From positions 1 to 32,049 of the forward strand of contig WTCE01000037.1 of the NCBI GenBank assembly GCA_013138735.1: 32,049 nt of DNA, given 5' to 3'. The DNA is from Crocinitomix sp. GTDB taxonomy: Bacteria > Bacteroidota > Bacteroidia > Flavobacteriales_D > Crocinitomicaceae. Below the pieces are notes generated by a model. That model was not told the DNA's origin. It saw only the letters and a list, made by a program, of their open reading frames with translations, and ran no database searches. Within the stretch, counting starts at the first letter, position 1; every line of letters begins with the position of its first letter. The position numbers were made by a program, and so were the translations under genes. This document shows, piece by piece, positions 1-32,049 of this stretch.

Positions 1-149
1 AAGGAATGACGTTAATTTCTCGATAACAGTGTACTTTTCGTCACTTAGAACAATCCATAACTGTCATTCCCCTCATCAAGTTTGTTTCGTTTAATTTATA
101 TAAAAACAAACATAGGAGAACAAGTGAGACTAATGACTATTTTTGCCCC

Positions 150-686
150 GTGACAGAAGAACTAAAACTCCAATTATTTGAGCAAAAGCAGAAGTTTTTG
201 CGTGAGATTCCGCATCCAAAATTGATTCTAAAAGAGATGAGAATTTTGCAGCGAATCAATCCGGAATTAGATTTGACAGCATTAACTTTTGAAAAGATTA
301 AAATGAATGCTGATGAAAAATCAACGCCGCTTGAATCATTTCTTGAAAGTCATATCCTAAACGAGTTGTTAGCGAAACAAAAAATTAGTCAAGCACTTGA
401 TGTTTCACCTTTATTTGAAGCATTACATAATTTATTTAAGCAGCAAGTTCTATTATTGAAAAAGCTACAATCCTATCTTCCAACTATTGCCGAAGGTATT
501 GATAAAGACGTAAAGATGTCTGTCCCTTTCGACACATATAATATGCTAAAGCGAATTCGTGAATTAAACCTGAAAGAGAAAGAAATAAAGGATTATCTTT
601 GCAACGTAATAAAAGCACAAGAAAAGCCGTTTAGAATATTAGTTGAAAACTGCTTACGTGCCAATAAAATCTTAAGCCATGTCTGA
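150..686 (+). CDS. Hypothetical cytoplasmic protein, first gene of an envelope-related operon
   Basis: A 178-residue, helix-rich, charged protein with no signal peptide or membrane segment; I do not recognise a family. It opens a run of seven same-strand genes with gaps of 12 bp or less or short overlaps. The start is a GTG at 150. The only nearby ATG (133) is in another frame and ends in a TGA that overlaps this GTG (GTGA). An in-frame ATG lies at codon 30 (about 237), so a shorter product is possible. Function is unknown; the operon context (beta-barrel, lipoprotein, lysozyme) hints at the cell envelope, which is inference only. Confidence 0.7.
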   Translation: MTEELKLQLFEQKQKFLREIPHPKLILKEMRILQRINPELDLTALTFEKIKMNADEKSTPLESFLESHILNELLAKQKISQALDVSPLFEALHNLFKQQVLLLKKLQSYLPTIAEGIDKDVKMSVPFDTYNMLKRIRELNLKEKEIKDYLCNVIKAQEKPFRILVENCLRANKILSHV

Positions 687-945
687 TCAGTATGACAAAC
701 TTAGAGCATTGCTTGCCGAATTAGAATATCCTTCGATATATCTTTACAAATTTATTGTAAAGCAAGATCCTAATAAGGTTATCGATATTAAAAGATGTTT
801 TAGTGAAACAGCCGAGTTTACGGAGCGTGCATCCAAAAATGGAAACTACATTTCGGTAAGTATAAGGGAAATGATGCTGAGCAGTGACGCGATTATTGAC
901 CGTTATAAAACAGTTGGTAAATTTGAGAACGTAATTACACTTTAA
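679..945 (+). CDS. Small hypothetical protein (88 aa)
   Basis: An 88-residue soluble protein that starts with ATG inside the last codons of the preceding gene (8-bp overlap) and stops one base before the next ATG, which points to translational coupling. No signal peptide, membrane helix or recognised motif is visible. The antisense reading frame over the same stretch is longer but has no support from context. Function unknown. Confidence 0.7.
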   Translation: MSDQYDKLRALLAELEYPSIYLYKFIVKQDPNKVIDIKRCFSETAEFTERASKNGNYISVSIREMMLSSDAIIDRYKTVGKFENVITL

Positions 946-946
946 G

Positions 947-1339
947 ATGGGTAAAGCAGAATCAGTAGATATTATTTTAGGCATTTTGTATGCACTTGCA
1001 GCAGTCATGCTTTTTGTTGTAAGCTATGTCTATTTTATTAAACGATTTAAGCGCAATAAAATGTTGGCTGTTAATGACGTAGTATTGACAACCTCTCGTT
1101 ATGACCAATACGAGAATAAAACGCAGTTCTTAATTGAATTGTCAAAACAATTGAAAATAACGCTTCGCTTATTGGATGATAAAGAACAAGAAGTAGCCGT
1201 ATTATTAGATGAAGAATTAGAACCAGGCGAGAATGTGGTTGATTTTGATCCTTTGAACTATCAAGATGGGATTTATTATTTATCTTTAAAAACGGATGGA
1301 ACCTCAATATTGAGAAAAATCAGTATCAACAAGCATTAA
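947..1339 (+). CDS. Single-pass membrane protein with T9SS-sorting/FlgD-Ig-like C-terminal domain
   Basis: A 130-residue protein. Residues about 8-32 form one hydrophobic helix followed at once by a basic stretch (KRFKRNK), so the positive-inside rule puts the C-terminus in the cytoplasm. Residues about 65-130 read like the beta-sandwich of Por-secretion C-terminal sorting (TIGR04183) or FlgD Ig-like domains: a LRLLDD strand, EVAVLLDEELEPGENVVDFD, then DGIYYLSLK and a final RKISI strand. The usual YPNP motif and N-terminal signal peptide are missing. Gaps of 1 bp upstream and 6 bp downstream place it firmly in the operon. Role unknown. Confidence 0.75.
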   Translation: MGKAESVDIILGILYALAAVMLFVVSYVYFIKRFKRNKMLAVNDVVLTTSRYDQYENKTQFLIELSKQLKITLRLLDDKEQEVAVLLDEELEPGENVVDFDPLNYQDGIYYLSLKTDGTSILRKISINKH

Positions 1340-1345
1340 AAACTT

Positions 1346-2020
1346 ATGAAAACAATGAAAAAAAGTAGTTTAATTTTTTGTTTATTTATTTGCTCCTTTT
1401 TCTTTGTTTTTACTGCCCAAGGTCAATCATCTACTTTTTCCCCTACCGGAAGCTTTAGTCTAGATCTTGGCGTACCGGCTAAGCCACAAAATCCAGCTTT
1501 TGAGCATACAATGGAAGGTCTGCTGAATGCGGGTCTCGACTATAGATATAATGTATACAGGGGATTGACCGTAGGTTTAGGATTAAAGTACACCTTTTTT
1601 ACACTCAATTCTTTTGCATTTAGCAATACAGCAATTTCTGGTGGAATGCAGTCGCCTGGTGCTTATGCCGTAGTAGGTTATGAAAAATTTACAACAGAAA
1701 GAATTTCATTCACAGGAAGTTTGAGAGGGGGATATTCACTCTTAATGAATTTTAATGATTCTTGCAGAGTAAAACTGGGAGGACAACACATTTCAGAATC
1801 GTTTTTTGTTGAGCCTCAAATAGAAATGGCAATGTTGACAGATAAGGTTTCTGAGCACGCATTTTCAATGATTATAGGCTATAGTTTTTATTTCCATAAT
1901 TTTTCAAATGAGGATTTATGTATGAATAATATTTCTTCCCTTTTTCCAGAAGATTATGAGGGGGTTACGCGCTACTTGAGCATTGGTTTTGGGTATCGAT
2001 ATTATATGGGAAGGCGTTAG
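1346..2020 (+). CDS. Predicted outer-membrane beta-barrel protein
   Basis: A 224-residue protein with a typical Sec signal peptide: KTMKK, a Phe/Ile-rich core, and cleavage probably near QG-QS at about residue 27. The mature part has alternating polar/aromatic strands (GLTVGLGLKYTFF, RISFTGSLRGGYSLL, AFSMIIGYSFYFH) and ends in an aromatic/glycine-rich strand (YLSIGFGYRYYMGRR), as in small Bacteroidota outer-membrane barrels. It begins 6 bp after the preceding gene and is followed 11 bp later by a lipoprotein gene, so the two may act together at the outer membrane (inference). No specific substrate can be named. Confidence 0.75.
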   Translation: MKTMKKSSLIFCLFICSFFFVFTAQGQSSTFSPTGSFSLDLGVPAKPQNPAFEHTMEGLLNAGLDYRYNVYRGLTVGLGLKYTFFTLNSFAFSNTAISGGMQSPGAYAVVGYEKFTTERISFTGSLRGGYSLLMNFNDSCRVKLGGQHISESFFVEPQIEMAMLTDKVSEHAFSMIIGYSFYFHNFSNEDLCMNNISSLFPEDYEGVTRYLSIGFGYRYYMGRR

Positions 2021-2031
2021 CTTTTTAAAGT

Positions 2032-2658
2032 ATGGTGAAACAATTTTTATATATCAGTTTAGTCGTTTTAACACTTGTTTCTTGCAATAAAGAAACAGAA
2101 CCTGAGGGACCTATTCTACCTGTTGGTGCGGTTGCATTTGGCGAGGGGGATATTGCATTTGTACCTTATGGAGCCAGTGATCAGGTTTTTAAAAAAGCAC
2201 CCGACTTCACTACGGAGTTAATTCTAAACTTTAAAGAACGTTTGTTTACTGAACAAGTATTCGCATGGAATCAAACTTTTTTCACTTTCAATGTAGATCC
2301 GGGACTAGAATTGGAGTTACGCCTTCGTTATTTACAAGCTGAGGAAGAATATCATAAATCCTTGGCAATTTATATGCCTTATCGGGATGTGTTTGGAAAT
2401 GCTAAAACCTCTGTTTTTGAAACCCCACTAGATACAACTGTTTTGGAATCAGGCTTTTTTACAGACCTAGTTACTTTTCATGATACGCTAGAGATTAATG
2501 GCGCAGATTGGTTTGACGTTTTTGAAATTAATCCACTTACTAGTACAAATCCGGAGGCGGACAGCGAAACAAACTTTTCAAAAGTCTATTATAACCCCAC
2601 GTTCGGCATTATTGAAATGGATCAAAAAAATGGAGATGTTTGGATTTTGCATCCCTAA
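2032..2658 (+). CDS. Predicted lipoprotein, unknown function
   Basis: A 208-residue protein with a lipoprotein signal peptide: MVKQF, a hydrophobic core, then a lipobox LVSC with Cys at residue 18-19 followed by NKETEPEGP, a typical flexible tether. The rest is acidic and beta-rich with no motif I recognise. It sits 11 bp after a beta-barrel gene and 12 bp before the metallo-hydrolase gene, so it is probably cotranscribed. Likely anchored in the outer membrane, facing the periplasm or surface (inference). Confidence 0.75.
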   Translation: MVKQFLYISLVVLTLVSCNKETEPEGPILPVGAVAFGEGDIAFVPYGASDQVFKKAPDFTTELILNFKERLFTEQVFAWNQTFFTFNVDPGLELELRLRYLQAEEEYHKSLAIYMPYRDVFGNAKTSVFETPLDTTVLESGFFTDLVTFHDTLEINGADWFDVFEINPLTSTNPEADSETNFSKVYYNPTFGIIEMDQKNGDVWILHP

Positions 2659-2670
2659 TCTTATGCAAAC

Positions 2671-3450
2671 ATGAATGAATTTAAAGCCACTTTTTTAGGG
2701 ACGGGTACCTCGCAAGGGGTTCCAGTTATTGCCTGTAATTGTGACGTTTGCCTTTCTCAAGATTCAAAAGATAAACGTTTGCGCACTTCATTAATGGTAA
2801 GTATTAATGGCAAAAACATTGTAATTGATACAGGGCCTGATTTTAGGCAACAAATGTTAAGGGAGAAGGTGCAAAGCTTAGATGCAGTATTGTTTACGCA
2901 TGAACATAAAGATCATATTGCAGGAATGGATGATGTGAGAGCGTTCAATTATAGAACAAAGTTACCCATGGAAATTTATGCCTCAGATTTGGTGGAGATT
3001 GGATTAAAAAGAGAATTTCATTACGTTTTTGGTGGTTTTAATTATCCTGGAATTCCACAGGTAAATTTGAATAGAATAGGGGATGCCCCCTTTACTGTGA
3101 TTGATGAACAAGTCATCCCTATTAATGTCTTACATTATAAATTACCAGTTAAAGCCTTCCGAATTCGAGATTTTTCTTACGTAACAGATGCCAATTTTAT
3201 TGCAGAATCTGAAATGGAAAAATTAAAGGGTACCGAGCATTTGGTAATTAACGCTTTAAGAAGAACAGAACATATTTCACATTATACATTGGACCAAGCG
3301 CTAGAGATTATAGAAAAAATAGGCCCTAAAAAGGCTTATTTAACGCATTTAAGCCATTTAATGGGGAGACATGTGGATGTTATGAAGGAATTGCCTTCGA
3401 ACGTGCAAGTAGCTTATGATGGTTTAGAAGTTGATTTAAATGAAGTTTAA
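2671..3450 (+). CDS. MBL-fold metal-dependent hydrolase, PhnP-like
   Basis: A 259-residue cytoplasmic metallo-beta-lactamase-fold enzyme. The metal-binding motif is THEHKDH (H77, H79, D81, H82). The N-terminal GTGTSQGVP strand and a Cys cluster (C22, C24, C27) resemble the structural zinc site of PhnP-type cyclic phosphodiesterases. Downstream metal ligands fit DIDTGPDFR-, YVTDAN- and THLSH-type motifs (IDTGPD at 52-57; YVTDAN; LTHLSHLMGRH). In Bacteroidota such proteins are usually stand-alone and their true substrate is not established. The gene overlaps the following lysozyme gene by 11 bp. Confidence 0.85.
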   Translation: MNEFKATFLGTGTSQGVPVIACNCDVCLSQDSKDKRLRTSLMVSINGKNIVIDTGPDFRQQMLREKVQSLDAVLFTHEHKDHIAGMDDVRAFNYRTKLPMEIYASDLVEIGLKREFHYVFGGFNYPGIPQVNLNRIGDAPFTVIDEQVIPINVLHYKLPVKAFRIRDFSYVTDANFIAESEMEKLKGTEHLVINALRRTEHISHYTLDQALEIIEKIGPKKAYLTHLSHLMGRHVDVMKELPSNVQVAYDGLEVDLNEV

Positions 3451-4180
3451 AGCAATTGTCATATTCTTATTTTTAGGAGTTGCGCTTAGTTCTATTGCCT
3501 ATATTCTCCTTCAAACAAAACGGGCTTCATTTATTTACAATGATTATGGGGTCGCCATTCCCCCTGATTATCCTATTATGGGCTTAGATATTTCTCACCA
3601 TCAAGGTGAAATAAATTTTGAAGAAGCCATGGAAATGGGGACGGCAAAAGATAGCGTTCAATTCGTTTATATAAAAGCAACCGAAGGCACTGATTTTTTA
3701 GATACTAAATTCGATCAAAATGCAGAGGGCTTTGCAGCGCAAGGAATGAATTATGGCTTTTATCACTACTATCAGCCAAATTGTTCTGCCGAAAAGCAAG
3801 CTTTATTTTACTGTGAAACGGTAAAGCGCTATAATTTTAAATTAATTCCTGTTGTGGATATTGAGGTTATTGGAAATCAAAATAAAAACAAACTAGTAGA
3901 TTCATTAACGGTGTTTATCAATCGCGTACATCAAATTTTAGAATCACGCCCAATGATCTATACCTACGTCTCTTTTTATCAAGACTATTTGCACAATTCA
4001 AGTTTGGATAGTGAGTTGTTTTGGTTCGCTTCTTACAATCGAAGTAACCCATATATGGAAATGGAAAATGCCGTGATATGGCAGTTTACCGAGCGTGGCA
4101 ACATAAACGGTATTGAAACCAAAGTAGATCTGAATGTTGCCAAATCAAATTATAAGGATAAGATTTTAAGAGTCAGATAA
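3440..4180 (+). CDS. Glycoside hydrolase family 25 lysozyme-like protein
   Basis: A 246-residue protein with an N-terminal signal anchor (hydrophobic residues about 5-25) and a GH25 muramidase domain. Family landmarks are MGLDISHHQG (first catalytic Asp region), YIKATEGTDF, GFYHYY, the VVDIEV acid pair (DxE) after the central strand, and a late IWQFTE. GH25 enzymes cleave the MurNAc-GlcNAc bond of peptidoglycan; this one is probably held in the inner membrane facing the periplasm. Its start lies in the end of the preceding gene (11-bp overlap). It is the last gene of the operon; no clear hairpin terminator follows. Confidence 0.88.
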   Translation: MKFKAIVIFLFLGVALSSIAYILLQTKRASFIYNDYGVAIPPDYPIMGLDISHHQGEINFEEAMEMGTAKDSVQFVYIKATEGTDFLDTKFDQNAEGFAAQGMNYGFYHYYQPNCSAEKQALFYCETVKRYNFKLIPVVDIEVIGNQNKNKLVDSLTVFINRVHQILESRPMIYTYVSFYQDYLHNSSLDSELFWFASYNRSNPYMEMENAVIWQFTERGNINGIETKVDLNVAKSNYKDKILRVR

Positions 4181-4360
4181 TACTTAGGCAATAGGCATTA
4201 GTACTTAGATTGCTTCGCTATTAATACTTAGACTGCTCGCTTTGCTCGCTGTTATCTACTCTTATTCGTGTTATGTGAAGTTGAAAAAATACGGGTCTGA
4301 CTTGTTTTGGACTTTTGCCTTTTATCATATTGTAAATTATTCTAGAAAAAAAAATGAAAG
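4181..4360. other. Non-coding spacer with degenerate direct repeats
   Basis: No plausible gene. Between about 4183 and 4250 the motif tacttag recurs three times, twice followed by a variant of attgctcgct, giving imperfect direct repeats such as tgcttcgct and tgctcgctttgctcgct. The rest is AT-rich. It could be decayed repeat DNA; nothing functional can be claimed. Confidence 0.4.
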
Positions 4361-4364
4361 AAAA

Positions 4365-4452
4365 GGGGAACGACTAACAACGTAGAAATGATATATACAA
4401 TAACCCAAAACCTATGAAAAGATACCATTCCGTCTACGCCGCTGCGCTCCCC
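4365..4452 (+). repeat. Tandem structured element, copy 1
   Basis: First of three related elements. The shared core taacccaaaacctatgaaaa lies at 4401-4420. It is enclosed by an inner stem cgtaga (4381-4386) / tctacg (4433-4438) and an outer stem ggggaacg (4365-4372) / cgctcccc (4445-4452) with one A-C mismatch. An ATG inside the core (4414) opens a 26-codon frame ending at 4494, with no similarity I recognise. This is the most divergent of the three copies. Confidence 0.6.
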
Positions 4453-4579
4453 CTCTCGTTTTTAGACGTACTTAAAGTAAGTACCTTACATTGATAGTAA
4501 GTTATACTATATAGAACGTATAAATACCTAGGATATCTTACGAATTAAGAAAAAAAGTGAAAATTATTGAAAAAAAAGA

Positions 4580-4660
4580 AGGGAGCACATTGAACGTAGA
4601 ACTTTCATTAACCCAAAACTTATGAAAAAGTAATATCTACTAAGAAACCAAGTGCTCCCT
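4580..4660 (+). repeat. Tandem structured element, copy 2
   Basis: Second copy. The core taacccaaaacttatgaaaa is at 4609-4628. The inner stem is gtaga (4596-4600) / tctac (4636-4640). The outer stem agggagcac (4580-4588) / gtgctccct (4652-4660) is a perfect 9 bp. The stem sequence differs from copies 1 and 3 although pairing is kept. The core ATG is followed by AAA AAG TAA, a three-codon frame (Met-Lys-Lys-stop), so the element is unlikely to encode a protein. Confidence 0.7.
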
Positions 4661-4710
4661 ATTCTTATATATTTTGAAACGGGATGATCAATACATGTCG
4701 TAAAAAAATA

Positions 4711-4802
4711 TGGAGTGAGCAACTTTTCGAAGAATTCTTCATTAACCCAAAACTTATGAAAAAGTAAAATATTACTTTCTTCTACTCTGGCTACTCACTC
4801 CA
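4711..4802 (+). repeat. Tandem structured element, copy 3
   Basis: Third copy. The core taacccaaaacttatgaaaa is at 4743-4762, identical to copy 2 and again followed by AGTAA (Met-Lys-Lys-stop). The outer stem is tggagtgag (4711-4719) / ctcactcca (4794-4802), a perfect 9 bp; the inner stem is gaaga (4729-4733) / tcttc (4778-4782). A local 12-bp palindrome gaagaattcttc (4729-4740) competes with the inner stem. No run of T follows, so it does not look like a simple terminator. Confidence 0.7.
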
Positions 4803-5107
4803 ATCATTAAATACTTTAAGTTCAAACCGTTGTTTAAATCTGAGACAAAGTTAGGCAAACTATTATATTAACGTTAAGCCTAAATTCTCTTTTTTTATTC
4901 TTTTCGACAAATGTCGCCTTTTACTGAGCCAAATGTACGATTTTTTTCGATATAATAATAAGTACTTATACCTATCTCTAGGTGTAAATACTTAGGGTTA
5001 TGGAAAAAATAATGAATTTCCCGATAAATGTTAAAAAACACCAATCTAGTAGATTTCTCTGTAACGTACTGTTAGTCATTAGTTGTTACGAATTATATCA
5101 CCAAAAC
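4803..5107. other. AT-rich spacer without recognisable gene
   Basis: No gene-sized reading frame with support. The only structure I see is a short dyad near 4971-4984 (accta-tctc-taggt) and another tacttagg motif like those around 4200. It separates the repeat cluster from the terminator of the downstream minus-strand gene. Confidence 0.4.
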
Positions 5108-5110
5108 TAA

Positions 5111-5147
5111 AAACGCCCTAATCCGGTTTAGTCGGATCAGGGCGTTT
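5111..5147 (-). terminator. Rho-independent terminator for the thioredoxin-domain gene
   Basis: Arms aaacgccctaatccg (5111-5125) and cggatcagggcgttt (5133-5147) pair over 15 bp with one non-Watson-Crick position. Read on the minus strand that position is a G-U wobble, while on the plus strand it is an A-C clash, so the hairpin favours minus-strand transcripts. The minus strand continues with TTTTTAGTTTTGG. It lies 24 bp after the stop of the minus-strand gene ending at 5171. Confidence 0.85.
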
Positions 5148-5170
5148 ATTAATTTATTTTTTTCGAAAAT

Positions 5171-6742
5171 TTACTCCGACGGAGGGTTATCTCCATTTTC
5201 AGGATCGTCAAGCGGAAATAATTTTTCATCCTCTTCATGACCAGTTAATTTATCAATTATTAGTTCTAATTGACCAATGCTGACCTGTTTGTAAACAATC
5301 TTTTTGTCTTTGTCCAAAATAAAGATCCGTGGCGTAGAATATACATCCCATGTATCTGCATAATTTAAACTTTGCAATGTCGTGTGTTCTCTTAGCAAGA
5401 TGCTTAAGCCTTTTTGATTATCCGTTGAATCAGTAGCGGCTTTATATACGGTTGGTGTTATACCCACATTAATGAAGCTTAAGTCATACTTAACGATAAA
5501 AGCTTTCCATTTATCAAAATCAGCGCCTGTTGCTTTTCCAATCGCATAAACTTCGACATTTCTTTCTTTGAATTTTTTGTCATACAACGTATCCAATTTC
5601 GGCGTAATCTTTTTACAATGTCCACATTCTGGATCCCAAAAATATAATACGGTATATTCCGCTTCAATATCATAGGTGCTAATCCAATTTTTTTCAGTTG
5701 AATCAGGTAATATAATTGGGAATGAAGGACCTCCAACAATTGTTGGCGCAATTTTATCTGCTCGTTCACATACTTTTTTAGTGTTTTCTGGTGTCATCCA
5801 ATAAGCCACATTATTTGGAAAGCAATAATAATTCTTCGCCATTAAATAAAACACTTTGTCCATTCCCATAATTTGAGAAGTTTCGTATTTATTGGTCACA
5901 TGGTGAACTATATATTGGAACACTTTATTGTTTTGATCCATTATATCCGTTTTGTTAATTAAATCTTGCGTATAGTAAAATACAGAATCTGGAAGTAGCA
6001 TAACTCCTGATTTACCAAAGAATTTATCTAACTTATTGTGAAAAACAGGTGTGTTTACAGTTCTGTAGTCCTTTAAGTTTACATTGTCCCAATAATGCTG
6101 CATGTAGTAGTTGTAGACAAAGTTTGAATCCGTAATGTTGCCTTCTTCATCTCTTGGATGTTCTGGTAATTTTTTGTCAATTGTCATCCCAAGCATTATG
6201 CCTACAAATTTATCTGCATGATTGATGATAATATCCTGTTGCATTTTCACTACATCATCATTGATTTGGCTGAGTTGCGCTTTATATTTCTCTTTCTGTT
6301 TGTCAGTCGTTTCAGGCAAATTCATTTTTGTACCAATTGGTTTGCTCTCAATACGCTTTTGAGCCATATAGTTCATATAGTCAAAGAATAACTTGTTGTT
6401 TATGGATTTTTTAACCTCAAGCGTAGGAATTGGTTCTTCTACATTATTGATGTGGATGTCAATTTCCTCATTATCTAGAATAATGTCAAATGGTTTACCA
6501 TTAGGTAAGATTATGGCATAAAGTCCACCTCTATGTTTATTTCCTTCAAATTGAAAACTTCCATTTTTTGATTCGGTAGTATCGGCGTAAAACAATTTAT
6601 TACCAAAGTAACGCGCCAAGTAAATCGTTGTATCTGGAATATCTGCAGATATTTTAACAGGTTGCGGAGCTATTGCTATGCTAGACTGCGCCTGCGTCGT
6701 AAATACAGTGATTAACGAGATAAGAAAAATTAAATACTTCAT
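5171..6742 (-). CDS. Periplasmic thioredoxin-domain protein with DUF4369-like N-terminus
   Basis: A 523-residue secreted protein. The signal peptide (MKYLIFLISLITVFTTQAQS) cleaves near residue 18. Residues about 30-125 form a DUF4369-like beta domain (DTTIYLARYFGNKLFYADTT, IILDNEEIDI). A helical linker of the DUF5106 type follows. The C-terminal third is an AhpC/TSA-thioredoxin fold with the active site C373-G-H-C376 (YFWDPECGHCKK) and a TPRIFILDKDKKIV strand with the cis-Pro. It is predicted to exchange thiols and disulfides in the periplasm; the tail is acidic (EEDEKLFPLDDPENGD). Its own terminator follows at 5111. Partner proteins are unknown. Confidence 0.88.
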   Translation of the reverse strand: MKYLIFLISLITVFTTQAQSSIAIAPQPVKISADIPDTTIYLARYFGNKLFYADTTESKNGSFQFEGNKHRGGLYAIILPNGKPFDIILDNEEIDIHINNVEEPIPTLEVKKSINNKLFFDYMNYMAQKRIESKPIGTKMNLPETTDKQKEKYKAQLSQINDDVVKMQQDIIINHADKFVGIMLGMTIDKKLPEHPRDEEGNITDSNFVYNYYMQHYWDNVNLKDYRTVNTPVFHNKLDKFFGKSGVMLLPDSVFYYTQDLINKTDIMDQNNKVFQYIVHHVTNKYETSQIMGMDKVFYLMAKNYYCFPNNVAYWMTPENTKKVCERADKIAPTIVGGPSFPIILPDSTEKNWISTYDIEAEYTVLYFWDPECGHCKKITPKLDTLYDKKFKERNVEVYAIGKATGADFDKWKAFIVKYDLSFINVGITPTVYKAATDSTDNQKGLSILLREHTTLQSLNYADTWDVYSTPRIFILDKDKKIVYKQVSIGQLELIIDKLTGHEEDEKLFPLDDPENGDNPPSE

Positions 6743-6827
6743 AATAGTTTTATGTTATGCTCTAAATGTAAAGGTCAGACGAAGATAAAACACTTATCGT
6801 TATTTGTTTAACAAATAATTAACGTTT

Positions 6828-8018
6828 TTATGCATCTCCCAATTTATTCACAGTTTTTTTAATGTTTAAATAATTGGACACAATAAAGAGTCCAAAGCAA
6901 AGAATAGCCACGATTAGAGTGGTGGTCAAACTTGATCCTTCAATATTGATTCCATTTTCTTCTAACCAAGTGTTGACGGCAACAATTTTTACAAAAAACA
7001 TGATTGTAATGGCCGAAATCGTGATAATGCCAAAGGTAATACTTAGTTGTTTAATAAATGTATTTACAATACTTTGAATGGAGTAGCCTAAGCGCAATAA
7101 AGTTTTTATTTCATAAGAAGCCTTGCTCAAAACAAGTTGAGAGTATTGTACAAAGCCTAATAAGGAAAGTAGCATGATTAAAACAGATGCAATTCCAAAA
7201 ATACCGATTACAACGGCTATAATAGTTTTGATTTTAGCAACATCAATGGCAGACTTATTAATGTCTAGATTCATTTCATTCATTAATTCATCCAATTCTC
7301 CATAACTATTATCTTTAGTCGTAATAAAAATTCGAGATGGATTTTTAATTTTCCCGTTTCCATAAATGCCATTTGCATGTTTCAAAAATGGCTCAGGAAC
7401 CAAGATAGAACTGATTTTATGTGAAAAACCAACAACCCGGCCAATCATTTCTGTTTTTTTGCCATTTCCGTCAATATAAATAGTAAGCCGCGCAGCCATC
7501 AATAGCTCTTCTGAAATTTGATTCATTCCTTGGCTTTGCGCAAAACCATAATTAATAATCATTATAAAATCACGTGGCAATACAATGGGGATAAATTCAC
7601 TTTCCTCGTTCCAATCCCAGTCTACATTAATATCCATGAAGCGATTAGGGATGGCTTGAAAAAACATATCCGCATAAAAATGGGGCAATCCGTCACCTTC
7701 AACTTCTGAAATCCCAACTTTAAAATCGGCAGATTCGAATGGTGCGACATCAGTAATAAATTCTTTGTCCTCAAGAGATTTAATGTCTTCAGGGCTGAAT
7801 TCAGTTGAATTCATTCCGATTGAAGTTAATTTGGTTACTTTTTTCTGAATCACTACCGAATTTGGTCCAAACAATTCCTCTTCATTTGAATGAAAAGATT
7901 GTACATCCATTATCAATTGCAAACTCAAGAGTAAAGCAGTGAGGCCAATTAAGGCGCCCGCAGTTGCAAATATGAACTGAAGGTTTCTGCTGTCTTTAAA
8001 TAAAATTTTCTTCAACAT
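6828..8018 (-). CDS. ABC transporter permease, FtsX/MacB-like
   Basis: A 396-residue inner-membrane protein. One helix lies near the N-terminus (about 16-38), then a large extracytoplasmic domain of about 220 residues, then three C-terminal helices (about 265-290, 310-335, 360-380). This is the four-helix layout of FtsX/MacB/LolC-type permeases, which drive mechanical work or lipoprotein/peptide release rather than classical import. It lies 3 bp after its ATPase gene on the same strand, so the two form one transporter. No substrate can be named. Confidence 0.85.
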   Translation of the reverse strand: MLKKILFKDSRNLQFIFATAGALIGLTALLLSLQLIMDVQSFHSNEEELFGPNSVVIQKKVTKLTSIGMNSTEFSPEDIKSLEDKEFITDVAPFESADFKVGISEVEGDGLPHFYADMFFQAIPNRFMDINVDWDWNEESEFIPIVLPRDFIMIINYGFAQSQGMNQISEELLMAARLTIYIDGNGKKTEMIGRVVGFSHKISSILVPEPFLKHANGIYGNGKIKNPSRIFITTKDNSYGELDELMNEMNLDINKSAIDVAKIKTIIAVVIGIFGIASVLIMLLSLLGFVQYSQLVLSKASYEIKTLLRLGYSIQSIVNTFIKQLSITFGIITISAITIMFFVKIVAVNTWLEENGINIEGSSLTTTLIVAILCFGLFIVSNYLNIKKTVNKLGDA

Positions 8019-8021
8019 AGC

Positions 8022-8669
8022 TTAGAGTTTAAGTTCATGATCATAGTTAAAACCATGGTGGCTTCCTAAGGTAGTTAGTACAAAACCGCCGCCATTCAAA
8101 TCCGTTTCCGAACGAATTAACTCAAGCGCTATTGTTGCATTCCCTTCATCTAAATGGCTAAAAGGCTCATCCATCAATAACAATTCAAAGGGCTGCAATA
8201 AGGCTCTAATAATAGCAACGCGTTGTTGTTGTCCCAATGAAAGAGTAGCGCATTGTTGGAATTTTTTATCACCAATGCCTAAAGTCACAAGCATTGCTTC
8301 AATTTCGCTTTCTGTTTTATGAGCAGTGAGTTGATTTTTTAAAAGCAGGTTTTCCCACACATTAAGTTCAGGAAAGAGTTGTAAGTCTTGAAAAATGGCA
8401 CTTAATTTTGTGCGACGCAATTCAATCCATTCATGAATCGAAAGTGTGTCAATTGGTTTACCATCCAACAATACTGTTCCAGTATAATCCTTTCGCAGCC
8501 CGTAAACGGTACTAACAAAAGTGGATTTGCCTTTACCACTGCTGGCATTCAATAATACTTTTTTTGGAAATTCTAATGAAAATCCAGCCTTCCAAACGCT
8601 TGTCTCATCATGTTGATAATCCTTGAGCGGGAATGGCATTACATTTTTAAATTCTAATAACATATACAC
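8022..8669 (-). CDS. ABC transporter ATP-binding protein, LolD/MacB-like
   Basis: A 215-residue ATPase. The Walker A motif is ASSGKGKST (about residues 42-50; Ala replaces the first Gly, which the consensus allows). The Q-loop is IFQDLQLFPEL, the ABC signature is LSLGQQQRVAIIRALL, and Walker B is LLLMDEPFSHLD. The H-loop region is TTLGSHHG. It powers the permease encoded 3 bp downstream. The start MYMLLEF could also be the second Met two codons later. Confidence 0.9.
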   Translation of the reverse strand: MYMLLEFKNVMPFPLKDYQHDETSVWKAGFSLEFPKKVLLNASSGKGKSTFVSTVYGLRKDYTGTVLLDGKPIDTLSIHEWIELRRTKLSAIFQDLQLFPELNVWENLLLKNQLTAHKTESEIEAMLVTLGIGDKKFQQCATLSLGQQQRVAIIRALLQPFELLLMDEPFSHLDEGNATIALELIRSETDLNGGGFVLTTLGSHHGFNYDHELKL

Positions 8670-8821
8670 TGGTTTAATACTGTAGATGAAGCAAATTTGT
8701 TGCCAAAGATGGAATGTGTTGGTTGCAAGTGATTTAATTCAAGGTTCTAATTGATTGTAAAGTTATAAAATTGTCGCTCAGTTCTAAAGACTGCGTAATA
8801 TATAATTATTAACTTGGGTTA

Positions 8822-9397
8822 TTAATTAATTCTTAATTCCCAGGCTTCAAATGGCTTTGATATTTTATAGTTTTTAAGCACGATATTATAATACATTTCT
8901 ATGGCGCGGTCGAGTGTTGCTTCTTTATTTAAAATCTCATTACTTTCAGAGTCAACACGAATGTTATTTGCTAATACGGCATAAATTCTTTCCAAATTTG
9001 TTGCCTGATGCAATAAATTTGAAAAATCATTGGCTTCTGTAATTAAGCGTTGTGTAAAATCAATCACAACTTTTTGATAAGGAAGTAGGTTGTTATAATT
9101 AAAGTCAGGGAGGTTATAATCTAATGAACTTTGGGAATTTGAATCTACCTTTTCTGCTAGCCACTGTTCATCATAGTTTTCGAACATCCGAGGATCGTCA
9201 TATCCCCAATTCGAACTAGCATGATATATAACTAATAATTGGATGATTTCACTTGGGGATTCAGTTAAGTAATCTCTGTATTCTTTTGCTGTATATTGTA
9301 AAATGTAATTACCGTTTGCGATTGCATACATATGTTTTCCGATATCCTGAAGATCGTCTAGATTAGGTTGGAGCCTATTTATTGATTTGTCAGACAT
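8822..9397 (-). CDS. Hypothetical cytoplasmic protein (191 aa)
   Basis: A 191-residue acidic protein without signal peptide or membrane helix, predominantly helical. I recognise no family or catalytic motif. It ends 152 bp upstream of the ABC ATPase start and begins 23 bp after the stop of the acetyltransferase gene, so it may be cotranscribed with the latter. Length and regular codon use support a real gene. Confidence 0.7.
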   Translation of the reverse strand: MSDKSINRLQPNLDDLQDIGKHMYAIANGNYILQYTAKEYRDYLTESPSEIIQLLVIYHASSNWGYDDPRMFENYDEQWLAEKVDSNSQSSLDYNLPDFNYNNLLPYQKVVIDFTQRLITEANDFSNLLHQATNLERIYAVLANNIRVDSESNEILNKEATLDRAIEMYYNIVLKNYKISKPFEAWELRIN

Positions 9398-9420
9398 TTC
9401 AATTTTTTGCGATATGTGAT

Positions 9421-9864
9421 TTACGTACTAAATAACATTTCACTGTGCGGAATTCCATCCTCCAAATAGTCTTTACCAGTTGGAACAAAGCCGTACCTCG
9501 CATAATAACCCTTCAAATGAGATTGTGCTGAGAGACGAACTGCTTGCTCTTTCATTTCATCTTTAACGAAACGCATACTTGCCTCCATCAATGTATGTCC
9601 TAATTTTAAATGTCGTTTATCTGTTGCACTTACAACTCGTCCGATAGCCGTTTCAGCATAAGCTACTCCTGGTTTTAATATGCGGGTTGTTCCAATTACC
9701 TTTCCTTCTTCCTTTATAAGGACATGGTAAGCATCTTTGTCTAACCCATCTAATTCTTGATAAGGACAATCTTGCTCCACTACAAATACAGAAATGCGCA
9801 AGGCTATTGTATCGTGAAATTCGTCTTGTGTTAATTCAGAAAAGTGTTTGATTTCGGTAGTCAT
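9421..9864 (-). CDS. GNAT family N-acetyltransferase, ElaA-like
   Basis: A 147-residue protein of the ElaA subgroup of GNAT acetyltransferases. The hallmark is near the N-terminus (RISVFVVEQDCPYQELDGLDKDAYH), followed by GTTRIL and AIGRVV strands, the acetyl-CoA loop region (RHLKLGHTLMEASMRFV, where the canonical Q/RxxGxG/A is modified to RHLKLGH), and the C-terminal LKGYYARYGFVPTG. ElaA substrates are not firmly known. A promoter is predicted just upstream (9887-9919). Confidence 0.9.
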   Translation of the reverse strand: MTTEIKHFSELTQDEFHDTIALRISVFVVEQDCPYQELDGLDKDAYHVLIKEEGKVIGTTRILKPGVAYAETAIGRVVSATDKRHLKLGHTLMEASMRFVKDEMKEQAVRLSAQSHLKGYYARYGFVPTGKDYLEDGIPHSEMLFST

Positions 9865-9886
9865 TGATTCGTGAGCTTTGAATTAA

Positions 9887-9919
9887 CAAATATAGTAACC
9901 TGTTCTCGATTATTACAAA
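9887..9919 (-). promoter_or_regulatory. Bacteroidota-type promoter for the ElaA-like gene
   Basis: On the minus strand TTTG (complement of 9916-9919), a 21-nt spacer and TATATTTG (complement of 9887-9894) match the Bacteroidota consensus TTTG-N19-21-TAnnTTTG. Transcription would begin near 9880, giving a leader of about 16 nt before the ATG at 9864. Confidence 0.65.
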
Positions 9920-10247
9920 CGCACGCTGTTCATTTAAGATATTGTGCGCAATTATTTAAAGTTTGTCCATAGAGTCAGGTGTTTGAGCTAGAAAGTTTGA
10001 GATCAAGGCTTGCGTGGGCCAGAAATTGTGAGTTTACATTTGTAAAAGATCAATAACATAAGGTTATTATCTCTATTTATGGACAAGCATAACGCCGAAA
10101 TCGGACTTTATAGACAAACATTATTTAGATTGTTTGGTTAAACAGTTATATTTAGCGCACATGAAGATTCTGAGCTATAAATTGGTCGAACACCCCCAAA
10201 TATTAAGAATTATCATAATGAAAATCGGGAAATAAATAAAATAAAAA
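9920..10247. other. Intergenic region between divergent genes
   Basis: No supported gene or clear hairpin. The stretch separates the minus-strand ElaA-like gene from the plus-strand small membrane protein. A minus-strand frame at 10175-10357 runs antisense to that protein and is regarded as spurious. Confidence 0.5.
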
Positions 10248-10427
10248 ATGGATAAAAAAACAGCAATTATTTTAGCCGCTGCGGCAACAGTATTATATGT
10301 TTTAATGGTATGGATTCTGGGCGTTTTAGGACCGGGAGGTTCATTGTTTATGAGCATTATTTATTTGATTGGAATGTTGTTGCTAATCCAAAATATTTTT
10401 CCGAAAAAGAAGAAGAAAAAACGCTAA
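10248..10427 (+). CDS. Small two-helix membrane protein (59 aa)
   Basis: Reading from the ATG at 10248 gives 59 residues with two hydrophobic helices (about 5-26 and 33-51), a GPGG turn between them, and a strongly basic tail (PKKKKKKR), so both ends are probably cytoplasmic. It falls just below usual length cut-offs. The next gene starts 15 bp later. I know no specific family; small proteins with two helices and a Lys tail next to conserved genes are common in Flavobacteriia. Position, topology and A-rich upstream leader support it. Confidence 0.65.
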   Translation: MDKKTAIILAAAATVLYVLMVWILGVLGPGGSLFMSIIYLIGMLLLIQNIFPKKKKKKR

Positions 10428-10442
10428 GAAACCTCATTTAAC

Positions 10443-10925
10443 ATGACCATTTTCATTCAAAAAATTGTTAAGGAATATTCAAAGTCAGAGCGCATTGGAT
10501 CAGCCAGCGCGCAACGTAATAATTTGCCAAATATGATTTCTTACAATTCAGTTCTACCTGAAGAAGGCGCATTCATGCAAAAAATAAATTTCAATATAAA
10601 GCACAAAAATCTGGAGCCTAGAATAATGCCAATACAAAAAATTGACGTGTTGGATTTACATGAAATGAATTTATGGTTGTCATTAGTCGATAATCAATTA
10701 CGTATTGAAAATTTGGCAGAAGCAAGTGGTAATAAAATAACCTTTTATTTGAAGCAAAACTCTTGGGCTCAGTTTAGGGCAAATGCTAGGAGAGATGGGG
10801 GACATGTTTTTCTGAAAGATATTACATTGAATCTAGTTTATTGCCATTCAAGGAATATTGCAGATGTCTTTAGACCGCAAAATTGTATCAAAACATTTCG
10901 CGAAACGGAATTTGAAATTCGTTAA
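10443..10925 (+). CDS. Hypothetical protein (160 aa)
   Basis: A 160-residue protein with no signal peptide, membrane segment or motif I recognise. It starts 15 bp after the small membrane protein gene and its TAA directly abuts the stop codon of the convergent acyltransferase gene (no intergenic base). The N-terminal 45 residues are basic and low in predicted structure, so a start at Met31 or Met45 is possible. Function unknown. Confidence 0.6.
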   Translation: MTIFIQKIVKEYSKSERIGSASAQRNNLPNMISYNSVLPEEGAFMQKINFNIKHKNLEPRIMPIQKIDVLDLHEMNLWLSLVDNQLRIENLAEASGNKITFYLKQNSWAQFRANARRDGGHVFLKDITLNLVYCHSRNIADVFRPQNCIKTFRETEFEIR

Positions 10926-11627
10926 TTACATTTTAGAAATAATCTCTCGAATATAAACCGCCCGATCACCAATTTCCATTTCCTTTAAATCATCTGGCCA
11001 AATAGGATCACCAACAATTACTTTAATTGTTCCAAAGCCCAATTGAAAGGGCTTTTTATTGGGCCAAATTTTACGAGCACCTTCAATTTTTATCGGTAGA
11101 ATAGGGACTTGGGCTTGCTCAGCTAAATGGAACCCACCTTTTTTAAAGGGAGCAATTTTTCCATCCTTACTCTTAGTGCCTTCGGGAAAAATGATAATGT
11201 GTTTTCCTTCTGCAACACGTTTAGCAGCATAAGCAATACTATGCTTTGCCTTTAATCGATCTCTGCGATCAATATAAATCATACCATACGCCTCAATATA
11301 CCAACCGAGTAATGGAATTTTACGCAATTCTTTTTTTGCAATAAAGTAAGTGTAAAAAGGCATTGTTTTAAACAGCACAGGAATATCAATGAATGAATTA
11401 TGATTCCCCATAATTAAGTAACTCTGCTTAGGATTTATCTTCTCCATGCCTTCCTTTCGAATGCGCGCGCCAATAAGCGGAATAACAAAGGGAGACCAAA
11501 AATATTTAGCAACCCATGCCATACCATCCTTCCAACGGACAAGAAATAATAAACCACCAATCAAGATTGAAATGAAAGACCAAATTCCAAAAATTAATAG
11601 TTTAAAGAAGGACAGAATCGCGCGCAT
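10926..11627 (-). CDS. 1-acyl-sn-glycerol-3-phosphate acyltransferase (PlsC family)
   Basis: A 233-residue membrane-associated enzyme. The N-terminal helix (about 5-30) anchors it in the inner membrane. All acyltransferase blocks are visible: motif I NHNSFID (NHx4D), block II YIDRRDR, block III FPEGTKS and block IV VPILPI. The family adds the second acyl chain to lysophosphatidic acid to make phosphatidic acid, the precursor of membrane phospholipids. It is convergent with the preceding gene at zero spacing. Confidence 0.9.
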   Translation of the reverse strand: MRAILSFFKLLIFGIWSFISILIGGLLFLVRWKDGMAWVAKYFWSPFVIPLIGARIRKEGMEKINPKQSYLIMGNHNSFIDIPVLFKTMPFYTYFIAKKELRKIPLLGWYIEAYGMIYIDRRDRLKAKHSIAYAAKRVAEGKHIIIFPEGTKSKDGKIAPFKKGGFHLAEQAQVPILPIKIEGARKIWPNKKPFQLGFGTIKVIVGDPIWPDDLKEMEIGDRAVYIREIISKM

Positions 11628-11739
11628 GGGTGATTTTAATATCTTGAAATATAATTAAGAATTATGAAAGCCTACTGATAAACTCTCAATTTTTGAAATA
11701 AATATTACGTTAATCGACATTATTAAAGCCTATATCATT

Positions 11740-14223
11740 TTATTGCGGGTCAACATCAACCGCTACGCGAATTGATCTGAAATCGTGATCAGAAAGAAAA
11801 ATATCAATCTGTTCTTTGAGAATAGCCTTTACTTTCTTAGGCGAAGCATCCCGTTCAAATTTGACACGAATATTTTTTAGATAAAAATTACGAACTCTTC
11901 CCACAGGTGGTGTTTCAGGACCTAAAATGCGATCTTTAAAAATATCATGTAATTTTTTGGCCAATACCGCCGCACCAAACTCAAGTGCATCTTGATTTCG
12001 GTGTTTTAGTTTAATCACAATGATTCTGAAAAAAGGTGGATAGTGAAAATTCCGGCGTTCAATTATTTCTTGCGTATACATGCCCGTAAAATCATGTGCC
12101 ATCACTTTTTGAATAATCCAATGGTTGGGGTCAAAAGTTTGAATGACAACCTTACCACGCTTAGCACTTCTTCCAGCCCGTCCAGAAACTTGAGACATTA
12201 AATGATAGGAACGTTCAAATGCTCTAAAATCTGGGAAATTGAGCATTTGATCTGCGCTCATAATTCCAACCAGACCAACATTATCAAAATCTAGCCCTTT
12301 GGTAACCATTTGAGTACCAATTAAGACATCAATTTCGCGGTTTTCAAAATCTGTAATTATGTTTTGATACGAATTTTTAGCTCGTGTCGAATCCAAGTCC
12401 ATCCGTTTAATGGTGATGTCTGGGAAATAAATGCCTAATTCATCTTCAATTTTCTCAGTCCCAAAACCGAGCATTTTTAATTTTCTGCTGCCGCAACCAC
12501 CGCACGAAGAAGGAGGTGAAACAAAATAACCACAGTAATGACATTTAAGCACATTACTGAACTTATGATAGGTTAATGAAACATCACAATTTTTGCATTG
12601 GGGTGTCCAACCACACAATTCGCATGACCAAACAGGATTATAACCACGGCGGTTTTGAAAAAGAATCACTTGTTCCTTATTTTCAAACGCTTCTGTCATT
12701 TTTTCCATCAAAAATGAAGAAAAATGAGATTTCATGGTTTTACGCTTCGTTTCCTTTTCAATGTCCGCGCACATGATTTCAGGCATTTGAACACCTCCAA
12801 ATCGTTCAGATAAAGTAACTAAGCCATATCTACCTTCCTGTGCATTATAAAACGATTCAATTGATGGTGTGGCCGATCCTAATAACACTTTAGCTTTGTA
12901 TAAGGTCCCCATCACAATAGCAGTATCACGCGCATTGTATCTTGGAGCAGGATCATATTGTTTGAAAGAGTTTTCATGCTCTTCATCCACAATTATAAGT
13001 CCTAAATTTTGGAAAGGCAAAAATACAGAAGAGCGTGCACCCAGTATGATTCTAAATTGATTCGGATCATTGTTCAATACTTTGTTCCAAATTTCAATCC
13101 GCTCATTCTGATTAAACCGACTGTGATAAACCCCAACCAAATCACCGAAGTATTTTTTTAATCTTGAAATCAACTGAGTCGTTAAGGCAATCTCAGGTAA
13201 TAAAAACAGTACCTGCTTGCCTAGTTCAAGCTGTTCTGCAATTAATTTGACATAAATTTCAGTCTTACCTGATGAAGTAACGCCATGTAGCAATACAACG
13301 TCCTTTTCTTGAAAATAGTCCTTGATTTCAGTATAGGATGTTTCTTGAGCAGGCGAGAGTCCTTTAATAGCAATGTCGTCATCATTTGAACTGCCTAGTC
13401 TAGATATTTCTGCAGAAAAAATAGTAATCAATTCCTTTTTGGCCAATGTATTTAATGCAGATTCTGAAATTCCTTCCGCTAAAATAGTTTTCTTTAAAAC
13501 CGGAACTTGAACGGATCGATTCCATCCCGTGAGCTCGATTAATTTAAGCAAAGCATTTACCTGCTTTTCATTTCTTTTGGATGACTCTAAATGGTTTAAT
13601 ACTTCACCTAATTCAGTTTCATTTTCAATTTCTGGCGCAATTTGAATGAAGGTAGCATATTTGGGGCTATACTTTGCATGCAACTCTTCGCTGACAATAG
13701 CAATGCGCTTTTCAATCAATTTTTTAATCAGTGGTTGCACCGTTTTAATCTTTAAAATCTCAGCAACTTCTTTAATCGTTAACTCATCTTGTAGTTGGAG
13801 TGACTCAAGTATTAAGAATTCTTTATCAGAAAGATCTTGTTCATCTCGATCATATTCAGGATGTAGTGATATTTTTGTTTCACTTGCTAATTTGAAATTG
13901 CTAGGTAAAGCCGCATTCATGACATCTCCTAAGTCCGCCATATAATAATCAGAGATCCAATCCCACAATGCAAATTGTTTGTCTGTTACAATACGCTCTT
14001 GATCTAAGACACCTTCAATATACTTCGCAGTATACTTGCTTGGTACTTCTTGGTGAATTCGGCGGATAATTGCGGTATAATACTTTGATTTGCCAAATGG
14101 CACTATCACACGAGAACCAACACCAACTTCAGGGTTCAGTTCATGCGGTACACGGTACGTATACGTATTAGGAATACCTAATGGTAGAATTACATCAACA
14201 AAATAGGTAATCCGATCTGTCAT
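11740..14223 (-). CDS. priA: Primosomal protein N' (replication restart helicase PriA)
   Basis: An 827-residue helicase. The N-terminal 3'-end-binding domain opens with YFVDVILPLGIPNTYTYRVP and VGSRVIVPFGKSKYYTAII. The superfamily 2 core has Walker A GVTSSGKT (314-321) and the DEEH box (413-416), then ARDTA, GSATPS, and the C-terminal RecA lobe (GTQMVTKGLDFDNV, QVSGRAGR). Two zinc sites lie between the lobes (CELCGWTPQCKNC, then CHYCG and CGGCG). PriA restarts collapsed replication forks by loading the primosome. Length is usual for Bacteroidota PriA. Confidence 0.97.
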   Translation of the reverse strand: MTDRITYFVDVILPLGIPNTYTYRVPHELNPEVGVGSRVIVPFGKSKYYTAIIRRIHQEVPSKYTAKYIEGVLDQERIVTDKQFALWDWISDYYMADLGDVMNAALPSNFKLASETKISLHPEYDRDEQDLSDKEFLILESLQLQDELTIKEVAEILKIKTVQPLIKKLIEKRIAIVSEELHAKYSPKYATFIQIAPEIENETELGEVLNHLESSKRNEKQVNALLKLIELTGWNRSVQVPVLKKTILAEGISESALNTLAKKELITIFSAEISRLGSSNDDDIAIKGLSPAQETSYTEIKDYFQEKDVVLLHGVTSSGKTEIYVKLIAEQLELGKQVLFLLPEIALTTQLISRLKKYFGDLVGVYHSRFNQNERIEIWNKVLNNDPNQFRIILGARSSVFLPFQNLGLIIVDEEHENSFKQYDPAPRYNARDTAIVMGTLYKAKVLLGSATPSIESFYNAQEGRYGLVTLSERFGGVQMPEIMCADIEKETKRKTMKSHFSSFLMEKMTEAFENKEQVILFQNRRGYNPVWSCELCGWTPQCKNCDVSLTYHKFSNVLKCHYCGYFVSPPSSCGGCGSRKLKMLGFGTEKIEDELGIYFPDITIKRMDLDSTRAKNSYQNIITDFENREIDVLIGTQMVTKGLDFDNVGLVGIMSADQMLNFPDFRAFERSYHLMSQVSGRAGRSAKRGKVVIQTFDPNHWIIQKVMAHDFTGMYTQEIIERRNFHYPPFFRIIVIKLKHRNQDALEFGAAVLAKKLHDIFKDRILGPETPPVGRVRNFYLKNIRVKFERDASPKKVKAILKEQIDIFLSDHDFRSIRVAVDVDPQ

Positions 14224-14239
14224 ATAACGAAGTTAAATA

Positions 14240-14247
14240 CAAAATTA
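14240..14247 (-). promoter_or_regulatory. Possible -7 element upstream of priA
   Basis: The minus strand reads TAATTTTG, a match to TAnnTTTG, ending 17 bp before the priA start. No TTTG is found at the expected distance upstream, so this is a partial match only. Confidence 0.3.
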
Positions 14248-14269
14248 GAATTAGAGGATGGTCTGTGGT

Positions 14270-14656
14270 TTATTTGTGCGGCCAATTTTCATATCCCCCA
14301 ATTAAATGATACACTTGAGAAAACCCTTCTTGACAAAGTAAGTTTTTCACCTTTTCTGAGCGTTCCCCCGTTTGTCCATAGAGAAAAATGGCACGATTCG
14401 GTTCTAAACTTTGAATTTGTTTCGAAAAACCGGCATCCAAGTAATTTATATTCATGGCATTATCAATGGCACCATTCGCATACTCTTCGGGTGTACGAAT
14501 ATCCAATAATATACCCCCGTATGAAATTCGCATTACGTTAAATTCTTTCGAATCCACATCTCTGCACTCTTGTTTGGTAAGGCCATTTACGTTGTATTCA
14601 GGAGTGCAAGAAAGAATGGAAACCAATATCAATAAGCAAATGGAAAGACGGATCAT
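14270..14656 (-). CDS. Rhodanese-like lipoprotein lacking the catalytic cysteine
   Basis: A 128-residue protein with a lipoprotein signal peptide (lipobox ILSC at about 14-17) and a rhodanese domain: LLDIRTPEEYANGAIDNAMNINY, then IFLYGQTGERSEKV and LIGGYENW. Active rhodaneses carry Cys in the loop CxxGxRS; here the corresponding residue is Gly (YGQTGERS), so sulfur transfer by the usual persulfide is not expected. Its ATG overlaps the stop of the preceding barrel gene (ATGA). It may act as a binding or scaffold domain in the envelope (inference). Confidence 0.88.
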   Translation of the reverse strand: MIRLSICLLILVSILSCTPEYNVNGLTKQECRDVDSKEFNVMRISYGGILLDIRTPEEYANGAIDNAMNINYLDAGFSKQIQSLEPNRAIFLYGQTGERSEKVKNLLCQEGFSQVYHLIGGYENWPHK

Positions 14657-15264
14657 AATTCTTGCAATTCTTGAATAGTTGGTATTTCTCCTCTAAAAAA
14701 ACGATAAGAAAGCCCAAATGTCAATAATTCGGGAGACCAAATGGATAGTTCTAAGTTTAGCCCCAATTTATCAGAGACATAATAATTGAATCCACCTATA
14801 GTAACACCCGCAAAAAAAATGGGTTTATTTTCAGGAAACAATCGGACAGTTACACCAGATAATAAGTCTGGTGTATTAAAGCGGTGGATAACACCAAATT
14901 GCAATTTCACATAGTATTCAAACTTTCCGTTATAAAAAACAGAAACGGCAGGATTAATACTACCGTAAACCAAGGGCGAGCCATAATGCTGGTTATCGTA
15001 AAATATATTTAAATACTGAAAGCCAACTTTACCTGAAAGCGAAAAAACATTCCCGAATAAAAACTCATGCGTATAAGAGATGGCAGGGCTTTTAGAAACA
15101 AATTCAAATTGATGCTTACTTGTATCATTAAAATTAATGATATCATTTTTGAAATTAATTTGTTCAGACGTAAATCCGACATTCAACTTGATTAGTCGAT
15201 TGTGAATTTGACTCTGTGAAAAGAGAGAGACAAAGAGGCCACAAAGAAGGATTAATTTCCGCAT
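14653..15264 (-). CDS. Predicted outer-membrane beta-barrel protein
   Basis: A 203-residue protein with a Sec signal peptide (MRKLILLCGLFVSLFSQSQ). It then has repeated amphipathic strands (AISYTHEFLFGNVFSLSGKVGFQYL, FEYYVKLQFGVIHRF, FFAGVTIGGFNYYV, LGLNLELSIW, LLTFGLSYRFF), in the style of outer-membrane barrels, and a short polar tail after the terminal Phe strand. It is translationally coupled to the rhodanese lipoprotein gene. A TATCTTTG -7-like element lies at 15269-15276 but would leave almost no leader. Ligand unknown. Confidence 0.75.
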   Translation of the reverse strand: MRKLILLCGLFVSLFSQSQIHNRLIKLNVGFTSEQINFKNDIINFNDTSKHQFEFVSKSPAISYTHEFLFGNVFSLSGKVGFQYLNIFYDNQHYGSPLVYGSINPAVSVFYNGKFEYYVKLQFGVIHRFNTPDLLSGVTVRLFPENKPIFFAGVTIGGFNYYVSDKLGLNLELSIWSPELLTFGLSYRFFRGEIPTIQELQEL

Positions 15265-15519
15265 GCGACAAAGATATCGATTTCGGATTAATTTATTCCC
15301 AGCGAGCTATAAAGATTGAAAGCAAAGCCAACTTGAAAATAGGTCCCATTTAATACATGATAAGCAATTTCAATTTTTGTATTTCAATCCAAATTCTACC
15401 AAGGCAATCAGATTCAATTGCGGTGGTAGCGTTTTGCGAAAGACCTGAGTTAATATCAATTAACTTCGTTTTGGATAGATCTTGAGAATTGCCAGTAAAG
15501 GGCAAGCTAATTATAAAGA
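15265..15519. other. Non-coding spacer
   Basis: No supported gene. A TATCTTTG -7-like element (minus strand, 15269-15276) lies at the start; nothing else distinct is seen before the palindromic element. Confidence 0.4.
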
Positions 15520-15730
15520 TATATAGCGCTTAGTCGGAAATACAGCAAAATCAAAATCGCATCTTTTGAGTTTATCTCCATTATTTTCTTGTCGTCTGAT
15601 GCTTAAGCTCTTTGCGCTAACGCTTGGTCTTCAAAAGCTGCGCTTTTTCTCCTAAAGAAAAAAATAAAACTAACTCTCAAAATCTATTCGATTTCTGAAA
15701 ATTCGTCTATTTCCGACCAAGCACTATATA
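15520..15730. mobile_element. MITE-like palindromic element, about 210 bp
   Basis: Terminal inverted repeats at 15520-15542 and 15708-15730 match at all but two positions over 23 bp (left atatagcgcttagtcggaa; right arm reversed reads atatagtgcttggtcggaa), and both differences still allow G-U pairing in RNA. Further imperfect complementarity continues inward (caaaatcaaaatcg and cttttgag on the left against cgatttctgaaaattcg and ctcaaaat on the right). TATATAGCGC occurs directly at both ends (15520-15529, 15725-15734). No coding capacity. This fits a non-autonomous transposable element or a long hairpin RNA. Confidence 0.6.
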
Positions 15731-15901
15731 GCGCGATACGTGAGATGATTCTAGAATGAAGGAGTTTTCTTAATTTCAATTTTATTGAAACCATATCGAA
15801 TACATTTCGTAAATGTAGATGAATGAAATAATTTATGGTACGGAATTTGAATAAGCTAGATTATTGAAATTATTTTATATTTACACTAAACTAAAGAAAT
15901 T

Positions 15902-16537
15902 ATGAAAAGAGTATTGACATTTATAGGGGCAGCGTTGATTGCAACTATGAGCTTTAACAACACTGCTGTAGCGCAGGTTGAGCAGGGAAACTTAATTATT
16001 GATCCGTATATTGGAACTCCTACTAGGAATATTATTTGGGGTTCAATAATATCAGGTGTAACGTCCAATTCAGATTTTAGTACGGCTGGATTGCCAGTAT
16101 CTTTTGGAGGTAGGGCTGAATTTATGGCTGCTGACAATTTTGGTATTGGAGTAGATGTAAACTATGTAATGAGCGGATATCAGTATTCTACAAGTTATTT
16201 TGACACAGTTACTGTAGCAACGTATGATGCAAACTATAAGTATACAGCAAATATATTAAGGGCAATGGTGCGTTTAAATTACCATTTCGTTCAGACAGAT
16301 GTGTTGGATGCCTACTTTGGCGTTGGAGCTGGATATAGAACTGTTAAGAGAACAGGTTCTTATTCTTGGGGTGGCGAAGAGCGTGATGATTTGTCAACAA
16401 GCATAACATTAGTTCCGGTTGCTTTTAGATTAGCGTTAGGTGCCAGATATTATTTCACGGACAATATCGGAGCAAATGTTGAATTAGGACTTCTTGGTGG
16501 AGGCCCAATACAAGTGGGGTTATCGATTAAAATATAA
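15902..16537 (+). CDS. Outer-membrane beta-barrel protein, OmpA/OmpW-like porin-type
   Basis: A 211-residue protein with a Sec signal peptide (MKRVLTFIGAALIATMSFNNTAVAQ, cleavage after AVAQ near 25). Barrel strands follow: VSFGGRAEFMAADNFGIGVDVNYVM, ILRAMVRLNYHF, LDAYFGVGAGYRTV, FRLALGARYYFTDNIGANVELGLLGGGPIQVGLSIKI, ending in a glycine-rich hydrophobic strand. This resembles the single eight-stranded barrels of the OMP_b-brl class. It is monocistronic, with a strong terminator at 16561. A weak TTTG-N21-TATTTTAT promoter-like pair lies at 15846-15878. Confidence 0.8.
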   Translation: MKRVLTFIGAALIATMSFNNTAVAQVEQGNLIIDPYIGTPTRNIIWGSIISGVTSNSDFSTAGLPVSFGGRAEFMAADNFGIGVDVNYVMSGYQYSTSYFDTVTVATYDANYKYTANILRAMVRLNYHFVQTDVLDAYFGVGAGYRTVKRTGSYSWGGEERDDLSTSITLVPVAFRLALGARYYFTDNIGANVELGLLGGGPIQVGLSIKI

Positions 16538-16560
16538 AAAACTAGTCAAAAAAGTGATTA

Positions 16561-16586
16561 AAAACTCGTCTATATGGACGAGTTTT
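16561..16586 (+). terminator. Rho-independent terminator after the barrel gene
   Basis: A perfect 10-bp stem aaaactcgtc (16561-16570) / gacgagtttt (16577-16586) with loop tatatg is followed by TTTTATTTTT. It lies 23 bp after the barrel stop codon and just before radC. Confidence 0.9.
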
Positions 16587-16599
16587 TTTATTTTTGGGT

Positions 16600-17304
16600 A
16601 TGATTAACCCAGGAGTAAGATATTTGTCTTTGAAAAATTTGCCGGCAGACGATCGGCCACGTGAAAAATTAATCGACCATGGTCGTGCGTCATTATCAAA
16701 TGCCGAAATTATCGGAATATTAATAGGTTCAGGTACAAAAGAAAAGTCTGCAGTTCAATTAAGTCGTGATATACTCGCAACTGTTGATAATAATCTTGAT
16801 CGCCTAGCACGCTTGTCTGTCCATGATTTAATGAAGTTTAAGGGAATTGGTAGTGCGAAGGCTGTTTCTATTGCTGCTGCATTAGAATTAGGCAGAAGAA
16901 AAAGTAATTGTGCTGGTAAAGAAAGTCAACGAATTACATGCTCACGCGATATCTATAATCATATGAAAGATCGATTTGAGGATCTTAGTCATGAAGAGTT
17001 TTATATACTTTTACTCAATCGTTCCAATAATGTTCAGGCCATTGAGCGGGTTTCGGTAGGCGGGATTAGTGGCACTGCTGTAGACGGAAAGGTCATTTTT
17101 AAGAAAGCCTTGGAACAATCAGCATCCGGAATTGCACTTTGTCATAATCACCCATCTGGTAATTTGCGGCCAAGTAGGGCAGATATTGATTTAACGAAAA
17201 AGCTAGTAGGCTTTGGACGAATGATTGATATGCCTGTGATTGATCATCTTATCATTACTGATAAGAATTATTTCAGTTTTCAAGATGAATCAATTTTGAG
17301 ATAA
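16600..17304 (+). CDS. radC: RadC family protein (JAMM/UPF0758)
   Basis: A 234-residue protein from the ATG at 16600; a TTG two codons earlier is less likely. It has an N-terminal helix-hairpin-helix region (LMKFKGIGSAKAVSIAAALELGRR) and a C-terminal JAB1/MPN metalloprotease-like domain with the JAMM motif HNHPSGNLRPSRADID. Despite the name, a role in DNA repair is not established; members are often linked with mobile DNA or natural transformation. It stands alone between a terminator and the wecB operon promoter. Confidence 0.95.
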   Translation: MINPGVRYLSLKNLPADDRPREKLIDHGRASLSNAEIIGILIGSGTKEKSAVQLSRDILATVDNNLDRLARLSVHDLMKFKGIGSAKAVSIAAALELGRRKSNCAGKESQRITCSRDIYNHMKDRFEDLSHEEFYILLLNRSNNVQAIERVSVGGISGTAVDGKVIFKKALEQSASGIALCHNHPSGNLRPSRADIDLTKKLVGFGRMIDMPVIDHLIITDKNYFSFQDESILR

Positions 17305-17384
17305 CCTTGTCTAAGAATAACGGCTATTACATGTATGGCGATTTATTTTGTTGCATGATGGCGTGAAGGAAATGTACGAAATAC

Positions 17385-17392
17385 TATATTTG
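17385..17392 (+). promoter_or_regulatory. Promoter -7 element for the wecB operon
   Basis: TATATTTG is a full match to the Bacteroidota -7 consensus and ends 17 nt before the wecB ATG. The -33 TTTG is not at the normal distance (the nearest, 17347-17350, is 34 nt upstream), so the call rests on the -7 motif and position. Confidence 0.45.
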
Positions 17393-17409
17393 CTTTAAAT
17401 ACCACTTCA

Positions 17410-18549
17410 ATGAAAATTATTTCCATTTTAGGTGCACGTCCTCAGATTATAAAGGCTGCTGCTTTAAGCAGGGCAATTAGAAATCAATATTCGGATGAAA
17501 TTTCTGAAATTATTGTTCATACAGGGCAGCATTATGATGCCAATATGTCTGAGGTCTTTTTTAAAGAATTAAATATCCCAAGTGCCCACTATAACTTAAA
17601 CGTTGGATCTGGAAATCATGGTGAGCAAACAGCCAAGATGCTTGAGGGCATTGAAGCTATAATTTTAAAAGAAAAACCAGAAGCTGTAATTGTTTATGGT
17701 GATACAAATTCAACAGTTGCAGGTGGTTTAGCAGCTTCTAAATTACATATTCCTGTTGTGCACATTGAAGCTGGGCTGCGCTCGTTTAATAAAAAAATGC
17801 CCGAAGAGATTAATAGAATTACTTGTGATCATTTGTCTACATTATTATTTTCACCGACAAAACAGGGTGTTAAAAATTTAAAAAGAGAAGGTTTTGCAAT
17901 TGATAGTGTACCTCCCTATACAATTGATAATCCTAAAGTTTATCATAGCGGAGATGTGATGTACGATAATTCAATTCACTTTTCAGCTATATCAGATCGC
18001 GATTCTACTTTATTAAATCAATTAGAGTTGGATTCAGAATTTATTTTGGCAACAATTCATAGAAATAATAATACAGATAATCCAGATCGTTTAAATTCAA
18101 TTTTTGAAGCGCTGTTGGATATTTCAGAGGTCCATGATATTCAGGTGGTTCTGCCACTGCATCCAAGGACAAAAAAAATGATGGAGCTATATTTGGATGA
18201 TCAACTTGCCAAGAGAATTGCAGACAGTGATTTATTCCTTGTAATACCTCCAGTTTCATTTCTAGATATAATTGCGCTTGAAAAGAAAGCGAATTTCATT
18301 ATTACAGATAGTGGCGGATTGCAAAAAGAAGCTTTCTTTTTTAAAAAGCCGTGCATTATTTTAAGGTCTGAAACCGAATGGGTAGAAATTGTTGAAAATG
18401 GAAATGCGTTGATCTGTGATGCTGACAAAAATAAAATATTGGCCGCATACGATTCATTATCAAAAAAAGAATTGACGTATCCAGATTTATTTGGAGATGG
18501 CAAAGCAGCCGAGTTTATCTGCGAACAAATTGTTAAACACTTAAGTTGA
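17410..18549 (+). CDS. wecB: UDP-N-acetylglucosamine 2-epimerase (non-hydrolysing)
   Basis: A 379-residue cytoplasmic enzyme of the WecB/MnaA family, which interconverts UDP-GlcNAc and UDP-ManNAc for surface polysaccharide synthesis. Visible blocks are GARPQIIKAAAL at the N-terminus, HTGQHYD, VYGDTNSTVAGGLAA, HIEAGLRS, MPEEINRI, HRNNNTDNP and TDSGGLQKEA with the UDP-binding glycines. It is the first gene of a six-gene run; its TGA overlaps the start of the deacetylase gene (TTGA). Related enzymes such as WbpI epimerise substituted sugars, so the exact sugar is not certain. Confidence 0.93.
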   Translation: MKIISILGARPQIIKAAALSRAIRNQYSDEISEIIVHTGQHYDANMSEVFFKELNIPSAHYNLNVGSGNHGEQTAKMLEGIEAIILKEKPEAVIVYGDTNSTVAGGLAASKLHIPVVHIEAGLRSFNKKMPEEINRITCDHLSTLLFSPTKQGVKNLKREGFAIDSVPPYTIDNPKVYHSGDVMYDNSIHFSAISDRDSTLLNQLELDSEFILATIHRNNNTDNPDRLNSIFEALLDISEVHDIQVVLPLHPRTKKMMELYLDDQLAKRIADSDLFLVIPPVSFLDIIALEKKANFIITDSGGLQKEAFFFKKPCIILRSETEWVEIVENGNALICDADKNKILAAYDSLSKKELTYPDLFGDGKAAEFICEQIVKHLS

Positions 18550-19799
18550 TATACATATTCTCTGAACATATTACCCCACGACTAATTTATGTGCTCGATT
18601 TCTGTTTTACAGAAAAAGGACAAACCTATCAGTTGATTTCGACCAAAGAAGAATGGAATAAATTATCCGTAAAATCACTGAATTATTCCAGCCAAGAAAT
18701 AGAAAGCTTATTTCAAATAAAACCGCAAGGAATTTTATTTGAAAGTGAAATTTATCAATCAAAGTCAATCGCCTTAAATGATGGGGATATTGAGATTGAT
18801 GGCGTAAATGATGGTTTAGGCTTTATGTTCTATATGCTTTCAAGATATAAATCCTATTTTTCGCAAAATCTTGATAGCCATGGTAGATTAAATGCAGAAC
18901 AGAATACTTTAGTACAATTAGGTCTTAATAAAGTGGCTGTTTTAGACCGGCTGGTGAAGACTCTTTGGGAAAAGTTAAATTTAGATTATACAAAGGTTCA
19001 AGAAGGATTTAAATTCATTCCAACTTTTGATATTGATATTGCCTGGGCTTATAAAAACCGCAAATTTATGCGATCAGTTGGTGCCATATTTAAAGGTAAG
19101 AAACCAATTGAGCGTTTAAAGGTTTTTGCTGGAATGGCTAAAGATCCGTATGACACTTATGCTGAAATCAGAGATATTGCGTCGAAAACAGAACATATAA
19201 TCTGTTTTACCCTTTTAGGCGACTGGGGAAAATATGATAAAAATATTCATTGGGAAAACTACTCCTATGGTTCTTTGATTAGAGGTTTGAATTTAGAAGG
19301 CGGTTTAGGTATTCATCCGTCTTACGCTTCCTATTTAAATGCAGATAAAGTAGCACTTGAAATCAAGCGTCTTGAGAAGATTACAGGGCATGAAATACAT
19401 AAAAGTAGACAGCATTTTTTACGGCTTAAAATTCCTGAATCCTATGATACTTTATTAAGTTCTGGAATTAAAAGTGACTATACTATGGGTTTTGCGGATG
19501 ACTTTGGCTTTAGAGCAGGAACTTCATTTCCGTTCCACTATTTTGATTTAATCCAAAATAAATCAACAGAATTAATGATTCATCCGTTCGCTTATATGGA
19601 TAGTGCAATGAAAGATTATTTGCATTTGAATCCTGAACAAGCCAAAGCAGTAATTGATGAACTAATTAGCGAAGTTAAAGCAGTAGGTGGTCAGTTTATT
19701 ACGATCTGGCACAATAGTTCTATCCATGATTCTGGTGAATGGAAAGGATGGAAAACCGTGCTTGATTTTACCGTTCAAAAAGGATTGGAAAAGGAATGA
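18546..19799 (+). CDS. Polysaccharide deacetylase family protein with DUF7033-like N-terminus
   Basis: A 417-residue protein. The catalytic NodB-like domain starts around residue 155 with FIPTFDIDIAW (metal-binding TFDxD). HPSYAS, SRQHFLRL and the DYTMGFADDFGFRAG segment are typical of this Bacteroidota group, and IWHNSS is near the end. The first 120 residues match the accessory region seen in the same group (YKSYFSQNLDSHGRLNAEQNTL). The only sensible start is TTG at 18546, overlapping the wecB stop; no ATG occurs before residue about 100. It likely removes N-acetyl groups from an envelope glycan (inference). Confidence 0.85.
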   Translation: MIYIFSEHITPRLIYVLDFCFTEKGQTYQLISTKEEWNKLSVKSLNYSSQEIESLFQIKPQGILFESEIYQSKSIALNDGDIEIDGVNDGLGFMFYMLSRYKSYFSQNLDSHGRLNAEQNTLVQLGLNKVAVLDRLVKTLWEKLNLDYTKVQEGFKFIPTFDIDIAWAYKNRKFMRSVGAIFKGKKPIERLKVFAGMAKDPYDTYAEIRDIASKTEHIICFTLLGDWGKYDKNIHWENYSYGSLIRGLNLEGGLGIHPSYASYLNADKVALEIKRLEKITGHEIHKSRQHFLRLKIPESYDTLLSSGIKSDYTMGFADDFGFRAGTSFPFHYFDLIQNKSTELMIHPFAYMDSAMKDYLHLNPEQAKAVIDELISEVKAVGGQFITIWHNSSIHDSGEWKGWKTVLDFTVQKGLEKE

Positions 19800-20917
19800 G
19801 AAGTTTAAGCATTCTTAGTCTTTTAATAGCATCATTTGCCTTGATGCAATGCGTTCAACATACTGAAGCAACAATAAGCGAAGTTACAAATCAAATTGAA
19901 CAGGAATCGGTTGAGGTAAAATATGCCGAGGGATTTGATATTGTGTACCAAGAAGGTTTTATTAAGGTAATTACGCAATCTTTTGGTGAAAATGCACCTT
20001 TTAGAGATAGTGTCTATATCATGAGTAATTCTGAAAAGGTTTTTGAAACAAAAAGTAAAATCGTCAATCAGGTAACTGTTCGTTTAGCGTGCCAATCTTC
20101 AACGCATTTGTCCTTTTTAGATGAACTAGATCGCTTAGATCAAGTTGTTGCGTTATGTGGCATAAAATATGTCAATAATGCAAAAATTAGTAAAACGTTA
20201 AGCAAAAACGAAGTCATTGAATTATGTATGACAGATCAGGTGCAAATGGAGAACCTCTATCAAAGCAATCCTGATCTATTTTTGATTTACCCTTTTGGTA
20301 GTGCAGAAAGTAATGAATTTTATGATACAGGAATTCAAACATTGTTGATTGCAGAATATTTAGAAGAATCGCAGTTGGCTCGATTAGAATGGATAAAATT
20401 ATTTGGTGTTTTAACCGGCAGAGCCAATGAAGCCAATGCTTATTTTAAAGAAGTGGAGGAAGCTTATTTGAAACTAAAAAATGAAACCCAACCTCTGGAG
20501 AAGACATTTATTATGAATTTGCCTTTTCAAGATCAGTGGTTTACGCCCTCATCAAAATCTGTTGGAGTTGAATTGATAGAGGATGCTGGAATTCAATATT
20601 ACTATCGGAATGAAAAAGGGACCGAGAATATTGTACATTCTAATGAACAGGTATGGAATGACGGAATTCAAGCAGATTATTGGGTAATTATTGCACGACG
20701 ACCAATTGACTTTAAACTAGCCGATTTAATTGCGGAACAGTCTGTCTATAAAGAGTTTTTGTCTGTACAAAATCACCAAGTTATTTTCTGTAATACCAGC
20801 GTAGTGGATTACTTCTCGAAAGGTGTTATAGAGCCACACATAATACTGAAAGATTTGTGTTATGCAACAGGTCAAATTGAATCACATGAGCCACAATATT
20901 TTTTCCTTTTGGAATAG
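19796..20917 (+). CDS. ABC transporter substrate-binding lipoprotein (BtuF/FepB-like)
   Basis: A 373-residue protein with a lipoprotein-like signal peptide (MRSLSILSLLIASFALMQC; the LMQC lipobox is atypical). It then has a class III periplasmic-binding fold: STHLSFLDELDRLDQVVALCGIKYV is the first lobe helix/strand, NPDLFLIYPFGS and TLLIAEYLEESQLARLEWIKLFGVLTGR the linker region, and TFIMNLPFQDQWFTPSSKSVGVELIEDAG the second lobe. It should deliver a siderophore, haem or cobalamin to the permease encoded next. ATGA overlaps the deacetylase stop. Confidence 0.88.
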   Translation: MRSLSILSLLIASFALMQCVQHTEATISEVTNQIEQESVEVKYAEGFDIVYQEGFIKVITQSFGENAPFRDSVYIMSNSEKVFETKSKIVNQVTVRLACQSSTHLSFLDELDRLDQVVALCGIKYVNNAKISKTLSKNEVIELCMTDQVQMENLYQSNPDLFLIYPFGSAESNEFYDTGIQTLLIAEYLEESQLARLEWIKLFGVLTGRANEANAYFKEVEEAYLKLKNETQPLEKTFIMNLPFQDQWFTPSSKSVGVELIEDAGIQYYYRNEKGTENIVHSNEQVWNDGIQADYWVIIARRPIDFKLADLIAEQSVYKEFLSVQNHQVIFCNTSVVDYFSKGVIEPHIILKDLCYATGQIESHEPQYFFLLE

Positions 20918-20939
20918 GGAAGAACTAATGTTACATTTG
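20908..20939 (+). promoter_or_regulatory. Internal promoter before the FecCD permease gene
   Basis: TTTG (20908-20911), a 20-nt spacer and TACATTTG (20932-20939) fit the Bacteroidota consensus exactly. The -33 element overlaps the end of the binding-protein gene; transcription would start near 20946, about 11 nt before the permease ATG at 20957. It may uncouple permease-ATPase expression from the upstream genes. Confidence 0.65.
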
Positions 20940-20956
20940 TCCAGCATTTATTTGTA

Positions 20957-21967
20957 ATGAATTTAAGGTCAGACATAGCATTAATTGGTGTAATAATTCT
21001 TGGAATTTTTATTCTTTTTTGGATGAATCTTCTCTTAGGAGATGTGCCTATGAAATCAGCAGATGTATTCAATCTTTTGGCTGGAGGTACAGCAGATAAT
21101 CCTGCTTGGTCTTATATTGTTGAAAGCAGATTGAATCGTTCAATTGTTGCTATTTTGGCTGGTGGGGCTTTGGCCATATCAGGTTTGATATTACAAGTGT
21201 TTTTTAGAAATCCTTTAGCTGGACCAGGCGTTTTAGGGATAACTTCTGGCGCTTCTTTAGGTGTGGCTGTTGTCGTTTTAGGTGGCGTAACCATGGGGTC
21301 ACTATTGGGAAATTTGGGTATCATCTTGGCCGGAATCATTGGAGCTGTTGCCGTCTTATTTTTGCTCTTATTTATCGCAAGATTTATACGGAACTCTGTT
21401 ACGTTGTTAGTTGCGGGTCTCATGTTCGGTTATTTCACGGCGGCATTAATTAACATACTTTTTCTTTGGGCAAATGAAACGGCTACACGTAAATATGTAG
21501 TTTGGGGCTTAGGAAGTTTTGAAGGTTTAAATCAAAGCGAGTTACTCATTTTTACAACATTAATTATTGTTCTGAGTTTATTGTGCTTTATGCTTGTAAA
21601 ACCACTCAACGCCTTAGTTGCCGGAACCGATTACGCAGCTTCTATAGGAATTAATGTTAAATCAACCCGCCTGCTCATTATACTATTTACTGGTGTACTC
21701 GCCGCGATAGTCACTGTTTATTGCGGCCCAGTAGGATTTATAGGAATCGCCGTTCCACAACTTGTGCGGGTTTTAGTAAAGTCAAAAAATCATGCAGTCA
21801 TTTTACCAGTTGTTTTTATAGCAGGCAGTTTATTGGCGCTTGGCGCAGATTTTATCGTAAGAATGAGCAGTAATAGTTTGCCGTTGAATACGGTTACGGC
21901 AATAGTTGGCGCACCAATCATAATATGGGTAATTGTTAAAATGAATCAACGGAATGTTAGCTTTTAA
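20957..21967 (+). CDS. Iron-siderophore/cobalamin ABC transporter permease (FecCD family)
   Basis: A 336-residue polytopic inner-membrane protein with about ten helices. Family signatures are SRLNRSIVAILAGGALAISGLILQVFFRNPLAGPGVLGITSGA near the N-terminus, VWGLGSFEG in the middle, and the coupling-helix region (STRLLIILFTGVLAAIVTVYCGPVGFIGIAVPQLVR). It forms the channel for the substrate brought by the upstream lipoprotein. The ATPase gene overlaps its end by 14 bp. Confidence 0.94.
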   Translation: MNLRSDIALIGVIILGIFILFWMNLLLGDVPMKSADVFNLLAGGTADNPAWSYIVESRLNRSIVAILAGGALAISGLILQVFFRNPLAGPGVLGITSGASLGVAVVVLGGVTMGSLLGNLGIILAGIIGAVAVLFLLLFIARFIRNSVTLLVAGLMFGYFTAALINILFLWANETATRKYVVWGLGSFEGLNQSELLIFTTLIIVLSLLCFMLVKPLNALVAGTDYAASIGINVKSTRLLIILFTGVLAAIVTVYCGPVGFIGIAVPQLVRVLVKSKNHAVILPVVFIAGSLLALGADFIVRMSSNSLPLNTVTAIVGAPIIIWVIVKMNQRNVSF

Positions 21968-22682
21968 GCAACTTGAAATAAGAGCTGGTGCACGACATTT
22001 ATTTGCCGCAAGCAGTATTCATCTTCGCAATGGTATTGTTGCCTTGGTGGGAAGAAATGGAACAGGTAAATCAACCTTGCTTAAAACAATCATGGGATTG
22101 CACCGCGATTTTTCAGGAGAAATTTTAGTAGATGGTAAATCACTTGACAGTTACAAACCAGCTGATTTGGCGAAAGAAATAGCTATTGTCTATTCAAAAT
22201 CTAACATTTTTGGAAGTCATTCTGGACGTGATGTGCTGATGTTAGGAAGATTACCCTATCAAAATGCCTTCGCAAAAGAAACAGCAGTAGATCGGGAGCA
22301 AGTCAATCGAATTATTGAACTCTTGCAATTAGAAAAATTTATTGATCAAGAATTCTCCGTTTTAAGTGATGGTGAAAAACAATTGATTATGATTGGAAGG
22401 GCAGTGGTGCAAGACACAAAGATTATATTGTTAGATGAACCTGCAGCATTTTTAGATTTGGTAAATCGGCATCAATTGATGCGGGTTTTACAAGAGATTG
22501 CGAAATCAACTGAAAAGCTCATTTTATTTTCGACACATCAAATGGATGTATTGCCCAAAGTGTGTCAATCGGTATTATTGATTGATCAAAATGAATTGCG
22601 TTTAATTGAAGATCCAACAACATTTATTACTACTATTTATAAAAGTTTTGGAATGGATAATTTAGAGACAGATGAAGTTTAG
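21954..22682 (+). CDS. ABC transporter ATP-binding protein (FepC/BtuD-like)
   Basis: A 242-residue ATPase. Walker A is GRNGTGKST, the Q-loop region is IVYSKSNIFGSHSG (the usual Gln is not obvious), the signature is LSDGEKQLIMIGRA (LSGGE variant with Asp), Walker B is IILLDEPAAFLD, and the H-loop is FSTHQMD. It energises the FecCD permease. Overlaps: 14 bp with the permease gene and 11 bp with the GSCFA gene. No TonB receptor gene is nearby. Confidence 0.93.
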   Translation: MLAFKQLEIRAGARHLFAASSIHLRNGIVALVGRNGTGKSTLLKTIMGLHRDFSGEILVDGKSLDSYKPADLAKEIAIVYSKSNIFGSHSGRDVLMLGRLPYQNAFAKETAVDREQVNRIIELLQLEKFIDQEFSVLSDGEKQLIMIGRAVVQDTKIILLDEPAAFLDLVNRHQLMRVLQEIAKSTEKLILFSTHQMDVLPKVCQSVLLIDQNELRLIEDPTTFITTIYKSFGMDNLETDEV

Positions 22683-23610
22683 AACGGCAGTTAAAATTGA
22701 TGCAAATAAAGGGTTTATCAACCATCAGCATAAAATGATGAGTATTGGTTCATGCTTTGCAAGTAATATAGGTGCCTATCTGAATGTGCGTCAGTTTAAC
22801 ATTGAACAAGTGCAATTTGGCATTCAATTTAATCCTGTATCGATTGAAAGAAATATACGTGATGCAATTTCAGGAACAGTAGACGAAAAACTAGTTGTGG
22901 CGCGTGATGAACATTTTTATCATTATAATTATTCGGCCAATCATTTTGCGAAGACACAAGCTATCCTCACTAATTTATTGCGCAATGTTCAAATTGATTT
23001 CACACAAGGATTGGAATCGTGCGATCGTTTGTTTTTGACCTTTGGAACTGCTTGGGTTTATCGGCTTGTTGAACAAAATGAAATTGTATCGAATTGCCAT
23101 AAGATTCCACAAAATCAATTCAAAAAAGAATTGCTCGATCTAGAAGAATTGAAGCATTTATATGTGCGATTATTTGAAGATTTGAATAGTAAAAAACCTG
23201 AATTACAAATTGTTTTGACCGTTAGTCCCGTGCGCCATGTAAAAAACGGATTACATGAAAATAATTTGAGTAAATCCATTTTACTTTTATTGAGTGATTT
23301 TTTAGTGCAGAAATTTGATTTCGTTCATTATTTCCCAGCGTATGAAATCGTTATGGATGATTTGCGCGATTATCGTTTTTTTAATTCTGATTTAATTCAC
23401 CCCAATACGCAAGCCGTGGATTATATTTTTGAGCGTTTTCAAGAGACTTATTTCAATAAAGTAACAGCTGAAATTTCAGTGCTTGCGAAAAAGTTGATTC
23501 AATTAAAGTCTCACCGCCCATCAGCACCAAGTCAAGCGCAAACTAAACAAGCTCGGCAGCAACAAGAGGCTTTAGAAACTGAAATTTTGGAGTTAAAAAG
23601 CAAAGCTTAA
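22672..23610 (+). CDS. GSCFA domain-containing protein
   Basis: A 312-residue protein named for its IGSCFASNIG motif (about residues 24-33), which resembles the GDS motif of SGNH/GDSL hydrolases. Supporting blocks are LTFGTAWVY, SPVRHVKNG and a late DLIHPNTQAVDYIF with the Asp/His pair expected for the acid-base residues. It is probably an esterase or acetyltransferase acting on a surface glycan, which would suit the epimerase and deacetylase genes upstream (inference). The Gln-rich tail (PSAPSQAQTKQARQQQEALE) looks disordered or coiled. Its 3' end overlaps the convergent dinB gene by 18 bp. Confidence 0.9.
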   Translation: MKFRTAVKIDANKGFINHQHKMMSIGSCFASNIGAYLNVRQFNIEQVQFGIQFNPVSIERNIRDAISGTVDEKLVVARDEHFYHYNYSANHFAKTQAILTNLLRNVQIDFTQGLESCDRLFLTFGTAWVYRLVEQNEIVSNCHKIPQNQFKKELLDLEELKHLYVRLFEDLNSKKPELQIVLTVSPVRHVKNGLHENNLSKSILLLLSDFLVQKFDFVHYFPAYEIVMDDLRDYRFFNSDLIHPNTQAVDYIFERFQETYFNKVTAEISVLAKKLIQLKSHRPSAPSQAQTKQARQQQEALETEILELKSKA

Positions 23611-24681
23611 TTGTGGATTTTCTTTAACGATTACTTCTTTCTTTAAATGTTCTAAGTTTGAAAGAGATATTCCTAATAATCGTACTGGTAATGGCAATTC
23701 ATCCTGCTCAATTAATTCAAGAACAACTGGCCAAATTTCTGTTTTACTATCCACATATTCTGTAATAGTTCTACTACGCGTTTGAATAGTAAAGTCGTTG
23801 TATTTAATCTTTACAGTTATTGTTTTCCCCTTTGATTTGGATGCTATCATCCGTTTTTCTGTCTCCGTTGCAATTATATCTAAGGATGCGAGAATATCTG
23901 AAATTTCGTATTTGTTTTCGCTAAAAGTGCGCTCTGTTCCAACAGACTTACGAATACGATTGGGTTTAACCTCACTGTATTGAATTCCCCTAACAATATC
24001 ATAAAAATGATTTCCAGACTTACCAAAATGCTGTGTAAGAAACTCGCGTGTATGCTGTTTAAGTTGATGGCCATTGTAAATCCCCCAACTGTTCATTTTC
24101 TTTGCGGTGACTTTTCCAACACCAAAAAATTTGTTGATAGATAAGGTTTCTAAAAATGGAATTACTTCGGCAGGTTTAATCGTTTTTTGGCCATTGGGTT
24201 TGTTAATATCACTTCCAATTTTAGCCATAAATTTATTGATCGAAATCCCTGCTGAAGCCCTTAGTCCAGTTTCTTCAAAAATGCGTTGGCGTATTTCTGT
24301 GGCGATTTCTGTGGCTGAATGATGTCCATGGATATTTTCTGTAACATCCAAAAAGGCCTCATCCAATGAAAGCGGTTCAACCAAATCTGTATAAAATGAA
24401 AATATTTCTCGAATTTGACGGGATACTTCTTTATAACGATCAAAATGGTGAGGCACAAAAATTAATGCCGGGCATTTACGTTTTGCCAAGGCACTTGACA
24501 TTGCTGATCGTACGCCGAATTTTCTGGCTTCATAACTTGCAGCAGCAACCACGCCACGTTTTTCACTTCCACCAACTGCAATGGGCTTTCCTCTTAACTC
24601 TGGATTGTCCAATTGCTCAACAGATGCGAAAAACGCATCCATATCAATGTGAATTATTTTACGTTGTGGAAGTTCGTTCAC
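23593..24681 (-). CDS. dinB: DNA polymerase IV (Y-family)
   Basis: From a GTG at 24681 this gives 362 residues: a typical DinB start (NELPQRKIIHIDMDAFFASVEQ), the catalytic SLDEAFLDVT, the thumb helix-hairpin-helix KFFGVGKVTAKKM, the little-finger domain, and a C-terminal beta-clamp motif QLSFAF. A longer frame opens with ATG at 24768 but would overlap the upstream gene by 47 bp and add an atypical N-terminus. It performs error-prone translesion synthesis. Its 3' end overlaps the GSCFA gene. Confidence 0.93.
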   Translation of the reverse strand: MNELPQRKIIHIDMDAFFASVEQLDNPELRGKPIAVGGSEKRGVVAAASYEARKFGVRSAMSSALAKRKCPALIFVPHHFDRYKEVSRQIREIFSFYTDLVEPLSLDEAFLDVTENIHGHHSATEIATEIRQRIFEETGLRASAGISINKFMAKIGSDINKPNGQKTIKPAEVIPFLETLSINKFFGVGKVTAKKMNSWGIYNGHQLKQHTREFLTQHFGKSGNHFYDIVRGIQYSEVKPNRIRKSVGTERTFSENKYEISDILASLDIIATETEKRMIASKSKGKTITVKIKYNDFTIQTRSRTITEYVDSKTEIWPVVLELIEQDELPLPVRLLGISLSNLEHLKKEVIVKENPQLSFAF

Positions 24682-24721
24682 GTTAATTGAAGGATTTAAC
24701 GCGAAGGTAAGGATAAAGTAT

Positions 24722-25171
24722 TTATTCTGTAAAAGTGATTTTTTTATTTGTCTTTGGAAGTTTGGCAATATAATAGGGTTGCGTGATTACGGCTGGTGCG
24801 ATATCAGCAGGACTATTCTTTATAACAGTCAAATTGATTTCTTTTTTAGTTGAGTTAATATCTGCTATTTTTATGCTGTAGCCTCCTGATCCGCGTGCCT
24901 TATCAAAACAGGCAACGACTATAAATTCATCAAAGTCAATCTCCGTCTCAGAGAAATTATCAGATTCATTATTCACCGCATTTATTTTAGCTAATAAATC
25001 TTGCCAATCCTGTTCTTTTTCAATTACGAAATTTTCTTCTGAAATATCCTCTTCACCAGCGCCATAAAGTGCTCCCTGATGTATTTCTGTCAATTCTAAT
25101 TCCATATCATCTGTTTTATTGCAAGCCATGACGATAAGCGCTAATAATCCGATTAAAACTTGTTTTATCAT
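24722..25171 (-). CDS. PrcB-like C-terminal domain lipoprotein
   Basis: A 149-residue protein with a lipoprotein signal peptide (MIKQVLIGLLALIVMAC, Cys at 17). The mature part resembles the PrcB C-terminal domain (Pfam PrcB_C): DWQDLLAKINA, DFDEFIVVACFDKARGSGGYSIKIADI with the characteristic GGYS turn, NSPADIAPAVITQPYYIAKLPK. In spirochaetes PrcB partners a protease; here no protease gene is adjacent and the role is open. Confidence 0.8.
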   Translation of the reverse strand: MIKQVLIGLLALIVMACNKTDDMELELTEIHQGALYGAGEEDISEENFVIEKEQDWQDLLAKINAVNNESDNFSETEIDFDEFIVVACFDKARGSGGYSIKIADINSTKKEINLTVIKNSPADIAPAVITQPYYIAKLPKTNKKITFTE

Positions 25172-25217
25172 ATTAATATTTTTCTATATGATGCAGTTGC
25201 ATAGCAAAAGGGTTGCA

Positions 25218-25868
25218 CTAATTTTTATGACTCAAATATTTTCCAATAATTATACCTGTAACTATAACAGAGTAAAAATTACCCGCTAAGCCAACTAGCA
25301 TAGTTGCCTTTTTTGCATGCATAGTCAAAGGAAGAATATCGCCATAGCCAATCGTCAATGTGGTTATAAAACTGAAATAAGACAAATTATTGTAGTGCTC
25401 GCTTGGTGAACCCAAATTAGAAAATGAATGCGGCGTGACTGATTCAATCAATGTAAAATAGAGTCCAGAAATTAAACAGAGCAAAATAAAACCAGTAAAT
25501 ACTGCTGAAATCATAGCCCGACTGACTTGTTCTGCTCGGTAAATTTGTATATAGGTTTCGTATGAAATTGCAATAAAACAAATGATGTAAATGCCACGTG
25601 GAACGGCTCTGAGCTGAAATGAATCTGAAAAAAAGCTTAACGCATAGAGTATCAAGAGCAATATTAAAAATACGATAAAGACATTTTTCAAAATCTTATT
25701 GTCGTTGAATAAAATAATGCCAGCAAATATGGTTTGTGCAAATAATAAAGGGTGGAATATTTCTGTAATCTCAACACTAATGAACAGTGGGCCGAAAAGA
25801 ACAACTAAAAGACTGAACAGTACGATTTCATGTTTTATTCCAGCAAGTCTAGCAAACGTTTCATTCAT
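25218..25868 (-). CDS. Potassium channel family protein (Ion_trans_2)
   Basis: A 216-residue inner-membrane protein. Five hydrophobic helices precede the pore loop TTLTIGYGDILP, which contains the K+ selectivity filter TIGYGD, and a last helix follows (TMLVGLAGNFYSVIVTGIIIGKYL). None of the early helices carries the regular Arg pattern of a voltage sensor, and there is no C-terminal RCK domain. It lies 10 bp downstream of the truA-like gene on the same strand, so the two may be cotranscribed. Confidence 0.88.
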   Translation of the reverse strand: MNETFARLAGIKHEIVLFSLLVVLFGPLFISVEITEIFHPLLFAQTIFAGIILFNDNKILKNVFIVFLILLLILYALSFFSDSFQLRAVPRGIYIICFIAISYETYIQIYRAEQVSRAMISAVFTGFILLCLISGLYFTLIESVTPHSFSNLGSPSEHYNNLSYFSFITTLTIGYGDILPLTMHAKKATMLVGLAGNFYSVIVTGIIIGKYLSHKN

Positions 25869-25878
25869 AATTCAATGG

Positions 25879-26655
25879 TTAAAAGTCAAATTCTAAATTT
25901 TGCAGAATCAATCCTGATCCTGGGGCAATCTGATCCAAGGCCGTGTGATCATTTCCAGTCAAACTTTCGCTAATTGTTTCCAAATCAATTTCATGCCGCC
26001 CTAGTCGAATTAATTGGCCCATAATTAAACGCACTTGGTAGCGCATAAAACCCATAGACTGTATTTCTAAGGCGTATGATGTTTCTGGAAAAAAATTGGC
26101 TGTATAAGTTGTGTTTTCAGTAATACGACAAATAGTTACCTCCCGATTAAAATTAGTATTGGGTGAGGGTTTAGTGCAATATTTTACAAAATTATGTTGG
26201 CCTTCAAATTGAGTTGCGCCTTGTTTCATGAGTTCAAGATCCAAATTTCCCTTAAAATATGTCATCATTGCAGCCGAAAAGGGATGAGGTTTTTCGCCAA
26301 AAGTGAATAAGTAGAGATACGTTTTCAATTTTGGGGTTTGAATAATATTGAATTTTTCGTCTACTTCTTCAATCTTAATTGCGCGAATGTCATTGGGCAA
26401 GTTGGAGTTAAAGGTTTGCAGAAATTCATCCATTGCAATTGGTTTCTCTAAAAAAAGCTCAAAAGCTCCATGATTGGCAGATACTTTCGAATCCGTTCTG
26501 CTACTGCCCATTGTTTTAAACCGATCATGGCCTAGTGCAAATAGTAAGGTCTTGTCAACCATCAAGTGAATGGTTTTCAAATTGGGCTGTTTTTGCCACC
26601 CATGAAACCGAAAGCCCAGGTATTGAATATGTATGAGATAATAATAGGTTTTCAT
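25879..26655 (-). CDS. TruA-like tRNA pseudouridine synthase
   Basis: From the ATG at 26655 it has 258 residues. TruA features are YLIHIQYLGFRFHGWQKQP at the N-terminus, the catalytic loop SSRTDSKVSANHG with the essential Asp (canonical form GRTDAGVHA), FNSNLPNDIRAIKI, FEGQHNFVKYC, and ALEIQSMGFMRYQVRLIMGQLIRLG. The loop differs from canonical TruA, so it may be a second, divergent paralogue with another target. A GTG at 26673 would lie at the predicted transcription start and is rejected. Confidence 0.85.
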   Translation of the reverse strand: MKTYYYLIHIQYLGFRFHGWQKQPNLKTIHLMVDKTLLFALGHDRFKTMGSSRTDSKVSANHGAFELFLEKPIAMDEFLQTFNSNLPNDIRAIKIEEVDEKFNIIQTPKLKTYLYLFTFGEKPHPFSAAMMTYFKGNLDLELMKQGATQFEGQHNFVKYCTKPSPNTNFNREVTICRITENTTYTANFFPETSYALEIQSMGFMRYQVRLIMGQLIRLGRHEIDLETISESLTGNDHTALDQIAPGSGLILQNLEFDF

Positions 26656-26678
26656 CTTTGATTTAATTGACACTAAAA

Positions 26679-26712
26679 CAAAGATAATGATAAGTGAATA
26701 ATTTAAAACAAA
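26679..26712 (-). promoter_or_regulatory. Promoter for the truA-like gene
   Basis: The minus strand carries TTTG (complement of 26709-26712), 22 nt, then TATCTTTG (complement of 26679-26686). The spacer is one base longer than usual. Transcription would start near 26672, giving a leader of about 17 nt to the ATG at 26655. The -33 motif lies within the base of the neighbouring terminator hairpin. Confidence 0.5.
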
Positions 26713-26743
26713 AAGAGATCGGTAATCTAACCAATCTCTTTTT
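26710..26743 (-). terminator. Terminator after the small membrane protein gene
   Basis: aaaaagagat (26710-26719) pairs with atctcttttt (26734-26743); after a one-base mismatch ggt/acc extends the stem, with loop aatcta. On the minus strand it ends in TTTTTGTTTT. It lies about 40 bp after the stop of the gene at 26782 and insulates it from the truA-like gene. Confidence 0.8.
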
Positions 26744-26752
26744 CATCTAAAT

Positions 26753-26771
26753 CAAGTTTTGGGTTAACTTG
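26753..26771 (-). repeat. Single copy of the taacccaaaactt core in a hairpin
   Basis: On the minus strand caagttaacccaaaacttg contains the same 13-base core as the three elements at 4365-4802, here folded into a 6-bp hairpin (caagtt/aacttg) just before a terminator. It is followed 8 bases later by ATGAAAAAG, as in the other copies. It lies in the 3' untranslated region of the gene at 26782. Confidence 0.4.
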
Positions 26772-26781
26772 TTATTGCTAT

Positions 26782-27060
26782 TTAATACGTGTTGACTTTA
26801 TATGTAATAAATATTGCCACGGTCAGTAACGTAATTATATAGATCATTATTGTTCTACGGGTTGTTTTTCTTTTTTTTAGAACAAGTTTTTCTTTAAAGA
26901 CCCGCATTTGATGTTCACTGAGTTTGTTTTTATATTGCAGAGGGGGACCAATTTGAACTCCCTCTGGATATTCCTTATTTCCTAGTTTCCTCTCGCATTT
27001 TGGACTTCTATTATTCTTTAACGTGATAAGCATTGCTGATATACGTCCATATGAACTCAT
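26782..27060 (-). CDS. Small C-terminally anchored membrane protein (92 aa)
   Basis: A 92-residue protein with a basic soluble part (about 1-65) and one C-terminal hydrophobic helix (MIYIITLLTVAIFITY), preceded by KKRKTTRR, so the N-terminus faces the cytoplasm. A start at Met10 is possible. I recognise no family. A clear terminator follows its stop, which supports real transcription. Function unknown. Confidence 0.6.
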   Translation of the reverse strand: MSSYGRISAMLITLKNNRSPKCERKLGNKEYPEGVQIGPPLQYKNKLSEHQMRVFKEKLVLKKRKTTRRTIMIYIITLLTVAIFITYKVNTY

Positions 27061-27302
27061 GAATAGAAAGCGCTAGTAAAATTACATATATGCTAATTTA
27101 ATTAGTTGTCAATATATGGGGGACCCATTTTATACTGGCAACAATTCTTCAATTGAATAACTCTTATGTATCCCCGAATTTTTTTTAAAAAAAACAAAAG
27201 ACAAAGGTTTTATCATAAAGATATGATCGGAAAAATCGCTTTTATTAATTTAAAACGGCAATTCTATTAAATTCCATGAATACTTATGATATGGAGTGAA
27301 AT
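27061..27302. other. AT-rich spacer upstream of the peptide locus
   Basis: No supported gene. The stretch separates the divergent 92-aa gene from the plus-strand peptide locus and is very AT-rich with homopolymer runs around 27180-27195. No promoter with both boxes was found for the minus-strand gene. Confidence 0.4.
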
Positions 27303-27455
27303 GTGAAAAGACATTTGCATCTCTATTACTTGCATCTTAATGTTTTAATTTATATTATTGTTATTGTCTTACCAAAACTTAATCAATCAGAAGCAGTTCA
27401 TGTTAATACTTGGGTGTGTTCAAAAATTGCAAGTACTAGTACAAAAGATTTTTGA
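27303..27455 (+). CDS. Candidate small peptide (50 aa), GTG start
   Basis: A 50-codon frame from GTG at 27303 to TGA at 27453, with GGAG eight bases upstream. The predicted peptide has a His/Tyr-rich N-terminus (KRHLHLYYLHLN), one short hydrophobic segment (VLIYIIVIVL) and a polar tail with one Cys (HVNTWVCSKIAS). Its stop overlaps the TTTGATCAAA palindrome before the peptide locus. No homology is recognised, and such a frame may arise by chance in AT-rich DNA. Confidence 0.25.
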   Translation: MKRHLHLYYLHLNVLIYIIVIVLPKLNQSEAVHVNTWVCSKIASTSTKDF

Positions 27456-27486
27456 TCAAAGGTGTTATGCATACGGGTTAAATTTG
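27451..27486 (+). promoter_or_regulatory. Possible promoter/operator of the grasp-with-spasm locus
   Basis: TAAATTTG (27479-27486) matches the -7 consensus. The nearest TTTG (27451-27454) is 24 nt upstream, longer than usual, and forms half of a perfect 10-bp palindrome TTTGATCAAA (27451-27460) that could bind a regulator. The start would be near 27493, leaving a leader of about 75 nt. Confidence 0.35.
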
Positions 27487-27567
27487 ACTAATTAATTTAA
27501 CTCCTTAACAGAGTACTTATTAGACCAGGAAGAACTTGCTTCGCCCTACAAGACCTAAACGATAGAG

Positions 27568-28032
27568 ATGCACAACAGAATTAAAAGCAGGGATCTTAAA
27601 ACTAATAAACAGTTCGCTCTTTGGATAGTTGTTCTAACTTTTTTTAGCATTATTGACATATTTCGGCACTTGATGAGTTCCGAAAGTTATCTACAAATAG
27701 CTTTAAGATGGACGGTTTTTACATTTCTAAACTCATTCACCTTATTGTTGTTAACTTATATTTTTTACAAATTGTTTTGTGATTTTTTTTTAGCCAAAAT
27801 AGCTCAAAAAAGTCTAATAATTAGTTGTCTAATTTTTCTGATTGGTTTTAATATAGGGCTTTGGTGCTATCAATTTTATGGGCCTTTATATATAGACTTG
27901 CTGGGTATAGGGAAACAGTTGACTTTTAATCAGAGTATGGTTCCACATCTTATCATTACACCTCTGATTATATTTATTTGGTTATTAATTAATTTTAAAT
28001 TAGTTCGAAATGGTAGCAATAATGAGTCGTGA
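27568..28032 (+). CDS. Four-helix membrane protein of the peptide locus, unknown function
   Basis: A 154-residue protein with four predicted helices (about 17-37, 48-72, 83-105, 124-146) and a basic N-terminus (MHNRIKSRDLKTNK). It resembles the bare membrane part of LytS-type sensor kinases but has no kinase domain. It overlaps gwsG by 23 bp and so is probably translated with it. It could sense, protect against or help export the peptide, but nothing in the sequence decides this. Confidence 0.65.
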   Translation: MHNRIKSRDLKTNKQFALWIVVLTFFSIIDIFRHLMSSESYLQIALRWTVFTFLNSFTLLLLTYIFYKLFCDFFLAKIAQKSLIISCLIFLIGFNIGLWCYQFYGPLYIDLLGIGKQLTFNQSMVPHLIITPLIIFIWLLINFKLVRNGSNNES

Positions 28033-28993
28033 AGATGATTTTTCAACTTCTGAAGTTATTGAATGGATTAAGTTTTCAGGAGCGAAAGTATTAAGATTGA
28101 ATGAAAAAGATAAATTATCTATTTTAAAATTTGATGTTACCGCTGATGGAAAAATTACGCTATTGATTGAAGTTAAGGGTGAAAAATATTCCATTGATAA
28201 TTTTAATTCTTTTTGGTACCGAAGGGGAAGATTAAATATTGACTCACCTAAAATCAAACTTGAAGAAATAAATGATGACGTATATCGTGATAAAGTCAAA
28301 AGATACTTGAATAATGAAATATCAGTCATTGAAGAGTACATTATCTCATTATTGGAAGAGAAAAAATCTTTGGGAAGTAAATCTCTGGCTTCCATAAATA
28401 AACTAAGGGTTTTAAATGAGGCAAATTCTTGTGGAATTAAGACACCATGGACTTCAGTCGTATCAGATTCAAAATCTATTAATGAAAATAGAGAAAACAT
28501 TCAACGAATGGTAACAAAACCCCTTTCAGATTCATTATATTTTTCACTTAAGACACATGAGAACAAAGATAAATTTTACGGAACTTATACTTCATTAATT
28601 TCGGATCCGTTGCCAGAAAAAATGTTCCCAACGCTCATCCAGGAACAGCTAGATAAAGAATTAGAACTTAGAATTTTTTTTATAAATGAGAGTTTTTATT
28701 CTATGGCCATTTTTTCTCAGTTGGATAAATCTACATCTGTGGATTTTAGGCGATATAATTTGGCCATGCCGAATAGAACAACTCCATTTAAATTGCCTCT
28801 GAAAATTGAAAAAAAACTCATTATGTTGAATAGGAAAATAGGATTAAATACTGGCTCTATTGACATGGTAGTAACTAAAGAAAACGAATTTGTATTACTC
28901 GAAATCAACCCTGTCGGACAATTTGGCATGGTTTCAAAACCTTGTAATTACAAACTTGAAAAAGAGGTGGCAAATTTTTTAATTAAAAAATAA
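28010..28993 (+). CDS. gwsG: Grasp-with-spasm ATP-grasp peptide maturase
   Basis: A 327-residue ATP-grasp ligase of the family that makes graspetides, joining acidic side chains to Thr/Ser/Lys in a precursor by ATP-driven ester or amide links. Signs are the N-terminal VAIMSREDDFSTSEVIEWI (typical of GwsG), FWYRRGR, the ATP-binding VTKPLSDSLYF and LIQEQLDKELELRIFFI (family hinge region), and the Mg-binding end IDMVV...FVLLEINPVGQFGMVS with ExNPxGQF. Start Met1 is preferred over Met5 because it completes the first strand. The precursor lies 1.3 kb downstream. AT-rich like the rest of the locus. Confidence 0.9.
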   Translation: MVAIMSREDDFSTSEVIEWIKFSGAKVLRLNEKDKLSILKFDVTADGKITLLIEVKGEKYSIDNFNSFWYRRGRLNIDSPKIKLEEINDDVYRDKVKRYLNNEISVIEEYIISLLEEKKSLGSKSLASINKLRVLNEANSCGIKTPWTSVVSDSKSINENRENIQRMVTKPLSDSLYFSLKTHENKDKFYGTYTSLISDPLPEKMFPTLIQEQLDKELELRIFFINESFYSMAIFSQLDKSTSVDFRRYNLAMPNRTTPFKLPLKIEKKLIMLNRKIGLNTGSIDMVVTKENEFVLLEINPVGQFGMVSKPCNYKLEKEVANFLIKK

Positions 28994-28995
28994 AT

Positions 28996-29217
28996 ATGGA
29001 AGACAAGGAACTCGTCATTGAGCAAATAAAAAAGACTAAGAATATTCCACTAGCATTAATCGGTCTAGAGCCTATGACACACGACGATTCTCGTCAGTTT
29101 GTAAAATACATTGAAAACAGGTCGTGCGATACAAGAAAATATATTGCAATTGATTCAATTAAACCGATTTCAAGAGTTTTTAATTTAAAAAAGATAAGAG
29201 ATGACTGGGAAGATTAA
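28996..29217 (+). CDS. Small protein between gwsG and gwsS (73 aa), unknown function
   Basis: A 73-residue soluble, charged protein (MEDKELVIEQIKKTKNIPLALIG...). It starts 2 bp after gwsG and overlaps gwsS by 17 bp, so it is embedded in the maturation operon. It has one Cys, no double-glycine leader and no Thr/acid-rich core, so it does not look like a substrate. The size would suit a leader-recognition (RRE-like) or scaffold protein, but I see no sequence match to either. Confidence 0.65.
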   Translation: MEDKELVIEQIKKTKNIPLALIGLEPMTHDDSRQFVKYIENRSCDTRKYIAIDSIKPISRVFNLKKIRDDWED

Positions 29218-30214
29218 ATTATTTTCGTCATGTGTAATTGTGAAAGGTGCTGGTCGTTCAACTATTTGCGATTTTCAGCGCCAAGCGATTAAGTTTATTC
29301 CTAATTCTCTATATGATATTTTAGAAAAACATCAAGGTAAATCGTTCCAAGAAATCGTAGTTATATATGGGCAAAATCATTTTGATACCATAAAAGAATA
29401 TTTCAAATTTCTTTTAGAGAATGAATTCGCATTTTTAACTAAAAACCCTGAATATTTTCCAGAATTAGACAAGTCTTGGGAATCCGCTTCCCTAATAACA
29501 AATGCAATAATCGACTTGGATAAAAACTCTGATCACGATTATTTTGACATTCTCGAACAATTGAGTGAATTAGGTTGCAAGCATCTCGAATTTAGATCTT
29601 TTGACCCTCTTAGTTTGGGGGAAATTGAAGACATACTGCGACATTTAAATACCAGTGGAATTTGTTCGGTAGATCTAATCATAGAATTTTCAGAGAAATA
29701 CAATATGAATGATTTTGAAGAGTTCATTAGGAGCTATCTTCGTGTTTCAACTATATCTATTCACTCTTCACCAAATAATAAAGCTGTTATGAGAAAAAGT
29801 GAAGGAGATCCGGCAGATATTTTTTTCTATAAGGAAAAAATTAAGAGTAGTGACCATTGCGGTATAATTAGTTCCGAGTATTTTACTGTTAATCAGGAGT
29901 TCTACTTAGAATCATTAAACTTTAACTCGTGTTTGAATAAAAAAATATCCATTGATGTAGACGGTAATATCAAAAATTGTCCATCAATGAAGGAGAGCTA
30001 TGGTAAAATTAAAGATATTTCATTGAAAAATGTATTGGCGATAAGTAAGTATAATGATTATTACCTAATAACTAAAGACGACATAGATGTTTGTAAAGAT
30101 TGTGAATTTAGATACATATGTACTGATTGTCGAGCATTTGTGGAGAATGGAAAATATTCAAAACCAAAAAAATGCTCATATAGCCCATATAGTATGGAAT
30201 GGTTAGATGAATGA
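29201..30214 (+). CDS. gwsS: Grasp-with-spasm SPASM-domain peptide maturase
   Basis: A 337-residue protein of the SPASM partner family of GwsG. The start MTGKIKLFSSCVIVKGAGRSTICDFQRQ and FIPNSLYDILE are typical. The C-terminal SPASM region has Cys ligands NSCLNKKISIDVDGNIKNCPSM and VCKDCEFRYICTDC plus a late KKCSYSPYSMEW. The canonical radical-SAM CxxxCxxC cluster motif is absent. The centre keeps a barrel-like pattern (HLEFRSFDPLS, DLIIEFS, TISIHSS). It may bind precursor or iron-sulfur clusters rather than cleave SAM. It overlaps the 73-aa gene and ends 55 bp before the precursor gene. Confidence 0.9.
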   Translation: MTGKIKLFSSCVIVKGAGRSTICDFQRQAIKFIPNSLYDILEKHQGKSFQEIVVIYGQNHFDTIKEYFKFLLENEFAFLTKNPEYFPELDKSWESASLITNAIIDLDKNSDHDYFDILEQLSELGCKHLEFRSFDPLSLGEIEDILRHLNTSGICSVDLIIEFSEKYNMNDFEEFIRSYLRVSTISIHSSPNNKAVMRKSEGDPADIFFYKEKIKSSDHCGIISSEYFTVNQEFYLESLNFNSCLNKKISIDVDGNIKNCPSMKESYGKIKDISLKNVLAISKYNDYYLITKDDIDVCKDCEFRYICTDCRAFVENGKYSKPKKCSYSPYSMEWLDE

Positions 30215-30269
30215 AAAGGGGAAGTCGAAAACCAAATAGAGTAGACAATATTTTTAATTAATATAAATT

Positions 30270-30467
30270 ATGGAAAAGTTGAAGATTTCGAAATTCAAAA
30301 ATGAAGAATTGGAATTGAATGAGCAAATTGCCACCCGAGGGGGACTACCTGGGGGCACTACTCATACTTGTGGTACAACTCATAACAATGTTTCAACTTG
30401 GTTTGGCTGGGATTCTGAACCAGGAGAGGTTACACATGATTGTAAACATGATGAAACAGGTAAATAA
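30270..30467 (+). CDS. Graspetide precursor peptide with double-Gly leader
   Basis: A 65-residue peptide. The leader (1-25, MEKLKISKFKNEELELNEQ then IATRGG) resembles Bacteroidota precursors cleaved after GG by C39-type peptidases. The core (26-65) has a TTHTCGTTHNN segment, two Cys, nine Thr or Ser and seven Asp or Glu (SEPGEVTHDCKHDE), giving both donors and acceptors for ATP-grasp side-chain links. It is the last gene of the maturation operon, unlike many such loci where it comes first. No exporter gene follows; an IS begins 44 bp later. Confidence 0.85.
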   Translation: MEKLKISKFKNEELELNEQIATRGGLPGGTTHTCGTTHNNVSTWFGWDSEPGEVTHDCKHDETGK

Positions 30468-30518
30468 TAACAGAATAGTTTAATTGTGTTATTACCATTC
30501 AAAGGTGATTGTGGTCTA

Positions 30519-30538
30519 GCCCCCTATAAATCGGACAA
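30519..30538 (+). repeat. IS3 left inverted repeat, inner block
   Basis: gccccctataaatcggacaa; the reversed right end (about 32024-32042) reads gccccctaaatagtcgga, so the repeats share GCCCCCT and TCGGACAA with small differences and one indel between. Confidence 0.7.
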
Positions 30539-30585
30539 AATCATTTTGGTTATCAATAATACGAAAAATTCGTCATAAATTTGTG

Positions 30586-31674
30586 TCAGCAAGATACGAC
30601 TGACGGTTCTTTTTGTACTGAAAGTTGATTTAGAGACATGGCGCCATTCTCTTTAGATGAATTCTCCAGCCTATCGAAGGCTAGAGAATTCAAGCAAGAT
30701 ACTTCCTTCAAATCCTTATTCCCTGAAATTTGATGGTAGGGTATTAGGAGTTTGAATTTTATTTTTTTCTTAGGAAGTTCTATCCTTTTAATATTACCAA
30801 GTTCCCATTGCTGCCAAAAAGTCATTGGAGGCAAGTTAGCGATAGAGCCATGTAAACGAACCTGATTGTATTTTATGTAAAACAGCGCTAAATGAATTTC
30901 CGCTTGCTCTAAAGTCTCAAAGTGTTTTTGATCTAGCGATTTACCTAATATGGCATGAAAGGACTCTATATGTCCATTTTCTTGAGGTGTATAAGGGTGA
31001 GTAAATACTTGATTAAGGTGATTTGCCTCAAAAAATTCTTGCACCATCTTAGCTGAAAATCTAGGGTCGTTGTCATTTCTAACTTCTATGGATATTCCTT
31101 TTTCAAGCATATCATTAGCTTGTAGATGATTTGTGATCACCGATTCCCAAATGTGTTTTACCGTGTGCTGGGTAATTGAAAAACCGATATGCCATTCTAA
31201 AGCTGTGCGTGTAAAAACGTCCAAAACAGTGAGGATAAAAGCGTGTCGTCTCTGTTGTTCTATCCAAACAAACTTAATATCCATTTCTAACATCTCAAGT
31301 GGTATTGATGGTGTTAATATTCGATATTTAGCATAATTTTTCTTAACCTTTTCCCGGGTTAATAAGAGCTGATTTTCGCGCATTAAACGATATACTTTTT
31401 TGTGATTGATTTGAAATCCTTCTATTTGTAATTCTGCTGTCATCCTACGGTAACCATAGGTTAGGTCTGGATCCGAGTGGTTGTGTTCAATGTGGTCAAC
31501 CACTTGAGAATTCGGACAGTTATTTTGCTTCCCATTCTTAATCCGTATGGTTTCCATGCTAGGTTTTGCACCCCGTTTTTTTCCTTTAAATGATTTATAA
31601 TAAAATTGATGACGAGTGATCCCTGTTAATTCAAATGCACGATCTCTTTTCATTCCCAAAGCAACGTAGCGCAT
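30586..31674 (-). CDS. IS3-family transposase OrfB (DDE integrase)
   Basis: A 362-residue protein: N-terminal HTH_21-type region (YGYRRMTAELQIEGFQINHKKVYRLM) followed by the rve integrase core. The catalytic residues are Asp in LEMDIKFVW, Asp in EVRNDNDPRF, and Glu in ENGHIESFHA, all present. Its ATG shares one base with the stop of orfA (TAATG). It is probably made as an OrfAB fusion by frameshifting at 31707-31713. It catalyses cut/copy and strand transfer of the element. Confidence 0.93.
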   Translation of the reverse strand: MRYVALGMKRDRAFELTGITRHQFYYKSFKGKKRGAKPSMETIRIKNGKQNNCPNSQVVDHIEHNHSDPDLTYGYRRMTAELQIEGFQINHKKVYRLMRENQLLLTREKVKKNYAKYRILTPSIPLEMLEMDIKFVWIEQQRRHAFILTVLDVFTRTALEWHIGFSITQHTVKHIWESVITNHLQANDMLEKGISIEVRNDNDPRFSAKMVQEFFEANHLNQVFTHPYTPQENGHIESFHAILGKSLDQKHFETLEQAEIHLALFYIKYNQVRLHGSIANLPPMTFWQQWELGNIKRIELPKKKIKFKLLIPYHQISGNKDLKEVSCLNSLAFDRLENSSKENGAMSLNQLSVQKEPSVVSC

Positions 31675-31994
31675 TACGAGTACTTTCTTTTCACCTTGGG
31701 ATATTTCTTTTTTAGCAGTTCGTCCTTTAGCCGGCTTTCAATTTCCTTTTCTGCTAAAAGTTGTTTGAGCAACTCAACTTCTTGTTCTAGCTCACCTATT
31801 TTTTGAAGCCGTTCTTTGGTTATTCCATGGTCTAAACCTTGTTCGCCCATGGACTCAAACTTCTTCTTCCAGGCATAAAACGTTGCCGGATAAATACTAT
31901 GTTTGGCCAATGTGATGGTCACACCATTAATTCCAGCTTCTTTTAAAATGCTGATTTTTTCTTCTTTGGTAAATTTCCTTCTTTTCATTGTCAT
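31674..31994 (-). CDS. IS3-family OrfA (HTH DNA-binding protein)
   Basis: A 106-residue protein with a helix-turn-helix (KFTKEEKISILKEAG...TLAKHSIYPATFYAWKKKF) and a C-terminal leucine zipper/coiled coil (IGELEQEVELLKQLLAEKEIE), which binds the IS ends and mediates multimerisation. The frame ends in KRKYS then TAA. Confidence 0.93.
   Translation of the reverse strand: MTMKRRKFTKEEKISILKEAGINGVTITLAKHSIYPATFYAWKKKFESMGEQGLDHGITKERLQKIGELEQEVELLKQLLAEKEIESRLKDELLKKKYPKVKRKYS
31707..31713 (-). promoter_or_regulatory. Programmed -1 frameshift site A_AAA_AAG
   Basis: Within orfA the codons CTA AAA AAG give the slippery heptamer A_AAA_AAG in the right phase. A -1 slip continues GAA ATA TCC CAA GGT ... 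GTA ATG CGC with no stop, entering the orfB frame. An SD-like AAAGGA lies about 9 nt upstream of the heptamer, as seen in some IS3 elements and dnaX. Confidence 0.8.
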
Positions 31995-32049
31995 AAAGAT
32001 TACAGTTTTTTTTGTATAATCTTGTCCGACTATTTAGGGGGCGGAAACA

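Follow-up and report, generated by a model that had tools for sequence, protein, structure and literature searches.

A SPASM protein without a radical-SAM motif in a grasp-with-spasm graspetide locus of Crocinitomix sp.

What do the partner genes of a graspetide ATP-grasp ligase contribute to its product, and is their arrangement in the Crocinitomix sp. contig WTCE01000037.1 a new one? The locus (Table 1) lies in a stretch of 32,049 nucleotides, the whole of which was analysed and is referred to as the window. It is a grasp-with-spasm graspetide cluster of a known kind, the 'branch 5' type of Bacteroidota, and is as such one more predicted graspetide locus, whose product is probably a cross-linked peptide. 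The original prediction had seen GwsG, GwsS and a double-Gly precursor in it, and this holds: GwsG scores 313.5 bits against TIGR04192 (cut-off 230) and GwsS 322 bits against TIGR04193 (cut-off 175) in NCBIfam, and a precursor with a GG leader follows gwsS. The overlaps that it described are exact too, namely 23 bp (28010-28032) and 17 bp (29201-29217), and there are 208 bp from the end of gwsG to the start of gwsS, which has the same direction. By sequence, GwsG is an ATP-grasp ligase like those of the microviridin/CdnC type, its relatives in the PDB being 5ig9 (E 1.7e-24) and CdnC 7mgv (E 3.7e-20). The z values for synonymous codon use are 4.3 for GwsG, 1.0 for the LPL-type protein, 2.0 for GwsS and 3.5 for the precursor, as compared to 5.9 for truA and -0.8 for the 4-TM ORF. 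Matches to a Bacteroidota-type promoter pattern are no more frequent than in shuffled sequence.

Table 1. Features of the graspetide locus and its surroundings, in positions of the window
Feature	Position	Strand	Remarks
Orphan 154-aa ORF (4-TM)	27568-28032	+	Four hydrophobic segments; 23-bp overlap with gwsG
gwsG, graspetide ATP-grasp ligase (predicted to form macrolactones/macrolactams)	28010-28993	+	TIGR04192
LPL-type small partner protein, 73 aa (IPL ... KPISR)	28996-29217	+	Profile match
gwsS, SPASM protein without radical-SAM motif	29201-30214	+	TIGR04193
RRE-like winged-helix domain of GwsS, residues ~1-80	29201-29440	+	Limits approximate, from predicted secondary structure
SPASM region of GwsS, two cysteine sets (298/301/307/325; 220/244/260/310)	29858-30211	+	
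Precursor peptide, 65 aa, GG leader	30270-30467	+	
IS3-type insertion sequence	30512-32049	.	TG...CA ends; reaches contig end

The gene order of the locus had been considered unusual. This does not apply to its central part, as 104 of 106 surveyed gwsG-gwsS pairs contain a small ORF of at least 45 aa between the two genes (where several ORFs lie there, the selection script favoured the one with a KPIS-like end). What is left of the claim is the precursor in last position, a minority layout among the surveyed loci, yet not a unique one, since the genome has another cluster in which the precursor comes last. With the branch 5 loci described previously (PMC8939145) the window shares the TIGR04192 ATP-grasp protein, the TIGR04193 SPASM protein, a small LPL-type protein whose gene immediately precedes that of the SPASM protein, and a GG precursor. 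It differs from them in that the precursor gene lies downstream of gwsS instead of in its usual place upstream, that no 'cluster 23' protein is recognised in the window and that an extra orphan ORF, the 4-TM ORF, precedes gwsG. Branch 5 is probably the same as 'group 14' of a second study (PMC13097080). Both small proteins of uncharacterised kind had been held to be integral to the system. A comparison of neighbourhoods, which looked for homologues of the pair that lack these partners, separates the two: the 73-aa protein survives as a partner, its same-position family being present in nearly all loci, whereas the 4-TM protein is refuted as a general partner, being found at no other surveyed locus.

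What, then, is the 4-TM ORF? Conservation does not support its membership in the graspetide system. A related ORF occurs in the window locus only among 114 loci, and it is absent beside all other surveyed GwsG, including those of the gwsG-small ORF-gwsS loci on contigs C134 and C156 of the same genome. There is no homologue in 8 other genomes of the genus, no credible one in 398 others of the order (seven partial matches, best E 7.3e-4, five of them with internal stops) or in 394 others of the class (three partial matches, best E 4.5e-4, all in frames of 1,025-1,030 aa), two samples that overlap, and no match among plasmids; none of the partial matches was accepted as a relative. NCBIfam and Pfam gave nothing above cut-off, with DUF2070 below threshold at 8.3 bits. 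That the ORF is no gene, or an unrelated membrane gene which happens to end at gwsG, is a serious possibility, if somewhat short of even odds. Its codon use and the failure of the order, class and plasmid searches point in this direction, and T-rich DNA can presumably yield hydrophobic ORFs. Then again, orphan genes can have just these traits, and the ORF, with 154 codons, exceeds the longest plus-strand ORF (113 codons) that 1000 mononucleotide shuffles of the region produced. This length, the overlap with gwsG in the same direction and the lack of C39 and HlyD domains on the contig would also suit a protein dedicated to immunity or export, which this lineage would have recruited and coupled translationally to gwsG. 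We consider such a role conceivable but doubtful, as it is at odds with the absence of the ORF from C134, C156 and every other surveyed GwsG, with the lack of credible homologues in the order and class, and with a codon use that is not supportive.

The locus had further been described as having no C39 peptidase/ABC exporter or HlyD-type protein on either side. Indeed, neither a C39 domain (PF03412) nor an HlyD_3 domain (PF13437) is encoded on the window's contig, but only the upstream side is open to view, because the contig ends in an insertion sequence whose left end, at 30512, is only 44 bp downstream of the precursor gene. Nor is the absence of an exporter unusual. With the C39 portions of two transporters as queries, phmmer finds C39 in 28 of 54 surveyed grasp-with-spasm loci with long flanks and none in the remaining 26; a count by regular-expression motif (10 of 54) is too low by comparison. 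The idea that exporters are usually missing from such loci was rejected on the same figure, and with C39 present at about half of the surveyed loci, export in trans is not general among them. Peptidase-type transporters have been reported to co-occur highly with group 14 (PMC13097080). Elsewhere in the genome four C39 domains are encoded, one of them in a 749-aa frame, with no C39 match in the stretches searched around the C36, C134 and C156 clusters.

The 73-aa protein had been put forward as an uncharacterised partner. Its sequence matches the family of proteins encoded in this position in nearly all surveyed loci, and an 'LPL family' upstream of the SPASM gene was already published in 2022 (PMC8939145). 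Against a profile of 103 same-position proteins, from which it had been left out, it scores 22.1 bits (E 1.6e-6) and is the best of all window ORFs, the next having an E of 0.091. One of these 103 proteins (L080) is really a precursor; it was replaced in the LPL alignment, which also omits the short ORF of L073 and all ORFs of more than 86 aa. Like the published LPL proteins, that of the window is small, lies directly upstream of gwsS and has a P-containing N-terminal motif, although this motif reads IPL (IPLALIGL) in place of LPL and follows the pattern of the family weakly. Its C-terminal KPIS(K/R) is common to the same-position proteins of our survey. By position, motif and size the protein appears to fit the LPL family. 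NCBIfam and Pfam gave nothing above cut-off for it, and a DUF5889 match (17.8 bits, cut-off 27.1), common to no other of 71 members, was taken as chance. A locus-specific immunity function was rejected, given the occurrence of the same-position family in nearly all surveyed loci, and leader recognition, for which the 73-aa protein had also been a candidate, is better assigned, on the basis of fold, to the N-terminal RRE-like domain of GwsS. A sequence search of the PDB with the LPL protein returned one match at E 0.68. Its structure model is of low confidence (pLDDT 78.7, pTM 0.36), consists of a helix (4-13), two strands and a second helix (64-72), which do not form a winged helix, and has no PDB structure match at E <= 10. 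As the model is poor and has no match in the PDB, a role of the LPL protein as adaptor or activator is a guess.

How could such an activator work? Microviridin-type graspetides carry the motif P-h-x-h-(R/K/N)-h-h in the leader of their precursor. Different from the microviridin/CdnC type, the window has GwsS and LPL as extra partners and its precursor lacks a PFFARFL-type leader motif, and the same is true of all 100 distinct GG ORFs that were selected by pattern in the vicinity of loci positive for GwsS. Leader function might be split, with GwsS as a dead radical-SAM/SPASM protein turned Fe-S RRE scaffold for the leader, and the LPL protein providing the P-h-x-h-(R/K/N)-h-h motif in trans to switch on the ATP-grasp ligase. 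All five features of this heptamer are present in 15 of 96 LPL heptamers and in 7 of 10,300 control heptamers. As this comparison was drawn up with the consensus of LPL and the motif of microviridins already in view, the enrichment is circular and we use it as no more than an idea; 4 of 100 LPL proteins have no such heptamer. We regard this scheme as speculative and on the unlikely side; if true, widespread proteins that are in print as radical enzymes would be non-radical. The 2022 proposal (PMC8939145) that GwsS has the LPL protein as its leader chaperone, in the manner of PqqD, is unlikely in our view: in nearly every pair the gene of the LPL protein lies beside that of the SPASM protein, but GwsS already has a predicted RRE/PqqD-like fold, and the LPL model, at its low confidence, is not that of a winged helix and finds no relative in the PDB.

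The role of GwsS itself is the central question. What is new here is that the radical-SAM motif CX3CX2C occurs within the first 250 residues of none of 102 distinct GwsS, that of the window included, whereas the 2022 survey lists GwsS as a radical SAM enzyme. The alignment of GwsS comprises 77 complete proteins that score 110 bits or more and are shorter than 430 aa (weaker ones were excluded). None of the 77 matches a radical SAM family of Pfam at E <= 0.01, and 42 match Pfam SPASM at the same threshold; the GwsS of the window is not among these 42 and reaches exactly the cut-off of TIGR04085 SPASM (27 bits). Cysteines 298, 301, 307 and 325 are present in all 77 proteins, and cysteines 220, 244, 260 and 310 in 67, missing together from the same 10; the SPASM cysteines of the window's GwsS are 244, 260, 298, 301, 307, 310 and 325. 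A loose cysteine triad ahead of the SPASM region is seen in a single one of the 77. Within residues 96-125, which follow the first barrel strand, 60 of the proteins have no cysteine, 15 have one and 2 have two. Matches of the window's GwsS to radical SAM/SPASM families of NCBIfam (rad_SAM_trio, XyeB and others) are all below cut-off and, with few exceptions, confined to the SPASM part; a sub-cut-off match to PqqE covers residues 112-156 (13.7 bits, E 0.022). A sequence search of the PDB found only a designed barrel (E 0.002).

Radical SAM/SPASM peptide maturases of the sactipeptide type combine an RRE, a barrel and a SPASM domain. The model of GwsS (pLDDT 94.6, pTM 0.89) is predicted to have the same order of domains, and Foldseek matches it to the sactipeptide-synthase entries 5wgg (CteB) and 5why (presumably CteB as well) and to SuiB (5v1q). 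TM-scores of these matches are low (0.28-0.40) and rmsd values high (10-16), so that it is only the domain order which agrees and not one rigid fold. In addition, GwsS differs from these sactipeptide maturases in lacking CX3CX2C and, in the model, in having a shorter barrel of four strands with three helices between them. The N-terminus of the model matches 5v1v_A, TbiB1 with its leader, at a probability of 1.00 (TM 0.66 of the target, rmsd 2.6, E 0.029), and we take TbiB1 to be a stand-alone RRE. Most probably GwsS serves GwsG as an Fe-S scaffold that binds the leader, by a mechanism that we infer. It may also have a redox role of a non-SAM type; AlphaFold places no clusters in its models. 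That GwsS is an active radical enzyme adding thioether, C-C or C-O links to the precursor, with the two core cysteines as donors, is very improbable in the face of the missing motif, the missing radical SAM Pfam match and the scarcity of cysteines in residues 96-125, even though the family has been named radical SAM and thioether formation suggested for it (PMC8939145), the precursor core does hold two cysteines, and both the Foldseek matches to active radical SAM/SPASM enzymes and the weak NCBIfam matches point that way. If GwsS is indeed such a scaffold, a different chemistry is to be expected from these Bacteroidota clusters; what GwsS and LPL do can be tested directly.

The precursor has a leader with GG at residues 24-25 and a second GG at 28-29, and its core is rich in Thr, Ser, Asp and Glu and includes two Cys. 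In alignment it is 39% identical to a 62-aa precursor at the same place on contig C134 of the same genome, the leaders being alike. No NCBIfam or Pfam family matches it at E <= 1, which is not a defining trait, since 79 of the precursor clusters of this branch match no known precursor model either and only 8 do (PMC8939145). In the scheme that we favour, the N-terminal RRE-like domain of GwsS would hold the leader. GwsG would activate the side chains of Asp and Glu in the core and link them to Thr or Ser (or Lys) as esters or amides, with the loss of one water per link. GwsS would be a scaffold and not a radical enzyme, having kept cysteines for two putative Fe-S sites, one invariant and the other optional; the LPL protein would bridge to GwsG or activate it; and a C39 peptidase-ABC transporter, the gene of which lies elsewhere, would cleave the leader at GG and export the product. 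We give this overall scheme a probability of roughly 0.6. Its known elements are the gene identities, the conserved trio, the lack of a radical-SAM motif, the resemblance in fold of a predicted model and the C39 genes elsewhere in the genome. A parallel is offered by rosaritide (PMC13097080), where the synthetase MirB needs MirC, a partner with a weakly RRE-like domain; a corresponding dependence of GwsG is presumed for the window, and MirC is a divergent PPIase whereas GwsS is a SPASM protein.

The insertion sequence behind the precursor is no part of the graspetide system but cuts off its downstream side. It encodes OrfB (30586-31674) and OrfA (31674-31994), both on the minus strand, with Pfam matches to rve/rve_3/HTH_21 and HTH_Tnp_1, and seven other contig ends match one end of it.

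The five ORFs reported for the window in the original prediction are present exactly as described, including the overlaps of 23 and 17 bp, on a contig (C36, 32,049 bp) that the window covers completely and that belongs to a genome of 6.84 Mb in 188 contigs. GwsG and GwsS exceed the curated cut-offs of their families by wide margins (TIGR04192, 313.5 bits against 230; TIGR04193, 322 bits against 175), and the 65-aa ORF 3' of gwsS carries a GG leader and can be aligned with a 62-aa GG peptide that occupies the corresponding place in another of the genome's clusters (39% identity). The locus is an ordinary representative of a system already known, and the evidence for its novelty, an unusual gene order and two uncharacterised partners, largely falls away. 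A side finding on GwsS deserves a bench test.

Features of the window (C36) and of other contigs (C plus number) of the same genome; L plus number denotes a surveyed locus
Feature	Contig (locus)	Position	Strand	Remark
WecB-like ORF	C36	17410-18549		named by eye
Binding protein, permease, ATPase run	C36	19796-22682		
4-TM ORF	C36	27568-28032	+	four hydrophobic segments
gwsG	C36	28010-28993	+	
73-aa protein (LPL)	C36	28996-29217	+	
gwsS	C36	29201-30214	+	
Precursor	C36	30270-30467	+	
IS3-type element	C36	30512-32049		TG...CA ends; multi-copy; contig stops at element terminus
GwsG at contig end	C62 (L013)	2-1401		
Microviridin-type cluster	C70 (L014)	8269-11116		
GwsS-like protein	C31 (L015)	7409-8512		
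Likely lipoprotein, 416 aa	C156 (L012)	5466-6716	-	3' of gwsS

For our survey we drew on a genome collection, taking the 80 best of its 354 GwsG relatives, and on 200 genomes of the family, of which 34 gave a match (18 above cut-off) and which added 29 new loci; together with the window and the other stretches of its genome this made 118 GwsG-like ORFs. Some loci occur in both collections, and the distinct proteins at the position between gwsG and gwsS number 100. Of the 80 fetched related loci 75 bear Bacteroidota names, the phylum being assigned from record titles; L040, L082, L088, L095 and L096 lie outside it, their contigs being labelled Thermoanaerobaculum (two), Gemmatimonadetes, Armatimonadetes and Nannocystis. 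In 106 of the 118 cases GwsS is encoded no more than 700 bp away in the same orientation, and in all but two of these pairs (104; exceptions L078 and L082) an ORF of 45 aa or more lies in between. The 12 ORFs without GwsS comprise four pieces from the window's own genome (L013 and L014, twice each), four at or near locus ends (the second copy in L024, L031, L084, L103) and four weak ATP-grasps (L122-L125).

The 73-aa protein of the window is found by a profile of 103 same-position proteins from which it had been excluded (22.1 bits, E 1.6e-6; second-best window ORF, E 0.091). Of 71 aligned same-position proteins, 69 retain the proline of the LP motif; at the KPIS lysine, 62 have lysine and 7 arginine. 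The corresponding profile, which includes the window's protein and leaves out that of C134, found the 66-aa protein of C134 in the genome (E 1.9e-7) and missed the 67-aa protein of C156, perhaps a divergent family member or no relative at all. It is probable, and PMC8939145 says likewise, that not all same-position ORFs are related to the LPL family. That paper describes Bacteroidetes 'branch 5' loci with an ATP-grasp, a SPASM protein, GG precursors and 'LPL' proteins, places the LPL gene always immediately upstream of the SPASM gene, and proposes that LPL either acts like PqqD or interacts with the ligase. Since the family is described there, neither the 73-aa protein nor its likely auxiliary role is new; both are already in print.

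An attractive idea is that LPL serves as an in-trans source of the ligase-activating motif. A PFFARFL-like motif is missing from all 100 distinct GG ORFs that a pattern search selected near GwsS-positive loci, whereas the microviridin-type precursors of C70 have PFFAKFL leaders, and many LPL proteins contain sequences like LPLFYRK, LPLFYNYL or YPLNYKFV. Our test of this idea is circular, the window's own motif is weak, and PMC8939145 had hinted at it earlier. The C70 cluster itself has two ATP-grasp genes and two precursors with repeated (M/L)KYPSD(S/A)DE cores; the contig holds no GwsS or LPL match.

Within the genome, TIGR04192 matches six places (four above cut-off) and TIGR04193 four (three above cut-off). 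The C134 cluster has the order of the window (gwsG, 66-aa protein, gwsS, precursor), and that of C156 reads precursor, gwsG, 67-aa protein, gwsS. The C62 cluster is interrupted by the contig end; its GwsG match is broken by one in-frame stop, and upstream of it are two small ORFs of leader type, one with GG and the other with GA. The 416-aa protein of C156, with homologues in L030, L061, L066 and L075, may be the published 'cluster 23'. A simple GG pattern, applied to the 74 loci with sufficient flank, gave small ORFs on the upstream side alone in 41, on the downstream side alone in 7, on both sides in 2 and on neither in 24, with 11 matches on the opposite strand for comparison. By eye, four of the seven downstream-only cases look real (window, C134, L030, L077), as do L048 and L072, which have copies on both sides. 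The downstream order is a minority arrangement and not new.

A phmmer search detected C39 domains in 28 of the 54 loci that have long flanks, against only 10 loci by a regular expression; in two of the surveyed loci a C39-ABC gene lies directly upstream of gwsG. The phmmer search found none in the window or in the stretches around the C134 and C156 clusters; the four of the genome lie on C126, C28 (two) and C156, the last about 32 kb from the cluster there, and one of the four is in a 749-aa frame. HlyD_3 domains occur on contigs other than C36 and C109. The IS3-type element that ends the window breaks up the assembly, and a match to one of its termini is found at seven further contig ends. 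Its flanks suggest a 5-bp target duplication, which two contig-end pairs fit: the left flank in the window ends in GATTG, which C109 has directly after the element, and C87 and C69 are paired likewise by CCAGT. Given this shared GATTG and the one other such pair, C109 is the likely continuation of the window. The ends of C75, C131, C136 and C187 show no pairing at 5 bp; C187 starts with ATTG, which would suit a 4-bp duplication. No exporter was seen in the ORF lists of C109 (minimum length 60 aa up to 6 kb and 110 aa past 8 kb) or C187 (first 6 kb), and neither contig has a C39 or HlyD_3 domain.

The 4-TM ORF is an orphan. It is absent from the C134 and C156 clusters. An upstream stretch of 600 bp or more is available for 114 GwsG ORFs, and only three of these have a protein with at least three hydrophobic segments within 500 bp, namely that of the window and two C39-ABC transporters. 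Searches of 8 genomes of the genus, 398 of the order and 394 of the class (own genome excluded, samples partly overlapping) and of 72,556 plasmids yielded no credible homologue. Its length is not due to chance (0 of 1000 shuffles), and codon use gives it no backing; the ORF might act in immunity or export, but this is unsupported.

CX3CX2C is absent from the first 250 residues of all 102 distinct GwsS proteins, 98 of which show SPASM-like cysteine spacing near the C-terminus. Among the 77 aligned, one has a looser cysteine triad ahead of the SPASM region, 42 match Pfam SPASM (the window's not among them) and none matches a radical SAM Pfam family at E <= 0.01. NCBIfam radical SAM/SPASM models match the window's GwsS below cut-off and nearly all within the SPASM part; the PqqE model matches residues 112-156 (E 0.022). 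Cysteines 298, 301, 307 and 325 are invariant (77/77), whereas 220, 244, 260 and 310 are present in 67 and vanish together from the same ten (L027, L042, L045, L049, L050, L057, L070, L077, L080, L081), a pattern that suggests an obligatory Fe-S site and a second, optional one. The model predicted by AlphaFold2 (pLDDT 94.6, pTM 0.89) begins with a unit of four strands plus three helices, continues with four strands separated by three helices and closes with the SPASM part. Foldseek related it to the sactipeptide-synthase entries 5why (E 7e-7) and 5wgg and to SuiB (E 4e-5), at TM-scores of 0.28-0.40 and rmsd 10-16, and its N-terminal part to TbiB1 with leader (probability 1.00, TM 0.66 of target, rmsd 2.6, E 0.029). 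The missing CX3CX2C, the cysteine pattern and the likeness of the model lead us to propose that GwsS is an RRE-bearing, non-radical scaffold. This proposal was not found in the titles and abstract openings searched, a search with subscription journals mostly outside it, and we do not claim that it is unpublished.

The GwsS-like protein of C31 scores 102 bits with TIGR04193, which is below cut-off, and its contig has no match to TIGR04192; similarly weak matches occur in two genomes of the genus (G007, G008) without a TIGR04192 match. Elsewhere in the window, the run with a periplasmic binding protein (PF01497) resembles, on inspection by eye, an uptake system for a metallophore or for cobalamin, and is adjoined by a DUF7033 protein (PF23019) and the WecB-like ORF; in this region Pfam supports the PF01497 and PF23019 names only, the others being given by eye.
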